A DNA stretch of 64,000 nt from NCBI GenBank assembly GCA_024681775.1, contig JAILAF010000109.1, forward strand, positions 1 through 64,000, given 5' to 3'. Positions 1-64,000 of this stretch are shown here, piece by piece. The notes beneath the pieces are model-generated. The model searched no databases. It was given only the letters and a program-made list of their open reading frames with translations, and was not told the origin of the DNA. Source of the stretch: Lachnospiraceae bacterium (GTDB lineage: Bacteria; Bacillota; Clostridia; Lachnospirales; Lachnospiraceae). Both the position numbers and the translations under genes were made by a program. Numbering within the stretch: position 1 is the stretch's first letter; the number at the start of each line of letters is the position of its first letter.

Positions 1-3
1 GTA

Positions 4-924
4 TTACAAAAACAGATCATCAAAAACATCGCCGCCTCCGGTGCTTCCCCGCTTCGCCGCCTCCCCGATGAGAAAAGCTCTGGCCTGGACTCTGGTGGAA
101 TTGAGGGATCGGATCATCTCATCCATCTCTTCCGGATTCGGGCGCACGATATCCAGATACATCCTGAAATATTCCGGATCTCCCTCAAGATCCTCCGTCA
201 GGGTCTGCCAGGCAAAAGGGCGATCACTTCCAAAACGTCTCGCACGGAGATAGTCACCGATCCGCTCCCGCGCCACCTCGGACAGTCGGGCGCTGTATTT
301 GAGGCGTTTGAAGCAGAGCATGCACTTATTCCGCGCAGCCTGCCGCACATACTCTTCCGTCTCTCCCGGCATCTCGCCGTCCACCATCCCCACACCGTCG
401 TAGGAGATATCCTCCTCACCGCACAGCGCTACGCGGGAACTCCCTTCCGCGTCATCCGTTGCCAGGACGGAGAGCAGATACAGATCCCACTTCTCATACC
501 AGCCGGCGCTGCCCACGTCATCCGCCCGCAGCAGATGCTCATTCTCCAGCAGATTGGCGCAGAGCGCCAGGAGATGCACCGTATCCTCATCCATCCCCGC
601 AAAGCGGATGGAGGAAAGGCGCTCGCACCCCTTGAAGACGCCCTTCCCCAGGATTCCCGGAGCATAAGCCCCCTCCAGTCTTACCGTTTTCAGATTGCTG
701 CACTTGGAAAAAGCCCACTCATCCAGCAGCCGGATCCCGGCGGGGAGAAATACCTTCTTCAGCCCCTTGCAGGAGAGAAACACCTTACGATCTATGACAG
801 TAATGTCAGGTGCTCCCGTCAGATCCAGGACCGGATCACTGCCTTCGCTTCCACAGATCACCACGCCGCCGTCCTTATGCACTTCCTTTTGCAGCGTAAA
901 CCCGCCGCATCTGATCTCTTCCAT
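4..924 (-). CDS. Leucine-rich-repeat (LRR_5/BspA-like) protein
   Basis: 306 aa ORF; LRR_5-like run (DRKVFLSCKGLKKVFLPAGIRLLDEWAFSKCSNLKTVRLEGA..GKGVFKGCERLSSIRFAG); follows the MoxR gene on the same strand. Confidence 0.75.
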   Translation of the reverse strand: MEEIRCGGFTLQKEVHKDGGVVICGSEGSDPVLDLTGAPDITVIDRKVFLSCKGLKKVFLPAGIRLLDEWAFSKCSNLKTVRLEGAYAPGILGKGVFKGCERLSSIRFAGMDEDTVHLLALCANLLENEHLLRADDVGSAGWYEKWDLYLLSVLATDDAEGSSRVALCGEEDISYDGVGMVDGEMPGETEEYVRQAARNKCMLCFKRLKYSARLSEVARERIGDYLRARRFGSDRPFAWQTLTEDLEGDPEYFRMYLDIVRPNPEEMDEMIRSLNSTRVQARAFLIGEAAKRGSTGGGDVFDDLFL

Positions 925-1035
925 AAATCACCTGTCACAGCATCTCCGGGACTTCCTTCCGAAGCATAAACCCGCCGCATCTGATCTCTTCCATTTGTCA
1001 CCTGTCACAGCATCTCCAGGACTTCCTTCCGGAGC
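897..1035. repeat. 70-bp-period imperfect tandem duplication (897-965 and 967-1035) spanning a gene junction
   Basis: Direct comparison of TAAACCCGCCGCATCTGATCTCTTCCAT...CACCTGTCACAGCATCTCC in the two copies; only a few mismatches. Confidence 0.95.
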
Positions 1036-2462
1036 TGTTCCCGCCTGTCTCCCACCATCAAAAGCTGCCGGAACTCCTCATATCCGGCATTGGGGAAGGA
1101 TGCGAAAAAGCCCGCGCAGTCCTCGTTCACCGTCAGTTCCGTCACCAGCACCAGCATCTCATTGCTCTCCCGGCCGAAGAGACGCGCTGCCTGCGCGAAG
1201 AGATGGTTCAGCGCTTCCTGCAGTTCCCGCACATCGTCCTGCAGTTCGAACACAGAGCTGTTGTAGTATTCTCTGGCACCCCTGCCTTCTTCCATCGCCG
1301 CCTGCAGGCCTTCGTAAAATGCGATCACCCGTTTCCCCGCATTTTTCTCCGCAGGGGAAAGGGATCCCGCCCGCTCTTTGGTGCGGAGCATATCCTTCCG
1401 GGCCCTGAGATAGGTTGCCGGCTCCTCGCCGCCTTCAATACGTTCTATGGAGGGACGCACCTCCCGGATGAGGGTTGCCTTTTTCATGACGCTGCGGATC
1501 CGGGCCTTCGCCGCATCCGCCAGGAGGCCTGCCAGTGCCAGACGCTCGTCCGTGGCCGCTTTCTGTGCCGCGTCGATGGTCTCCTGAGAGACTTCCCCGC
1601 GGAAGACCGCATCCACGTTGTACTGTCTCTTGTATTTATTGTACAGATCGTAAAAGGCGGAAAACTCTTTGACGACCGTGTCATTTTTGATGTACTGACC
1701 GATGAGACTCTCACTGACCTTTTTCCCGGTACTCTCGTAGAGGGTGATGATCTCCGAGAGATCCTCCCAGCCTCTGGCCGTGACGTAATTCTTCCCGTAA
1801 GCGGTGGTCTCCACCCCGTAGAATGCATCCCGGTCGCTGTCCAGGAACTGCAGTACCGCACCATGCAGTCCCCGCTCCGTCGCATATTTTTTCCAGGCGG
1901 GGTAGTCCGCTTCCACCTCGATGACCTTGAGACGGTCCAGGGTCACCACATCAAACTCCCGCACCGCCTTGTTGAATTCCGGCGGATTCCCGGCGGTAAC
2001 GATGACCCAGCCCTCGGGCACCGCGTGCTTGCCGAAGACCTTCATCTGCAGGAACTGCAGCATGGAAGGATAGAGGGTTTCGGAGACACAGTTGATCTCA
2101 TCCAGGAAGAGGATCCCCTCCCGGATCCCGCTCTCCTCAATGGTGTCATAGATGGAGGCGATGATCTCGCTCATGGTATATTCCGAAACGGAGTAAGTCC
2201 GGCCGCCGTACTCCTTCTCCCGGATAAAGGGAAGTCCCAGGGCCGACTGCCTGGTGTGGTGCGTCATGGAATAGCTGACCAGTGCGATCCCCAGTTCCGA
2301 TGCGATCTGGCTCATGACCGCCGTTTTCCCGATGCCGGGAGCTCCCAGCAGGAAAATGGGGCGCTGCCGCACCACAGGGATCCGGTAATCACCGAATTCG
2401 TCCTTCGTCAGATACAGTTCCACGGTATCCTTGATGTATTCCTTTGCTTCCGCTATGTTCAT
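1005..2462 (-). CDS. MoxR-family AAA+ ATPase
   Basis: 485 aa; Walker A GAPGIGKTA, Walker B ILFLDEINC; adjacent to a VWA-like gene. Confidence 0.85.
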   Translation of the reverse strand: MNIAEAKEYIKDTVELYLTKDEFGDYRIPVVRQRPIFLLGAPGIGKTAVMSQIASELGIALVSYSMTHHTRQSALGLPFIREKEYGGRTYSVSEYTMSEIIASIYDTIEESGIREGILFLDEINCVSETLYPSMLQFLQMKVFGKHAVPEGWVIVTAGNPPEFNKAVREFDVVTLDRLKVIEVEADYPAWKKYATERGLHGAVLQFLDSDRDAFYGVETTAYGKNYVTARGWEDLSEIITLYESTGKKVSESLIGQYIKNDTVVKEFSAFYDLYNKYKRQYNVDAVFRGEVSQETIDAAQKAATDERLALAGLLADAAKARIRSVMKKATLIREVRPSIERIEGGEEPATYLRARKDMLRTKERAGSLSPAEKNAGKRVIAFYEGLQAAMEEGRGAREYYNSSVFELQDDVRELQEALNHLFAQAARLFGRESNEMLVLVTELTVNEDCAGFFASFPNAGYEEFRQLLMVGDRREQLRKEVLEML

Positions 2463-2563
2463 AAATCCATCCTCCCAATGGAGCGCCGTGCGCTCTGCCT
2501 GTCACTCAGATCTTTTTCCCCCGGACGAAGTAGCATCTCCGGATGGAGCCCCCCGCACTCTTC

Positions 2564-3856
2564 CTATCTCTCCGTGTCCAGTATCACCTTGATGGCCCAT
2601 CCCGGGACGGGCATCCGGTATTCATCGTCCGAGTTAAAAACGAACATCGTGTCATATTTCGGGGCGGAATCCGGGTAGATCCCATATCCGTCCGTAAAAT
2701 AGATGAGACCCTTCAGATTCCGGAACTCCCCCGCCGCCACCAGATCATCCACATAGGCGAATACGGGGCGGAAGTCCGTAGCGCCGAATCCCTTCACGGC
2801 AAAGTGCTCCGCCGCATCCCGGAGCTGCTCCCTGGAAGTAACCTTCAGATCCGCCGTGATCCTCGCATCGCACTGGAGGATCCTTACGTGCATCTCTTCG
2901 GAAAATGCCGCAGAAGCCGTCAGGATATCGTAGGTCCTGGTAAGGAAGTCCGTCACCGTTTTTCCACTGACGGAAGCGGAGGTATCCACGGCAATGACAA
3001 ACTCCCGGATCTTGTTTTCCTCCGCATACTCCAGCGGCTCGATGAGGGGCATGTTGTCGTAGTGAGAAAGACCGTAGGTGTAATAGATATAGTCGAACTC
3101 GTCGGGGCTGACTTTGATCTCCTCGTTCATCACCGCAAAGCGGCGCAGGATCTCATCATAATCATATCGCTTTTTCGTGCTTTCCTTCAGATTCATGAGG
3201 ATGCCGGCGCTGCCGGTGACCTCCTTGGAAAAGGACCGGAGCTCTGCTTTCACCCGTTCTGCGATGCGCTCCCAGTCCTTTTTGGTCAGGAGCATCTGCC
3301 GCTCCGTCACGCGCTCTCTCGGGAGATGCCTGTCAAAGGCAAAAAGGGCAGCATACTTTGCCTGGGAGTCTGCGGAGATCCCCCCTACCATAAACTCCCG
3401 GTAGATGGCATCCGCCGTGAGGGAAGGCACCCATTTCCCCAGACGCGTCAGGATGATCCGCTCCTCCCCGTCCCGGAGCATGGCGCCCTCCGGCAGCTCC
3501 AGTCCCAGGACGATATTTTCGACAGCAATGTCACATGCGATATTCCAGTAGGCCTCCTGCCGTTTTTCCGTCCGGTAGCTGTGGAGGAAGATCCCGTGAA
3601 AAAGCACGTGGAGCAGGAGCCTTAATGGGAAAGCCTGCTCATCCCGGTAGTCCAGCAGCAAAACTGCGGGGTCATAGTAAAGATGCTCCCCGTCCGCTTC
3701 ATATCCCCCCAGACCGGGGCTGGAGACAAAGGCATACCGGGACAGGGCCGCATCAAAGAAGCGGAACCGGACCACGATGCTGTCTCTGGCCAGGTTCATA
3801 ACCCGGAGGGCATATTCTTCTATCTGTCTGCTGTCCGAAGTCCTCAGTTCCGCCAT
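2564..3856 (-). CDS. VWA-like / DUF2201-type putative metallopeptidase-domain protein
   Basis: 430 aa; MIDAS-like FVIAVDTSASVSG; N-terminal HxxxH (HVLFHGIFLH). Confidence 0.75.
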   Translation of the reverse strand: MAELRTSDSRQIEEYALRVMNLARDSIVVRFRFFDAALSRYAFVSSPGLGGYEADGEHLYYDPAVLLLDYRDEQAFPLRLLLHVLFHGIFLHSYRTEKRQEAYWNIACDIAVENIVLGLELPEGAMLRDGEERIILTRLGKWVPSLTADAIYREFMVGGISADSQAKYAALFAFDRHLPRERVTERQMLLTKKDWERIAERVKAELRSFSKEVTGSAGILMNLKESTKKRYDYDEILRRFAVMNEEIKVSPDEFDYIYYTYGLSHYDNMPLIEPLEYAEENKIREFVIAVDTSASVSGKTVTDFLTRTYDILTASAAFSEEMHVRILQCDARITADLKVTSREQLRDAAEHFAVKGFGATDFRPVFAYVDDLVAAGEFRNLKGLIYFTDGYGIYPDSAPKYDTMFVFNSDDEYRMPVPGWAIKVILDTER

Positions 3857-3945
3857 ACACTGTCACCCCTTACGCGAACGGAGGCACCTGCAAGTGCAGC
3901 GCCTCCGTTCCCATGAGTCCCTCCTCTTTGAAAATCCAATAAAAG

Positions 3946-6024
3946 CTACCAGATCCGAATATTGGTAATGGCGCACTGGTCACCCGTGACGGCAGCGTAA
4001 ATGGGTCTGTCGATGCCGGTCAGGGTTGCCTTTCCTCTGGTGGAGATCCCACCGTTCTCCGTGATCACGAAGATCGTATTCCCCTCTACTTCAAATGTGA
4101 CAGTTGCGTCAAATCCTCGTTTGTTGAAATCCTTCCAGGAATCCCAGCCGCCGAAATCCGGCATTTGTACAGTCTGCGGCTTTACATTGCAGGCGGAATC
4201 ACACTCACAGAATTCCCCGTCCAATCGCAGGAACGCCAGATCCCGGTAGCCCTCGCCGCCTACTTTGCCGTCATCGGAACAGAAGATATCGATGAAGGGA
4301 CAGTGCCATACCAGTCTGGCCGTGGGCAGGCTCCTGGCGTGGAAGGTAATCTGCAGGCCATCCCGGATCAGGATCCCTTCGGAATGGGACGAGCGGAAGC
4401 CATCCACCTGTACGTTGGGAATGTCGCCCTCCGGCACATTGATGTAGCTGATCTCCTCTGCAATCCTGGGGATAAAATCGGCGGGATACTCCTCTTCCGA
4501 TCTCGTCACTTCCAGATTACGGATGCGGCAGAACATGCCGGTGAGGCTGATATACATATAGCGGGTGCTGTCGGGCAGCGCCACCGTCACTTCCTGGACG
4601 TAATCCTTGCCATAGACCTTGATGAGGGCATGGTCCTTGATCCTGACCGCCTCGATCCGGTACACATTCTCCCTGTCAATATCCGACACAGCAGGGTCCG
4701 GATTATTCGTCTGGATCTTCCGGGCTTCCCCGATCTGATTCCTGCCGTTGAGCCAGATCTCACCGTACTCCAGGTAGAGCAGCTCCTTTCCTCGCTTCTC
4801 GTCCGTATGGACATTGCCATCCAGAGAGTCAAAGAGGATCATGGAAAGCTCCGGCTGAACGCTGTTGTTCTGGTCCAGTTCCGCCATTTCCAGCGTGATG
4901 GAAGTCAGGTTCGAAGAGATGAGAATCCCCTCCGTAAAAGCACTCCGGTAGGTGCCGATGATCAGGCCCTCGTCTCCGCCTGCTCCTTCGCGCTCGGAAG
5001 GGGCTGCCCGTTCCTTCAGCATATAGTCGACATCATCATCGATGAGATGGATCATGAGCCTCGCATAGACCGGATCAAACTGGGTCCCGGAGCCTTTCAC
5101 GATCTCTTCCCGGACTCTCTGCTGAGGAATGAGATCACGATAGCTGCGTCTGGAAGTCATGGCGTCGTAAGCATCCGCCACGGAAATGATCCGGGCCAGC
5201 TCCGGGATTTCGGTACCGGAGAGCCCCTTGGGATATCCCTTCCCATCAAAGCGCTCATGGTGGTAATGGGCACCGATGCTCAGGAAGGGGAATTCGCTGA
5301 TGTGCTCCAGGATCTGCGCACCCATGGCAGGGTGCTGCTTGATCACCTCGTACTCTTCCCGGGTGAGTTTCCCATCCTTGTTGATGATGCTGACGGGGAT
5401 GCCGATCTTCCCTACATCATGGAGCAGGGCGGCATAGTAGACCTCATCGCATTCCTTCGCGGACTTACCGTTCATCTCTGCCAGCTTGCGGGAATAATCC
5501 GCCACTCTGGAGGAATGACCGTGGGTGTATTTGTCCTTGGCATCGATGGCATTCACCAGAGCGATGGCCGTCTGCCGGAAGAGATTGCTCAGACGCCTCT
5601 GCTCTTTTTCCAGAGTGCGCTGTGCCAGGTAAATGATGGTAATGGTGAGAATAATGGAAAGATTGATGAACAGGCCCGGAATACCGACCAGATTATGCTC
5701 CTTGAAGATCGCCAGGAGCATCATCGGGATCTGAACAACGATGGCGATCAGGGAAATGATGTACCCAAGCTTTTTATATGTCAGCACCATAATGATGACG
5801 ACGACACTGCACAGCGCTGTGATCACACCGGCAAATGTGGAGACGGGGAGCACACTGTCCCCGATGAACAGCACTTCCTCCGATTTTGCCGCAAGCGAAG
5901 CCAGGCGGGACAGGAAAATATAAACCGCCAAAGGAATGATCACGGTGATGGGAGGAAGCTCCCTTCTGTCCGTGAGGAACTTAACGACCTTTTGTGCAGA
6001 TCCGGAACTCTCGCTTTGTTTCAT
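3946..6024 (-). CDS. Membrane HD-GYP domain phosphohydrolase with extra C-terminal region
   Basis: 692 aa; N-terminal hydrophobic helices; HDVGKIGIP and HHERFDGKGYP motifs typical of HD-GYP; about 320 aa C-terminal region of unknown type. Confidence 0.85.
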   Translation of the reverse strand: MKQSESSGSAQKVVKFLTDRRELPPITVIIPLAVYIFLSRLASLAAKSEEVLFIGDSVLPVSTFAGVITALCSVVVIIMVLTYKKLGYIISLIAIVVQIPMMLLAIFKEHNLVGIPGLFINLSIILTITIIYLAQRTLEKEQRRLSNLFRQTAIALVNAIDAKDKYTHGHSSRVADYSRKLAEMNGKSAKECDEVYYAALLHDVGKIGIPVSIINKDGKLTREEYEVIKQHPAMGAQILEHISEFPFLSIGAHYHHERFDGKGYPKGLSGTEIPELARIISVADAYDAMTSRRSYRDLIPQQRVREEIVKGSGTQFDPVYARLMIHLIDDDVDYMLKERAAPSEREGAGGDEGLIIGTYRSAFTEGILISSNLTSITLEMAELDQNNSVQPELSMILFDSLDGNVHTDEKRGKELLYLEYGEIWLNGRNQIGEARKIQTNNPDPAVSDIDRENVYRIEAVRIKDHALIKVYGKDYVQEVTVALPDSTRYMYISLTGMFCRIRNLEVTRSEEEYPADFIPRIAEEISYINVPEGDIPNVQVDGFRSSHSEGILIRDGLQITFHARSLPTARLVWHCPFIDIFCSDDGKVGGEGYRDLAFLRLDGEFCECDSACNVKPQTVQMPDFGGWDSWKDFNKRGFDATVTFEVEGNTIFVITENGGISTRGKATLTGIDRPIYAAVTGDQCAITNIRIW

Positions 6025-6068
6025 AATCTATCTCCTTCGCCCTGGAAAATCCCTATTCAGCCGTCAGA

Positions 6069-6359
6069 TCATGCGGGACATTTCCTTCCCGAACACGGTT
6101 TCCTCACAAAAAATAATATCAAGGTTATTTTACCGCAAAAACAAGATAATTTGAAATAAAAACAGTATGAAATGTGCCCAGCTCCCCAAATCCGGGTGTC
6201 GGGATGTACAGGCCCAAAGAGGCGCTCCACACGTTCCAGCATGCCTTGCTGAATCTCCAGACTCTTGTCATACTCACCGATGTTCCGATACAGATCCGAA
6301 AGTTCCATCTCGACGGACAGATATTCCAGGCAATCCGGATCCTTCCGGGCCTTTCTCAT
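6069..6359 (-). pseudogene. Truncated TPR protein remnant
   Basis: TPR_12-like LSDLYRNIGEYDKSLEIQQGMLERVERLFGPVHPDT ends abruptly in non-TPR sequence; ATGA overlap with the upstream ORF. Confidence 0.5.
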
Positions 6360-6763
6360 TGCTGCTCTGCTTCCTCGCGCCAGGTATATTCTCCGTAGAT
6401 CTGCTCGAAAGGAATGTAGTCGCCTGCGGTGGAACTAAGCATGCCCCACTGCAGCTCCTCCCAGGTCACATCGTCGCGGTTCGTGAGGACGTAGATGTCA
6501 TAGTAGGTAAACAGGGAAAATTCATAGGGCGATTCTCCCTCGTAATGCATCAGGCACTGCCAGGTCGCCGCAGGGCTGTCATAGCCCACCTCTTCGTGCA
6601 CCACATATTCGCCGTCCACCTTGTGCAGGGGCTCTGTCAGGAAGGTCGTCCCGTCATAGGTGAGACGCTTCAGGAACAGACTGGGATCATCCTCGATGGT
6701 AGCTTCCCGCAGCTCCTCGCTCATCCGCTCCGGGTCATCCCGATAGACATAAGCGAGATCCAC
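6356..6763 (-). CDS. Hypothetical protein, possibly a fragment
   Basis: 135 aa ORF with GTG start; overlaps the TPR remnant by 4 bp. Confidence 0.45.
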   Translation of the reverse strand: MDLAYVYRDDPERMSEELREATIEDDPSLFLKRLTYDGTTFLTEPLHKVDGEYVVHEEVGYDSPAATWQCLMHYEGESPYEFSLFTYYDIYVLTNRDDVTWEELQWGMLSSTAGDYIPFEQIYGEYTWREEAEQQ

Positions 6764-6846
6764 CTATACTTCATCCGTAGCCTCCTTTCCTCGTGTAGCG
6801 ATTCATCACCCTCCGGACCGATTGCCGGACCGATTGCCCGCCCGCT

Positions 6847-7413
6847 TCAGTCCTCCCCCACCAGCTTCACGGTCTGATAGTCATGGCCCGTAGCTGGCAG
6901 GAACTTCTCGATCACATCCGCCGTCTTCATCTTCAGACTGGAAGTGCACACGCAGGGGTGGCACCCCAGGTACGTCCCCCGCAGCACATCCTCGTCGATG
7001 AGGAGCTTTACCGCATGCTCCCGATCGTTCATAAGACCCATGATGCTGACGGCGCCGGGCTCGATATCCAGATACTTCAGCATATCCTCAGGGTCCGCAA
7101 AGGACAGTCTGGCGGACCCGATCTGGGCGGACAGTTCCTTCGTTTTGAACTTCTTATCGCCGGGCATCAGCAGCAGATAAAACGCGGTCTTTTGCCGGTT
7201 GCACAGAAACAGATTTTTGCACATGGTCACTCCAAGCACCGCATCGATCTCATTGCAGGCCGCCATGTTGTTCGCCGGCTCGTGATCCGTGCGATAAAAA
7301 GGGATCCCCAGCCCGTCCAAAAAATCATAGGTCCGGATCTCCCTGGGCAGCCGCCCTGTCTCATCCTCCGGTCTTCCCTCGTACAGTTCCATCCTTACGC
7401 CCCTCCCATGCAC
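6847..7413 (-). CDS. YbaK/ProX-type prolyl-tRNA editing (deacylase) domain protein
   Basis: 188 aa; PFYRTDHEPANNM...KNLFLCNRQKTAFYLLLMPGDKKFKTKEL...GAVSIMGLMND..HPCVCTSSLK typical of PrdX/ProX-like proteins. Confidence 0.8.
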   Translation of the reverse strand: MHGRGVRMELYEGRPEDETGRLPREIRTYDFLDGLGIPFYRTDHEPANNMAACNEIDAVLGVTMCKNLFLCNRQKTAFYLLLMPGDKKFKTKELSAQIGSARLSFADPEDMLKYLDIEPGAVSIMGLMNDREHAVKLLIDEDVLRGTYLGCHPCVCTSSLKMKTADVIEKFLPATGHDYQTVKLVGED

Positions 7414-7601
7414 ACTTTCTCATTGTAAAGCAGAAAACTATGGAAATTATACCACTTCCCGCCGTTATAGTGGAACCTCTCCTTTCTCCGGAGCCAATTG
7501 CTTGCCAATCGCGGCGGATATTTGTAAAATACTCTACAAATGGAGATTTACAGCGGATGGCAGAAACTTTCCGTATCTAAAGGTCCAAACGGGGGAAGAT
7601 T

Positions 7602-8078
7602 ATGGGTAAGAAATCTACGAAAGAAAACAAATGCATCTATCAGATCGCTCGTGAAGATTGCGGGCTCACCAGAACCGCTGCTGCGGACGCCACAAGCGGT
7701 GTCCTGTCCGAGAGCAGGATCGAGAAGATCGAAAGCGGTGCCCTGAATGCACATCCAGAGGATGTGATGCTGATGGCGAAAGCTTACAACCGGCCGGAAC
7801 TGTGCAACTACTTCTGCACCAAAGAATGCCCCATCGGGGAAAAATATGTGCCGGAGGTGCAGACCATCCACGACCTGCCCCAGATCACCATGGAGCTCCT
7901 CTCCAACCTGAACGCCCTGAACCGGGAAAAAGAGAAGATCATCGACATCACCGCGGACGGCAAGATCACCGAGGACGAGATGGCGGATTTCGAGTCCTTC
8001 CGCAAAGCACTCGGAGACATGTCCCTGGCGATTGAATCACTGAAGCTCTGGGCAGACCGGGAGTTCGCAAACAGATAG
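7602..8078 (+). CDS. Helix-turn-helix (XRE-like) transcriptional regulator
   Basis: 158 aa; IAREDCGLTRTAAADATSGVLSESRIEKIESG HTH-like N-terminus. Confidence 0.65.
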   Translation: MGKKSTKENKCIYQIAREDCGLTRTAAADATSGVLSESRIEKIESGALNAHPEDVMLMAKAYNRPELCNYFCTKECPIGEKYVPEVQTIHDLPQITMELLSNLNALNREKEKIIDITADGKITEDEMADFESFRKALGDMSLAIESLKLWADREFANR

Positions 8079-8283
8079 ATATCATAGGGACTATAAGCAT
8101 ACAAGTACGCACACGGTGCAGACTGCAGAGCAGCAGCCTGCGCCGTTTTTCCTTTTTGCCGGATCATCAAATGTACACTCGGAATCAACAGAACCGACAC
8201 CGTCCATTCACAGAACGTACACGAAGGGCAGATATGCTAAAACCACGTTACTGATAACGACAACGAACACGGAGGTGTTGAAT

Positions 8284-9945
8284 ATGAAAAAAACCAATTC
8301 CAAGAAAATCTTAACGATCGTAGCAAGCGCAATGTTGTGCATGTCCCTGGCGGCATGCTCCTCACAGCAGTCCACCACATCCACCGATACCGCGACCACC
8401 ACCGAGACCCTGGCCACCGTAGAAGAAAGCAGCGGGACACAGAGCTCTGACGCAAGTGAAACCACAGAGCAGCCGGCAGGAGAAGCACCCGATGGGCAGC
8501 CCGGTGAGATGCCGAGCGGCGAGCGCCCCGACGGTGAAGCACCGGACGGACAGCCCGGTGAGATGCCGAGCGGCGAGCGCCCCAACGGTGAAGCACCGGA
8601 CGGACAGCCCGGTGAGATGCCGAGCGGCGAGCGCCCCGACGGTGGAGCGCCCAATGGACAGCCCGGCGAAAAACCCGATGGCGAAGCGCCCGGTGGCAAT
8701 CCTCCCGGAGGCGGCTTCGGCGGCGGAAGCAGCAGTGCAGACATCGACTATACCGCTTCCACTGAGATCACAAGCGCTGATTCCCAGAGTGGAAAAACCT
8801 ATACCAGTACCACCGCAGATGAGAGCGCGCTCCTCATCAGCACATCCGATAATGTCACCATCAAAAATGCAACTGTATCCAAGACCGGTGATTCAGACGG
8901 CGGCGACAACTGCAACTTCTACGGACTGAACGCAGCTGTCCTGGTAAAGGACGGCTCCACCACCACAATCACCGGTGCCACCATCACCACCGATGCAGAC
9001 GGCGCAAACGGTGTCTTCTCCTACGGTGGCAACGGCGGCCAGAACGGCGCAGCAGGTGACGGAACGACAGTCATCATTTCCGACAGCACCATCACCACCA
9101 CAGGCGACGGCTCCGGTGGCATCATGACCACGGGTGGCGGCATCACCAAAGCGTCCAACCTCACCGTGACCACCAGCGGCAGATCCTCCGCAGCGATCCG
9201 CACCGACAGAGGCGGCGGTACCGTGACCGTAGACGGCGGCACCTATACCACCAATGGCCTGGGCTCTCCCGCGATCTATTCCACCGCTGACATCACCGTC
9301 TCCGATGCGACCCTCGTCTCCAACCTGTCCGAAGGTGTCTGCATTGAAGGCATCAACTCGATCACCCTGAACGATTGTGATCTGACAGCGAACAATACTT
9401 CAACCAACGGGAACGCTACCTTCTACGACACCATCATGATCTACCAGTCCATGTCCGGTGACGCGGACAGCGGCACCTCGGTATTTACCATGAACGGCGG
9501 CACCCTCACCAGCAAGAGCGGGCATGTGTTCCACGTCACCAACACCACGGCTGTGATCAACCTGGACAACGTAAAGATCGTTAACAAGGATTCCGAGAAC
9601 ATCCTCCTCTCCGTATGTGCGGACGGATGGACCGGTGACACCAATACCGCTACCGTGAATGCGAGCAACCAGACCCTCGAGGGGACAATCCTGGTAGGCG
9701 ATGACTCTACGCTGACGCTGAATCTGACGAATGGTTCCACCTTCACCGGCACCTTCAGCGGCGAAATCACCAATGCCAAGGGAACAACCGTTTCTACCGA
9801 GCTCGGAACTGTCTCCGTCTCCCTCGACAGCAGCAGCACCTGGACCCTGACGGGGGATACCTATATCTCTGCCTTCGACGGTGACCTCTCCGACGTGAAC
9901 ACGAACGGATATACACTGTATGTGAATGGCACTGCAGTGAAGTAA
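8284..9945 (+). CDS. Secreted lipoprotein with Pro/Gly-rich tandem repeats and beta-helix-like region
   Basis: Start MKKTNSKKILTIVASAMLCMSLAACSS (lipobox LAAC), RBS GGAGGTG; 18-aa repeats then N/T/D/G-rich parallel-beta-like repeats. Confidence 0.8.
   Translation: MKKTNSKKILTIVASAMLCMSLAACSSQQSTTSTDTATTTETLATVEESSGTQSSDASETTEQPAGEAPDGQPGEMPSGERPDGEAPDGQPGEMPSGERPNGEAPDGQPGEMPSGERPDGGAPNGQPGEKPDGEAPGGNPPGGGFGGGSSSADIDYTASTEITSADSQSGKTYTSTTADESALLISTSDNVTIKNATVSKTGDSDGGDNCNFYGLNAAVLVKDGSTTTITGATITTDADGANGVFSYGGNGGQNGAAGDGTTVIISDSTITTTGDGSGGIMTTGGGITKASNLTVTTSGRSSAAIRTDRGGGTVTVDGGTYTTNGLGSPAIYSTADITVSDATLVSNLSEGVCIEGINSITLNDCDLTANNTSTNGNATFYDTIMIYQSMSGDADSGTSVFTMNGGTLTSKSGHVFHVTNTTAVINLDNVKIVNKDSENILLSVCADGWTGDTNTATVNASNQTLEGTILVGDDSTLTLNLTNGSTFTGTFSGEITNAKGTTVSTELGTVSVSLDSSSTWTLTGDTYISAFDGDLSDVNTNGYTLYVNGTAVK
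8479..8640 (+). repeat. Three tandem 54-bp (18-aa, GEAPDGQPGEMPSGERPD) repeats plus a degenerate fourth
   Basis: Units 8479-8532, 8533-8586, 8587-8640 nearly identical. Confidence 0.9.
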
Positions 9946-9963
9946 TAGAAAATGCAAGATAAT

Positions 9964-10003
9964 AAACGGTGTGGAATGCAATCAGCATCTCACACCGTTT
10001 TAT
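9964..10003 (+). terminator. Intrinsic terminator-like hairpin
   Basis: AAACGGTGTG...CACACCGTTTT stem followed by a T-rich tract. Confidence 0.7.
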
Positions 10004-10031
10004 TGTTGCATTCTTATCGGGAAATCGCCAC

Positions 10032-11060
10032 TTACAGCTGTAAGTCTTCCGCATAGATGAAAGAAATCACATCCCTGGGCGGCGTTTCAATATATGCCCT
10101 CTCCCGGTGCATGAACGATACGATTTCCTTCTTTGTCATTTTCCCCAATTTCTCAATCACTTCATCCAGTATCGATATATCACCCTCTGTCAGTGACGGG
10201 AAAGAGGTCTCTTCCTTCAGACAAAAATGATATGCGTTGGCTTCTCCCATATCGACTTCTTCGCAAGGAACCCCCTTGAGATCGATGATGGAATCATGCG
10301 CCACAGGAACCGCCCCCATCGGGAGCGCCTGGTATACCAGGCCTGTGATCGCATGCCCCGTTCTCTTGAAGGATAGAGCATCCGCATACCACATCAGTTT
10401 CATCAGTTTAACCTTGTACAGCGAGGTGATCCGGGAGGAAGAAGCAAAATATCTGATCACATCTACTACTTTGTCCAAAGAAAGCTCCGTATTCCCGTGG
10501 TAATCACCTTTTTCAAGAAACCCGGCGTAGCTGGCTTTGATTGCTTTCCTGAGATAATAATCCTGGCTGGCCTCAAGCAGTGATGACGCCCTCCCGAAAT
10601 ACTTCCGATACGCATCCTCTGAAAGCGTGCCGCATGCTGCCTGCAAAAGCGCTAAATACCACTCCGGATCACGCTCAATCTTTTTCAGGATTGAATCATG
10701 CGCTCTGTCCTGTACCTGGTGGCTCTCATATCTGGTGATCGTTTTACCGCCCCACCCCAGCAATGTGCTAAAATCACTCTGCGTAATCCCGTATTTGGCA
10801 CGAATATCGGCGATTTCCTTTGAAGAAAGCAGACCTTGCGATTTCCGATAAGCATCCTTCACACGGATATCGTTTGCCGCCATTTGCTCCTCGTTCTCAT
10901 AAAACTCATCCGCCAATTCACAATACTCATAAACGGCATCAAAACTGACTTCGACTTCCTTGAAGATTGTATGGTCCCTGACCTGAACCGTTTTTACTTC
11001 ATGCTCTTGCATACAGCATATGCACAGTCTTCTTTCCCTCTTCAAGACTTTCATGCCCAT
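10032..11060 (-). CDS. Type II TA antitoxin-like protein: MqsA-like Zn/HTH N-terminus plus Panacea (DUF4065) domain
   Basis: 342 aa; CxxC (CICCMQEHE), MqsA-like HTH (SSKEIADIRAKYGITQSDFSTLLGWGGKTITRYE), C-terminal LYKVKLMKLMWYADALSFKRTGHAITGLVYQALPMGAVP typical of SocA/Panacea. Confidence 0.85.
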   Translation of the reverse strand: MGMKVLKRERRLCICCMQEHEVKTVQVRDHTIFKEVEVSFDAVYEYCELADEFYENEEQMAANDIRVKDAYRKSQGLLSSKEIADIRAKYGITQSDFSTLLGWGGKTITRYESHQVQDRAHDSILKKIERDPEWYLALLQAACGTLSEDAYRKYFGRASSLLEASQDYYLRKAIKASYAGFLEKGDYHGNTELSLDKVVDVIRYFASSSRITSLYKVKLMKLMWYADALSFKRTGHAITGLVYQALPMGAVPVAHDSIIDLKGVPCEEVDMGEANAYHFCLKEETSFPSLTEGDISILDEVIEKLGKMTKKEIVSFMHRERAYIETPPRDVISFIYAEDLQL

Positions 11061-11072
11061 GAAAGATCCCCC

Positions 11073-11513
11073 TTATTTCTTCCGATACGGAAACATGTCA
11101 TCTGTAAACGCCTGCTCTGCATAATGAAATGACATTACATACGTGTTGGCAACACCATATTGTCCCAATAATTCAACACGGATCTTAATATATACGTCTT
11201 CGTTACCATTGTACACCTTTCTGAATTCGCGCATCTCACTTCGCTGTGGAAATCGGATATCCTTCACTGTCCGCATATACTCTTCCACAGTGAGCGTCAG
11301 CAATTCTCTTTTGAGTGCATCCTCCGGATTTTCTTTTGGGAAAAGTTTTTCGACAGTATACCTGTTCGTGTATCTTCTCGTTCTCGTCTCATCAACACGC
11401 CTTGTTGCCTGGAAAACTATCCGTGCTCCGCTTTAAATAGCATACTTCAAATCCTGGAGGTACGCCCTCACCTCTAACTCCGTTTCAATACGAGCGTTTG
11501 ATTCATCCCCCAA
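11073..11513 (-). pseudogene. Toxin-like partner (MqsR-like candidate) interrupted by an in-frame TAA at 11433-11435
   Basis: Continuous minus-strand reading frame ...VRAYLQDLKYAI*SGARIVFQATRRVDETRTRRYTNRYTVEKLFPKENPEDALKRELL...VYIKIRVELLGQYGVANTYVMSFHYAEQ..; possible TTG start at 11513 (or ATG at 11540). Confidence 0.7.
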
Positions 11514-11532
11514 TTTAGCTTCCCCTTGATTT

Positions 11533-11580
11533 GGTATCATTTGATACCTTTATGTTAGTGCACCGATGGATAAATGTCAA
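11533..11580 (-). promoter_or_regulatory. TA promoter/operator: TTGACA-17-TAACAT plus perfect palindrome GGTATCA-TT-TGATACC
   Basis: -35 at 11575-11580, -10 at 11552-11557, 16-bp perfect inverted repeat at 11533-11548 near the expected transcription start. Confidence 0.7.
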
Positions 11581-11582
11581 CA

Positions 11583-11625
11583 AAAAAACGCAGCTCCTCT
11601 CAAATTCAGAAGAGCTGCGTTCTCG
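11583..11625 (-). terminator. Intrinsic terminator downstream of the 11649-12428 gene
   Basis: CGCAGCTC.TC..GA.GAGCTGCG stem with T-run on the minus strand. Confidence 0.75.
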
Positions 11626-11648
11626 AGCATTCTCAGTATCCGGTTCAA

Positions 11649-12428
11649 TCATTCCGCACAGAAATCATCTTTAGTCAGTTCATAATCCGCCTTCGGAATC
11701 AGGAACACCCTCGTCTCTCCATTGTAGAATGCCAGTTCATCATCCCAGGTAAAATCCACCCGATCCACGATCAAAGATTCCAGATCCTCGACCTCATAAA
11801 TGACAGGGGCGTCGGAAGTGAACCTGCAGGTGAACTTCTTCATCATCCCTGCACACTCCAGCTCCGGCGACACGATCAGCGCCGACCCGGATCCTTCCAG
11901 GCGATAGCCGGTTAATTCATAGCGATTCCCACCCAGGTGGAAGATCTCAAACCGCACCCCGGCATCATCGCGCACCAGATCAAAGAGCCAGTAGGGGCTC
12001 CGGGTCACCACCTTCTCCTTTAAGAAATCGGGGTCCAACTCCGCCTTCACGGATTCAATGTCTTCAGCGAGACGCTTCGAAAAATCCCTGCTTCCCTTGG
12101 AAGTAAACGCATCCGCCTCGGAAGATTTTTCCGCCTTCTCCCCAAACGCATACTCCGCCTCCAGGAAGTGAAACATCGCATCCCGATGGAGTCCCACACG
12201 CGCATGTGCCTCTGCCTCGCGCAACGCGATCTCCGCAAAACCCTCATCATGCCCCATGCAATACTCCGGTCTCGCCTCCTGATACAGTTCGTACGTGATC
12301 CGCTCCGCTTCCTCAACATCGTCCGGGATCCCGCTCTCAATGTACGCGTCTACCTTTTTCAGCAACTCGGATTTGCTCATGACCAGCACACCTCCGCTGT
12401 GCTCAGTGCCATACAATTCGACAGTCAA
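11649..12428 (-). CDS. Hypothetical protein
   Basis: 259 aa ORF, alternative start at MSKSELLKK; terminator downstream. Confidence 0.6.
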   Translation of the reverse strand: MTVELYGTEHSGGVLVMSKSELLKKVDAYIESGIPDDVEEAERITYELYQEARPEYCMGHDEGFAEIALREAEAHARVGLHRDAMFHFLEAEYAFGEKAEKSSEADAFTSKGSRDFSKRLAEDIESVKAELDPDFLKEKVVTRSPYWLFDLVRDDAGVRFEIFHLGGNRYELTGYRLEGSGSALIVSPELECAGMMKKFTCRFTSDAPVIYEVEDLESLIVDRVDFTWDDELAFYNGETRVFLIPKADYELTKDDFCAE

Positions 12429-12563
12429 ATTATCTCATGGAATAGCACAGAATGGAATCACGAAAAGCATTCATTTTGGAAACCTGACATTTCGCAACGG
12501 CATCTCGCAATGCTATAATAAGGTGAACTGCAGAAACGCATCGCACCCACGGAGGATGATCCG

Positions 12564-13616
12564 ATGTTTGACGCAATGAAGAGGCACCGCTACAACAAGC
12601 TGATCCGGAGCGCGAAGAAATACATGCGCATATCCGCCGCCCTCGTTTGGCCGGATGCAGAGACAAGCGCAAAAATCGCCGAAAAATATCTCGATCAGGC
12701 AATCGCACTCTATGATTCCGGCGAACTGCGCGACCGAGCCATGGCCCTCGCGGGCGAGTACTACCGCAAGAATGCCTGGAAAGCCCTGGACCGCTCTCGC
12801 TTTGTGATCGTATCCGATATGGCTAAAGCATGCCTTGAGGATGCAAGCGAGTATCTCGACAAAGCGGAGCAATGCGGCAGCGATGTCAAAAGAGAGCGGT
12901 ATCAGTATGATGCCGAGATAAAAAAACGCGCAATACTCTACGATCCTCATGGCGAGGATTATGGCCCGAAAGAAATCCTTTTCGGCTCCTACCCACAGTC
13001 CGCTGATGGCAATGAAAAATCCCTCATCCAATGGGATCTTCTGGACGACACCATCGATGGATTGATCCTCATCAGCAAATACATCCTGGACGCCGTACCC
13101 TACCAGGAGAGTGGCGAGAATACGAGCTGGCGGGAAACCTCCCTCTGCCACTGGCTGAATCACGATTTTCTGAACACGGCATTTACAGAGGAGGAGCGGG
13201 AGCGCATCGATCCCGAGATCGGCGTCGCGATCCTCTCCTACGGAAACCTCTGGCACTACTACGACACCAATGAAAGAGGCTGGCTGGGAACAAGGGGTGA
13301 GGACTGCATCTTCAGTGATACGCTGATGGCTGAGCCCACGGCCTATGCGCTGTCAAAATCCGTTTTCAATAAGCACTTCACCGAAGACATGGCCGGTAAC
13401 ATCTGGGTAGATGGCGAAGATGTACACTTCAACTCCGCTTCCGAAAAAGAGATGTATGACAGAACCGGCGCTTTCTGGTGGCTGATGCGGGATTCCAACT
13501 ACTGCGGCACCTTCGTCACCGCCTCCGGAGTCGCGCGCAAAACACCGTATTATTCTGATACAGCAAAACGGACGGACATCGGCGTCCGCCCGGTAATTAT
13601 GCTGAAAAAAGAATGA
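12564..13616 (+). CDS. DUF6273-like domain protein
   Basis: 350 aa; GSYPQSADGNEKSLIQWDLLDDTIDGLILISKYILDAVPYQESGENTSWRETSLCHWLNHDFLNTAFTEEER pattern. Confidence 0.75.
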   Translation: MFDAMKRHRYNKLIRSAKKYMRISAALVWPDAETSAKIAEKYLDQAIALYDSGELRDRAMALAGEYYRKNAWKALDRSRFVIVSDMAKACLEDASEYLDKAEQCGSDVKRERYQYDAEIKKRAILYDPHGEDYGPKEILFGSYPQSADGNEKSLIQWDLLDDTIDGLILISKYILDAVPYQESGENTSWRETSLCHWLNHDFLNTAFTEEERERIDPEIGVAILSYGNLWHYYDTNERGWLGTRGEDCIFSDTLMAEPTAYALSKSVFNKHFTEDMAGNIWVDGEDVHFNSASEKEMYDRTGAFWWLMRDSNYCGTFVTASGVARKTPYYSDTAKRTDIGVRPVIMLKKE

Positions 13617-13630
13617 GGAGGGATACGTAT

Positions 13631-13831
13631 ATGAAAAACAGCAATGCTACAGGGAACAATTCTTCCTTCAGTAGCGAGGATATCCACAAAAACACCGTCC
13701 AAAATGATCTACTTGAAATACTGTCAGCCTCAGAAAAAGAAGTTAAGAATGGAAGGGTCGCTCCTATCGAAGACACTTTTGATGGACTAAGAGGTTTGCT
13801 TATAAATTCAGTTTTTCCCTTTTTTGTTTAA
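13631..13831 (+). CDS. Small protein with antitoxin-like C-terminus, possibly orphan or remnant
   Basis: RBS GGAGGG upstream of ATG; LLEILSASEKEVKNGRVAPIEDTFDGLRGLL resembles Phd/YefM/RelB-type antitoxin tails; no toxin follows. Confidence 0.45.
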   Translation: MKNSNATGNNSSFSSEDIHKNTVQNDLLEILSASEKEVKNGRVAPIEDTFDGLRGLLINSVFPFFV

Positions 13832-14398
13832 TCTGTACCCAACAGTGCTTCCAATAACACCTCCAATAATGTGGCCACTGTTGGAGATGTTGTCTCGCAC
13901 CGTCAGCCCTTCAAAGACCTGCTGCCCCAAGAAAAAGACGGCTACCAGGATAAATGTGATAGGGATCTCCCCTTCCTTGAAACTGGTGAAGGACGACAGC
14001 AGGATAAACGCGAACACCACGCCGCTGGCACCACAGAGTGCCACCGAAGGGAACAGGATGAACTTGGCCAAACTAGTCACAAATGCGGTGATCGCCACCA
14101 CCTGTGCCAGCGTCTTTGAAGAATACTTCTCCTCCAGCATGGGGCCCAGCAGCAGGATGTAGCTCATGTTCCCCACCAGGTGTGACCAGTCCGCATGTCC
14201 GAAGATATGCGTGAAGGCACGGATCCAAGTCAACGGATTCAGCAAAGAAGAATTCTGCGTCATAAAGAACATCTGCCCGATGAGACCTCCGGTCATGAGG
14301 CTCAGAAGCGTAGCTACAAAACTGATACCAACGATCCCCAGCGTAACCGGGGCATTTAATGTGACCTTCAGATCTTTCTTAAAGTGAATCTTCTTCAT
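13808..14398 (-). CDS. Rhomboid family intramembrane serine protease
   Basis: 196 aa; catalytic GASG (CGASGVVFAF) and His (NSGHIIGGVIG); multiple TM helices. Confidence 0.9.
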   Translation of the reverse strand: MKKIHFKKDLKVTLNAPVTLGIVGISFVATLLSLMTGGLIGQMFFMTQNSSLLNPLTWIRAFTHIFGHADWSHLVGNMSYILLLGPMLEEKYSSKTLAQVVAITAFVTSLAKFILFPSVALCGASGVVFAFILLSSFTSFKEGEIPITFILVAVFFLGQQVFEGLTVRDNISNSGHIIGGVIGSTVGYRLNKKGKN

Positions 14399-14446
14399 GT
14401 CGATCCCTTCTCAGCATAATCGCACGCTCTCGCAAATCAGCCAGTC

Positions 14447-14479
14447 AAACTTGTTTGTGCAATCTGTACAAACAAGTTT
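14447..14479. repeat. 33-bp palindromic repeat, copy 1 (downstream end of the ART-like module)
   Basis: AAACTTGTTTGTGCAATCTGTACAAACAAGTTT; one mismatch to copy 2; overlaps the stop codon of 14478-14957. Confidence 0.95.
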
Positions 14480-14957
14480 AATACTTTCCCCGAGACGATA
14501 TCACTTCCTTCATTCTCAGGTTATTATCAAAAATATCTTCGGTCTGACCATTCATTTCCAATAAACTCTGTACACACCATTCAGGGTCCTGCGTGTGAAA
14601 AGAGTAATAAACATCATTTAATTGCTTATAGGGAAATAGTCTCATCGCAAATTTAGTCGTAATTCCTCTTGTATACGAAACATACCTGTACATATAGCCC
14701 ATCCAAAACAACGCATTGGGAGAATACTTGATCTGGCCGTAATCGGATTCTCCAAATTGTTTTTGAATACTTTCTATTCCTTCATTTACATCAAGTGTCA
14801 AGGAAGAAACATCGTTCTCATCCATTTTCTTCAAAAAATCAGAGTGCACATACCTTCTCAAGAAAACGGCGGTAGAGCATTTTAACTCAGTAGATTTTTC
14901 AAAAATCTTTCCCTGATACTCTGCCAATAATAGGCCATCATGATCAAATGCTCTCAT
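14478..14957 (-). CDS. Hypothetical partner (candidate antitoxin) of the upstream ART-like protein
   Basis: 159 aa; 4-bp ATGA overlap with 14954-15802. Confidence 0.6.
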   Translation of the reverse strand: MRAFDHDGLLLAEYQGKIFEKSTELKCSTAVFLRRYVHSDFLKKMDENDVSSLTLDVNEGIESIQKQFGESDYGQIKYSPNALFWMGYMYRYVSYTRGITTKFAMRLFPYKQLNDVYYSFHTQDPEWCVQSLLEMNGQTEDIFDNNLRMKEVISSRGKY

Positions 14958-15802
14958 TGCAATAGCTCCTCGATGTACAGTCCCTCTTTAAATTCTCTTT
15001 TTGCTAGTTTGAGCTTTGTATCTATCTCATATCCTCGCTCAACCAGTGCTTTCCTGCAATCCTCTCGTTCCGGATCAGATAAATAGTATTTCTCTATCGG
15101 AACGCATTTCTTTAATGCCCTCTCTGTTTTTATAATATATTGAAGTCCTAAGCTGGACGCTGATAACGAATGAAGGGCTACATCTGCATTAATCTCTCCT
15201 TCTGCAAATTGCGACATTACATAAAACATTTTGTTATCCGCAATTGGCGCAATAACAACATCTGCATCTTTTATTTTCTTTATAATTTTTTGAACCATGC
15301 TACTTTCAGCATATTCTTTTATCGTCCCCCTGAAAAAACAGATTGCAAGCATCCAGTCTAAAGAACAATCAAATTCAACTATCTTCAATCCATCAAAAGA
15401 GCACCTAAATGAATACACCGAAGCCGTATCATATTCGCACACAAACGATAATGCCTGATTGTATGTCTGGCCCAAATAAAAACCATTCCCAAAATCGCAA
15501 TTATCCCTCGACCCGAAAACTGTCACTTCAGATAGTCCATATTTGGATCCATGAAACAGTACGTTCCCATATTTTTCTTTTATTAGTTCCTCCTTAACCG
15601 AATTAAGTCGATAATTCTGGTCGTATATGTACGAGTACAATTTTTCACAGACTGCTTTTGATGCTGTGCCCTTTTTTTCTATCGCATCAAGCGTTGCTCT
15701 CGAGATCCCGGTTGATTCTGATAACTCCAGCTTATTAATTCCTTCTGCTTCGATAATGAAGCCTATGTCTTCTTTGACCCTGTATTCACAATCAATTTTC
15801 AT
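14954..15802 (-). CDS. HTH plus DUF3990 (ADP-ribosyltransferase-fold-like) protein
   Basis: 282 aa; N-terminal HTH (INKLELSESTGISRATLDAIEKKGTASKAVCEKLYSYIY), then LFHGSKYGLSEV..NCDFGNGFYLGQTYNQALSFV characteristic of DUF3990. Confidence 0.75.
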   Translation of the reverse strand: MKIDCEYRVKEDIGFIIEAEGINKLELSESTGISRATLDAIEKKGTASKAVCEKLYSYIYDQNYRLNSVKEELIKEKYGNVLFHGSKYGLSEVTVFGSRDNCDFGNGFYLGQTYNQALSFVCEYDTASVYSFRCSFDGLKIVEFDCSLDWMLAICFFRGTIKEYAESSMVQKIIKKIKDADVVIAPIADNKMFYVMSQFAEGEINADVALHSLSASSLGLQYIIKTERALKKCVPIEKYYLSDPEREDCRKALVERGYEIDTKLKLAKREFKEGLYIEELLQ

Positions 15803-15836
15803 TTTTGGGCGACTCCTTATAACCTCTTATGTTTGG

Positions 15837-15882
15837 ATTATATACAAAAAAACTTGTTTGTACAATCTGTACAAACAAGTTT
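15837..15882 (-). promoter_or_regulatory. Promoter of the HTH-ART module; 33-bp palindrome copy 2 (15850-15882) supplies the -35
   Basis: Minus strand TTGTAC-17 nt-TATAAT; palindrome AAACTTGTTTGTACA GAT TGTACAAACAAGTTT. Confidence 0.8.
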
Positions 15883-15894
15883 TTTCATTTTTCC

Positions 15895-16059
15895 CTACAC
15901 CCCAGGTTTACAGATCGGGAGGCCTCGGATGCACACCCCGATGTGATATTTCTCGGAAGGATTTCCCTTCTTCCAAAAAACAATCGTATAGCAGAACTCC
16001 GCTTTCGGATTGATGTGATTCAATGTATCCATTTCCTGTTTAAGCGTTTCGAAATCCAT
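15895..16059 (-). other. Possible 54-aa small ORF
   Basis: MDFETLKQEMDTLNHINPKAEFCYTIVFWKKGNPSEKYHIGVCIRGLPICKPGV; read by eye, below the ORF-track cutoff. Confidence 0.35.
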
Positions 16060-16102
16060 CTTTCATCCTCAGAAAAAAAGTATCATCCCACAATCGCCGC
16101 GC

Positions 16103-16897
16103 CTATTTCACTCCCTTCGCCACAAACATCCCGTACTCCTTGGGCAAGTCGATGGCGCCGTCCACCTCGTGGGCCTTCAGCACTTCACGGATCCGATCCG
16201 TGGAGAGGTCCGCGATATCGCGGAAGGATGCCATGCTCCCCAGGTAGGTCACCAGATCCTCGGGATCTGTGATGTGGAGGGAATCCTCATAAAACAGAGG
16301 CTGCACCTCTGAGAAAAATGCCCCCAGCTTCTCCCCGCCGTTTTCCATGGTAAAGTTGTGATTCGGATGGAAGCTCTCTCCATCAAGCAAAAGCCACTCT
16401 GCCAGACGATCCACGAAATTGTGCTCCCCCAGGGTAGCACAGTAGAAAGCACCCTCCGCCCGGAGGACGCGTCGCACCTCCCGGAGTCCCTGCATGAGAT
16501 CCGGCACATGATAAAGCATCATGTTTGCGATGATCACATCAAAAGAGCCGTCCGCAAAGGGCAGTGCCTGGATATCCGCCACGCGATACTCCACGTTCCC
16601 ATGCGCCCCCACATTTCCCTTCGCAGTCTCCAGCATCCCTTCGGAAAAATCCGTCAAAACCAGCTGCCCGCACCGGGCGATCACGTCCTCATGCCCGCTC
16701 CAGGTACTGCCCGTACCCACACCGATCTCCAGCACGCGCATCCCTTCCCGGATATCATAGTTGGAGACGATCCAGGGGCCAAACCCCTGCCGGTTCGTGG
16801 AATACCGGTCGTGAAATCCGATCCTCGTATCCAGTCCTTTGGATGTGGCGTACTGCGCCTTTACCGCCTCCGTATCATTGGAACTGCCAATCTTCAT
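16103..16897 (-). CDS. Class I SAM-dependent methyltransferase
   Basis: 264 aa; VLEIGVGTGSTW, ADIQALPFADGSFDVIIANMMLYHVPD. Confidence 0.9.
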   Translation of the reverse strand: MKIGSSNDTEAVKAQYATSKGLDTRIGFHDRYSTNRQGFGPWIVSNYDIREGMRVLEIGVGTGSTWSGHEDVIARCGQLVLTDFSEGMLETAKGNVGAHGNVEYRVADIQALPFADGSFDVIIANMMLYHVPDLMQGLREVRRVLRAEGAFYCATLGEHNFVDRLAEWLLLDGESFHPNHNFTMENGGEKLGAFFSEVQPLFYEDSLHITDPEDLVTYLGSMASFRDIADLSTDRIREVLKAHEVDGAIDLPKEYGMFVAKGVK

Positions 16898-16952
16898 TTT
16901 TCTTCCTCTCCCTCATATCTGTTCCGGATACATCGGTCCCTTCCTGCAGGGC

Positions 16953-17786
16953 TCACACCCGCACCTCTTCCCCGCAGTGCACATACTCCAGCCGGTCTCC
17001 CAGGATCTCCTTCATCACATCGAAGGCAACCGTCCCGGTGCAATGGCAGGTCACATACCGGGTGGGATATCGCACGAGCTCCCGGGCGATGTCCCGGATC
17101 TCTTCCAGCTCCTCCTCGGAATATGCACTCTTCTTCATGAGATGAAAGCCGCTGATCACCAGATCCGGCGCAGCGCCATAGCGGCGCACATACTCGTCCA
17201 GGATACTGAGGATCCCATTGTGGGCGCAGCCGGAAAGAAGCACGGAACGCCCTGCCTCCCGGATCACCAGGAAGTGCTCGTGAGAAAAATCATCCCGCCG
17301 GTATCCTTCCGCCGTCCGGACCAGCAGCCTGCGATTGGTGGAGGGCAGCGCATGAGTACGCGACGCGATCGTAAAGATCTCCAGTCCGTCTCCGATCACC
17401 GCATCCCCCTGTAGCAGGCGCACCTGAGGCAGCTCCGCGATCCGACGATCAATCCCGATATAGCGGTACCGCTCCGGGGCAGCCTCACCATCGTCCGCAA
17501 AATACTCCCCGGGAGCAGCGCTTTGCATGTAGATGACAGCCCTGTCGTTAATCTCCGTAAAGGGCAGGATCCCGCCGGAATGATCGTAATGACCATGGCT
17601 CAGGATCATGGTGTCCACTGCCCTCAGATCCACGCCCAGTGCCTCCGCATTGCGCAGCGTCTCATCCGAGGGTCCCAGATCCAGCAGGAGCTTGTGCTCC
17701 GCCGTCTCCACATAAAAAGACAGTCCGTGGGCCGGGACACAGCCCGCTACGCCATCTGTATTTTCCATCAGATTCCGTATCCGCAT
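16953..17786 (-). CDS. MBL-fold metallohydrolase
   Basis: MILSHGHYDHSGG metal-binding motif; start coupled (TGATG) to the upstream gene. Confidence 0.9.
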   Translation of the reverse strand: MRIRNLMENTDGVAGCVPAHGLSFYVETAEHKLLLDLGPSDETLRNAEALGVDLRAVDTMILSHGHYDHSGGILPFTEINDRAVIYMQSAAPGEYFADDGEAAPERYRYIGIDRRIAELPQVRLLQGDAVIGDGLEIFTIASRTHALPSTNRRLLVRTAEGYRRDDFSHEHFLVIREAGRSVLLSGCAHNGILSILDEYVRRYGAAPDLVISGFHLMKKSAYSEEELEEIRDIARELVRYPTRYVTCHCTGTVAFDVMKEILGDRLEYVHCGEEVRV

Positions 17787-18178
17787 CACTTCAGCCCCAT
17801 AACCTCGCCGTAGATCATCACGGCATTTCTGACACACTCGTCACACGGGCAGAGAGGCTTCCCATCGGTCATTGCCTTCAGGTCCCCGCACTTGATGGCG
17901 CCACAGCGGTCCCTAAAGGTCTCCTGGATCTTCCGCGCGACGGGAAGTGTCCCCTTTCCTTCCGTTGCCATTCCTGCGACCATTCCCGCACCGATAATGG
18001 CACCGCAGGTGGCCTGGAGGTTCCCCATGCCGGCACAGAATCCTGCTGCCAGACTCTTCAGCTGTTCCTCGGTGAGGGAGGTCTGATCTGCCAGAGCAGC
18101 CGTCACAGCCTGGGAACAGTTATAACCGCCCGATACTTTCAGTGCTACCGCCTTTTCGGCCCTTTCTTCCAATGTCAT
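17786..18178 (-). CDS. C_GCAxxG_C_C family protein
   Basis: 130 aa; GGYNCSQAV..GFCAGMGNLQATCGAIIGAGM..CGAIKCGDL..CPCDECV cysteine pattern. Confidence 0.85.
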   Translation of the reverse strand: MTLEERAEKAVALKVSGGYNCSQAVTAALADQTSLTEEQLKSLAAGFCAGMGNLQATCGAIIGAGMVAGMATEGKGTLPVARKIQETFRDRCGAIKCGDLKAMTDGKPLCPCDECVRNAVMIYGEVMGLK

Positions 18179-18196
18179 ATCCGTTTTCTCCTTGTC

Positions 18197-18682
18197 TTAA
18201 ATGCTTTCCGTCACGATCTCCGCCACCTTGCATCCTGCCACAGCGATCAGATCCTGCGGAGCGAGCTCGATCTGGAAGCCCACCTTTCCCGCACTGACGA
18301 AGACCTTCTCATATCCTGTGGCTGTCTCATGGATAAAGGTGGGGAAACGCTTTTTCATCCCGATGGGGGAGCAGCCCCCGTGGACATAGCCCGTCAGCGG
18401 GAGCAGGTCCTTTTGCTTGATCATGCTGATGGCCTTCTCTCCGGCAGCCTTCGCCGCTTTTTTCAGATCCAGCTCCGCTTTCACCGGCACCACAAATACA
18501 TAATATGCCCCGGACTTCCCCTGGGTCACCAGAGTCTTGAACACCCGCTCCGGGGCCTCCCCCAGGAGCGCTGCAATCTCCTCGCCGGTCATGGTGGCGT
18601 CCGGGTTATAGGAATGGCTGGCGTAGGGGATCTTCTTCCCCTCCAGCACCCGGCAGACGTTCGTCTTTTCTTCCTGCTTCAT
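18197..18682 (-). CDS. ybaK: Cys-tRNA(Pro) deacylase, YbaK type
   Basis: 161 aa; CRVLEGKKIPYASHSYNPD..GEAPERVFKTLVTQG..YVFVVPVKAELDLKKAAKAAGEKAISMIKQKDLLPLTGYVHGGCSPIGMKK. Confidence 0.9.
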   Translation of the reverse strand: MKQEEKTNVCRVLEGKKIPYASHSYNPDATMTGEEIAALLGEAPERVFKTLVTQGKSGAYYVFVVPVKAELDLKKAAKAAGEKAISMIKQKDLLPLTGYVHGGCSPIGMKKRFPTFIHETATGYEKVFVSAGKVGFQIELAPQDLIAVAGCKVAEIVTESI

Positions 18683-18753
18683 AACTCCTCCACGATGTGT
18701 CTGTCTTTCTAACCGGTATCACCGGCCTTCCCACACAACGGTCCGAAACGCCC

Positions 18754-19071
18754 TTACTTCAGCAGCTTCGAGAATTCCAGTGCCTTCCCGATGTCACCGT
18801 CCACCTTCAGCTTTCCGATGGTAAATGCCGCCACGGGATCCAACTTCCCGGTGATGAGCTTGTTGAAATCATCGGACTTCATGGTGATGGCGCAGTTCCG
18901 GTCGTGATAGTCGTAGGGCTCCACGTTCACGCGGTGATCCTTCACCTCCACGTAAAACACGCCGGGATCACAGTCCGTGAGATTCACCTGGACCGCCAGG
19001 AAATCCACTCCGGACACATCCGCATTTGCAGCCATGGTACGCACTTTTGACAAAACGGTTTCAAACTTCAT
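18754..19071 (-). CDS. SCP2 sterol-binding-like domain protein
   Basis: 105 aa; ITMKSDDFNKLITGKLDPVAAFTIGKLKVDGDIGKALEFSKLL. Confidence 0.75.
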   Translation of the reverse strand: MKFETVLSKVRTMAANADVSGVDFLAVQVNLTDCDPGVFYVEVKDHRVNVEPYDYHDRNCAITMKSDDFNKLITGKLDPVAAFTIGKLKVDGDIGKALEFSKLLK

Positions 19072-19112
19072 CTTCGAATCCTCCTTTTTCACTCTTCTGT
19101 CTACGATACTCC

Positions 19113-20018
19113 TCATCCCGCGGCCACGATCAGATCCATGGTTCCGTCCTCATAGAAGATCACCATCATGGGCAGCCAGGAATAATACTCCGCGACGACA
19201 GCACTGTCATATTCATACACATCCCGCCAGTGATCCAGGTTCAGTGGCCGCCCATAGTGCTCCGCCACTGCCAGGAAATCCTCATGATCCAGCAGGTATT
19301 TCGTATCGCTTCCGTGCCCCGTCAGGAGCTCCGTCACGTCCGGGAGATACTCCCATCCCGTGACCCCGGGAAGCTCCCGGTAATGCGCCTCCATGGCGGC
19401 ATCGATGTAGGCCTCCTTCCGGTCGATGTCCTCCTCCGGGTACAGGTCCCGCCAGGCAGCTGTCGCTTCGGAAACCACATCCCCCGCGTACTCGCAGATC
19501 AGGTCGGACTCCGTCCAGTAATCAAAGAGCCCGCCCATGTTCCAGTCCACCTTCCAGTCCTCGTAAGAGGATATCTGCCGCGCCTCATATTTCGGCGTAT
19601 GCACCAGCTTCCGGAAAAATCTCTGATACACTGCGCTCAGGACGGCCAGGGCCACGATCCCCAGGGCAATCCACAGGAGCACTTTCCGGTGATGCTGCCA
19701 CAGCCACAGACACAAGGTCACCGCGGACGCCAGAAGGGGCGGGCCATAGGTAAGGGCCTGCCAGAAAAACACATACACGATGGCTTCGGCGATGCTGTCC
19801 AGTCCTCCCGATGGTCCGTGCTCCGCTCCGACGGTGATATACAGAACGATCCCGGCAATGATCCACAAAAGGGAGATCCCCAGGATAAGGAAGAGCTTTT
19901 TGTTACTAATGAGATACCATTTCTTGTCCTGCTTTTTTACCACAATCGTCCCCTTCCCGATCAATCCGTCGCAAGATTCGTCCCTTCCCGCTCCCGCAAA
20001 AGCGCGGCAGACGGCCAT
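19113..20018 (-). CDS. Membrane protein, hypothetical (start uncertain)
   Basis: About 280-301 aa with several hydrophobic helices, then a soluble C-terminal domain. Confidence 0.6.
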   Translation of the reverse strand: MAVCRAFAGAGRDESCDGLIGKGTIVVKKQDKKWYLISNKKLFLILGISLLWIIAGIVLYITVGAEHGPSGGLDSIAEAIVYVFFWQALTYGPPLLASAVTLCLWLWQHHRKVLLWIALGIVALAVLSAVYQRFFRKLVHTPKYEARQISSYEDWKVDWNMGGLFDYWTESDLICEYAGDVVSEATAAWRDLYPEEDIDRKEAYIDAAMEAHYRELPGVTGWEYLPDVTELLTGHGSDTKYLLDHEDFLAVAEHYGRPLNLDHWRDVYEYDSAVVAEYYSWLPMMVIFYEDGTMDLIVAAG

Positions 20019-20072
20019 CCATCCCGTTCCGCATTTTTCTCACCGGCCCCGCAAAAGCGTGGCGGCAAGACG

Positions 20073-21794
20073 TCAGCTGCGCTCCACCCGCACCCGGGAC
20101 ACAGCGGCATACCCTTCCGATCCATCCCGCTCCGATGTGCAGAAAAATCCGAACTTTACGCCCACCCAGCGGCCGGGCACCGCAGTCATCTCCATGACAG
20201 GAGTGTCGGAAATGTGGCCCGTTCCAAAGCACATCGACACCCGCTCCTTCGGGAAGAGGATCCCGCTCTCGCCGATATCCTGCAAGCCGACCCGCTCCAC
20301 CTGACAGCGCAGCCGAACCTCCCGGGTGTCCGCAGGAAGAATGCAGATCTCCTCTTCCTCCTCCTCGGTGTGATCCACATAGATCTTTCCAAAGACCTGC
20401 TTTCCGCTGACCCGCGTTACATGGAAGCCGTCAGCCTTGCGCCGGAAGGTCACCAGTCCATACTGCATTCCAAAGGAGATCATCCCCGCTTCATCCCCCG
20501 GGGTCAACCCCGACAGATCCAGCTGCGCGTCACAGACAAATTCCGGTGCGGGCCACTTTTGCAGCAGGAGATTCGGGAGATCTCCATAAGGAACCGCCGC
20601 ACCGGCACCTGCGGCATTGTCGCATGCTGCGTTTTCACCCGCAGCATTTCCGTCGATGTCACCCTTCCCATTTTCGCCCCGAAGTTCGCCGAAACAGACT
20701 GCCCGCAGCACCAGCCGGTGCTCCGAGAGCGTATACCACGCCTCCCGGGGATTGGCATTCCACTGCCACTGCAATCCGAGGCGTTCCCCGTCAAAATCAT
20801 CCGAAGCGGGGATCTCGTATGCACGCGGTTCCTGCACACCCACAGCGACGCCGCCGCAAGCCGCCACATTCTGTGCATCATCCGAAGCGCAATCACACTC
20901 CCCCACATCCGGCATTTCGTAACGCAAAACCGGCTCTCCGTATTCCGCGCCCTCCCGGGACACGCCGATCACCGGCCAGTCATCCACCCACCGCATGGGC
21001 TGCAGGTGCACGATCCGCCCCGCAGCATACACGTCCTGAAAATGCAGGAACCAGTCCTCTCCCGTCACCGTATCCACCCAGGCGCCCTGGTGCGGTCCGT
21101 TCACGGGAGAATCTCCCTGCCGCATCACCACCCGGTATTCGTAGGGACCAAACACATTGCGGGATCGCAGCACCGTCTGCCAACCGGATTTCACGCCGCC
21201 GGCAGGCGCAAAAATATAATACCATCCATTTCTCCGGTAAAACTTCGGCCCTTCGATGGTGGTCTGATCATTCTCATTTCCGTCAAACACTTTGACAGCT
21301 TTGCCTATCAGGGACATGCCGTCCGGTGCCATCTCCCGGACATAGAGCACGCTTTTATACCCGATGCGGCTCTTGGCCACCCCATAGACCAGATACGCTC
21401 TGCCGTCCTCGTCCCACAGTGGGCAGGGATCGATCCAGCCCGGGCCTTCCAGGAGCATCTTCGGAGCGGACCATTTTCCGCAGGGATCCTTTGCCGTGCA
21501 CATGAAGATCCCCTCGTCCGGCATGGGAAAGCATGCATAATATACCCCCGCATGATACCGGATGGAGGGTGCCCATACCCCGCATCCATGGACAGGTGTG
21601 TCATATTTTGCATCCGGGATCCTGTCCAGCACATAGTTTACGATCTCCCAGTGCACCAGATCCTTCGAATGCAGGACCGGCAGTCCCGGCGCATTGCAGA
21701 AGCTGGACGCCACCATATAATAATCATCCCCCACCCGGATCGCATCCGGATCGCTATAATCCGCATATATGATGGGATTTACATACTCTCTCAT
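20073..21794 (-). CDS. Glycoside hydrolase family 43
   Basis: MREYVNPIIYADYSDPDAIRVGDDYYMVASSF..GVWAPSIRYHAGVYYACFPMP..GPGWIDPCPLWDEDGRAYLVYG typical of GH43. Confidence 0.92.
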   Translation of the reverse strand: MREYVNPIIYADYSDPDAIRVGDDYYMVASSFCNAPGLPVLHSKDLVHWEIVNYVLDRIPDAKYDTPVHGCGVWAPSIRYHAGVYYACFPMPDEGIFMCTAKDPCGKWSAPKMLLEGPGWIDPCPLWDEDGRAYLVYGVAKSRIGYKSVLYVREMAPDGMSLIGKAVKVFDGNENDQTTIEGPKFYRRNGWYYIFAPAGGVKSGWQTVLRSRNVFGPYEYRVVMRQGDSPVNGPHQGAWVDTVTGEDWFLHFQDVYAAGRIVHLQPMRWVDDWPVIGVSREGAEYGEPVLRYEMPDVGECDCASDDAQNVAACGGVAVGVQEPRAYEIPASDDFDGERLGLQWQWNANPREAWYTLSEHRLVLRAVCFGELRGENGKGDIDGNAAGENAACDNAAGAGAAVPYGDLPNLLLQKWPAPEFVCDAQLDLSGLTPGDEAGMISFGMQYGLVTFRRKADGFHVTRVSGKQVFGKIYVDHTEEEEEEICILPADTREVRLRCQVERVGLQDIGESGILFPKERVSMCFGTGHISDTPVMEMTAVPGRWVGVKFGFFCTSERDGSEGYAAVSRVRVERS

Positions 21795-21889
21795 CGCTCT
21801 CTCCCGATTGCATCTGCCTGTTTTTTCCAAAAAAATATGACTAACCCGGAATCCCATTCCGAATTAGTCATATTATAGTACAGATTTCG

Positions 21890-22306
21890 TTACATGCACA
21901 GCAACCGGTTGCGGATGTCGGTCACCCGGCGGATTGCCTCGTCGCACTCTTTCTTCGCCTGGCTGATCTTCGACTGCACCCAGATATCCACGATAAATCC
22001 GTCAAAGAAAAAGTCCGCGAAGCTCAGAAAATCATTGATGTGGATGTCCGTGTAACCCTGCACGTCTCTAAGCTCCCGGCTGAAGGCTGCAAGTGCATAG
22101 CGCGCATCGGCGATCTCACGCTCTGCCTTCGACATCTTGCCGTGCTTTAAGAGGCCGGTCAGCGTGTTGCCGCCAAAGATGTCCAGAAGCCCCCAGTTCC
22201 CTGCGCTGCTCAGCGCCGCCCTTGCTCTCTCCAGATGGGTCAATGCATTATTGGCGGCTACGATTGCTTCCTCGATCTCTCTTCTCTGCTGCACATCGTT
22301 TATCAT
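21890..22306 (-). CDS. Hypothetical protein
   Basis: 138 aa, helical; no recognised domain. Confidence 0.65.
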   Translation of the reverse strand: MINDVQQRREIEEAIVAANNALTHLERARAALSSAGNWGLLDIFGGNTLTGLLKHGKMSKAEREIADARYALAAFSRELRDVQGYTDIHINDFLSFADFFFDGFIVDIWVQSKISQAKKECDEAIRRVTDIRNRLLCM

Positions 22307-22635
22307 ACGCGTTTCTCCTTTCGGGCGAAAAATCGGTTTTTATGACTTTATCATACCTGCCGGAGCGCTCCCGGTAAACCCGCATATGTGCGGATTAAGA
22401 GCACTTATTCCTCCCGGCAGACCTGACGCGCTGCGGCATGGAACCGGCCCTTTTGCCCCGAAAGCAAGCCCCCACCCACGAAATTTGAGATTGCATTCTC
22501 CGAAAAGAGGTGTTATCGTAATACACGAAAAAAGGAAAGGGCGCGGCTGACGCGTACGGTGACGGTATGATAATTCGATAATGCGATTTGGTGAACACGA
22601 ATGATTTTTGGAAGGCCTGAAAGGGTCTGTTTGTG

Positions 22636-22756
22636 TATGCCGAATTGGATTATCGTTTCATCAGGAAACCGACCACCGGGTGCAGTACGTGCATTTCGGC
22701 ATATGGGTTTTTCTTTTGATGAGATAATCTGCTTTCGGTGTAAAGCAGATTTTTTT
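22636..22756 (+). promoter_or_regulatory. Transcription-attenuation leader of ABC-F gene: intrinsic terminator 22726-22756 plus upstream alternative stem
   Basis: AATCTGCTTT-CGGTGT-AAAGCAGATT then T-run, about 30 nt before the start codon; TATGCCGAA / TTCGGCATA complementary arms upstream. Confidence 0.75.
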
Positions 22757-22786
22757 ATGCCTCTTTTTCGACAGGAGGTGGTGCAT

Positions 22787-24319
22787 ATGGCACAGATTCA
22801 AGTGAGCGATCTGACCTTTTCCTACGAGGGAACGGCGGATGATGTTTTGAAAAATGTGAATTTCAGCGTGGATACGGACTGGAAGCTGGGGCTCATCGGC
22901 AGGAACGGCAAGGGAAAAACCACATTGCTGAACCTGTTCATGGGGCGCTACACCTATCAGGGGAGCATCACCGCAAGCACGCGGTTCGACTACTTTCCCT
23001 ATGCCGTAACGGACGCCGATCTGAAAAAGCCCGCCATCGAGCTTCTGGAGGTCTGGAAACCACAGGTGGAAGAATGGCAGGTGATGGTCCAGATGAATCA
23101 GCTGAAAATGGACGCAGAATGCCTGTACAGGCCCTTTGAGACCCTTAGCTTCGGTGAGCGGACCAGAGTGATGCTGGCGGTACTTTTTGCGGAGGAAAAT
23201 GAGTTCCTCCTCATCGACGAGCCCACGAACCATCTGGATACCGCGGCCCGGGACATCGTGAAGGACTACCTGGCCACGAAGAAGGGATTTATCCTGGTTT
23301 CCCACGACCGTGATCTGCTGGACAAAGTGTGCGATCACGTCCTGGTCCTGAATCGCTCTTCCATCGAGGTACAGTCCGGAAATTTCTCCACCTGGTGGGA
23401 AAATAAGGAACGGACCGACGCCTTCAAACAGGCGGAAAATGAGAAGCACCAAAAGGAGATCAGCAAGCTGAAAGCCGCTGCGGACAGAAGCAGCCGCTGG
23501 GCGGAGAAAAACGAGAATACCAAGATCGGATTCGATCCCGTGAAGGAACATGACAGATTCCTGAACACCAGATCCTACATCGGTGCCAAGACGAAAAAAA
23601 TGCAGGCCCGGGTAAAGGCCTACGAGATGCGCATCGACAGAGAGATCGAGGAAAAAGAAGGACTGCTGCAGGACATCGAGCGGGTGAACGATCTGAAGAT
23701 CCCACCTCTCCGGTTCCACAAGGAAGTCCTGATCAATGCCTGCGACCTGTCCCTCCGCTATGCGGATGCAGATACGCCGCTTTTTGAAAAGCTCCGCTTT
23801 CAGGTAAAACGGGGAGACCGCATCGTCCTCTCCGGCGAGAACGGCTGCGGGAAATCCAGCATTTTGCAGGCGGTTCTGGCCCGGCTGGGCGCAGGAAATG
23901 AGGCAATCGCTTCGAAGCTCCTGGTTACCGGCGATCTGCAGGTCGCCTCCGGCATGATCGTATCCTACGTCAGCCAGGACACGTCTTTTCTGGCAGGATC
24001 CCTGCGGGATTTCGCAGAAAAAAGAGGCCTCGACGAGAGCCTCTTTCTGGCGGTGCTGCGGCAGCTGGATTTTTCCCGGGAGCAGTTCACAAAACCGATG
24101 GAGGACTACTCCGAAGGGCAGAAAAAGAAGGTGCTCATCGCAGCGAGCCTCATCACCCCTGCCCATCTCTACATCTGGGATGAGCCCCTCAACTATATCG
24201 ACGTCTTCTCCCGGATGCAGATCGAGAAGCTGATCCTCCGGTATGAACCCACCATGCTGTTGGTGGAGCACGATGTCAGGTTCCGTGAGAAGGTGGCGAC
24301 GGAGGAAATACAGGTATAA
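22787..24319 (+). CDS. ABC-F family ATPase (Lsa/Vga-like ribosomal protection type)
   Basis: Two ABC domains (GRNGKGKTT; SGENGCGKSS), SFGERTRV and SEGQKKK signatures, no TM; RBS AGGAGGTG before ATG 22787. Confidence 0.88.
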   Translation: MAQIQVSDLTFSYEGTADDVLKNVNFSVDTDWKLGLIGRNGKGKTTLLNLFMGRYTYQGSITASTRFDYFPYAVTDADLKKPAIELLEVWKPQVEEWQVMVQMNQLKMDAECLYRPFETLSFGERTRVMLAVLFAEENEFLLIDEPTNHLDTAARDIVKDYLATKKGFILVSHDRDLLDKVCDHVLVLNRSSIEVQSGNFSTWWENKERTDAFKQAENEKHQKEISKLKAAADRSSRWAEKNENTKIGFDPVKEHDRFLNTRSYIGAKTKKMQARVKAYEMRIDREIEEKEGLLQDIERVNDLKIPPLRFHKEVLINACDLSLRYADADTPLFEKLRFQVKRGDRIVLSGENGCGKSSILQAVLARLGAGNEAIASKLLVTGDLQVASGMIVSYVSQDTSFLAGSLRDFAEKRGLDESLFLAVLRQLDFSREQFTKPMEDYSEGQKKKVLIAASLITPAHLYIWDEPLNYIDVFSRMQIEKLILRYEPTMLLVEHDVRFREKVATEEIQV

Positions 24320-24360
24320 ATCCTGCATTTTGGCACCCTCGGAAAAAAATTATAAAATTG

Positions 24361-24402
24361 TTAGCACTCACCCTTGACGAGTGCTAATCATAGTGCTATA
24401 AC
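24361..24402 (+). promoter_or_regulatory. CIRCE operator (HrcA) over a sigma-A-like promoter of hsp20
   Basis: TTAGCACTC-N9-GAGTGCTAA perfect at 24361-24387; TTGACG-17-TATAAC. Confidence 0.95.
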
Positions 24403-24511
24403 AGAATCGAACAGAGGAACAGAGAAGATCAGCGGAAGGATCCCCCGATGATCCAATCCCTCCTTCCCCCGCTCAGTAACGATAATGTGTCTGAGTAAAG
24501 GAGGTAGCATT

Positions 24512-24958
24512 ATGTTGAGACCTAGTATTTTTGATGAGAATCTGTTCGATGACTGGTTTAATTTCCCTGATTTCGGTGATCTGGACCGTGCGGAGAGGAA
24601 GCTCTACGGGCGTCATGCGGACCGCCTGATGAAGACGGATGTGCATGAGCACAAGGACCATTACGAGGTGGACATCGACCTGCCCGGCTTCAAGAAGGAA
24701 GAGATCGGCCTGGAGCTGAATGACGGGTATCTGATGATCAGCGCCACGAAGGGGCTGGATCAGGAAGAAAAAGAGAAGGGCAAGCTCATCCGTCAGGAGC
24801 GTTACTCCGGATCCATGCAGCGCAGCTATTACGTCGGCAGGGAGATCTCGGAGGAGGACATCAAGGCGACCTTCCACCACGGTGTCCTGAGCCTGCAGAT
24901 CCCGAAGAAGGATACGGCAAAGCTGCCTGAGAAGAAGCAGATCCTGATCGAAGGATAA
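24512..24958 (+). CDS. Hsp20/alpha-crystallin small heat shock protein
   Basis: 148 aa; VDIDLPGFKKEEIGLELNDGYLMISATKG..FHHGVLSLQIPKK. Confidence 0.95.
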   Translation: MLRPSIFDENLFDDWFNFPDFGDLDRAERKLYGRHADRLMKTDVHEHKDHYEVDIDLPGFKKEEIGLELNDGYLMISATKGLDQEEKEKGKLIRQERYSGSMQRSYYVGREISEEDIKATFHHGVLSLQIPKKDTAKLPEKKQILIEG

Positions 24959-24995
24959 GGATACCTCTTCGGAGGAAAAAACGAACAGACGCTAA

Positions 24996-25040
24996 AGGGG
25001 GCGTCCCTCACCTGACAGTGAGGGGCGCCCCCTTTTTGTT
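24996..25040 (+). terminator. Intrinsic terminator of hsp20
   Basis: GGGGGCGTCCCTCA..TGAGGGGCGCCCCC followed by T-run. Confidence 0.85.
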
Positions 25041-25056
25041 TTGCTTTCTTTCGCCA

Positions 25057-25923
25057 TTACCAGTCGGAATCCCAGGAACTGCTCGAATCCCAGGAGTCCC
25101 AGGAGCTGTCGGAGTCCCAGTCCCAGGAGCTGTCCGAATCCCAGGAGGAATCGGAATCCCAGGTGTAGCTGTAACTGTCACTTCCGTCGGAATACCAGTC
25201 CGTGTCCTCGAAATCGGTTCCGGAATGATCGTAGATCTCATAGTCGGAGCTCGTCTCATCGGTGATCAGATCGTCTAGAAAATCGCTGTCACTGAGATAA
25301 TCCCAGGAATCCAGGAGGCTGTCATAGGAATACCAGGAATGGTTCTGATAGTAATAATCATTGCCCTGGTAACGGTAATAGCCCTGGGACGGCGTATGAT
25401 CCTTTGCCGCGATGATAAAACTGATGATGAGGCAGAGCACCACGAGTCCGACCTTGCTGAAGCAGAACATCAGGATAAGGCTGAGAAAACTTTCCATGCA
25501 GGAGGATGTGGATGCTGCCTCCGGCTTCGGAGCGCGGGTTGCGGATCCCGCGTTGTTACTCTTCTGCTTGGCGATCTCCGCTTTCAGCTTCTGGTAGATC
25601 TCATTTACCGCATACTCTTCATCGGCGCCCTGATAGCGGACCGCTCTCGTGCCGTCGGCCTTATTCTTGTAGACGACAAAATCTCCGTGCTCATCTTTAT
25701 AGATACCGAAGGCTCTGGGTTCCTTCACGTCCTTTCCGATGAAAAATCTGGTGACATTTTCAGGGGGCAGGTTGCGCGCAGTGTACCACTCCATGAGTTC
25801 TATAACGGTCCTGGGCTGATCGGCTGCGGTGCGGTTTGCGGTAGGCATGGTGGCCCCGCAGTTGGGACAGACCTTTTCCCTTTCGTCGATCAGTGAATTG
25901 CAATAATCGCATTTTACTTTCAT
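25057..25923 (-). CDS. Zinc-ribbon membrane protein with Trp-Asp-Ser repeat tail
   Basis: 288 aa; CDYCNSLIDEREKVCPNCG; one TM; C-terminal YTWDSDSSWDSDSSWDWDSDSSWDSWDSSSSWDSDW. Confidence 0.8.
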   Translation of the reverse strand: MKVKCDYCNSLIDEREKVCPNCGATMPTANRTAADQPRTVIELMEWYTARNLPPENVTRFFIGKDVKEPRAFGIYKDEHGDFVVYKNKADGTRAVRYQGADEEYAVNEIYQKLKAEIAKQKSNNAGSATRAPKPEAASTSSCMESFLSLILMFCFSKVGLVVLCLIISFIIAAKDHTPSQGYYRYQGNDYYYQNHSWYSYDSLLDSWDYLSDSDFLDDLITDETSSDYEIYDHSGTDFEDTDWYSDGSDSYSYTWDSDSSWDSDSSWDWDSDSSWDSWDSSSSWDSDW

Positions 25924-25938
25924 CTCTTGTCTCCCCCC

Positions 25939-26685
25939 TTACCAGTCTTCGGAGGCTGAAGCGGTGTCAGCCTTTTCTGCGCTTTCCGGGCCGTCTCCTC
26001 CCGGAATGGCGCTGTCCCCTTTGGACAGCCGGAGGAAGAAGTAGATCGAGGTACCGGTGATCAGCAGCACGTAGACCGCAAAGAGAATGTACAGGGAGGT
26101 CCTCCTGCCGCCGAGGCAGAATTCATACAGTCCCTGCATGGCGAAGGGAACGCAGAAGGCTTCGATCAGGTGCAGCCGTTTTCCCTTCGCATTCCCACGT
26201 CCCTCATCCAGCTTGGCCAGTCCGAAAAAGTAGCCCATGTAGACTGCCAGGATGATCTGGGAAATGAGGGGAAGCAGGAGTCTTACGGGCTCCAGGTCCG
26301 ATCCGTATTTGATCAGGTAGACGATGTTTTCTCCGGTGACGAATCCGACGGAAACGGTGACCGCATAGACGATGGCATCAAAGGTGTAGTTGAACGCCCG
26401 GTCCTTCCAGGCGGCCAGCCGCAGCACGAGATATTTTGCGCCCACTTCGATCAGCGCGGTCACGAGAAAGGCATCCGTAAAAACAAAAAGGAGCGAGGTG
26501 TCACCGTAGAAAACGGGCGTGAGCAATTTGATCAAAAGGGTCCTGAGAAGGATCGCCGCAAGAATGGAAAGCACGCCGAAGGCAAAGAGCTTCAGCAGGA
26601 GCATCGGGGGCTCCTTTTCGACCTTATCGAATTTCCATACGATGGCAAAAAGCAGTATCCCCGGAAGTACGGCCAGCAAAAACAT
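25939..26685 (-). CDS. PrsW-family-like membrane protein with non-canonical active-site motifs
   Basis: Start MFLLAVLPGILLFAIVWKFDKVEKEPPMLL with RBS AAGGAGG; FVTGENIVY motif; EVGAK and AMQGLYEF replace expected motifs. Confidence 0.7.
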   Translation of the reverse strand: MFLLAVLPGILLFAIVWKFDKVEKEPPMLLLKLFAFGVLSILAAILLRTLLIKLLTPVFYGDTSLLFVFTDAFLVTALIEVGAKYLVLRLAAWKDRAFNYTFDAIVYAVTVSVGFVTGENIVYLIKYGSDLEPVRLLLPLISQIILAVYMGYFFGLAKLDEGRGNAKGKRLHLIEAFCVPFAMQGLYEFCLGGRRTSLYILFAVYVLLITGTSIYFFLRLSKGDSAIPGGDGPESAEKADTASASEDW

Positions 26686-26933
26686 AGGATCTTCCTCCTT
26701 TTCTGATATGAGATCATTCAGGGAGTATTCTATCACAATCGGCGGGGAATGTGGGAAGAAATGATCAGAGACCGGCAGACGGTATTTATCGTGATGCGAT
26801 AAATTTTTGTTGACATTTATAAGCCGGTGGGGTATAGTGTGGCTTGAAAGCGGGGAAATGTGCGAAATACCGCGCACGATGCTTTCGAAAAAGCTTTCCG
26901 TTGGGAAGCGATTGATGAGTGGAGGGTGAATCC

Positions 26934-28514
26934 ATGGATTCTGCCAATGTGAAGAACGATACGAACGAAGCCGCGATCCAAAATGCGGCTGAGACCAGGA
27001 CCAACGCAGGCAGCGCTGCGGCCGGGATCAATGCAAACGCAGCGCCGGCCCAGGCCGTGCAAAAGTCCCACGTAGATACCGGGGAAATGGTGGCACGCTG
27101 CAGGCGGGTCCTGCCGAAGGCTCTGATCTTCGCCATATCCGCCGTGCTCCTCCTGTACCGGAACCGGACGTCCGCCATGTACCCCGTCTTTATGGGGATC
27201 TCCCTGGGGCTGCTGGCCCGGGACTGCAAGGAAGCAGGCCGGAGCCTGATCCGCAGCGCCGCCGGGAAGCCGGATATCAAGCTCTTCTACTGCGTGGTGC
27301 TGATGCTGCTGTCCATCACCAAATGCGTGATCATCTCCCCGGACATCTCCTGGGGGAGCGGACTGGGGATCCTGCTGATCTGGACCTGCCTGCTGCTGAA
27401 GGTCTACGCGGACAGAGAGGGGCAGGAGGTGACAGAGCAACTGGCTTACATGGTGCAGATGCTCCTGGTCCCCTTAAAGCACCTGGAGCTTCCATTTCAT
27501 GACATCTCTGTCACACGCCGCTCCACCGCAGGGGAGATGAGCCCCGGGAAAAAGCGGGCACGGAGCATCCTCATCGGGCTCCTCATCGCCATCCCGCTGA
27601 TCGTAGTGATCCTGGCGCTCTTAAGCTCTGCGGATATGATCTTCGGGGATCTGGTGCAGCGAATCCTGGACTGCATCGAGCTGCCGGAGCTGGGGGCGGA
27701 CTACTTCGGCGTGCCCTTCAAGCTGTGCGTAAGCTTCCTTGCCTTTTACTGTTGGGCAGGGGCACTGGGGAAGGAATCCTTCCGTGCGCCGAAGGAAGGA
27801 AAGCGCTTCGATGCCGTCATCGCCATTACCTTTAACAGCATCATCGCCGTGATCTACCTGATCTTCAGTGGGATCCAGTTCGTATACCTGGTGGGGCGGA
27901 TGGAGCTCCCCGGCGGATATACCTACGCAGAGTATGCACACGAGGGATTCTACCAGCTGCTGGCGGTAACGATCCTGAATCTGATGCTGGTGTCATTTTG
28001 TAAGAAGCACTTCGGGGAGAACATCGCTCTGAAGGTGATCCTGACCATCATCAGCCTCTGCACTTACGTGATGATCGCCTCCTCCGCACTGCGGATGTTC
28101 CTGTATGTGGGTGTCTACGGACTCAGTCACCTGCGAGTGTACGTGCTGTGGCTCCTGGTGGTGCTGGTGGTATGGACCACACTGCTGACGGTGGGAATCT
28201 ACCGGCAGGGGATCCCCTTCTTCCGGATCATCACCGTATTTGTTTCCGTGTGGTATCTGGCCTTTGCCTTCTCCGTTCCGGACCGGTGGATCGCAGCCTA
28301 TGACCTGCAGCTGGAAGTGCCGCCGGTGGATCTGGCCTATGAGGTGTATGCGGATGCGACGGAGGTGATCCTGGAGGATGGACGGTACTGGGCAGATTTC
28401 CGGGAGAACAACAGCTACGATGTGGGGAGGTATCGGAAGCGGAACGCGCTGCAGCGGGTGCGGAAGTTCAATTTCGCCGAGGAAGCAGCTATGAAGCTGA
28501 TGATCGATAATTAA
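26934..28514 (+). CDS. DUF4173-like polytopic membrane protein
   Basis: 527 aa, about 10 hydrophobic segments; N-terminal Ala/Asn-rich tail. Confidence 0.7.
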   Translation: MDSANVKNDTNEAAIQNAAETRTNAGSAAAGINANAAPAQAVQKSHVDTGEMVARCRRVLPKALIFAISAVLLLYRNRTSAMYPVFMGISLGLLARDCKEAGRSLIRSAAGKPDIKLFYCVVLMLLSITKCVIISPDISWGSGLGILLIWTCLLLKVYADREGQEVTEQLAYMVQMLLVPLKHLELPFHDISVTRRSTAGEMSPGKKRARSILIGLLIAIPLIVVILALLSSADMIFGDLVQRILDCIELPELGADYFGVPFKLCVSFLAFYCWAGALGKESFRAPKEGKRFDAVIAITFNSIIAVIYLIFSGIQFVYLVGRMELPGGYTYAEYAHEGFYQLLAVTILNLMLVSFCKKHFGENIALKVILTIISLCTYVMIASSALRMFLYVGVYGLSHLRVYVLWLLVVLVVWTTLLTVGIYRQGIPFFRIITVFVSVWYLAFAFSVPDRWIAAYDLQLEVPPVDLAYEVYADATEVILEDGRYWADFRENNSYDVGRYRKRNALQRVRKFNFAEEAAMKLMIDN

Positions 28515-28557
28515 GCTAAGAATCCTTCCGGTAGAGGAAAAGGTACAAAGCAAAGAA

Positions 28558-28578
28558 AAAGCGGGCACAAGGCCCGCA
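28558..28578 (-). terminator. Intrinsic terminator of the HAD gene
   Basis: GCGGGC..GCCCGC with T-run on the minus strand. Confidence 0.6.
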
Positions 28579-28579
28579 C

Positions 28580-29239
28580 TCAAATCCCCCCGGCGAGGAT
28601 ATTCGCCACATCCGCGGGCTGCTCCGCAAATACCGTAGCGCCCTGCGCCTCCAGAAAGTCCCGGTCCCGGAATCCCCAGAGAGCAACGATGCAGGGGAGC
28701 CCGGCATTCTCCGCCGTCTGCAGATCCACCTCGGAATCTCCGACATAAACGGACTCCTCCGGGGCGGCCCCCAGCTCCTCCATGGCGATCCGTACCATAT
28801 CCGGAGCGGGCTTGCGCGCTACGCCGGGGCGCTCGCCGATGGCCACATCCACGTACTCTGCGAAAAAGCGCTCGTTTAATTCCTTCACGGCAGGGTCGAT
28901 CTTGTTGGAGACAATGGCGCAGCGATACCCCCGCTCCTTCAGCGTCTTCATCAGGGGCAGGATGCCGTCGTAGGGGCCGGTCTTGTCCAGGCAGTGGGCG
29001 GTATAGTACTCCCGAAAGACGGGGAGCATGGCATCGATGGTGCTCTCCGGCGTCCCTTCCGGCACGGCGCAGGTAATGGCGACGCGGATGCCGCTGCCGA
29101 AAAATCTGCGGTACTCTTCCAGGGTCCGCAGGGGCATGCCAAAGCGCTCCAGCACGTAGTTTACGGCATCCGTCAGATCCTCCAGAGTGTTCAGGACAGT
29201 GCCGTCCATATCAAAGATCACTGTGTTTTTTTCACGCAT
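28580..29239 (-). CDS. HAD-family hydrolase (phosphoglycolate phosphatase-like)
   Basis: 219 aa; VIFDMDGTVLNTLEDL, AIVSNKID, VYVGDSEVDLQTAENAG. Confidence 0.9.
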   Translation of the reverse strand: MREKNTVIFDMDGTVLNTLEDLTDAVNYVLERFGMPLRTLEEYRRFFGSGIRVAITCAVPEGTPESTIDAMLPVFREYYTAHCLDKTGPYDGILPLMKTLKERGYRCAIVSNKIDPAVKELNERFFAEYVDVAIGERPGVARKPAPDMVRIAMEELGAAPEESVYVGDSEVDLQTAENAGLPCIVALWGFRDRDFLEAQGATVFAEQPADVANILAGGI

Positions 29240-29521
29240 AATTCAAATCCCGTCTCTTCCACACATAGCTATCCTCAGGCCGGATATCGTCCAACCATAC
29301 AAAAAATACCATTTTCTGCAGGTTTTCGCAATGAAGGAAACCGATCCGGCACCCCCGTATGAAAGTCTTCACAAACTTACTGCCGTTTTTATCAAATTGT
29401 TTGACTATTTATAAATTTTTCATTGTATTTTTAGCCAAAAAACGCGCATAATATTAGATGCACGTTGTCTTTTTCAACCCTTTATCCATTTAGTATTCTG
29501 AAACAGAAATGGGGGATCACT

Positions 29522-31453
29522 ATGAGTCTAGTTCATACCAACGAGAAATGTATCGGATGTAACCGCTGTATCCGCTCCTGCAGCTGCATGGGTGCTAACA
29601 TTGCCGTAGAAAAAGAGCGCGGCAATGTCATCGAGGTGGATCCGAAGAAGTGTATCGCCTGCGGCGCGTGCATCGATGCCTGCGAGCACGGTGCCAGGGA
29701 GTACGATGACGACGTGGATCGTTTCTTCGCCGATCTGAAAAAGGGAACGAAGATCTCCGTCCTGATCGCACCCGCATTTCTGGCAAACTATCCCAACGAG
29801 TATGAGAAATTCCTGGGCATGCTGAAGAAGCTGGGCGTGAACCGCTTTGTCAGCGTCTCCTTCGGCGCGGACATCACCACCTGGGGCTATATCAAGTACA
29901 TCACCGAGCACAATTTCTACGGCGGCATTTCCCAACCCTGCCCTGCAGTGGTGGGCTATATCGAGCGCTACCTGCCCGAGGTCCTGCCGAAGCTGATGCC
30001 GGTCCACAGCCCCATGATGTGCACCGCTGTCTATATGAAGAAATACATGGGCATCAGCGACAAGCTGGCCTTCATCAGCCCCTGCATCGCGAAGAAAAAC
30101 GAGATCGACGATCCCAACTGCGGCGGCTATATCTCCTACAACCTGACTTTCTCCAAGCTGGCAGCCTACCTGCGGGCCAATCCCGTCAGCGGCGCTACGC
30201 CTTTCAAGGATGAGATCGAGTACGGCCTGGGTTCCATCTATCCCATGCCCGGCGGTCTGAAGGAAAATGTGTACTGGCTCCTGGGTGAGGACGCCCTGGT
30301 CCGCCAGATGGAGGGCGAGAGGCATATGTACGAGTACCTCCAGCGGAACAAGGACCGCATCAAGGGTGGGAAGACCAATTACCTCTTCATCGACGCCCTG
30401 AACTGTTCCGGCGGATGCCTCTACGGCACCGGCGTGGACAACCGCAAGACCATGAACGAGGATGTGTTCATGGCCATCCAGAAGATCAAGATCGACAGCA
30501 AAAACGCGTCGAAGAAATCCGCATGGGGCAGAAATCTCACCCCCGAGAAGCGTCTGGCTGCGCTGAACAAACAGTTCGCAAACCTGCGGCTGGAGGATTT
30601 CATCCGCCATTACACGGACCGCAGCAAGGATTGCGCCTACAAGATGCCCACGGAGGCAGAGATCGACGCCATCTTCAAGAAGATGCACAAAACAGATCCC
30701 GAGAAACGCAGCATCGACTGCGGATGCTGCGGATACGAGAGCTGCCGCGAGATGGCCATCGCCATCCACAACGGATTCAGCCATCGCCGGAACTGCGTGC
30801 ACTACATCAAGGACAGAGCATACGAAGAGAAGGACAAGGCTATGGCTCTGGCGGATGAGGTCAGCTCCGTACAGGAGGAAATGAACCGGACAAAGGCCTC
30901 CGTTTCCGTAGAGATCAACGAAAGCTTCGAAAAGCTTCTGGATTCCATCACTCAGATCAAAAAGGTCAGCGACGAAAACGCGAAGCAGACCGACAATATC
31001 TCCGCGTCCATGTCGGATGTGGATGAGTTCGTCAAGAACCTGAAGGACGTCATCGATGTCATCGAAAAATACCTGGAGAAGCTGGGCGCCAACAATGCAG
31101 ACGTCATCGCCATTTCCGAACAGACGAACCTGCTGGCACTGAACGCTTCCATCGAGGCAGCCAGAGCGGGCGAGGCCGGCAGAGGATTTGCCGTGGTGGC
31201 TGACGAGATCAAGACCCTGGCGGAGAACTCCAAGAGTACCGCCGACGACAGCAACAAGAACAACAACGACATCAAGGACACCATCGGCAAGCTTATCATA
31301 GAAGCCGAGAAGCTCTCCGAGATCGTGGAAAGCGTCAACAAGGCCGCACAGGATCTGGTGACCTCCTCCGAGAAGACCGGAGAATCCATCGGAACCATGG
31401 AAGCGCTCACCGAAAATGTGGAAAATGCACTGAAACAGGTGCTGGAATCCTAA
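29522..31453 (+). CDS. Cytosolic [FeFe]-hydrogenase-like / methyl-accepting chemotaxis fusion
   Basis: Two 4Fe-4S motifs ([22 protein letters not shown]), H-cluster-like Cys motifs ([23 protein letters not shown]), CGCCGYESC, then MCP tip [30 protein letters not shown]; no TM. Confidence 0.88.
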
Positions 31454-31506
31454 ATGTATCGAAAGGAGGCCGGATCCCGGGAGATCGATCCCCCGGAAGG
31501 GCAAAA

Positions 31507-32466
31507 ATGAAGAAAAGAATTACCAAAGTCATTGCGTTACTGGCGGCGCTGATGCTGCTTGCAGGGTGCGGCAGCGCACCTGCGGACAATACCGACATCC
31601 GTGTCGGTTCTCTGAAAGGGCCCACGTCCATCGGCATCATTCAGATGATCCACAATGCGGAGGGCAGCCGCTATCAATTCACCATGGAGACCCAGGCAGA
31701 TGTGCTCCTGGCTTCCGTGGTCGCCGGGGATCTGGACATCGCCCTGGTTCCTGCCAATGTGGCATCGGTGCTCTATAACAAAACAAGCGGCGGCGTCTCC
31801 GTCATCGACATCAACACGCTGGGCGTGCTGTACATGGTCAGCGGGGACAGCTCCATCAAGCTCATCTCCGATCTGGCAGGACGCACGGTCTATACCACCG
31901 GCGCAGGCACCACCCCGGAGTACGTACTGCGGTATCTGCTGGATCAGTACGGACTCTCTGACCGGGTAGACATCGAGTTCAAATCCGAAGCAGCGGAAGT
32001 GGCAGCGGTCCTGGCCCAGGATCCCGGCGCGGTAGGTCTCCTGCCCCAGCCTTTTGTCACTGCTGCCATGGCGCAGAACGACGCCCTTTCCATCGTGCTG
32101 GATATGACAGCCGAGTGGAACGCACTGAACAACGGATCCCAGCTCGTGACCGGTGTTACCGTCGTACGCAGCGACTTCCTGAAGGAGCACCCCACAGCTG
32201 TAGCCGCCTTTCTGAAGGATCACGCCGCATCCGCGGAATTCGTGAACAGCGATACGGAGACCGCATCCGAGTATGTGGCGGAGGCCGGCATCATCGAGAA
32301 GGCCCCCGTGGCCAAGAAAGCCATCCCTTACTGCAACATCGTATGCATCTCCGGCTCCGAGATGAAGAGCGCCCTCTCCGGCTATCTTCAGGCACTCTAC
32401 GATCAGGATCCGAAATCCGTGGGCGGGAGCCTTCCTGCCGATGATTTCTACGCAGATGTGAAATGA
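31507..32466 (+). CDS. ABC transporter substrate-binding lipoprotein (NMT1/SsuA-like)
   Basis: LLAGCGSAPAD lipobox; IRVGSLKGPTSIG..GDLDIALVPANVASVLYNK..DLAGRTVYTTGAGTTPEYVLRYLL. Confidence 0.85.
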   Translation: MKKRITKVIALLAALMLLAGCGSAPADNTDIRVGSLKGPTSIGIIQMIHNAEGSRYQFTMETQADVLLASVVAGDLDIALVPANVASVLYNKTSGGVSVIDINTLGVLYMVSGDSSIKLISDLAGRTVYTTGAGTTPEYVLRYLLDQYGLSDRVDIEFKSEAAEVAAVLAQDPGAVGLLPQPFVTAAMAQNDALSIVLDMTAEWNALNNGSQLVTGVTVVRSDFLKEHPTAVAAFLKDHAASAEFVNSDTETASEYVAEAGIIEKAPVAKKAIPYCNIVCISGSEMKSALSGYLQALYDQDPKSVGGSLPADDFYADVK

Positions 32467-33908
32467 AGAAAAAACAGATCGTGAAAAAAGCGGTAATCCT
32501 GCTGATCTGGCTGGGCCTTTGGCAGGTTACCGCTTTGTGTGTGAAAAATCCCATCTACTTTGCTTCCCCCGCGGAAGTTGCGGCAGCGCTCTTCGAGAAG
32601 CTCCCCACTGCCGCGTTCCGGGAGTCTGTCATCGGATCCCTCATCCGGATTCTCTATGGCTTTTTGTTCTCCTTTTTCCTAGGGTATCTCAGCGCCTTTG
32701 CCGCCCATAAGCTGACATGGCTCGGAGACTTCCTCTCCCCTTTCATCACTTTTCTGAAATCCGTTCCCATCGCTGCCGTGGTGGTGATCCTGCTGATCTG
32801 GTGGGGACCGCGGTATCTGGTGCTGTGCATCAGCATGATGGTGGTATTTCCCAACATCTATTCCAATATGCGCACCGGCCTTGGCAGCATCGATCCGGGG
32901 CTTCCGGAGCTGGCAAAAGTATACCGGATCCCTCTGAAGGAACGGTTCTTCTGGATCTACCGGCCCGCCTACCTGCCCTATCTCCATTCGGCGGTCTCCG
33001 TCTCCCTGGGGATCTGCTTTAAGTCGGGGATCGCAGCGGAGGTCATCGGCCTGCCGGAGCGCTCCATCGGCGAGCAGCTCTACCGGGACAAGATCTACCT
33101 GAACACGGCGGGGGTCTTTGCCTGGATCATCGTGGTCCTCGCACTGAGCGCCCTGACGGAGCGGGTGATCCTGAAGGGAATGAAGCTGCTGGCGCAAAAG
33201 CCCGCTGCCATTGTGGAGTCTGCCGCAGTCTCGAAGGAGAATACGCAAGGCAGAAGCAGCCGGGAACAAGATCTGCATGAACGCAAAGCGCAGGAAGGCG
33301 CAGGCACTGCCGCAGCATACGAAGAGAAACCGGTGCTGAACGCACAGGGGATCCGGAAATCCTATGACGGAAAAATATTTGTTGACACAGATGTCACTAT
33401 GGAAAGTGGCAGACTCTACTGCCTGAAAGCGCCCTCCGGGTCAGGCAAGACCACGCTCCTGCGGGTTCTGGCAGGCCTCGATGGCCCCGACGAGGGACAT
33501 GTGGATGCGGGACGCATCAGCATGGTATTCCAGGAAAACCGACTCATCGAGCGGGGAAATGTCTTCCGCAACCTCCTCTTTGCAGGATGTGAAGGAGATC
33601 TGCAGGCAGAGCTGGCAGGGCTCCTGCCGGAACGGACCTTCCTGCTGCCCGCATCCTCCCTGAGCGGCGGCGAGAAGCGCAGGCTCTGTATAGCCATGGC
33701 GCTGCTGAGCCCTTCCGACATCGTGATCCTGGACGAGCCCTTCGCGGGACTGGATGAAGCAACGCGGCTGACCACCGCAGAGTGGATCCTGGCCCATTTA
33801 CAGGGCAGAGCCCTTCTCTTTACTACCCACGAGACCGATCCAGAGATCCTTTCCGGCGCCCGGACGGTGGCGCTCTATAAATATGCAAAATTGCCACAAA
33901 ACTCTTGA
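32463..33908 (+). CDS. ABC transporter permease-ATPase fusion (SsuC-SsuB-like)
   Basis: 481 aa; N-terminal BPD_transp-type permease, linker, then Walker A APSGSGKTTLL, signature LSGGEKRRLC, Walker B VILDEPFAGLD; ATGA overlap with the SBP gene. Confidence 0.88.
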   Translation: MKKKQIVKKAVILLIWLGLWQVTALCVKNPIYFASPAEVAAALFEKLPTAAFRESVIGSLIRILYGFLFSFFLGYLSAFAAHKLTWLGDFLSPFITFLKSVPIAAVVVILLIWWGPRYLVLCISMMVVFPNIYSNMRTGLGSIDPGLPELAKVYRIPLKERFFWIYRPAYLPYLHSAVSVSLGICFKSGIAAEVIGLPERSIGEQLYRDKIYLNTAGVFAWIIVVLALSALTERVILKGMKLLAQKPAAIVESAAVSKENTQGRSSREQDLHERKAQEGAGTAAAYEEKPVLNAQGIRKSYDGKIFVDTDVTMESGRLYCLKAPSGSGKTTLLRVLAGLDGPDEGHVDAGRISMVFQENRLIERGNVFRNLLFAGCEGDLQAELAGLLPERTFLLPASSLSGGEKRRLCIAMALLSPSDIVILDEPFAGLDEATRLTTAEWILAHLQGRALLFTTHETDPEILSGARTVALYKYAKLPQNS

Positions 33909-33981
33909 ATTTTTGCGCAATTTTGTCATAATAATTCAATATAAAGTGCTGTTTTCAGCATAAATAAGAGAGGGAAAAATC

Positions 33982-35973
33982 ATGAGAAAGACGATCAAAG
34001 GCAGACTGACGTTTGCGGTGATCCTGATCGTGGTTGCCTTGATGCTGGCGTCCACGGCGATCATCGTGGGAGAATCCGGCAGAAAACTCACCAATGAGCT
34101 GTCGGCAGAGCTCCAGATCAACGCAGACAAGTATGCCAACTCCATCAACAGCTGGATCGAGATGGAGAAGGGAATGAATGCCGCAGGTGCCGCCGCTTTT
34201 GCTGCACTTCCGGAAGGATCCTATGACAGGCCTCACATCCAGAGCATAGTCACCACGGAGGCCCAGGGACATCCCGAATTCTTAAATCTCTACTACGGCA
34301 TGGAGGACAAGCAGCACATCCAGATGGATCCCAACGCTACGGTCCCCGATGGCTATGACCCCACTGCCAGAGGCTGGTACAAGGCAGCGAAGGCAGCCGG
34401 CACCACCATTGTCACCGATCCCTACATGGACGTACTCATCGGTGGTATGTGCATCACCATCGCCACTCCCGTTTACCGGGACGGCGCCCTGGTAGGTGTG
34501 CTGGGTGCGGATTTTACCCTGGATTATATCTCGGACGTCATGAACAGCATCCCCTATGAAGCGGGGGAGTACGGCTTCCTCATCGACGCTTCCGGCAACT
34601 ACATCATGCATGAGAACGCCGCATACCTGCCCGGCGAGGATGAGGCAACTGCCGTATCGGGCGTCATGCCTGCCATCGCGTCCATCGTAAGCGATCCCGG
34701 CAGCAAGATCCTGAAGGTAGCGGATTATGACGGCGAACAAAACTACATGGCAACCTCCGTCATCGAAGGCTGCGGCTGGTCCCTGGGACTGGCACTTCCC
34801 ACCGGTAACGTGATGGGCACCACCTACCGCCTCATCGCCACCGGCGTGCTCATCACCGTCATCGCCATCGCGGCCGTCATCTTTATCATGGCCGGCCTCA
34901 TCAGCAAGGTCCTGGCACCCATGGAGGACATGAAGTCCTTCATCAAGACGAAGGTCATCGGCGAGAACAATGTGAAAAAGTCCGACTCCGAAGTGGAAGA
35001 GATCCGTTATCTGCTGACGGAGCTGGAGAGCCGTGTCATCGATACCATCCACAAGACCAAGGAAGAGTCCCAGCTCATCAAGGACAAGATGACATCCGCG
35101 TCGGATAAGATCAACGATATCGGCGACAGCATTTCCGAGATCAATACCGCCATGAGCCGCACCACCGACGGTATCGAGAGCCAGACCGGCAGCATCGAAA
35201 ACATCGAGCGGATCTGCACCGAGGTCAGCGCAGCCGCCGAGTCCTTCGCAAACGACACGAAGGAAATGAACGAGAGAACGGACGAGATCATCAACCGCGT
35301 GAAGGGCATGGTCCCCGAGATCCTCACCAACAAGAAAAATGCGGTGGATATGACCAACCAGTCCAAGGCAGATCTGGAGGAAGCACTGAAGGGGATCCAG
35401 GTCATCAACCAGATCGTGGACGTGGCAGGCGCCATCCAGAGCATCGCGAGCCAGACGAACCTGCTGGCACTGAACGCATCCATCGAGGCAGCCAGAGCAG
35501 GAGAAGCCGGCAGAGGCTTCGCCGTGGTGGCAGGGGAGATCAACAGCCTCAGTACCACCACCAGCCAGGAGATCGACAAGGTCAACGCCCTGACCAGCGA
35601 AGTGACCGTCAACGTAGAACGCCTCTCCAAGGTCAGCGAGCAGATCATCCGCTTCCTGACGGACAAGGTACTGAAGGACTACGACAATCTGGAGACCCTG
35701 GCCAACAACTACATGGAGGATGCAAATTACTACAGCGAGATCAGCAACGGTCTGGGCACCGGTTCCGAGGAGGTCAGCGATTCCATCGCGGAGATCGGCA
35801 GAGTGCTGGAGCGGATCGGTTCCGCACAGCAGGAGCTGACGGAAGCGGTACACGACATCTCCGGCAATATGCAGAGCATCACCGAGTCCAGCGAGAATGT
35901 CTCCGCGGAAGCGGCGGAAGTGCTGGGCAGCATCTCCAGCCTGCAGGAGACCACGGACAGATTCAACGTGTAA
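33982..35973 (+). CDS. Membrane methyl-accepting chemotaxis protein with dCache-like sensor
   Basis: 663 aa; N-terminal TM, periplasmic Cache-like region ([35 protein letters not shown]), second TM, MCP tip [30 protein letters not shown]. Confidence 0.92.
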
Positions 35974-35994
35974 GAATTGCAGATTTGAGCATAG

Positions 35995-36027
35995 AAAATC
36001 CCCCGCCGTCCGGCGGGGGATTTTTTT
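35995..36027 (+). terminator. Strong intrinsic terminator after the MCP gene
   Basis: AAAATCCCCCGCCG TC CGGCGGGGGATTTTTTT. Confidence 0.92.
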
Positions 36028-36072
36028 GTACCGGACCCGCTCGGATCCGGAGGATATGCAGTTTGCCGCAAG

Positions 36073-36870
36073 TCACGCATTACAGAAATCCAGGACCTTG
36101 TCGTAGAAGTCCTTCGCCTCTTCAAAGAGACCGTGCCCCAGGCCGGAATAGATGTAGAGACGGCTCCCCTCGATGGCTTCGTTCAGGATGTGGGAGGCAT
36201 CGTTTCCCACCGTTTTATCATCGCTGCCTGCGATAATGTAGGTGGGACAGGTGATGCGATCCAGTTCCTCCCTCACATCAAATCCAAGAATGGCCGTGGC
36301 ATTGATGAGGAACCGCTTATAGTTTTTGGGCTTTGTAAACAGGGCGATCAGCGGGAACAATCTCCCGTTCTTTTTCAGATACCGCTCCGAATACATCTTC
36401 TCCGCAGTGTCCACCATCAGGGGGACCTGCTCCCCTTTATTCGCCATTTCCATCCAGCCGGAGACTGCCTCCTGCACCACTTCGTTGGCATTGGGCGCGG
36501 TGACGGCCAGGATCAGCTTCTCCACCGCTTCCGGATGCCGGATGGCCATGCACTGTGCCACCATGCCGCCCTGGGAGACCCCCAGGACGCAGGCCTTTTT
36601 GATCCCCAGGTTTTTCATGGCCAGGATCTGGTCCTCCGCCATGTCCTCCATGGAGTACCCCTCCTGCATGCCGTTCTTGCGGCTGAACATGTAGACAGTG
36701 TAATCCTTCAGATAATGCTTGTAGGGCGCCGACAAAAGCAGCGCCTTCCCTTTGACGGTAGCAAGACCGTCGGACAGTCCGGGCAGAACCACGAGATTCT
36801 TCTTCCCCTTGCCGAAAGCGACGTAGTACATGTCGGTGTCACCGACCGGAACACATCCGTTTTTGTGCAT
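36073..36870 (-). CDS. Alpha/beta hydrolase
   Basis: GVSQGGMVAQ nucleophile elbow; LVVLPGLSDG; GSDDKTVG; GLGHGLFEEA. Confidence 0.88.
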   Translation of the reverse strand: MHKNGCVPVGDTDMYYVAFGKGKKNLVVLPGLSDGLATVKGKALLLSAPYKHYLKDYTVYMFSRKNGMQEGYSMEDMAEDQILAMKNLGIKKACVLGVSQGGMVAQCMAIRHPEAVEKLILAVTAPNANEVVQEAVSGWMEMANKGEQVPLMVDTAEKMYSERYLKKNGRLFPLIALFTKPKNYKRFLINATAILGFDVREELDRITCPTYIIAGSDDKTVGNDASHILNEAIEGSRLYIYSGLGHGLFEEAKDFYDKVLDFCNA

Positions 36871-37017
36871 ATCTTTTCCCCCATAAGAAGCGCACGCCGG
36901 GAACGGTGAAAGTCCCGCCCCCGATTTTTCCTGCACAGATGGACATTCTCAGGAAACTGTCCATCCATCTCCATTGTACGCTTCTTTGCGGGATTTGTCA
37001 TTCTCCGAAGGGAAAGA

Positions 37018-37902
37018 TCAGCCGATCTCCCGCAGCAGATCCAGGAGGGAAGCGTGGGCCAGGGAAAATGCCTCGAAGCCCGTCAGCTTTCTGCCCTCCT
37101 CATAAGTGGGAATCCGATGGCCCTCCCGCTGGAGTCCGCCCAACCCGTCGAACTCGGACAGATGGGGCTCCAGGGAAAGGAATCCCTTGAATCCGGATGC
37201 AAAGAGCCGGGACAGGATCTCCTTTACATTGCCGTCGCCGAAGCCGGCAGGCACCACCTTGCCGCTGCCCTTAAGGGCATCCTTCACATGGATGTAAGCG
37301 ACGAAGTCCTTCAGCAGATCGTAGGCTTCCAGCGTATCCTGACCCACCTGGACGAAATTTGCAAAATCAAATACCGCCTTGAAATGGTCGCCGTAGAAGG
37401 CGTCCATGATCTCCCGGCATTCCTTCGCTCTGTCCCCGTAGATCCCCTTCTCATTCTCGTGAAGCAGCACCACACCGTTTGCCTTCGCATAGTCCGCAAA
37501 GCGGCCCAGACGTTCGAAGACCTCATCGCGGATGGCAGCGCTGCGCTCCTCCTTCACCTCTTCCTCCTTCGGCAGGTAGAAGCTGAACATCCGGATGTTT
37601 TCCGTCTCCATCCTATGTGCGATCTCAACGGCTCTCTTAAAGTCCTCGAAATGGGGTGCGAAGGGATCCTCGATGCCGATCTTTCCCAGGGGCGAGCCCA
37701 GGGATGAGAGCCGGATCCCGGCGTCCTCCAGACGCTGTTTGATCTCCTTTACTTTCGCATCATCGTGGAAGATCAGATTGTTACCGTCCACGCCGCGCAT
37801 CTCGATGTAGCGCACGCCCAGCTTATTACAGCCCTCGATCTGGGCGTCCAGTCTCTGATCGATCTCATCCGCAAATCCCGTGATCAATTCATAGTTTTCC
37901 AT
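37018..37902 (-). CDS. Sugar phosphate isomerase/epimerase (TIM barrel)
   Basis: 294 aa; YIEMRGVDG..FKAVFDFANFVQVGQD..YIHVKDALKGSGKVVPAGFGDGNVKEIL. Confidence 0.88.
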   Translation of the reverse strand: MENYELITGFADEIDQRLDAQIEGCNKLGVRYIEMRGVDGNNLIFHDDAKVKEIKQRLEDAGIRLSSLGSPLGKIGIEDPFAPHFEDFKRAVEIAHRMETENIRMFSFYLPKEEEVKEERSAAIRDEVFERLGRFADYAKANGVVLLHENEKGIYGDRAKECREIMDAFYGDHFKAVFDFANFVQVGQDTLEAYDLLKDFVAYIHVKDALKGSGKVVPAGFGDGNVKEILSRLFASGFKGFLSLEPHLSEFDGLGGLQREGHRIPTYEEGRKLTGFEAFSLAHASLLDLLREIG

Positions 37903-37927
37903 GGCAGTTGTCCTTTCCCTGTAGCGA

Positions 37928-39082
37928 TCAATAGGTTCCCTTCGTGTCAAAAACGATACCCTTGTCATCTTTTGCCTTCGATGACGCTCTGCGCTTATCC
38001 AGTTCCTGCAGGAACAGTTCCTCATCGAAGGGGAGCTCTACGGTGCGGTCCAGCCAGGAGGAGAGATACATCGCATTGGAAAGCATGAGTCCGTTAATCC
38101 CCTCTTCGCCTCCCGCCACCAGGGGCGCACCGTTTAAGATGTGCTCCGTGAAGGCCTTCAGCACGCCGACATGCTGTTCGTTTCGGCCGTCGGTCTCGAT
38201 CTCCAGGTGCTCCATCTCCGGCTTGGCAAAGCCGTTCTGCTCCGTTCTGCAGAATTCCCGTTCGTTTACTTTTAATTTGTCAAAGAACAGCTTACCGTTC
38301 TCACAGACGATCTTCCCCATCTCAAAGGTGAGCTCCAGGCGATTGGTGCCGGGCGCATCTCCGGTGGTGGTGACGAAGACACCGGTGGCACCGTTTCCAA
38401 ACTCCAGATAGGCGGTCACATCGTCCTCCACCTCAATATCGTGCCACTTTGCCTCGTGGCAAAAGGCCCGGACTTTCACAGGCATACCGCAGAGCCACTG
38501 CAGGAGATCCAGCTGATGCGGGCACTGGTTCAGGAGCACGCCGCCGCCCTCACCTGCCCAGGTGGCTTTCCAGCCTGCCGCATCGTAATAACTCTGGGTG
38601 CGATACCAGTCGGTGATGATCCAGTTCACCCGTTTCATGGCGCCCAGCTCGCCGCTTCCGATCATCTCGTGGAGCTTCCGGTAGACACAGTTGGTGCGCT
38701 GATTGAACATGATGGCAAAGGTCTTGTCGCTCCGGGCCGCCACCTCGTTCATTTCTCTCACCTGTTTCGTGTAGACCCCCGCGGGCTTCTCACTGATGAC
38801 ATGGGTGTCATGCTGCAGGGCGTAGATCACATACTCCGGATGCAGATAGTGGGGTGTTGCGATAAGCACTGCGTCACACTCCCCGGCGTCGATGAGATCA
38901 TGTCCGTCCCCGTAGCGCTTTACCTCCGCAGGGAGGTGCTCCTCCGCCCATGAGAGCCGCTCCGGCCGGATGTCCGCCACTGCCGTAAGACGCAGATGGG
39001 GCACCTCTCCCTTTACGATGCTCATGGCATGATTGCTGCCCATGCCGCCGATACCGATGATGCCGAGCTTTACTTCCTTCAT
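37928..39082 (-). CDS. Gfo/Idh/MocA family oxidoreductase
   Basis: 384 aa; LGIIGIGGMGSNHAMSI, ATPHYLHPEYVIYALQHDTHVISEKPAGVYTKQ. Confidence 0.93.
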   Translation of the reverse strand: MKEVKLGIIGIGGMGSNHAMSIVKGEVPHLRLTAVADIRPERLSWAEEHLPAEVKRYGDGHDLIDAGECDAVLIATPHYLHPEYVIYALQHDTHVISEKPAGVYTKQVREMNEVAARSDKTFAIMFNQRTNCVYRKLHEMIGSGELGAMKRVNWIITDWYRTQSYYDAAGWKATWAGEGGGVLLNQCPHQLDLLQWLCGMPVKVRAFCHEAKWHDIEVEDDVTAYLEFGNGATGVFVTTTGDAPGTNRLELTFEMGKIVCENGKLFFDKLKVNEREFCRTEQNGFAKPEMEHLEIETDGRNEQHVGVLKAFTEHILNGAPLVAGGEEGINGLMLSNAMYLSSWLDRTVELPFDEELFLQELDKRRASSKAKDDKGIVFDTKGTY

Positions 39083-39230
39083 ATCTCAATCCTCCTGCTC
39101 TGTGCTGATCCGACAGGTTGTTTCCTGTTATGATCGTATTGTAAATCGGGCAGGGATATTTTGATATATACATATTCAACTATTTTTATGTATTATTCCG
39201 ACTGTCAGGGGCAACCTTCCGGAACGGGAT

Positions 39231-39272
39231 TCAGAGCAGGGACCCTTCAGAGCAGGGACCTCAGAGCAGGGA
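39231..39272. repeat. Three copies of a 12-bp gene-end sequence (TCAGAGCAGGGA)
   Basis: 39231-39242, 39247-39258, 39261-39272; the last encodes the -SLL* end of the preceding minus-strand gene. Confidence 0.9.
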
Positions 39273-40211
39273 GATGATCTCTTCTCCCGCAGGTATTCCG
39301 CGTTTCAGTTCCTTGACACGGCACACGGGGATCCGGCGCTCCATCTCTTCATCGTAGATCACTTTCAGGGTGCCTGCCACCTCCACCCATTCCTTATCCT
39401 GCAGCTCCCGGGCTTTCGGATAGCCGCAGAGGATCCCGGCAAATGCCAGATCTGCTTCGCAGCAGGTCAGGATCCTTCGTCCGGCCACAAACTGCAGATC
39501 CTCATCCTTCAGCCGGTAGGCGGGGGCGATGAACTTCACCTGCTTTCCTTCATACAGCTCACACCGCTCATGGGCATCCATCGACAGCGCCACAAAACCG
39601 ATATCGTCCAGCACCAGCTCATCCTCCCTCAGATCATAGGGAAGCAGCTCTTCCGGATCCGGCGTAATATCCCCGTCTCTCCCCCGGAATACGATGGCGG
39701 CACTGCCGTTGATGGCTTTGATGTTTCTGGCGTAGACCGCCAAATGCTCCCGCATCTCATCCGCCTTGTGAAAGAGGATGAGTTCCGCTCTGCGCACCTG
39801 CTCCGCCAGCAGGGAGCGGAGATTTTCCGCATAGAGCTGAAAGGTGGTTGCGTCAAATACGGCGATCTCCATCAGGTCATCCCAAAAGGACGGGAAGATC
39901 AGGTTTGCCCTGTCCCACATCCCGTTGTACTCCACGATCACCCGGTCCGGCCTGTGCTTTTTCTCCAGGGAGGCCAGGATCTCCTCATTGAAATCCTCTT
40001 CCTCCGTTATGATTTCCAGAACCGTTCCTGCCTCCTCCAGTTCCGATGCATCGTATTCCGCCTCTCCCTCCTCACAGACCAGAAGCAATGTTTTCCCCCG
40101 GATCCGAAAAGAAGGACGGTGGAGCAGATCTTTGATAAAGGTCGTCTTGCCGGCTTCCAGAAAGCCGTTCACAAAAAATACAGTCCCCATAGTCTCACTC
40201 GATACAGTCAT
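39261..40211 (-). CDS. CobW/COG0523-like GTPase-family protein lacking CxCC
   Basis: 316 aa; VFFVNGFLEAGKTTF Walker A; RVIVEYNG; no CxCC. Confidence 0.75.
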   Translation of the reverse strand: MTVSSETMGTVFFVNGFLEAGKTTFIKDLLHRPSFRIRGKTLLLVCEEGEAEYDASELEEAGTVLEIITEEEDFNEEILASLEKKHRPDRVIVEYNGMWDRANLIFPSFWDDLMEIAVFDATTFQLYAENLRSLLAEQVRRAELILFHKADEMREHLAVYARNIKAINGSAAIVFRGRDGDITPDPEELLPYDLREDELVLDDIGFVALSMDAHERCELYEGKQVKFIAPAYRLKDEDLQFVAGRRILTCCEADLAFAGILCGYPKARELQDKEWVEVAGTLKVIYDEEMERRIPVCRVKELKRGIPAGEEIISLL

Positions 40212-41298
40212 ACAGCATCTTTACGATATCGGATTTTTCATATCCTTTCCCGATGAATACCACCTGATTACATCTGTCCCCGTAGGTATCATCCCAGTCA
40301 TCCTTGATGTCCGGGAAATCATTCACCACCGCTTCCAGCTCTTTCTCCGGCCAGGCGGAGATCCATTCCGACAGCTCTGTCACAGTTGCATTTCTTCCTG
40401 CCTGCTCAAAGAGCTGGATATGGTCCCAGTCGTCGGAAAACCAGATATATCCCTTGGTTCGGATCAGCGCCTCCGGGTAGTTTTCCACCAGGCCCTCAAA
40501 GGCCTGTCTGTTAAAGGGCTTTTTTTCCTCAAATACAAAAGAGGAGATGCCATACTCATCCACACAGGCTTTCTCATCCTCGTGCTCGCAGTTGTTGAGC
40601 GCCCGCTGAACAGCGCTATAGGCTTCCACCTCATCGAAATCAAAATCCCCCCGGTTCAGCAGCACATCCAGATCCACCTCTCCGTTGACGCAGGGGATCA
40701 TTTCCGCTTCCTGCTGGAGATTCCGAAGCCCCGACTTCACCTCCTCCAGCTGGGCATCCGTCAGGAGGTCCGTCTTGTTCAGGATCATCAGATTGCAAAA
40801 CTCGATCTGATCCATGATCAGGTTGATGACATCGCCGTCCTCCCGTTCCTCCTCCGTCATGAGATCATGGAGAAACTCCCGGTAGATCCTGTCTACATCC
40901 ACAACGGAGACCACAGACTTCAGATAGACTCTGGTATCCTCCGCCATTTCCTCATAGTTCAGAAACGCCCCCGCTATGGAGGAAGGTTCGCTGATCCCGG
41001 AGGCTTCCACAAAAATCGCCTCAATGGATCTGTCTGCGGAGAGCCGCTCGATCTCCGCCATAAATTCATCCCGCAGCGTGCAGCAGATACATCCGTTCTG
41101 CATTTCCACCATTTCGACCTGTGCGACCCGGTTCCCCGTTTTGTTCAGAATGGAAGCGTCGATATTGATGCTCCCCATGTCATTGACGATCAATGCGATC
41201 TTACGCTTTTCCTGCTTCAGGATATTCTGCATCAGGGTGGTTTTTCCGGATCCCAGATATCCGGTGATGACAACGATAGGTACTTCTTTCTTGGACAT
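40195..41298 (-). CDS. COG0523/CobW GTPase, putative metallochaperone
   Basis: 367 aa; GYLGSGKTTL, GCICCTLRDEF (CxCC), VEASGISEPSSI, LNKTDLL, CobW_C-like end. Confidence 0.92.
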   Translation of the reverse strand: MSKKEVPIVVITGYLGSGKTTLMQNILKQEKRKIALIVNDMGSINIDASILNKTGNRVAQVEMVEMQNGCICCTLRDEFMAEIERLSADRSIEAIFVEASGISEPSSIAGAFLNYEEMAEDTRVYLKSVVSVVDVDRIYREFLHDLMTEEEREDGDVINLIMDQIEFCNLMILNKTDLLTDAQLEEVKSGLRNLQQEAEMIPCVNGEVDLDVLLNRGDFDFDEVEAYSAVQRALNNCEHEDEKACVDEYGISSFVFEEKKPFNRQAFEGLVENYPEALIRTKGYIWFSDDWDHIQLFEQAGRNATVTELSEWISAWPEKELEAVVNDFPDIKDDWDDTYGDRCNQVVFIGKGYEKSDIVKMLYDCIE

Positions 41299-41336
41299 GC
41301 TATTTCCTCCGCTCCTCTTGTTTCCTGCCGATATAA

Positions 41337-41411
41337 TTGCGACACAGTTGCATTTTGCATTTTATGACGCAGTTCCCTGGATGTCAATAGATTTGCAACA
41401 TTGTTGCAAAT
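41337..41411 (-). promoter_or_regulatory. Promoter of cobW pair with two Fur/Zur-like boxes
   Basis: Minus strand TTGACA-17-TAAAAT; perfect palindrome ATTTGCAACA-T-TGTTGCAAAT (41391-41411) upstream and related TTGCGACACAGTTGCA (41337-41352) downstream. Confidence 0.8.
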
Positions 41412-41436
41412 ATTTATCGTGTGTGGAACAGCAAAA

Positions 41437-41465
41437 AACAGCACCCCGTCACGAGGTGCTGCCTG
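41437..41465 (-). terminator. Intrinsic terminator of the fur-family gene
   Basis: CAGCACCCCGTCACGAGGTGCTG; T-run on the minus strand. Confidence 0.75.
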
Positions 41466-41898
41466 ATCTCTTCCGTATTTTCTTCTCCGCCTTTTTCCTG
41501 CAGTCCCGGCACAGACCGATGATCACGGTTTTCCCGTAGTCGATCGCCAGGCCGTATTCCGATTCCATTTTCTCTGCCGCATCTGCCAGGATCCCGTTTT
41601 CCAGGTGAAAGATCCTGCCGCATTCGGCGCATTGCCCGTGCATGTGATCGTGGCAGGAGCCATGCTCCCCGGAGTACTGATAGCAGGTGGCATTGACATC
41701 CGTTTCCTTATATTTTACCAGGACGCCCTCCTGGCAGAGCCGCTCCAGATTCCGGTAGATGGTGGATCTGTCCGCTTCCGCTCCTGCGCCGCCGATCCCC
41801 TCCAGGATATCCCTTGCCGTGAACCTGGTGTCTGGGTGGTCCTGCAGATACTTTATAATGGCATTTCTGGGCCTTGTCTTATATTCGCTTTTTGCCAT
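41449..41898 (-). CDS. Fur-family metalloregulator (Zur-like by context)
   Basis: MAKSEYKTRPRNAIIKYLQDHPDTRFTARDILEGI..DRSTIYRNLERLCQEG..HDHMHGQCAECGRIFHLE; C-terminal CRDC. Confidence 0.9.
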   Translation of the reverse strand: MAKSEYKTRPRNAIIKYLQDHPDTRFTARDILEGIGGAGAEADRSTIYRNLERLCQEGVLVKYKETDVNATCYQYSGEHGSCHDHMHGQCAECGRIFHLENGILADAAEKMESEYGLAIDYGKTVIIGLCRDCRKKAEKKIRKRSGSTS

Positions 41899-41946
41899 AT
41901 TCCGCTCCCGAAGCAATCTCCCGGCAAAGCCGGCTCTGCAAAAAGA

Positions 41947-42963
41947 TCACTGCGCTTCCAGCAGGCGCATGACCATCAGCGCCTCTTCTTTGATCCTGCC
42001 CTGATCCTCATTCGGCGTGCTGTAAACGTAGAGATACATGAGGATGCCGCCGGAATCGATCTCCTGAAAAGCATACTCCGTTTGGTAGAGATCGCTTGAA
42101 GAGATCTTCTCGTAACTGTCCTGATAGTATTTATATTCCGCACCGTAATAAGTGTCCACCTTGCGAACGGGGAAGTCCTTCAGGTTTTCCTTCCCGGTGA
42201 TATTCCGGAGGATGGCTTCCTCAATGAGGCCCATGTCACCGCGATCGTTCAATGCCACAAATCGTTCTATGTCAAAGTAACAAACGAAGAGGCTCTGGGC
42301 AAATTCCGCCCCGCGGTTCAGTTCATTGAGACGGTACTGGTACCCTTCGATCTTGCCCAGCTCCTCGGTCTCAATATTGTGTTCTGTCTGCTCCCAGCGC
42401 TGAGGGATATAGTATTTGATCTTCCCGTTATGGAGACTCCGCTCCAGCAGATCGCCGGTTTTATAGGTATACTTTCCCTTTCCCGTGGTAACCGCATCTT
42501 CGTCGAAACTGTCGGAGTCCAGGATCTCGAAGCTGTCCAGCGCCAGGGAAGCCTTCCTGGTCACATCATTTACGGACAGCTTTCCGTAGGCGACCACCGG
42601 TTTCCCTGCCGTGAGGGTTGCAATCTCATTTGCGACATTTGTGTCACTCGCCTTGCAGGAAACGGAAGTACTGTCCTCCAGCTCGGAAATGGACAGATCA
42701 AAGGACTTGTTTTTATACTTTACATCCTGCGCATATCCGAAGAGTGCGACGTAGGCTCCGTCGTAGGACTTCCACTCCTCCCTGCTGCCATGATTTGCCG
42801 CATTGACGACGGTAAACACCTTCCGGTGCTGATAGACCGGATAGCTTTCCGTATCCAGGGACACGACCTTCTTCCCAAAGCTCAGCCCGGTGAGGAACAA
42901 AAAACCCGTGGTCATGATCAGAAGAAAGGAAAATATTCTCTTTTTCTTCGTACGATTTTCCAT
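41947..42963 (-). CDS. Membrane-anchored extracellular protein with possible OB-fold (tRNA_anti-like) region
   Basis: 338 aa; single N-terminal TM; YVALFGYAQDVKYKNKSFDLSISELED..VANEIATLTAGKPVVAYGKL. Confidence 0.55.
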   Translation of the reverse strand: MENRTKKKRIFSFLLIMTTGFLFLTGLSFGKKVVSLDTESYPVYQHRKVFTVVNAANHGSREEWKSYDGAYVALFGYAQDVKYKNKSFDLSISELEDSTSVSCKASDTNVANEIATLTAGKPVVAYGKLSVNDVTRKASLALDSFEILDSDSFDEDAVTTGKGKYTYKTGDLLERSLHNGKIKYYIPQRWEQTEHNIETEELGKIEGYQYRLNELNRGAEFAQSLFVCYFDIERFVALNDRGDMGLIEEAILRNITGKENLKDFPVRKVDTYYGAEYKYYQDSYEKISSSDLYQTEYAFQEIDSGGILMYLYVYSTPNEDQGRIKEEALMVMRLLEAQ

Positions 42964-42999
42964 ACTGTCTACCCTTTACATGCCGGGCGGATCCGGACA

Positions 43000-43476
43000 T
43001 TATTCCTGCTTCTCCGAATAGGAGATCCCCTTGTCCTCCAAAAGCTGCATGACCTGCTTGTACACCTTGCTGTCCGCGTATTTGTCGATGAGGGTCACAC
43101 CCGCTGCGTTCATGGACTTCATGTCATGATCGATGTAGTTCGACAGCCGGTCTGCCGTATACGTCGCGGTCCCCATGGTGATCTGCTTTCCTTCGATGCG
43201 GATCTCGTAGGGCTTTACCACAGGAGATCCCCCTGCATCGGGATCCTCTCCATCCTCAGCAGCAGGCCCCTCCGAGGGATCCTCTCCATCCTCGCCGCCG
43301 GTGCCCCACTCTGCCCGCTCGATGGCTTTGTCCAGGTCGATGAGGCGGGTGCCGGAACCCAGCTCCAGAGTGATGGGCGCCTTTTTCGCTCCGATCAGGG
43401 AGAGCGCCAGGAGACACAGGAGCGGCAATATGAACTTTTTCTTTGTCCCATTACTCATTCTCTTCCCCGGTTTCAT
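43000..43476 (-). CDS. Single-TM protein with ExbD/TolR-like C-terminal fold
   Basis: 158 aa; YEIRIEGKQITMGTATYTADRLSNYI..VTLIDKYADSKVYKQVMQLLEDKGI. Confidence 0.55.
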   Translation of the reverse strand: MKPGKRMSNGTKKKFILPLLCLLALSLIGAKKAPITLELGSGTRLIDLDKAIERAEWGTGGEDGEDPSEGPAAEDGEDPDAGGSPVVKPYEIRIEGKQITMGTATYTADRLSNYIDHDMKSMNAAGVTLIDKYADSKVYKQVMQLLEDKGISYSEKQE

Positions 43477-44050
43477 AGCCGTGCTCGTGCAGATAGTCTC
43501 TCAACTCTTTGAAGGTTTTGGCGGAGGCGTAATTGTCCACGAGATAGATGAGATTCGTTTCGCTCACGTCTGCCAGACATTTCTGAACCTCATCGAAGGA
43601 GTTCAGCCTGTCCTCACGAAAGTAGATCTCGCTGCCCCGCACCTGAAAAAAGTAGCGGTATTCATTCCCGGCCTGATCCACGTAATGCCCCGCGGCATTG
43701 ATGCCTGCTGCCTGGTTGCCAGTCACCGGTTCCTCACCGACGGAGTATTCCTCTTCCGCCTGAATGCGCAGGAGGTCTCCCACGCCCCGGGCGCCGTGAC
43801 GCATATAGTACCCGAAGAGGAAGAGCAAGGAACCTGCCACCAGCAGCGCGGCTGCTCCGATCAGGTACTCTTTCCGTGTTTTTTTCAAAAAGGCGGCGCC
43901 CTCCGGACGGAGGTAGTAGGTGTAGTCATCCTTCCGCTTGATGACGATCATAAAGCGCCGATACAGCGGCTCGATCGCAAACAAAACGAGAAAGATCAAA
44001 CCGGACAGGGCAAGCAATCCGCCCAGCGCCATGATAAGGAAAGCAATCAT
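43451..44050 (-). CDS. Two-TM protein with ExbD/TolR-like C-terminal segment
   Basis: 199 aa; ..IYFREDRLNSFDEVQKCLADVSETNLIYLVDNYASAKTFKELRDYLHEHGYE. Confidence 0.5.
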   Translation of the reverse strand: MIAFLIMALGGLLALSGLIFLVLFAIEPLYRRFMIVIKRKDDYTYYLRPEGAAFLKKTRKEYLIGAAALLVAGSLLFLFGYYMRHGARGVGDLLRIQAEEEYSVGEEPVTGNQAAGINAAGHYVDQAGNEYRYFFQVRGSEIYFREDRLNSFDEVQKCLADVSETNLIYLVDNYASAKTFKELRDYLHEHGYETGEENE

Positions 44051-44054
44051 AGTT

Positions 44055-44570
44055 TTACCCGTTGATCCTCACAAAATCACTGGAGGCTTCCAGTTTTTCC
44101 AGAATCGACATGATCTGTTTTTCATCCCGGTACAAAATGTCTTCATCCCCCTGATTCAGGGACATGACGATGATCATCTGCGGATGCTCCGCCACAAAGG
44201 TCTGCAACCGCTGCTCCAGATCCTCGAACTGCGCCCCGGTATTGCTGCCGCTGAGCTCAATGGGCTCTGCGTCCACACCCCCCAGGTTGATGGCGATGTG
44301 CCTCGTCGAGGGACGGTCCTCGTCGTAGGTGGAGACGATGGCCACGGTGGTGACCAGATCCTGTGCTACCCCCAGATTCTCCGCCTGCATCTCATAGATC
44401 TGCTGCGCCGTCTCCGCGCTTTCGATCCGGCTGCCGGCATCCGCCAGCTTTTCCTCCGCGACCTGCTGCAGCGCGGTGGACTTCAGGTTGACCACCATCA
44501 GGACGATGAACACCACATCCAGGAGAGACGTCAGATCGATGATGATATCTCTGCTTTTATTCCTTTTCAT
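44055..44570 (-). CDS. ExbD/TolR family protein
   Basis: 171 aa; N-terminal IIIDLTSLLDVVFIVLMVVNLK with conserved TM Asp. Confidence 0.8.
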   Translation of the reverse strand: MKRNKSRDIIIDLTSLLDVVFIVLMVVNLKSTALQQVAEEKLADAGSRIESAETAQQIYEMQAENLGVAQDLVTTVAIVSTYDEDRPSTRHIAINLGGVDAEPIELSGSNTGAQFEDLEQRLQTFVAEHPQMIIVMSLNQGDEDILYRDEKQIMSILEKLEASSDFVRING

Positions 44571-44579
44571 AGGGTGCTC

Positions 44580-45146
44580 CTATTTGCTCTCTTCCTCGCT
44601 GCTCGAAACATTGCCCAGCATGATGGCCGTGTTCAGTTTCTTATCGTAATTCTCAAAGATCAGTTCCGTTTCACTGATCATTTTTGCAGGCAGGAAGGTG
44701 TCCACCAGCTTCAGAACGATGGATGCGATGAGGCCGAAAAAGGTGGAGGTCAGTGCCGTATCCAGACCGGCGATCACCACATTCACATCAGAGAGTCCTT
44801 GGGATTGCTGCATGAGGCCCACCACAGTTCCCAGGATGCCCAGCAGCGGGAAGACCGGGATCAGAGAAGCGATGGTGGCGTGAGTCACACTCAGCTCATT
44901 GAAGGTCTTCTCGTACTCCCGCATGGTGTCGGGTGTCACCTGCTCCTTTTGGGTATCGTTCTCGAAGGCGTGTAACTGCGTATTGTAGATGGTCTTCATG
45001 TTCGTCATGGTGAGCGCAGCTTCCACCAGGCTCCTGTGACTGCTCAGCTTGGACGCGTTCAGCAGCATCCAGACCAGGATCGCAATGCCACAAAGCCCGA
45101 TCAGGTAATTGATGGAACTTCCTACTACTTCAAGCAAACCGGACAT
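44580..45146 (-). CDS. MotA/TolQ/ExbB proton channel family protein
   Basis: ATIASLIPVFPLLGILGTVVGLMQQ..VVIAGLDTALTSTFFGLIASIVLKLVDTFL. Confidence 0.88.
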   Translation of the reverse strand: MSGLLEVVGSSINYLIGLCGIAILVWMLLNASKLSSHRSLVEAALTMTNMKTIYNTQLHAFENDTQKEQVTPDTMREYEKTFNELSVTHATIASLIPVFPLLGILGTVVGLMQQSQGLSDVNVVIAGLDTALTSTFFGLIASIVLKLVDTFLPAKMISETELIFENYDKKLNTAIMLGNVSSSEEESK

Positions 45147-45314
45147 CCTCTTCTCCTCTCGATTCTGAAAGATTTGAGCGCGCACGCTCAGTTCGATTAT
45201 ACACCCCCTGCCGGGGGACAGACCATCTTTTGATACACACGGGATCTGCTCCTGCGGAACCAGGGCGGGCGGTGCGCCGGGGATCTGCGCCCGGGAGCCG
45301 TGCGGGCGCGCGCC

Positions 45315-47153
45315 CTAGACAGTGATATATGCCCCCGCCTGGACCTTCCACATTTTGGCGTACTTCCCGCCCAGGGCCAGGAGCTGATCGTGGGTGCCCT
45401 GCTCGGCGATGCGGCCGTCCTCCAGCATGATGATGCGGTCTGCCTTCCGGGTGGTGGAGAGTCTGTGGGAAATGAAAATGACAGTCTTGTCACCGGTGGC
45501 AGTGAGCATGGTGTGGTTCAGCTGGTACTCGGCGATGGGATCCAGGGCGCTGGAGGGCTCATCCAGGATCAGGAGTCCCGCGTCCTTGTAGAAGACTCTG
45601 GCGATGGCCAGTTTCTGGCTCTCGCCGCCGGAGAGATTCACCCCGTCCTTGGCAAACTCGTTGGTCAGCTCCGTCTCCAGCTTCTTCGGGAAACGGTCGA
45701 TCCGTCCCATGAGGCCGCTGTCCGTGAGAGCTCTGCGGACGCCTTCATCCACGGAGTCGTCCACCGCATCCAGCGCCACATTTTCTCTGACATTGCCGCC
45801 AAAGATCATGTAGTCCTGGAAGACGGTACCGATGCTGTCGCGGTAGCTATCCACATCGTAGCGTTTGATGTTTTTCCCATCCGCCAGGATCTGCCCGCCG
45901 TTCACATCGTAGAGCCGCATCAGGAGCTTTACGAGGGTGGTCTTGCCTGCGCCGTTATAGCCCACGAGAGCGATCTTCTCGCCGGGCTTGATGTGCAGGT
46001 TCAGGTCCTTCAGCAGCATGTCGGTACCGCTGCCGTAAGCGAAGGACACATCCTCCAGGTCGATCTCCTTGGGTGCCTTGGATGCTTCCAGTCCTTCCTC
46101 GGAAACAATCTTCGGTTCATAGCCCAGGAACTTGCGGATCTTCGAAATGTAGAGGCTGGTCTCTGCCGCGTAGGGATAGGTCTGGGAAAAGACACGCATA
46201 CTGTTCTTCATCCGGCCAAAGGATCCGTATAGGATGGCCACAGTGCTGAAGGACAGGTTTTTCGCCACAGCCGCCTGATACACCAGGTAGGTGATGAAGA
46301 TCACGTCGCTGAAGAGGGCGTTGCACAGGTACTGCCGGACAAAGCCCAGGATCCATTTCTTCCGGGCGTATTTTTTCTCCACGTCATAGACGGCGTCGTT
46401 GGCTTCGTCGAACTGGCGGGCCAGCACGTCGCTGACCTCGGGATTCAGGCGGATCTCCTTGGCGTAGTCGCTGAGGTAGTAGATACGCTTGATGTAGTCA
46501 CGCTTCCGGGAGAAGGGCAGACTGCCGATGCGGGCCAGGTAATTCTGCTTGTTGTAGAGCTGTTCGAAGATCATGCTCAGCACGAAGGAGGCGAGGGCAA
46601 ATACCAGGGAGAGCCGGTCCTTCATGAGGAAGTAAGCGCCGGTGGTGATGAAGACGGTGAGGCCGCTGAGGGTATTCTTGACGAAGTCCAGCACGCGCTC
46701 GATCTGGGTGTCCACCTCGGAGATGGCCAGCACCTGTTCGTTGTAGAAGGATGGATCGTCGTAGCAGGCCAGGTCCACGCCGCGGGCCTTTTCGTAGAGC
46801 ATCATCTTGATCTTCTGCCGTGCCTTCGGGCGTTCCTTTTCCGTCATGAAATCGCCGGCAAAAACGGTGAAGACCATACCCAGGGTGATGCATCCGGCCA
46901 GGATCAGGATCCAGCGGGCCACATCCCGGAAGGGATAGCCGAATTCCGCCGCTTCCAGCACGTAGCCGATACCCACGGTGTGCTCAAAGAAGATGGAGAT
47001 CTGATTGCGCACCGCGTCCAGCACGGGGAAAATGACGAAGCAGGGGGATGCCTTAAACATCAGCTTCAAGAAGAAGAAGTTGTTGCCGAAAACCTCCCGG
47101 ACGGACTGCTTGGTTTTTTCTTTTTCATTGGGCGTCATGGGTTTCGTACTCAC
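45315..47153 (-). CDS. ABC transporter, fused permease/ATP-binding
   Basis: 612 aa; GYNGAGKTTLVKLL, LSGGESQKLAIARV, LLILDEPSSALD. Confidence 0.93.
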   Translation of the reverse strand: MSTKPMTPNEKEKTKQSVREVFGNNFFFLKLMFKASPCFVIFPVLDAVRNQISIFFEHTVGIGYVLEAAEFGYPFRDVARWILILAGCITLGMVFTVFAGDFMTEKERPKARQKIKMMLYEKARGVDLACYDDPSFYNEQVLAISEVDTQIERVLDFVKNTLSGLTVFITTGAYFLMKDRLSLVFALASFVLSMIFEQLYNKQNYLARIGSLPFSRKRDYIKRIYYLSDYAKEIRLNPEVSDVLARQFDEANDAVYDVEKKYARKKWILGFVRQYLCNALFSDVIFITYLVYQAAVAKNLSFSTVAILYGSFGRMKNSMRVFSQTYPYAAETSLYISKIRKFLGYEPKIVSEEGLEASKAPKEIDLEDVSFAYGSGTDMLLKDLNLHIKPGEKIALVGYNGAGKTTLVKLLMRLYDVNGGQILADGKNIKRYDVDSYRDSIGTVFQDYMIFGGNVRENVALDAVDDSVDEGVRRALTDSGLMGRIDRFPKKLETELTNEFAKDGVNLSGGESQKLAIARVFYKDAGLLILDEPSSALDPIAEYQLNHTMLTATGDKTVIFISHRLSTTRKADRIIMLEDGRIAEQGTHDQLLALGGKYAKMWKVQAGAYITV

Positions 47154-48982
47154 AGGATCACCTCCTCTTCATTTTCCAGAGCGAGGTAATTCATAGCCTG
47201 GGTCTTGTACATTTTGGCGTAGCTGCCGCCCGCCGCCATGAGCTCTCTGTGGGTGCCCTCCTCGATGAGGGTGCCCTTTTCCAGCATAAAGACGCGGTCA
47301 CAGTCCTTCACGGAGGAAAGCCTGTGAGAGATAAAGAGCATGGTGTGATCCTTCGCTTCCTTCAGGATGCTGCGGAAGAGGTCGTACTCGGCGATGGGAT
47401 CCAGGGCGCTGGAGGGCTCGTCAAAGATCTTCATGGGAGCTTCCTTGGCAAAGGTGCGGGCCACCGCGATCTTCTGGCTCTCTCCGCCGGAAAGCACGGC
47501 TCCCTCCTCGTCAAATTCCCTGGTCATCATGGTGTTCATGCCGTCCTTCAAGGTCATGACCTTGTCGTAGACGCCTGCCATTTTCAGGGCTTTTTCCACC
47601 ACCGCGTCCTCATTTTCCGGGTGCCTGCCCATGAGGACATTCTCCTTCACGGACATACCGAAGAGCTGGAAGTCCTGAAAGGTGGTGGCAAATATGTTCC
47701 GGTAGGCCCGGAGGTTGTACTCCCGGATGTCCCGGCCGTTGTAGTAGATCACGCCGGAAGAGGGATCGTAGAGACGAAGCAGGAGCTTGATGATGGTGGT
47801 CTTGCCTGCGCCGTTGTGGCCCACCAGGGCTGCGGTCTCACCCTTCGTGATCTTGAAGGAAAGGTTCTTGATGGTCTCCTTGTCGTCATAGGAGAAGGAC
47901 ACGTTCCGGAACTCGAGACTCTCGAACTCGGGACTGGGCTCCGCGCCGTCCCAGTCCTCGGGAATGGATTCCTGATATTCCAGGAAGCCACGGAGATTGT
48001 TGATAAACATGGCGTTTTTCATGATCTCCATGATGTTCTCGAAGACGCGGATCAGGATCCAGGTCATGGCCACCATCAAACTTGACATGATCGTCAGGTC
48101 TGCCAGGGTGATGGTGCCGCTGACGCGGTTCCGGTAGATGGAGTAGAGCAGCACGCCCTCAAAGATCACGGTGAAAGTAAATGTGATGCGCCAGAAATTC
48201 ATGCTGGCCACCTTGAAGGCGAAGCGCTTTGCGATCCTGATGTTGTCCTTCGTCGCATTGTCGTACTGCCTGCGCAGGAGCTCAAAGATGCGGGAAAGAC
48301 GGATCTCCTTGGCACCGTCCGGCAGGTAGAGCATACGGCTCACGTAATTGATGACCTTCTCGTTGGGAACCTGGGCCTGGTAACGCTGATAGGTGAAGCG
48401 GTTGTTCAGGTTGCCGAAGAGGAAATTACCGACGAGGGGCGCCAGGATAAAGAGGATGGCAAAGTGATCGATCTGGAACATGAGATAGAACACCACCACT
48501 GCTGCCACCGCGCCGATGACGGCTCCCAGGATGCCACGGATCACCGCAGAGATCTTCTGCTCGGCGCCGTCCATGGCCATGGTGTAGCGATTGTAGAAAT
48601 CCGCGTCCTCGTAGCAGCGCAACTCCACGTTTCTGGCCTTGGCGTACATCCGCTTGTAGATGCCGCCGAAGAGACGGTTGGTCTCCAGGGGATAGACCAC
48701 ATTTTCCACGTAGTTGGTATAGATGGCGCAGCTGGCGAAGACGGCAGCGCTGAACATGATAAAGCGGAAGACATAGTTAAAGCCCAGATCATTGTCCAGG
48801 CCGTTTACCACGACGCGCATAAAAACGCCGTCAAAAAACACCCACTCCCCGTGGCCGATGAGCCAGAGAAAAAAGGAGTGGATGATCATGGCAGGGCTGA
48901 TCTTTGACGCCAAACGCATGGCATACCACGCGTTCCCTGCCATGGCGCCGAAGGATAACTTCGATGTCGATGATTTTTCCAA
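47150..48982 (-). CDS. ABC transporter, fused permease/ATP-binding (partner)
   Basis: 610 aa; GHNGAGKTTIIKLL, LSGGESQKIAVART; ATGA overlap with 45315-47153. Confidence 0.93.
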   Translation of the reverse strand: MEKSSTSKLSFGAMAGNAWYAMRLASKISPAMIIHSFFLWLIGHGEWVFFDGVFMRVVVNGLDNDLGFNYVFRFIMFSAAVFASCAIYTNYVENVVYPLETNRLFGGIYKRMYAKARNVELRCYEDADFYNRYTMAMDGAEQKISAVIRGILGAVIGAVAAVVVFYLMFQIDHFAILFILAPLVGNFLFGNLNNRFTYQRYQAQVPNEKVINYVSRMLYLPDGAKEIRLSRIFELLRRQYDNATKDNIRIAKRFAFKVASMNFWRITFTFTVIFEGVLLYSIYRNRVSGTITLADLTIMSSLMVAMTWILIRVFENIMEIMKNAMFINNLRGFLEYQESIPEDWDGAEPSPEFESLEFRNVSFSYDDKETIKNLSFKITKGETAALVGHNGAGKTTIIKLLLRLYDPSSGVIYYNGRDIREYNLRAYRNIFATTFQDFQLFGMSVKENVLMGRHPENEDAVVEKALKMAGVYDKVMTLKDGMNTMMTREFDEEGAVLSGGESQKIAVARTFAKEAPMKIFDEPSSALDPIAEYDLFRSILKEAKDHTMLFISHRLSSVKDCDRVFMLEKGTLIEEGTHRELMAAGGSYAKMYKTQAMNYLALENEEEVIL

Positions 48983-49010
48983 AATACTCCCCCTCAGAAG
49001 TCGTATAGAT

Positions 49011-49640
49011 CTAGAACCCGAGCGAATCGTTCACCAGGATCACGTGGATCCGCCCCTCATGCCGGGAGAACCGGGTGATCAGGAACTGGCAACAGATGGT
49101 GTCGGGTGATTTGCAGTTCATACAGGACCCTGTTTTCGCACAGGGTGTGGTGAGGCCGAAGCGCTGGGCATTGGTAGGTGCCGCTACGTTCCGCGCTCTC
49201 TTCATCGCGCTGTCCACATCGGGACAGACCTTGTTCATGCCCACGATGGCGATGACATGCTTCGGGCCCTGGGCGATGGCGGAGACACGGTTGGAATTCC
49301 CGTCGATATTCACCATGACGCCGTCCTCCGTGATGGCATTGGCACTTGTGAGGAAAAAGTCCGCATCGTAGGCAGCCAGCATGGCGGCCCGCTTGTCCTC
49401 CGCCTTGTCCCTGTCGATGAAGCGGTAGTTGCCCTCTTTCAACGCTTCCACCAGACCGATCTCATGGGCACTCATGGCGCCGCCCATGGCGATGGAAGAG
49501 GTCTCCGGGATCAGCTCCAGCGCCAGCTTTAACGCTTCTTCCTTATCCTCCGCATAATAGGCCTTCATGTTTCTGGACTCGATCCCCTGCATGACTTTCT
49601 GCGCCAGGAGACGGTTTCTCTGTTTGATGATGTCACTCAT
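49011..49640 (-). CDS. LUD-domain (lactate utilization) protein
   Basis: 209 aa; IPETSSIAMGGAMSAHEIGLVEAL..FFLTSANAITEDGVMVNIDGNSNRVSAIAQGPKHVIAIVGMNKV. Confidence 0.9.
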   Translation of the reverse strand: MSDIIKQRNRLLAQKVMQGIESRNMKAYYAEDKEEALKLALELIPETSSIAMGGAMSAHEIGLVEALKEGNYRFIDRDKAEDKRAAMLAAYDADFFLTSANAITEDGVMVNIDGNSNRVSAIAQGPKHVIAIVGMNKVCPDVDSAMKRARNVAAPTNAQRFGLTTPCAKTGSCMNCKSPDTICCQFLITRFSRHEGRIHVILVNDSLGF

Positions 49641-49748
49641 GTCATTTTCCCCTCTTTTTCACATTTACGCTTTTTCGCATCCGAAAGGGATCTGCCCCTT
49701 GGGCAACTTCCGGTTCTGCAACAGACCCCTGCGCTGTGCGCAGCGCTC

Positions 49749-51497
49749 TTACGACTCCCGTACCAGCACCTCGATCTCCTCCGGCATCTGCGGCTTGCCC
49801 CAGAGATATCCCTGGATGTAGTCGCAGCCGATCTCCTTCAGGGTCCCGAGCTGTGCTTCCTCCTCCACACCTTCGGAGATGACTTCATATCCCAGGATGT
49901 GTCCCAGGGAGATGATGGCCGCCACGTACTGCTTGGATTTCTCACTGCTGTTCATGGAATCGATAAAGCTCTTGTCCACCTTCAGGAGATGGGCAGGAAT
50001 GGTATTCAGATAGCTGAGAGATGAGTACCCGGTTCCGAAATCGTCGATGGCGATCCGGACGCCCAGGGCGCGGAGCTCCTCGATATCATTCGTCGCCTGC
50101 TCCAGGGACTCGATCATGATGGACTCGGTGATCTCCACCTCCAGGCAGTTCCCCGGCAGTCCACTCTCCCGGAGCCCGGTTCGGATCTCCTCCAGGAAAT
50201 CACTCCTGACCAGATGCCGGACGGACACATTGACGCTGAGGATCAGTTCTCTGTCGTACTTCTTGATCAGCTCCGCCACAAAGGCAGCGGACTTGCGGAA
50301 GACCTCGGAATCGATCCGGTCCACCAGCCCCACCTTCTCCGCCACAGGAATGAAATCCCCGGGAAATATGACAGACCCGTCAACATCCCGCATACGGGCC
50401 AGGGCTTCGAAGCCCCGGAGCCGATGATCCATATCAAACTGCGGCTGCAGCATGAAGTAGACATTGTCCCGCTCCAGCGCCGTGCGGATCTTCCCCTCGA
50501 TCTCCAGCGTGCGCTCGTTGAAATGCATGTCCTGACTGTACCGCAGGATATGCTCGCTGCTGGCGGTATCCTTGATCTCATGCATGGCGATGTCCGAGTA
50601 GGAGATCAAGGAATCCATATCCTTTCCGTCCGTGGGATAGAAGGCATATCCGAAGCTGGCGGTAATATAGAAATCGTAGCCGGAGCTTTCCCGCAGATCA
50701 TCCAGCACCGCTTCGTACATCCGTATGGTTTTCAGTGCCTCTTCCTCCGTGCGGAAGTCACGGATCACGAGGGCGAATTCGTCACCGTTGAGCCTGCAGA
50801 TGAAATCCCGGGTGCCGGAGCTGCCGCCGTCCGCGATCTCCTTCCACCTGGAGGAGAGGTCCACCAGCACCAGGTTACCGGTCTCAAATCCCATGGTATC
50901 GTTGATGACCTTGAAGCCGTTGATATCGATGGAAACCACGGCGAAGGGCTCCCCCCGTTTGACCAGCGAATCCACCAGCTCCGTAAAGGCAAACCAGTTG
51001 GGAATCTGGGTCAGCATATCCGTCACCGCCTGATTCCGCAGCTCCTGCTGGTACGTGATCACCCGCTTGTCGTTGAAGCGGATGACAATCACCGCAAGGA
51101 GCGCCAGCAGATTCCCGAAAATGCCCGGGAGAGAGTTCATATTGCCCCGCAGGAAGATCCCCATCAGGATCGGCGGGATGTCCAGGAGCAGCAGGACCAC
51201 CGCGAAGATAAATCCCTGCATTTTGTAAAAAACCGTCAGCAGGATCACAAATATGTTGGACAGCGAAGAAAGGACCCCCGCAAAGGCATAAAAGGAAACC
51301 ACATTTCCTCCGATGACCACCGTCCTGGAAGATCCCGCGATGAAGCTCACCGCGATGGAGACCACCAGATATCCGATGACCAGGAGCCAGAAGCCCCATT
51401 CCGGCCCGATCCTCTTTTGCAGATAGAGCCTGTTTAAGGTTTCCTCTATATTGCTCTTTGCCTTATCTGCTCTGTCTACCTTTTCTTTCTCTTTCAT
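49749..51497 (-). CDS. Membrane GGDEF (degenerate NGDEF)-EAL protein
   Basis: 582 aa; RLNGDEFALVI, FEALARM, IAIDDFGTGYSSLSYL; N-terminal TM helices. Confidence 0.92.
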   Translation of the reverse strand: MKEKEKVDRADKAKSNIEETLNRLYLQKRIGPEWGFWLLVIGYLVVSIAVSFIAGSSRTVVIGGNVVSFYAFAGVLSSLSNIFVILLTVFYKMQGFIFAVVLLLLDIPPILMGIFLRGNMNSLPGIFGNLLALLAVIVIRFNDKRVITYQQELRNQAVTDMLTQIPNWFAFTELVDSLVKRGEPFAVVSIDINGFKVINDTMGFETGNLVLVDLSSRWKEIADGGSSGTRDFICRLNGDEFALVIRDFRTEEEALKTIRMYEAVLDDLRESSGYDFYITASFGYAFYPTDGKDMDSLISYSDIAMHEIKDTASSEHILRYSQDMHFNERTLEIEGKIRTALERDNVYFMLQPQFDMDHRLRGFEALARMRDVDGSVIFPGDFIPVAEKVGLVDRIDSEVFRKSAAFVAELIKKYDRELILSVNVSVRHLVRSDFLEEIRTGLRESGLPGNCLEVEITESIMIESLEQATNDIEELRALGVRIAIDDFGTGYSSLSYLNTIPAHLLKVDKSFIDSMNSSEKSKQYVAAIISLGHILGYEVISEGVEEEAQLGTLKEIGCDYIQGYLWGKPQMPEEIEVLVRES

Positions 51498-51511
51498 TAC
51501 ACAGTTCTCCG

Positions 51512-53455
51512 TTAAATGCGGCGATGTCTTCTCTGGCGGAATTTGTAATGATACATCCGCTCATCGGCTTCACTCAGGGCATTGTCCAGGCTGATGGCGT
51601 GCAGGTCCTCATAGACCACACAGCCGATGCTGGCCGAGATATTGTAGGGTTTCCCCAGCTCCGCGGAGCGTTTTTCGATGATCCCGGTGTATTCCTGCGA
51701 GCGCTTCACCTCATCACCCTTTTCGTATTTCCCGATGCCGATGAGGAAAAATTCATCGCCGCCGCTGCGGACCACGATCTCATTTTTCCGGGCCGTCTCC
51801 TGCAGCGCGCTGCAGACCGTCCGGATCCCCAGGTCACCTTCATTGTGACCGTAGGTGTCGTTGATATATTTGAGGCCGTCCATGTCCACCACGCTGACAT
51901 AGAGGGCGTCCCCGGGGGCCGCCTCCTCATACATTTCCTTGAAGCGCAGGTACATGCCCCGCCGGTTGTAGGCACCCGTCATCTCGTCCCTGACGGACAG
52001 CGTCTCCAGCCGGTGCTTGGTGCGGCTCATCTCCAGGGCATTATTGATGAAGCGGAGCCAGTTGCGGTTCACCACATTTAAGGTATGGGACTCGGTGATC
52101 TCCTTCTCCAGCACGCTGTATCCCAGGATCTTTCCGTTGAAGTGCAGGGGGGAGAAAAAGAAGACGGAGGGACGATCCCGCTCTTCATCCAGCCTGGGAA
52201 GCATCCGGGCGGTGTCAAAGGTGGAACGGCCTTCAGCGCCGCAGATATATTCCTCCTCCAGGGTGGAAGGCTTGGAATACAGGAGCATGTGCTCCGGGTA
52301 TCCTTCCGTCCGCTCGTCCTGCATATCCAGCCAGTTCTCGCTCAGGCACAGATACAGGGCGGAGTAGGGGATCAGGATATTCGCACTTCCGAAGATGTTC
52401 CGCAGGCATTCCTCCACGGTCCTGGAAGCGGTAAATCGCTCCAGATAGTAGCTCTCCATCAAGGCACCCACGCTGACCCGCAGATCGGAATTCTCGTCCG
52501 CGTAATTGTAGGTGCTGGAGTGCAGCAGTGTGCGGACCTGTTTCAGGATGTAGTAGGGATCCGACTGGCAGCCGCAGCTGGCGCCGGGATGGAAATGTCC
52601 CCCGGCCTTCACCGTTTTCGGAAGGATGGGTGCATCCGGCTCGATAACGCTGCGGATATGATCCACCGCCCTCATCCCCATGTCCACGTCATTGGGATCA
52701 TAGGAACTCAGAGGGATGAAATTGATGGTTCCCTCATCGGATCCGTCAAAGCCGATGACGATGATGTCCTCCGGAACCTTGATGCCGCGCTTTACCAGCT
52801 TGTCGATGAGTCCCAGGGCCATGCAGTCGCTGGCACAGAGCACCGCTTCCGGGCGCTCCACCCTGCCGTCTGCGATATCCTCCGCAAGACGGTCACCGCT
52901 GGTGTACCAGAAATCCCCATAGAAAATGTGCTCCGGCGGCACGGAGATCCCGTGCTTTTCGATCTCGTCCAGGAAGATGGAGAGGCGCTTTTCCGCCACC
53001 GTATTTCCTTTATGTCCCGTCAGGAGACAGAGCTTTTTCTTACCATGCACCTCGATGACATGACGGCAAAGCTCCCGAAGCGGCTCCTCGTTGTTGTTCT
53101 CGATGAAGGTGGTTCCCTCCATCGCCGCTTCCAGTGAGCAGACCGGCAGATCCGGGTACGCCCTGATCCGCTCCAGCAGGCGGTTCAAGGACCGATTGTC
53201 CGCCCCGTCGTTCAGGGTGGCAAAATCCAGGATGGCGCCGTCCAGCTCCGCCAGGTTCGCCAGCTCGTAGATATTGGTCTCCCCTGCCACAAAATCCTCC
53301 ATGGGAGAGGAGACGTGGACACTGGACGCAAATACGCACAGATCATATCCGTATTCCGCGCAGCGCCTGCGGATACCGTCGGTGACTCTGCGCACATGCA
53401 CGATCTCCGGGAAAGAGACAAAGAGCCCGATCCTTTTTCTTCTGTTGCTGTTCAT
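51512..53455 (-). CDS. LacI-type PBP-like sensor fused to GGDEF
   Basis: 647 aa; N-terminal KRIGLFVSFPEIVHVRRVTDGIRRRCAEYGYDL, VLCASDCMALGLIDKLVKRGIKVPEDIIVIGFDGS; C-terminal VRSGGDEFFLI; no HTH or TM. Confidence 0.9.
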   Translation of the reverse strand: MNSNRRKRIGLFVSFPEIVHVRRVTDGIRRRCAEYGYDLCVFASSVHVSSPMEDFVAGETNIYELANLAELDGAILDFATLNDGADNRSLNRLLERIRAYPDLPVCSLEAAMEGTTFIENNNEEPLRELCRHVIEVHGKKKLCLLTGHKGNTVAEKRLSIFLDEIEKHGISVPPEHIFYGDFWYTSGDRLAEDIADGRVERPEAVLCASDCMALGLIDKLVKRGIKVPEDIIVIGFDGSDEGTINFIPLSSYDPNDVDMGMRAVDHIRSVIEPDAPILPKTVKAGGHFHPGASCGCQSDPYYILKQVRTLLHSSTYNYADENSDLRVSVGALMESYYLERFTASRTVEECLRNIFGSANILIPYSALYLCLSENWLDMQDERTEGYPEHMLLYSKPSTLEEEYICGAEGRSTFDTARMLPRLDEERDRPSVFFFSPLHFNGKILGYSVLEKEITESHTLNVVNRNWLRFINNALEMSRTKHRLETLSVRDEMTGAYNRRGMYLRFKEMYEEAAPGDALYVSVVDMDGLKYINDTYGHNEGDLGIRTVCSALQETARKNEIVVRSGGDEFFLIGIGKYEKGDEVKRSQEYTGIIEKRSAELGKPYNISASIGCVVYEDLHAISLDNALSEADERMYHYKFRQRRHRRI

Positions 53456-53577
53456 TGAATGAACCCCCTTTTTGGTCCTGACGGATCCCGAATCCTCCTG
53501 TTTTCGTCATTCCCCGTAGATGCCTGTGCCTTACATTCTATCCGATCATCCGCATTATTTCAGTTAAAATCCATCCG

Positions 53578-54201
53578 TCAGCGCCCGGCGCCGATCTCCT
53601 CCACCAGCCTGCGGATGGTCGCCCAATCGCCGCACCTGGTATATCCCGGTCCGGGAAGAGGCGTCTCGTGATTCCAGGGTCTGTCCACCACACACACCTT
53701 CAGATCCGGCAGATGGTCGAAAAAGCGGAAGGCGTGGGGCGAATCCTCGATGGCCACATCGAAGTGCATCCGGTAGTAATCCTCCGGCTCCAGACTGAAA
53801 TCACTGTTTTTGATGAAACTGTCCCGGCCGTACTTGTTGAAGCAGTAGAGCTTCGCCCGCTCCAGGCCGTGGCGGTCCAGCCACTGTCTGGATGCCTCGT
53901 AAGCACTGTAGGGGCGGCCGGTGATGATGGAAATGACATGTCCGTCATCTATCCATCCATTCACGGTATCCACCGCACCGGGAGTCTCCTCATAGGACAG
54001 GAGCGCTTCCGCGGTATGCCCCGCGATCATCATCTCCTCGTACTGCGCGTCCGTGAGGGAAAAGGTCTTCTGCAGGTTGAAAAACCGGATGTCCTCATAG
54101 GGCACCTTCTTCCCAAAGAGTCTCTCTACCAGCAGGGAAAAAGCCCTGGCCGTCTCACAGAGACAGTCGTCAAAATCAATATAAATATTCATACCTGCCA
54201 T
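53578..54201 (-). CDS. HAD-like 5'-nucleotidase (NT5C type)
   Basis: 207 aa; IYIDFDDCLCETARAF, ISIITGRPYSAY, DVAIEDSPHAF. Confidence 0.82.
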   Translation of the reverse strand: MAGMNIYIDFDDCLCETARAFSLLVERLFGKKVPYEDIRFFNLQKTFSLTDAQYEEMMIAGHTAEALLSYEETPGAVDTVNGWIDDGHVISIITGRPYSAYEASRQWLDRHGLERAKLYCFNKYGRDSFIKNSDFSLEPEDYYRMHFDVAIEDSPHAFRFFDHLPDLKVCVVDRPWNHETPLPGPGYTRCGDWATIRRLVEEIGAGR

Positions 54202-54342
54202 TCTCCCGGATCACACCGTGATGTCCGCATCTTGCAGCCATTTTCGTCCCTGTGTCAAAAGAGACCTCTACAGAGTTTATTGTACCCGAAAAAGCGCCGT
54301 TTTAAAAGGGGAAACCACAGATCAGGCATTATCTTAGGACGC

Positions 54343-54377
54343 AAAAAGGGACGGCTTCCTTTCGGAAACCGTCCCGG
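54343..54377 (-). terminator. Intrinsic terminator after the SPFH-RHH operon
   Basis: GGGACGG.TTCC..GGAA.CCGTCCC with T-run on the minus strand. Confidence 0.8.
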
Positions 54378-54389
54378 GCACTACATGCG

Positions 54390-54587
54390 TCAGTGAAGAT
54401 CCAGTTCCGGCGGCACATCGATCTCTTCACCGACATATTTTCCGTTTTTCTTCCGCTGTCTGACACATTCGGAAAGCAGGTACTCGATCTGGCCGTTCAC
54501 GGAGCGGAAGTCGTCCTCCGCCCATTTGGCGATATCGTTGTAGAGCTGCTCCGAAAGGCGAAGCGGGACCTGTTTTTTCTCAGCCAT
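54390..54587 (-). CDS. Arc-like ribbon-helix-helix protein
   Basis: 65 aa; KKQVPLRLSEQLYNDIAKWAEDDFRSVNGQIEYLLSECVRQR. Confidence 0.82.
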   Translation of the reverse strand: MAEKKQVPLRLSEQLYNDIAKWAEDDFRSVNGQIEYLLSECVRQRKKNGKYVGEEIDVPPELDLH

Positions 54588-55597
54588 TAATACAGGCTTC
54601 CCGAATTAACGACCGGCTGGGCATCGTGGTTGCCGCACAGAACCACGAGCAGGTTGGAGACCATGGCGGCCTTCCTTTCCTCATCCAGCTGAACCATCTG
54701 CTTCTCGTTCAATCTCTCCAGTGCCATCTCCACCATACCGACGGCGCCGTCGACGATCATCTTGCGGGCATCGATGATAGCGGATGCCTGCTGTCTCTGC
54801 AGCATCACGGATGCGATCTCGGGAGCATACGCGAGATAGGTGATCCGCGCCTCGATGATCTCCAGTCCCGCATCGTTGACCTTGCTCTGGATCTCCTTCT
54901 TGATGCGATCGGCCACCAGCTCAGCGGAGCCGCGGAGGCTTCCCTCGTCTGCCATGCCGTCGCCGGTGGTATCCACACCCGTTGCCACGTCGTAGGGATA
55001 GAGCCTTACGATGTTGCGGAGAGCGGAGTCACACTGCAGGGACAGGTACTCTTTGTAGTTGTCCACGTTGAAGACTGCCTTCGCGGTGTCGTTCACTTTC
55101 CAGATCACGGCGATACCGATCTCGACGGGGTTACCCAGGCAATCGTTGATCTTCTGGATGCCGTTGTTCAGGGTCATGGCCTTCAGGGAGATCTTCTTGG
55201 TATAGGCTTCCGTGCTCACCTGCGCGCCGGTGGCGGTCAGGGATACGTTCACGGGAGATGCGTTCTTCCCCTGGGTCTCACCGCTCTGGGCAAGTCTGGT
55301 GGTTGCTGCGGGGTTTACTGCGGTGCAGAAGGGATTCACGCAGTAAAAGCCTGCTTCTCTGATGGTCCCTTTGTACTTGCCGAAGAGGGTAAGCACCAGT
55401 GCCTCGGAGGGTCTTAAGACCTTCAGTCCGCAAAGGGGGATCCATCCCAGGGCCGCCACAAGGCCTGCGAGGAATGCCAGGAATCCGCTGCCGAACCCGC
55501 CGTTAATGAGGGTCAGGATTGCCAGGACATACATCACGAAGATTCCGAGAAGTGCTGCTGCTCCATTGGGTTTTGCATGATAAAGTTTTTCAGTCAT
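54587..55597 (-). CDS. SPFH/stomatin-like membrane protein
   Basis: 336 aa; VLTLFGKYKGTIREAGFYCVNPF..DAGLEIIEARITYLAYAPEIASVMLQRQQASAIIDARKMIVDGAVGMV. Confidence 0.92.
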   Translation of the reverse strand: MTEKLYHAKPNGAAALLGIFVMYVLAILTLINGGFGSGFLAFLAGLVAALGWIPLCGLKVLRPSEALVLTLFGKYKGTIREAGFYCVNPFCTAVNPAATTRLAQSGETQGKNASPVNVSLTATGAQVSTEAYTKKISLKAMTLNNGIQKINDCLGNPVEIGIAVIWKVNDTAKAVFNVDNYKEYLSLQCDSALRNIVRLYPYDVATGVDTTGDGMADEGSLRGSAELVADRIKKEIQSKVNDAGLEIIEARITYLAYAPEIASVMLQRQQASAIIDARKMIVDGAVGMVEMALERLNEKQMVQLDEERKAAMVSNLLVVLCGNHDAQPVVNSGSLY

Positions 55598-55623
55598 TGC
55601 TTACTCCTTTCTGTAACGTTAAC

Positions 55624-55661
55624 TGATATCATTATGATATCACAAAGATACAGAAAGTCAA
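55624..55661 (-). promoter_or_regulatory. SPFH promoter with perfect 19-bp palindrome
   Basis: TGATATCAT-T-ATGATATCA (55624-55642) downstream of a TTGACT -35 (55656-55661). Confidence 0.7.
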
Positions 55662-55706
55662 CATGCATATATCACCGGATTTTGCGGGATAGGAACCTCC
55701 ATTTCG

Positions 55707-56621
55707 CTACAGCCACTTCTTCTTTTTGAAAAAAATGAGACTCACGATAATGATGAGGACGGAGACCAGGATCACGATCGGGTATCCCCAGGGGGACTCC
55801 AGCTCCGGCATGTACTTAAAGTTCATGCCGTACCAGCCCACGATGAGGGTCAGAGGCATGAAAATGGTGGTGACCACCGTGAGGACGGTCATGATGCGGT
55901 TCTGCTTCACATCCAGACGGGACTGGTAAGTGTCCCGGATCTGCACCGTGTAGTCCAGGAGGGAATTCACCACGTCGTGGAGTCTGGAGACCCGGTTGGT
56001 GAAGAGCCGGAAATACCGGAGGAAATTCGCCTTGAAATAGTTGTTCTCATTCTCCTCCAGCTCCTGGGAAAGGTCGATGAGCTGGCTGTAATGGGTCCGC
56101 AGATCCCGCAGCTCGCTGCGGATGTCGTTCAGCGCTGCCAGATCCGCTTCCTTGCCGCTGTCGATGTCGCTGTCGATGGCATCCAGACGTTTTTCGTAGG
56201 CCTCCAGGATCCTGGGATCCTCGTGAATGATCTGCTCCAGAAAGTCATAGAGGAAACGCTCCAGGCCCGGTACACGCCACTTTTTCGTCACCATGATGCG
56301 GTCGATCATCCGCTGGGCAAAATCCCCCGGATCGATGAACACGACTCCCTTCTCATCCAGAGCAAAAGCGAATTTCAGCCATTCTCCCGTCATATTCTCC
56401 CGGTCCGGGATGGCGAAGGATCCGGTGAGAGAGTCGTAGTTCACCTCCGCTTTGGTGGTGTAGAATTCTACCAGATTGGGGTCCATGTCGATCCCCATCT
56501 CGAAGGAGTCGATCTCCCGGTTCCATTCCTCCGGGGTCAGGACCGCCACGTATTGATTTTTCCCGCCGTGAATCTCCTTCGCGGAGACTTCCTTCAGTAA
56601 GGTGTCGATGAGATAGTACAT
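55707..56621 (-). CDS. CorA-family Mg2+ transporter
   Basis: 304 aa; LIVGWYGMNFKYMPE (GMN) between two C-terminal TMs. Confidence 0.93.
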   Translation of the reverse strand: MYYLIDTLLKEVSAKEIHGGKNQYVAVLTPEEWNREIDSFEMGIDMDPNLVEFYTTKAEVNYDSLTGSFAIPDRENMTGEWLKFAFALDEKGVVFIDPGDFAQRMIDRIMVTKKWRVPGLERFLYDFLEQIIHEDPRILEAYEKRLDAIDSDIDSGKEADLAALNDIRSELRDLRTHYSQLIDLSQELEENENNYFKANFLRYFRLFTNRVSRLHDVVNSLLDYTVQIRDTYQSRLDVKQNRIMTVLTVVTTIFMPLTLIVGWYGMNFKYMPELESPWGYPIVILVSVLIIIVSLIFFKKKKWL

Positions 56622-56698
56622 GGTTCGTTCCTTTCACGCACAGCATGTAACAGACCAGTTTCGTTTTTCCTTAGTCAGGCATGGCTCTCCTATCCGTC

Positions 56699-57118
56699 TC
56701 AGGGCGCATTAGCAATCATTTCGTCGATCTCGTCCGCGGCGAAGGCATAGTCTCCCATGCCTCCCCGGAGACTCCGCATCCGCTCTCTGCAGGCAGACGC
56801 CCGAGAGTCATCTCCCATCTCAGCGAAGACTCTGGCCATGAAGGCATCATGTCCGTACTCTCCCACCAGGAAGAGGTTCTCGTAGCCGGTCGTCGGATCG
56901 AAGGTTTCCCGCCTCTGGAAATGATAGTCGTCCACCACCTCTCCGTAGGATCTCTTTTCCAGAAGGTAATCAAAAATCCCTGCGTAGGTCTCCGCGGGGT
57001 CTTCCACCTCCCGGTTGACGTATTTGATGGAAGAGGCCAGATTGACGATACTGACCAGGAGGATCAGGGACGCTACCACGATCAGAATGTTCAGGACGAT
57101 CTTCACTACCTTATTCAT
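56699..57118 (-). CDS. Small membrane protein (paralogue of 58218-58643)
   Basis: 139 aa; N-terminal TM; FDYLLEKRSYGEVVDDYHFQRRETFDPTTGYENLFLVGEYGHDAFMARVFAEMGD. Confidence 0.65.
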   Translation of the reverse strand: MNKVVKIVLNILIVVASLILLVSIVNLASSIKYVNREVEDPAETYAGIFDYLLEKRSYGEVVDDYHFQRRETFDPTTGYENLFLVGEYGHDAFMARVFAEMGDDSRASACRERMRSLRGGMGDYAFAADEIDEMIANAP

Positions 57119-57863
57119 GCCGCAACACCTCCCGAACCTTCACTGCCTTCTGCGCTTCACTCAGCTCCAGAAATGCCTCTGTCTCAGCCTCATCCATGTC
57201 CAGATAGGTCCGGAGCATCGCAAGGAGCTCCGCTTCCATATCCCGGATGTATCCCTGATATACCTCGTTCTTCTCCGCTTCCAGCTGCACATCATATACC
57301 TCATAGAAGCCGTCCACGTACATGCAGAAGATCTCAATGTCCGAGTCCAGTCCGTCAAAATAGTCCGGATCATCGGAGCGGAGGATCATCTCCTCCATCC
57401 CGGTGACGCATTCGTAATACTCCTCTGCCACATAGCCCACCTGACGGAAGCGCTCAAACTCCTCCGGTGGGAAACTCTGCAGCTCATGGGCATAACGGAA
57501 GCTCACGAAGCCAATATAATCCCTTTGCTGCAGGAGTTCCTCCGTCTGCTGCAGATAAGCCTTGATATGCTTCTCCGTGTCCCGTCGCACGGCGGCATCC
57601 TCATCGGGGTCCGCATAGTTTATGGAAGTAATCACGGTACAGATAACGATGGCGATCATCAGAACCACCAGAATGGCAGCCTTTTTGCCCAGGCCCTCCA
57701 CCGCTTTTCTGAAGCGGGAGACTTCCTTTTCCGTGGAAGCATACTCCCGGGCGAACTGTTTCATGTTCTCTCTGTGTTTTTCCGCGAATGCGTTTTTCGC
57801 ACCGCATTTCGGGCAATAGAGCTGTTCCGGACCAATTTCATGTTTACAATTCTCACATACCAT
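57111..57863 (-). CDS. Zinc-ribbon single-TM protein (paralogue of 58627-59376)
   Basis: 250 aa; CENCKHEIGPEQLYCPKCGAKNAF. Confidence 0.75.
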   Translation of the reverse strand: MVCENCKHEIGPEQLYCPKCGAKNAFAEKHRENMKQFAREYASTEKEVSRFRKAVEGLGKKAAILVVLMIAIVICTVITSINYADPDEDAAVRRDTEKHIKAYLQQTEELLQQRDYIGFVSFRYAHELQSFPPEEFERFRQVGYVAEEYYECVTGMEEMILRSDDPDYFDGLDSDIEIFCMYVDGFYEVYDVQLEAEKNEVYQGYIRDMEAELLAMLRTYLDMDEAETEAFLELSEAQKAVKVREVLRHE

Positions 57864-58221
57864 CGGTCTCTACCTCCTGCTGCGTGGTGATCCCCTGATT
57901 CTGCAGGAATTCCTGTTTCTTCCGGTCGCTGCCCGCCCGCTCCGATCTGGCGGTGATCCACAGCACGCCGAAGACGAGCAGCAGGATCACACCGATCACG
58001 ATCAGGATGTTCCTTACGGTACGGCCCATCTTTTTCCCGATGCGTCTGTCGCCTTTTTGGATCTCCTGATGAAGGTCCTCACGGACCGCCTCCAGCTTTC
58101 CCATGTATTCCTTTTCCTCTGCGGGGGCGTAAGCCGTCCCGCAGTAGGGGCATCGGACCAGATTCGCATCGAACTCCGCTGCACAGCTTTTACATATGAT
58201 CTTCTGTCCCATTTTTCTCAC
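57853..58221 (-). CDS. Zinc-ribbon single-TM protein
   Basis: 122 aa; CKSCAAEFDANLVRCPYCGTAY; C-terminal TM. Confidence 0.75.
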   Translation of the reverse strand: MRKMGQKIICKSCAAEFDANLVRCPYCGTAYAPAEEKEYMGKLEAVREDLHQEIQKGDRRIGKKMGRTVRNILIVIGVILLLVFGVLWITARSERAGSDRKKQEFLQNQGITTQQEVETDGM

Positions 58222-58643
58222 TCCGGTATCGAATTCTCAGCACTCAGGTCAATCTTGTCAAAGATGGGGGCATACTCCGGGATCTGGGCCCGGATCTGCG
58301 CCGCGCGATCCTCGCAGTCCTGCGCGGTCTGCGTCTTCCCGGTCTCCGCATAGATTTCTTTCAGAAAAAGCATGTCCGCATACTCTCCCAAAAGGAAGTA
58401 GTCCAGGTCATCCTCAGCCGGCTCATAGCCCCCCCGGATGGGATGGGACAGATTCGCTACCACGCCGTAATTTTCCCTCTCCAGATAGCTCCGCAGGCTG
58501 TCGGGACGGATGGTGTCCTTCTCCACGTAGGCGAATTTCAGCTCTTCGACGGCAGAGGAAGCCGCAACAAAGAAGAGGACCGCCAGGATCAGATTGATGA
58601 TATTGGCGATGATCAGAATCCGTGTTTTAGTTTTCTTCGTCAT
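58218..58643 (-). CDS. Small membrane protein (paralogue of 56699-57118)
   Basis: 141 aa; LRSYLERENYGVVANLSHPIRGGYEPAEDDLDYFLLGEYADMLFLKEIYAETG. Confidence 0.65.
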   Translation of the reverse strand: MTKKTKTRILIIANIINLILAVLFFVAASSAVEELKFAYVEKDTIRPDSLRSYLERENYGVVANLSHPIRGGYEPAEDDLDYFLLGEYADMLFLKEIYAETGKTQTAQDCEDRAAQIRAQIPEYAPIFDKIDLSAENSIPE

Positions 58644-59376
58644 GGACCAACACCTCCTCCAGATATGCGGTTTCTTCGATGTCGGAGGCGTTTAGAAATG
58701 CTTCCCGCTCCGCATCATCCAGTCCCAGGTAGACCTTCAGGATCGCGTCCGCCTCCCGCTTCATGTCGTGAATGTATGCGGCATAAGGGTCCGCCTCGAT
58801 GTCGGCCTGCCTGTATTCGTATTCATGATAAAAATCCCGGATGGCATCCTGGCAAGAGTCCACGTCCTGGTCCGGCCGGTACCATCTGGCCTCCGGTCCG
58901 AACATGGCGACACTCTCTACACTGCCGGCCAGAGAGATAAACTCCTCGGTCATCTCCCAGAGGAGCCGCAGATCATCGTAGGGCTCCTCCCATTCCGCGA
59001 TGTTGTGATACTCCTTAAAGGCCGCAAATCCGGCATAATCACCGGCATCCAGAAGTCTTTGGATCTCCACAGAGTAGGTCTCGTAGTTCTTCTTCGCATC
59101 CTTCCGCAGCGCATTATAACGGAAAATGTATGCCTCCTCGGACACATAGAACGCTACCGCAATGCCGATCAGCAGCGCCACCATGACCACGGCGCTGATG
59201 ACCAGGGACATATTGTCGGAAATGGTCTGGGACAGTTTCTTTTTTGTCTTAGCATTTTTGTCCTTATAGTTCTTCAGGTCGCCCCGATATCCGGCTGTCT
59301 CCTCTATTTTCCTGCCGCAATGGGGGCAGTATTCATCTGTCAGGCCGATCTCGCCTCCGCATCCGATACACTTCAT
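58627..59376 (-). CDS. Zinc-ribbon single-TM protein
   Basis: 249 aa; CIGCGGEIGLTDEYCPHCGRKIEE. Confidence 0.75.
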   Translation of the reverse strand: MKCIGCGGEIGLTDEYCPHCGRKIEETAGYRGDLKNYKDKNAKTKKKLSQTISDNMSLVISAVVMVALLIGIAVAFYVSEEAYIFRYNALRKDAKKNYETYSVEIQRLLDAGDYAGFAAFKEYHNIAEWEEPYDDLRLLWEMTEEFISLAGSVESVAMFGPEARWYRPDQDVDSCQDAIRDFYHEYEYRQADIEADPYAAYIHDMKREADAILKVYLGLDDAEREAFLNASDIEETAYLEEVLVHDEEN

Positions 59377-59397
59377 GATACAGGTCTGGCTCCTTTC

Positions 59398-59460
59398 GAT
59401 GGGTTACGGTTTCTCTGCGATGGGTTACGGTTTCTCTGCGATGGGTTACGGTTTCTCTGC
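59398..59460. repeat. Three perfect 21-bp tandem repeats (GATGGGTTACGGTTTCTCTGC)
   Basis: 59398-59418, 59419-59439, 59440-59460, immediately upstream of the zinc-ribbon operon start. Confidence 0.95.
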
Positions 59461-59581
59461 GATGCCCTTCGGAAAACTCTGCTGAAAAACGCGTCCTGCC
59501 CGGGGCACCCGCACAAAGAACATTTTATAACAATTTTCCGCCCTTGTGTTACCAAAAAATATGGCGTAAACAGTGGGTTTC

Positions 59582-60301
59582 TCAGGACTCCTTTGGGAAC
59601 CGGCGTCGGAAATGCCCCTTTTGTCCGCAGAAAACTCTGAAGGAATCCGCCAGATGCTGATGATGCACACCCGTGGCATCGAATCCCACGGATTTAAAAG
59701 CCAGTTGCATGATGGGGCCGGTTGCGAAGGCGCAGATCAGAGTGCCGATGCCCACAGGGCCGCCCAGGAGCCAGCCGATGAAGGTGGCCAGGCTCAGGAG
59801 TGTGATGCTCACCACACCGATGGGGATCCTGCCGGCGCGCTGCGTCAGAGCCACCAGCAGCGTATCTCTGGGGCCGCAGCCCAGGGAAGCACTCATGTAG
59901 GTGTACTGGGTGTAGGCCATGATCACTAACCCTGCGAGCATCACGGGGATGCCGGTAAGGGGCCCGTCACATTTCGGCACAAGGTCGATGCGGTTAAAGA
60001 GGTCCACCGTTTTCCCCACCACGAAGGCGTCGATGAACATGGCGATGCCGATGGGGGCTTTCAGGGCGATGTCGATCCCCAGGATCGCGTAGGAGATGGC
60101 CACGGAAGCGGTGCCGTACAGGATGCCCAGGGTCCGGGCCACGCCCAGTCCCAGCACGTCCCAGGGGCCCGCGCCGATGTTCGCCCGGATCGTCAGGTAT
60201 ACGCCGAATCCGTTCACAAAGAGGCTCACCGCCGCGATGAGCATGTTCAGGGCGATGTCCCTGACGGTGCGATTTTCTTTTAAGGTGCTGTTTCGAAACA
60301 T
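59582..60301 (-). CDS. YczE/YyaS/YitT-like membrane protein
   Basis: 239 aa; FVNGFGVYLTIRANIGAGPWDVLGLGVARTLGILYGTASVAISY..DAFVVGKTVDLFN. Confidence 0.85.
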   Translation of the reverse strand: MFRNSTLKENRTVRDIALNMLIAAVSLFVNGFGVYLTIRANIGAGPWDVLGLGVARTLGILYGTASVAISYAILGIDIALKAPIGIAMFIDAFVVGKTVDLFNRIDLVPKCDGPLTGIPVMLAGLVIMAYTQYTYMSASLGCGPRDTLLVALTQRAGRIPIGVVSITLLSLATFIGWLLGGPVGIGTLICAFATGPIMQLAFKSVGFDATGVHHQHLADSFRVFCGQKGHFRRRFPKES

Positions 60302-60320
60302 GACTAAATCTTCCTATCCT

Positions 60321-60383
60321 GTGCCTCAGGTCGCAGTCTCTGTGCCTCGGGGCACATACTCAGTGCCTCAGGGCACAAACTAT
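60321..60383. promoter_or_regulatory. Three 21-bp-phased GTGCCTCRGGGCAC-type palindromes upstream of the YczE-like gene
   Basis: Units start at 60321 (degenerate), 60342 (GTGCCTCGGGGCAC), 60363 (GTGCCTCAGGGCAC). Confidence 0.8.
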
Positions 60384-60487
60384 AGATATTCTACCACCGT
60401 TTGCCCGATTATCAATGGAAAAAGGGGAATGGCGTATCCCATATCGCGTACTTTATACTATAATACCAACGAGGAGGGAACTGCATC

Positions 60488-61318
60488 ATGAAGGAAGCCC
60501 CAAAGAAAATCGGAAAAAGGATCCTCCTGGGCATGGTGATCCTGCTGCTGGTGCTCACCGCCTGGTATGAGCATCCGGTCACGGAGACGATCACGGTCAG
60601 TGCAAAGGGAAAAACCGACACGCCCATCAGAATCGCTCTGATCACCGATCTGCACTCGTGCTATTACGGGAAGGGGCAGTCTCAGCTCCTCCGGATGATC
60701 GAGAAGGAAAACGTAGATCTCATCCTGCTGGCGGGTGATATTTTTGACGACCGGATGGACGATGGGAATGCGGAAGCGCTCATCGAAGGGATCTGCGAGA
60801 AATACCCCTGCTGTTATGTAACGGGAAATCATGAGTTCTGGGGGAATAAGACAGACGCGGTGAAGGAATTTATGAAGGAGCATGGTGTCATGGTGGGTGA
60901 GGGCACCCATTTCCCTGTAGACATCAAGGGAAACACCATCATTCTGGGCGGTGTCGACGATCCGACCTATCTGTCGCCCGATGAATGGAAAGCACAGCTG
61001 GATGCTGCCTATGCGGAAGAATATCCGGACAAGTATCAGATCCTCCTCTCACACAGGCCCGAGCGGGGCAAGGACTATTCCAAATACGATTTCGATCTGG
61101 TGGTCAGCGGGCATGCCCACGGCGGCCAGTGGGGGATCCCCTTTACGCAGCGTGGCGTCGCCGCCCCGGATCAGGGGCTGTTCCCCACGGTCGTGGACGG
61201 CTTGTACCAGCTTTCGGGCGGGACGGACCTGGTGGTGAGCAGGGGGCTTTGCCGTGAGCGGATGCCCCTCCCAAGGTTTTTCAACCACCCGGAGATCGTG
61301 ATCCTGGAGCTGGAGTAA
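60488..61318 (+). CDS. Metallophosphoesterase
   Basis: 276 aa; ITDLHSCYYGKGQ, LLAGDIFDDRMD, VTGNHEFW, VVSGHAHGGQWGIP. Confidence 0.93.
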   Translation: MKEAPKKIGKRILLGMVILLLVLTAWYEHPVTETITVSAKGKTDTPIRIALITDLHSCYYGKGQSQLLRMIEKENVDLILLAGDIFDDRMDDGNAEALIEGICEKYPCCYVTGNHEFWGNKTDAVKEFMKEHGVMVGEGTHFPVDIKGNTIILGGVDDPTYLSPDEWKAQLDAAYAEEYPDKYQILLSHRPERGKDYSKYDFDLVVSGHAHGGQWGIPFTQRGVAAPDQGLFPTVVDGLYQLSGGTDLVVSRGLCRERMPLPRFFNHPEIVILELE

Positions 61319-61522
61319 GTCTCCGGAGAGCATCGTCCGTGCACCGGAGTGAATCTGCCCGAAAGGTCCTGCGCGCTTCTATAGACAGTGGGAAACCCAT
61401 AGTGTAGTATGAAGAAAATCGGAAGGCACAGCGCGTGCCGATCCGAAACAGCAAGGTAACAACGGAGCGACGCGGTGCGCCGATCCGCAAGACAAAGTAT
61501 GGATTATGGAAAGGAGCTATCT

Positions 61523-62449
61523 ATGCAGAAGCTGAATATCGCGGGAGGCCCGGAACAGGCGTCCCGTCTGATCCTGGGATGCATGCGCATGCCCGCCCTC
61601 ACCAAAGAAGCTGCGGCGGAGATGATCGAGACCGCGACCGAGCTGGGGATCAACTTCTTCGACCACGCCACCTGCTACGGCGGCGGTGAGGCAGAGACCC
61701 GCTTCGGAGAGGCCCTGGCCCTCACGAGCCTGAAGCGGGAGGACATGATCATCCAGTCCAAATGCGGCCTGCGCTTCGAAAATCAGACCTTCGACTGGAG
61801 CAAAGACTACATCCTCGAAAGCGTGGACGGGATCCTGCAGCGTCTGAAGATGGAGTACCTGGACGTACTGCTCCTCCACAGACCGGACCTGCTCTTCGAG
61901 CCCGAGGAAGTGGCGGAGGCCTTCGACACCCTGGAGAAGGCAGGGAAGGTACGGCACTTCGGTGTCAGCAACACCACCCCCATGCAGATCGAGCTGCTGA
62001 AAAAATACGTGAAGCAGCCCCTGCAGATCAACCAGCTGCAGCTGTCTCTGGAGCAGTCCCAGCTCATCGACCAGGAGCTGTACCTGAACAACAAAACGAC
62101 AGATATGTCGGTAATGCGTGACGGCGGCCTGCTGGACTACTGCCGTCTGAACGACATCACGATCCAGGCATGGTCGCCCCTGCAGCACGGCATGTTCGGC
62201 GGCATGTTCGTGGACAATCCGGACTTCCCGGAGATCAACAAGGCACTGGGCGAGCTGGCAGAGCAGTACGGCGTGACCAAGACCGCCATCGCCATCGCAT
62301 GGATCCTGCGCCATCCGGCGAAGATGCAGGTCATCGCAGGCACCATGAATCCCACCCACCTGAAGGAGATGGCGGAGGCAGACCGGATCTGTCTGACCCG
62401 TGAGGAGTGGTACCGTCTCTACCTGGCATCCGGGAAATTCCTGCCCTAA
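61523..62449 (+). CDS. Aldo/keto reductase
   Basis: LGINFFDHATCYGGGEAETRFGEAL, YLDVLLLHRPD, VRHFGVSN, AIAWILRHPAKMQVIAGTMNPTHL. Confidence 0.94.
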   Translation: MQKLNIAGGPEQASRLILGCMRMPALTKEAAAEMIETATELGINFFDHATCYGGGEAETRFGEALALTSLKREDMIIQSKCGLRFENQTFDWSKDYILESVDGILQRLKMEYLDVLLLHRPDLLFEPEEVAEAFDTLEKAGKVRHFGVSNTTPMQIELLKKYVKQPLQINQLQLSLEQSQLIDQELYLNNKTTDMSVMRDGGLLDYCRLNDITIQAWSPLQHGMFGGMFVDNPDFPEINKALGELAEQYGVTKTAIAIAWILRHPAKMQVIAGTMNPTHLKEMAEADRICLTREEWYRLYLASGKFLP

Positions 62450-62591
62450 GGATGGCAGGATAACCGGAAACGCAAATTGATTTTTCCCGGGAATGTGGTA
62501 TGATTTTTCTCGGTGGGCCGAGGCAAAACGCAGGTCACCGGGAAACTGACACACATCACAGAAAACGCAGAATAACAGGGAGGGAACAAAA

Positions 62592-62987
62592 ATGTCGTAC
62601 GTGATCATCGGAATCATCATCGGCGCCATCGTAGGAGTCGTCTTTGTGATCGCCAAGAAGGATTCCAAGGAGCTGGCTGAGATGACGGCGAAGCTGACCG
62701 AGGAAGAGAAGCAGCGCCTGGAGAATGCAGAGGTGGAGTTCGTAGAGAAGAACGCCTGGACCCAGGAAGCCTATGTGGCAAAGATGACGGAGAAGGGCGG
62801 AAAATACGATGTACGCCTCCTGTGGTTCAACAAGACCATGAACAACAATGAGGCAGGCACCATCACCATCGCAGACGCAAGCCTCAAGAAGGCCGATCAG
62901 GAAGCACATAACGTCAAGGTGGGCGATTTCGTGAAGCTGTACATCGCACCGGAAAAGACCGTGGGCAGCATCAAGATCGTCTTCTAA
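62592..62987 (+). CDS. Hypothetical single-TM protein
   Basis: 131 aa; N-terminal hydrophobic helix; RBS GGGAGGG. Confidence 0.65.
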   Translation: MSYVIIGIIIGAIVGVVFVIAKKDSKELAEMTAKLTEEEKQRLENAEVEFVEKNAWTQEAYVAKMTEKGGKYDVRLLWFNKTMNNNEAGTITIADASLKKADQEAHNVKVGDFVKLYIAPEKTVGSIKIVF

Positions 62988-63036
62988 ACGCCGACCGGGA
63001 AGAATCACAAGCCGGATCGCCGGATCCGGAAGCACA

Positions 63037-63066
63037 AAAAGAGAGCCTCGCAGGAGGCTCTCTTTT
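63037..63066. terminator. Bidirectional intrinsic terminator
   Basis: AAAAAGAGAGCCTC GCAG GAGGCTCTCTTTT between convergent genes. Confidence 0.85.
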
Positions 63067-63073
63067 CGTCTGT

Positions 63074-63757
63074 TTACCTGTCTCCGTTCACGTTCCGGAT
63101 GTACTCCTCCGCAGGGATCATGGGGTGCTCCAGCTCTGCGACCGTCTCCTGAGAGAGGGTCAGGGACGCCTCGTACTCCTCTCCCGCCTTCACGAAGCGC
63201 TCCAGCAGAGGATCCGCGACAACGGCTGCATGAGGGACGTTCAGCATGGGCGTCTCCGGGACACAGACAATGGTCGGATCCCCGAAGCAGTTCCTGCACT
63301 GGATCTTCAGTGCATCGAAATTCCCTTCCCAGTCCGGGAAGCCGCAGCCGCTGATGACCAGCGTATGGATCCGGGAAAAATCCGCCAGAGGCACGTGCCT
63401 GACAGTGCCGTCAGGTTCCTGCACCATCTTCATCTGCACCAGCGGGATGGTGCGATCCAGCAGCGCCTTCAGGTGAGAAGGCATCCCGTAGCAGTACAGC
63501 GGGAAGCTCCAGAGGATGACATCCGCATCCCGGTAGAGATCCAGGATCCCATTCTGATCATCCTGGATCATGCAATGTCCCTCCAGCTGCTGCCAGCAGC
63601 CGAAGCACCCTTTGCAGGGCGCGATCTGCTTCTCGATCACATTGATGATGGTGACCTCATGCTTTCCCTCCCGGTTAAAGCCCTTCAGGAACGCATCCGT
63701 CATCCGGAAGGTATCGCTCTTCTGTTTCGGCGAACCGTTTAAAACCAGTACTTTCAT
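63074..63757 (-). CDS. Flavodoxin-fold NAD(P)H oxidoreductase
   Basis: 227 aa; MKVLVLNGSPKQKSDTFRMTDAFLKG..CKGCFGCWQQLEGHCMIQDDQ. Confidence 0.92.
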   Translation of the reverse strand: MKVLVLNGSPKQKSDTFRMTDAFLKGFNREGKHEVTIINVIEKQIAPCKGCFGCWQQLEGHCMIQDDQNGILDLYRDADVILWSFPLYCYGMPSHLKALLDRTIPLVQMKMVQEPDGTVRHVPLADFSRIHTLVISGCGFPDWEGNFDALKIQCRNCFGDPTIVCVPETPMLNVPHAAVVADPLLERFVKAGEEYEASLTLSQETVAELEHPMIPAEEYIRNVNGDR

Positions 63758-63766
63758 ATCTCCCTC

Positions 63767-64000
63767 CTACTTCCCGTCGGGGAAGCTGGTAAAGGCACCA
63801 CGCTCCACCTCCGGCAGCCCGTATTTTTCCCGACCGTCCGCGATGGCGCGGATCAGGAAGGCCATGTTACGGGCCAGGTTCCGCATGGTCTGCAGGCCCT
63901 CCGCATCCTTCCGCACATCCTCCGCGGTAAAGCCGTGGACCTGATTCCAGTAGGTAGAGGAAGCCACCGGCATCCCGCTGATGGTAAAATACTTGTTCAG
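63767..64000 (-). CDS. C-terminal part of a flavodoxin-family protein (truncated by the window)
   Basis: Reading frame stays open to the window edge; SGMPVASSTYWNQVHGFTAEDVRKDAEGLQTMRNLARNMAFLIRAIADG. Confidence 0.7.
   Translation of the reverse strand: MNKYFTISGMPVASSTYWNQVHGFTAEDVRKDAEGLQTMRNLARNMAFLIRAIADGREKYGLPEVERGAFTSFPDGK

What the first reader, a model, noticed from the sequence alone, without database searches (positions are those of the whole stretch)
14447..15882. HTH-ART (DUF3990) two-gene module bracketed by 33-bp palindromic direct repeats
Seen: AAACTTGTTTGTACAATCTGTACAAACAAGTTT at 15850-15882 and the same sequence with one mismatch at 14447-14479. Both are in the same orientation with identical asymmetric centres, and they lie at the two ends of a coupled pair (ATGA overlap). 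The upstream copy provides the -35 of TTGTAC-17-TATAAT; the downstream copy begins at the stop codon of the second gene. Knowledge: DUF3990 belongs to the ADP-ribosyltransferase-fold group, and ART toxins occur in TA/defence modules. Inference: either an autoregulated toxin-antitoxin pair with a duplicated operator, or a cassette whose ends are recombination sites. The partner (14478-14957) would be a new antitoxin type.
Basis: partly seen in the sequence, partly recalled or inferred. Interest (0 to 1): 0.78.

Follow-up and report, generated by a model that had tools for sequence, protein, structure and literature searches.

The report
Toxin-like gene pair between duplicated operators
Two coupled genes, a DNA-binding ADP-ribosyltransferase-like enzyme and a small partner of unknown fold, look like a self-repressing toxin-antitoxin or phage-defence module found at many sites in gut and rumen bacteria, unusual because its DNA switch is copied again at the far end and single copies occur where the genes are absent.

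Summary
Two near-identical 33-bp palindromes bracket a minus-strand operon (HTH-DUF3990, then a 159-aa partner) and occur nowhere else in this genome. In 50 relatives at about 40 chromosomal contexts the two genes are adjacent wherever the contig allows a check. The upstream palindrome is an operator-promoter: 45 loci carry it, with TTGnAC inside and a perfect TATAAT 17 bp further on in 36. The downstream copy has no promoter, usually supplies the partner's stop codon, evolves faster and is often truncated or lost; in 10 of 23 loci it matches its own upstream copy better than the nearest relative's, so it is re-duplicated or converted locally. Single palindromes without gene traces, and truncated modules, occur in genomes lacking the module. 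Best reading: a self-repressing toxin-antitoxin-like operon of the PDC-M42 defence-candidate type with an operator duplicated at its end, allowing clean deletion that leaves one operator. Site-specific recombination is not shown: cassette-free rpsI sites and the nearest relative carry no palindrome. The partner is in no Pfam or NCBIfam family and has no PDB fold match, but PADLOC already models it (PDC-M42B). Toxicity and phage defence are untested.

The parts
15850..15882 (-). upstream palindrome, inferred operator overlapping the -35 box
   Evidence: conserved 30-76 bp before the ART start in 45 related loci
15860..15865 (-). -35 hexamer TTGTAC inside the palindrome
   Evidence: read
15837..15842 (-). 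-10 hexamer TATAAT, 17 bp after the -35
   Evidence: read; perfect in 36 of 45 loci
14954..15802 (-). HTH-DUF3990 protein, 282 aa, putative toxin and repressor
   Evidence: predicted structure pLDDT 93.4
15569..15802 (-). N-terminal Cro/XRE-type helix-turn-helix domain (residues 1-78)
   Evidence: weak HTH_3 match; Foldseek matches to HipB, SinR and C.Esp1396I DNA-binding domains
15107..15559 (-). DUF3990 ADP-ribosyltransferase-like domain; H84, Y109 and Q221 invariant in 40 sequences
   Evidence: Pfam E = 3e-30; Foldseek match to the RES toxin
14478..14957 (-). all-helical partner, 159 aa, PDC-M42B-like, putative antitoxin
   Evidence: predicted structure pLDDT 93.7; no significant PDB or viral fold match
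14447..14479 (-). downstream palindrome, promoter-less operator copy overlapping the partner's stop codon

Best explanation
This is a self-repressing toxin-antitoxin-like operon of the PDC-M42 defence-candidate type. The HTH of the ART protein, alone or with its partner, binds the upstream palindrome over the -35 box and keeps the operon off. The ART domain is the likely toxin and the all-helical partner the likely antidote. A second, promoter-less operator copy marks the downstream end of the module and overlaps the partner's stop codon. The two direct operator copies behave as recombination handles: they are converted to the same sequence inside a locus, and deletion between them removes the genes and leaves one palindrome. 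Shown by sequence: anatomy, promoter overlap, linkage, faster decay of the downstream copy, local similarity of the two copies, single palindromes and truncated modules. Inferred: HTH binding, toxicity, antidote role, phage defence, the deletion step itself, and the route by which the module reaches new sites.
For: The two genes are adjacent wherever the contig shows both. Flanks differ at about 40 contexts, with a few shared sites such as rpsI. The upstream palindrome overlaps a conserved promoter in 45 loci; downstream copies lack a -10. More distant relatives (L148, L149, L152) keep AACTT...AAGTT-type palindromes upstream of the ART start. In L051 and L052 a changed palindrome at both ends goes with a changed HTH recognition helix. 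Within-locus spacer difference averages 2.39 against 3.96 when loci are shuffled, 0 of 5000 shuffles as low; in 10 of 23 loci the two copies differ by 3 or fewer, against 4.2 and 5.0 to the nearest relative. Single palindromes with no gene trace in L078-L082, 5' or 3' remnants in L083-L085 and L201; control pattern 0 in 299 genomes; genomes with single palindromes hold only distant DUF3990 proteins or none. ART H84, Y109, Q221 invariant; the ART model resembles the RES toxin of Xre-RES.
Against: No toxicity, binding or phage data. No pair of relatives was found in which one has the module and the other exactly one palindrome at the same place; in the closest comparisons (G008, G716/G724) the breakpoints lie outside or inside the palindromes. 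Deletion between 33-bp repeats 1.4 kb apart by ordinary recombination would be rare. The reuse of the downstream position at the stop codon could equally reflect a regulatory role. The nearest-relative comparison over all 23 loci is not significant (Wilcoxon p = 0.23), and loci are related by descent.
Confidence: 0.55

Rival explanations
1. The downstream palindrome is a working second operator. A repressor complex bound at both ends loops the operon or acts as a roadblock, tightening repression and insulating the module from neighbouring transcription; the single palindromes are leftovers of no importance.
For: Fixed position at the partner's stop codon, and a copy at both ends even where the palindrome sequence has changed (L051, L052). 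HTH-operator co-variation.
Against: The downstream copy is missing, truncated or decayed in many loci and evolves faster than the upstream one: L028 and L031 have identical upstream copies but downstream copies differing at 6 positions. It does not explain single palindromes in genomes without the protein.
Confidence: 0.25
2. The palindrome is a lox-like core site (13-bp arms, 7-bp spacer) of an unlinked tyrosine recombinase; the module is a cassette that integrates into and excises from single sites.
For: Arm-spacer layout; identical asymmetric centres; single sites without genes; outer halves better conserved than inner halves in 14 loci against 5, with 8 ties, as hybrid attL and attR sites would be.
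Against: No recombinase in the module. Cassette-free rpsI sites in six congeneric genomes and the closest relative carry no palindrome. The inner/outer contrast comes largely from one clade. The palindrome overlaps the promoter in nearly all loci, which an operator explains by itself.
Confidence: 0.12
3. The palindromes are transcription terminators or RNA hairpins that merely look like operators.
For: Near-perfect dyads; T-rich flank after the upstream copy (mean 4.6 T in 8 nt).
Against: The upstream copy lies upstream of the -10 and would not be transcribed from that promoter; the downstream copy has few T after it (2.2 in 8); the arms are conserved in sequence well beyond what an A+T-rich hairpin needs.
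Confidence: 0.06

Closest known systems
PADLOC PDC-M42 (phage defence candidate, PDC-M42A + PDC-M42B)
   Same: Same two-gene pairing of a DUF3990 protein with a PDC-M42B partner; 38 of 39 partner sequences match PDC-M42B
   Different: The partner scores only 1.5e-6 and the ART protein scores better against PDC-M13B than against M42A; here an HTH is fused to the ART and a palindrome stands at both ends (whether other PDC-M42 members share these was tested only for the relatives)
Xre-RES type II toxin-antitoxin
   Same: ART-like toxin fold together with a Xre-type DNA-binding fold controlling the promoter; Foldseek rank 2, TM 0.60 over the RES-complex chain
   Different: In Xre-RES the HTH is on the antitoxin and the toxin is separate; here the HTH is fused to the ART, and the partner is a distinct all-helical protein
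DarTG and CmdTAC ART-based systems
   Same: ART-fold enzymes in toxin-antitoxin or phage-defence modules (papers listed)
   Different: DUF3990 is a different ART family; no macrodomain or NADAR partner; partner fold unmatched in the PDB
Cre/lox-type cassettes and integron cassettes
   Same: Direct repeats of an inverted-arm site bracket a small gene unit, and single sites occur elsewhere (lox layout from general knowledge)
   Different: No recombinase found; the site is also the promoter-operator; no clean one-copy empty site shown

Membership tests
PADLOC PDC-M42 | DUF3990/PDC-M42A protein next to a PDC-M42B protein | tested here: met
   M42A E = 9e-15 and M42B E = 1.5e-6 in the window; M42B in 38 of 39 sequences
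PADLOC PDC-M42 | protection against phage | not testable with these tools
   candidate status only; no paper found on PDC-M42
type II toxin-antitoxin system | two small genes in one operon with a palindromic operator over the promoter | tested here: met
   ATGA overlap; palindrome over the -35 in 45 loci; binding itself not tested
type II toxin-antitoxin system | one protein toxic, the other neutralises it by binding | not testable with these tools
   needs expression and rescue assays
DUF3990 / ADP-ribosyltransferase fold | DUF3990 domain above the curated cut-off, with conserved ART motifs | tested here: met
   105 bits against a cut-off of 32.2; FHGS, GxGFYLG and Q(Y/F)I motifs with H84, Y109, Q221 invariant in 40 sequences
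Xre-RES | RES domain protein with separate Xre antitoxin | tested here: not met
   no RES Pfam match; HTH and ART are one protein
site-specific recombination cassette (lox-like or integron-like) | empty site with exactly one repeat at the same locus in a relative | tested here: not met
   cassette-free rpsI sites and G008 have no palindrome; single sites lie elsewhere or at rearranged junctions
site-specific recombination cassette (lox-like or integron-like) | cognate recombinase | not tested
   none inside the module; no systematic search for one in trans was made

The most novel reading that the evidence does not exclude
A toxin-antitoxin or defence gene pair that uses one palindrome both as its repressor operator and as a recombination site, so that one DNA site switches the genes and releases or exchanges the whole module, with single sites in bacterial genomes as its docking or exit marks.
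Probability: 0.12. Interest if true: 0.85.

Novelty: new variant of a known kind. Interest (0 to 1): 0.52.

Why it matters
It gives an uncharacterised DUF3990 defence candidate a concrete mechanism to test: an ART enzyme that carries its own DNA-binding domain, a partner with no known fold, and an operator copied at the end of the module. The end duplication and the leftover single operators offer a readable record of how small defence modules are lost, and make loss or exchange of such modules testable by PCR.

Tried and rejected
Common dispersed repeat: rejected, only two copies in the genome. Pre-existing target palindrome at the site: not seen at cassette-free rpsI sites or in G008. Other genes carried between two palindromes: none seen in 299 family genomes at up to 1 mismatch. 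Phage or plasmid carriage of the pair: no phage match, one weak plasmid match. Palindromes in phage contigs: four exact matches against none for the reversed control pattern, but L095 aligns without a gap to a primase homologue and looks like chance; searches for palindrome-free homologues of the L092 and L094 genes settled nothing. Empty-site search in Butyrivibrio: rearranged or truncated copies, no clean empty site. G361 differs from the single-palindrome genome G209 by the palindrome plus a neighbouring glycerate kinase gene, so it is not a clean empty site. Literature: no paper on a DUF3990 toxin-antitoxin pair or PDC-M42 in the held library.

Full report
What is there. On the minus strand of the window, a 282-aa gene (15802-14954) and a 159-aa gene (14957-14478) overlap by ATGA. 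The first has a weak N-terminal HTH match and a strong DUF3990 match. The second matches no Pfam or NCBIfam family but matches PADLOC PDC-M42B, and the first matches PDC-M13 and PDC-M42A models. A 33-bp palindrome stands upstream (15850-15882) and, with one change, downstream over the partner's stop codon (14447-14479); shuffles give none, and no other copy exists in the assembly.

Relatives. A scan of bacterial genome contigs gave 50 loci with 42-88% identity. The partner follows the ART gene in every locus where the contig extends far enough and the ART gene is not a fragment. Flanking DNA is shared only by small groups, such as five loci downstream of rpsI, so the module sits at about 40 different chromosomal contexts. 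Sources are mostly Lachnospiraceae, with Erysipelotrichaceae, Anaeroplasma and Bacilli, by record title; some MAG labels look wrong.

The upstream copy is an operator-promoter. In 45 loci a palindrome AACTTGTTTG-N11-CAAACAAGTT (up to four arm mismatches) lies 30-76 bp before the ART start. Its right half holds TTGnAC, and a perfect TATAAT follows, mostly at 17 bp, in 36 of the 45 (the script's -35 hexamer is offset by one base, so its 16-bp spacing is 17 bp). Downstream copies mostly show no -10 there (2-3 matches of 6). Among more distant pairs found with the partner profile, L148, L149 and L152 keep palindromes of the AACTT...AAGTT kind upstream of the ART gene, none has a clear downstream copy. 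In L051 and L052, where the palindrome sequence differs, the HTH recognition helix also differs (ISR-TLD becomes ISL-TL-DA), and both ends carry the changed palindrome. This is what a DNA site read by the fused HTH would do; binding itself is inferred.

The downstream copy. It is recognisable in 23 loci at up to 4 arm mismatches and usually begins at the second base of the stop codon (TAAACTTG). It evolves faster than the upstream copy: L028 and L031 have identical upstream copies and downstream copies that differ at six positions. It is truncated from the right in L014, L023, L025 and G724. Yet inside a locus the two copies resemble each other more than when loci are shuffled (spacer difference 2.39 against 3.96, 0 of 5000 shuffles as low), and in 10 of 23 loci they differ by at most 3 bases, while the nearest relative's copies differ by 4.2 (upstream) and 5.0 (downstream) on average. 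The paired test over all 23 loci is not significant (p = 0.23), because the other loci have decayed downstream copies. The reading is repeated re-duplication or conversion followed by decay.

Single palindromes. In 299 genomes of the family, 14 carry the palindrome and a composition-matched control pattern has no match. Six of the 14 carry the module, five have a perfect-arm palindrome with no trace of the genes on either side (L078-L082), and three have a 5' or 3' remnant of the module (L083-L085). A further remnant (L201) and a further single palindrome at a gene-copy junction (L210) turned up in Butyrivibrio relatives. Genomes with single palindromes have only distant DUF3990 proteins or none, so these are not targets of a resident copy of this repressor. 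Deletion between two direct operator copies would explain them.

Tests of a site-specific cassette. The palindrome can be drawn as 13-7-13, like a lox site, and outer halves are slightly better conserved than inner halves (14 loci against 5, 8 ties), as hybrid attachment sites would be, but the signal is mostly one clade. Against it: rpsI-downstream regions of six congeneric genomes without the module have no palindrome, and the closest relative, G008, 97% identical around the site, lacks 1,705 bp that extend beyond both palindromes, so that the neighbouring genes overlap. In G716/G724 the module is rearranged with breakpoints shortly before the upstream copy and inside the downstream copy. 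No one-palindrome empty site at a module locus was found. I keep this as a minority reading.

Proteins. AlphaFold models are confident: partner pLDDT 93.7, all helical, with no significant PDB or viral match; ART protein pLDDT 93.4, five N-terminal helices then an ART-like domain. Foldseek links the ART model to the Xre-RES toxin-antitoxin complex (probability 1.00, TM 0.60 over the target, E = 0.005) and the HTH to HipB, SinR and controller proteins; none passes E = 0.001. FHGS, GxGFYLG and Q(Y/F)I motifs, with H84, Y109 and Q221 invariant in 40 sequences, resemble the H-Y-(E/Q) triad of PARP-like enzymes (general knowledge). The enzyme therefore looks active; this is an inference.

Verdict. 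A self-repressing HTH-ART and partner module of the PDC-M42 type, toxin-antitoxin-like by anatomy, with an operator duplicated at its end that serves, most likely by ordinary recombination, for conversion and clean loss. The novelty is the fused HTH, the end-duplicated operator and the leftover single operators; the gene pair itself was already on a candidate list.

Noticed in passing
window 10032-11303, minus strand: A second toxin-antitoxin-like locus about 3 kb away: a 342-aa protein with a SocA/Panacea domain and a sub-threshold MqsA match, beside a 76-aa ORF with no Pfam match.
   Followed up: partly
L081:4755-4787: A single palindrome stands just upstream of a locus similar to the Panacea-type pair of the window's genus (71% DNA identity to L086 over 1.5 kb).
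   Followed up: partly
window 14399-16103 versus L073/L086: The closest relative lacks 1,705 bp here, so the methyltransferase frame runs into the rhomboid gene start.
   Followed up: yes
L083 8071-10827: Next to rpsI, a module remnant is followed by a 4Fe-4S protein, a DNA methylase-like and a restriction-like ORF, suggesting a shared insertion hot spot; names of these ORFs are by eye.
   Followed up: partly
L202 (G500): Two incomplete halves of the module about 3 kb apart around a run of N; may be an assembly artefact.
   Followed up: no
L094:4372-4402: In a large viral contig the palindrome overlaps the stop codon of a dUTPase-like gene, the same geometry as at the partner's stop.
   Followed up: partly
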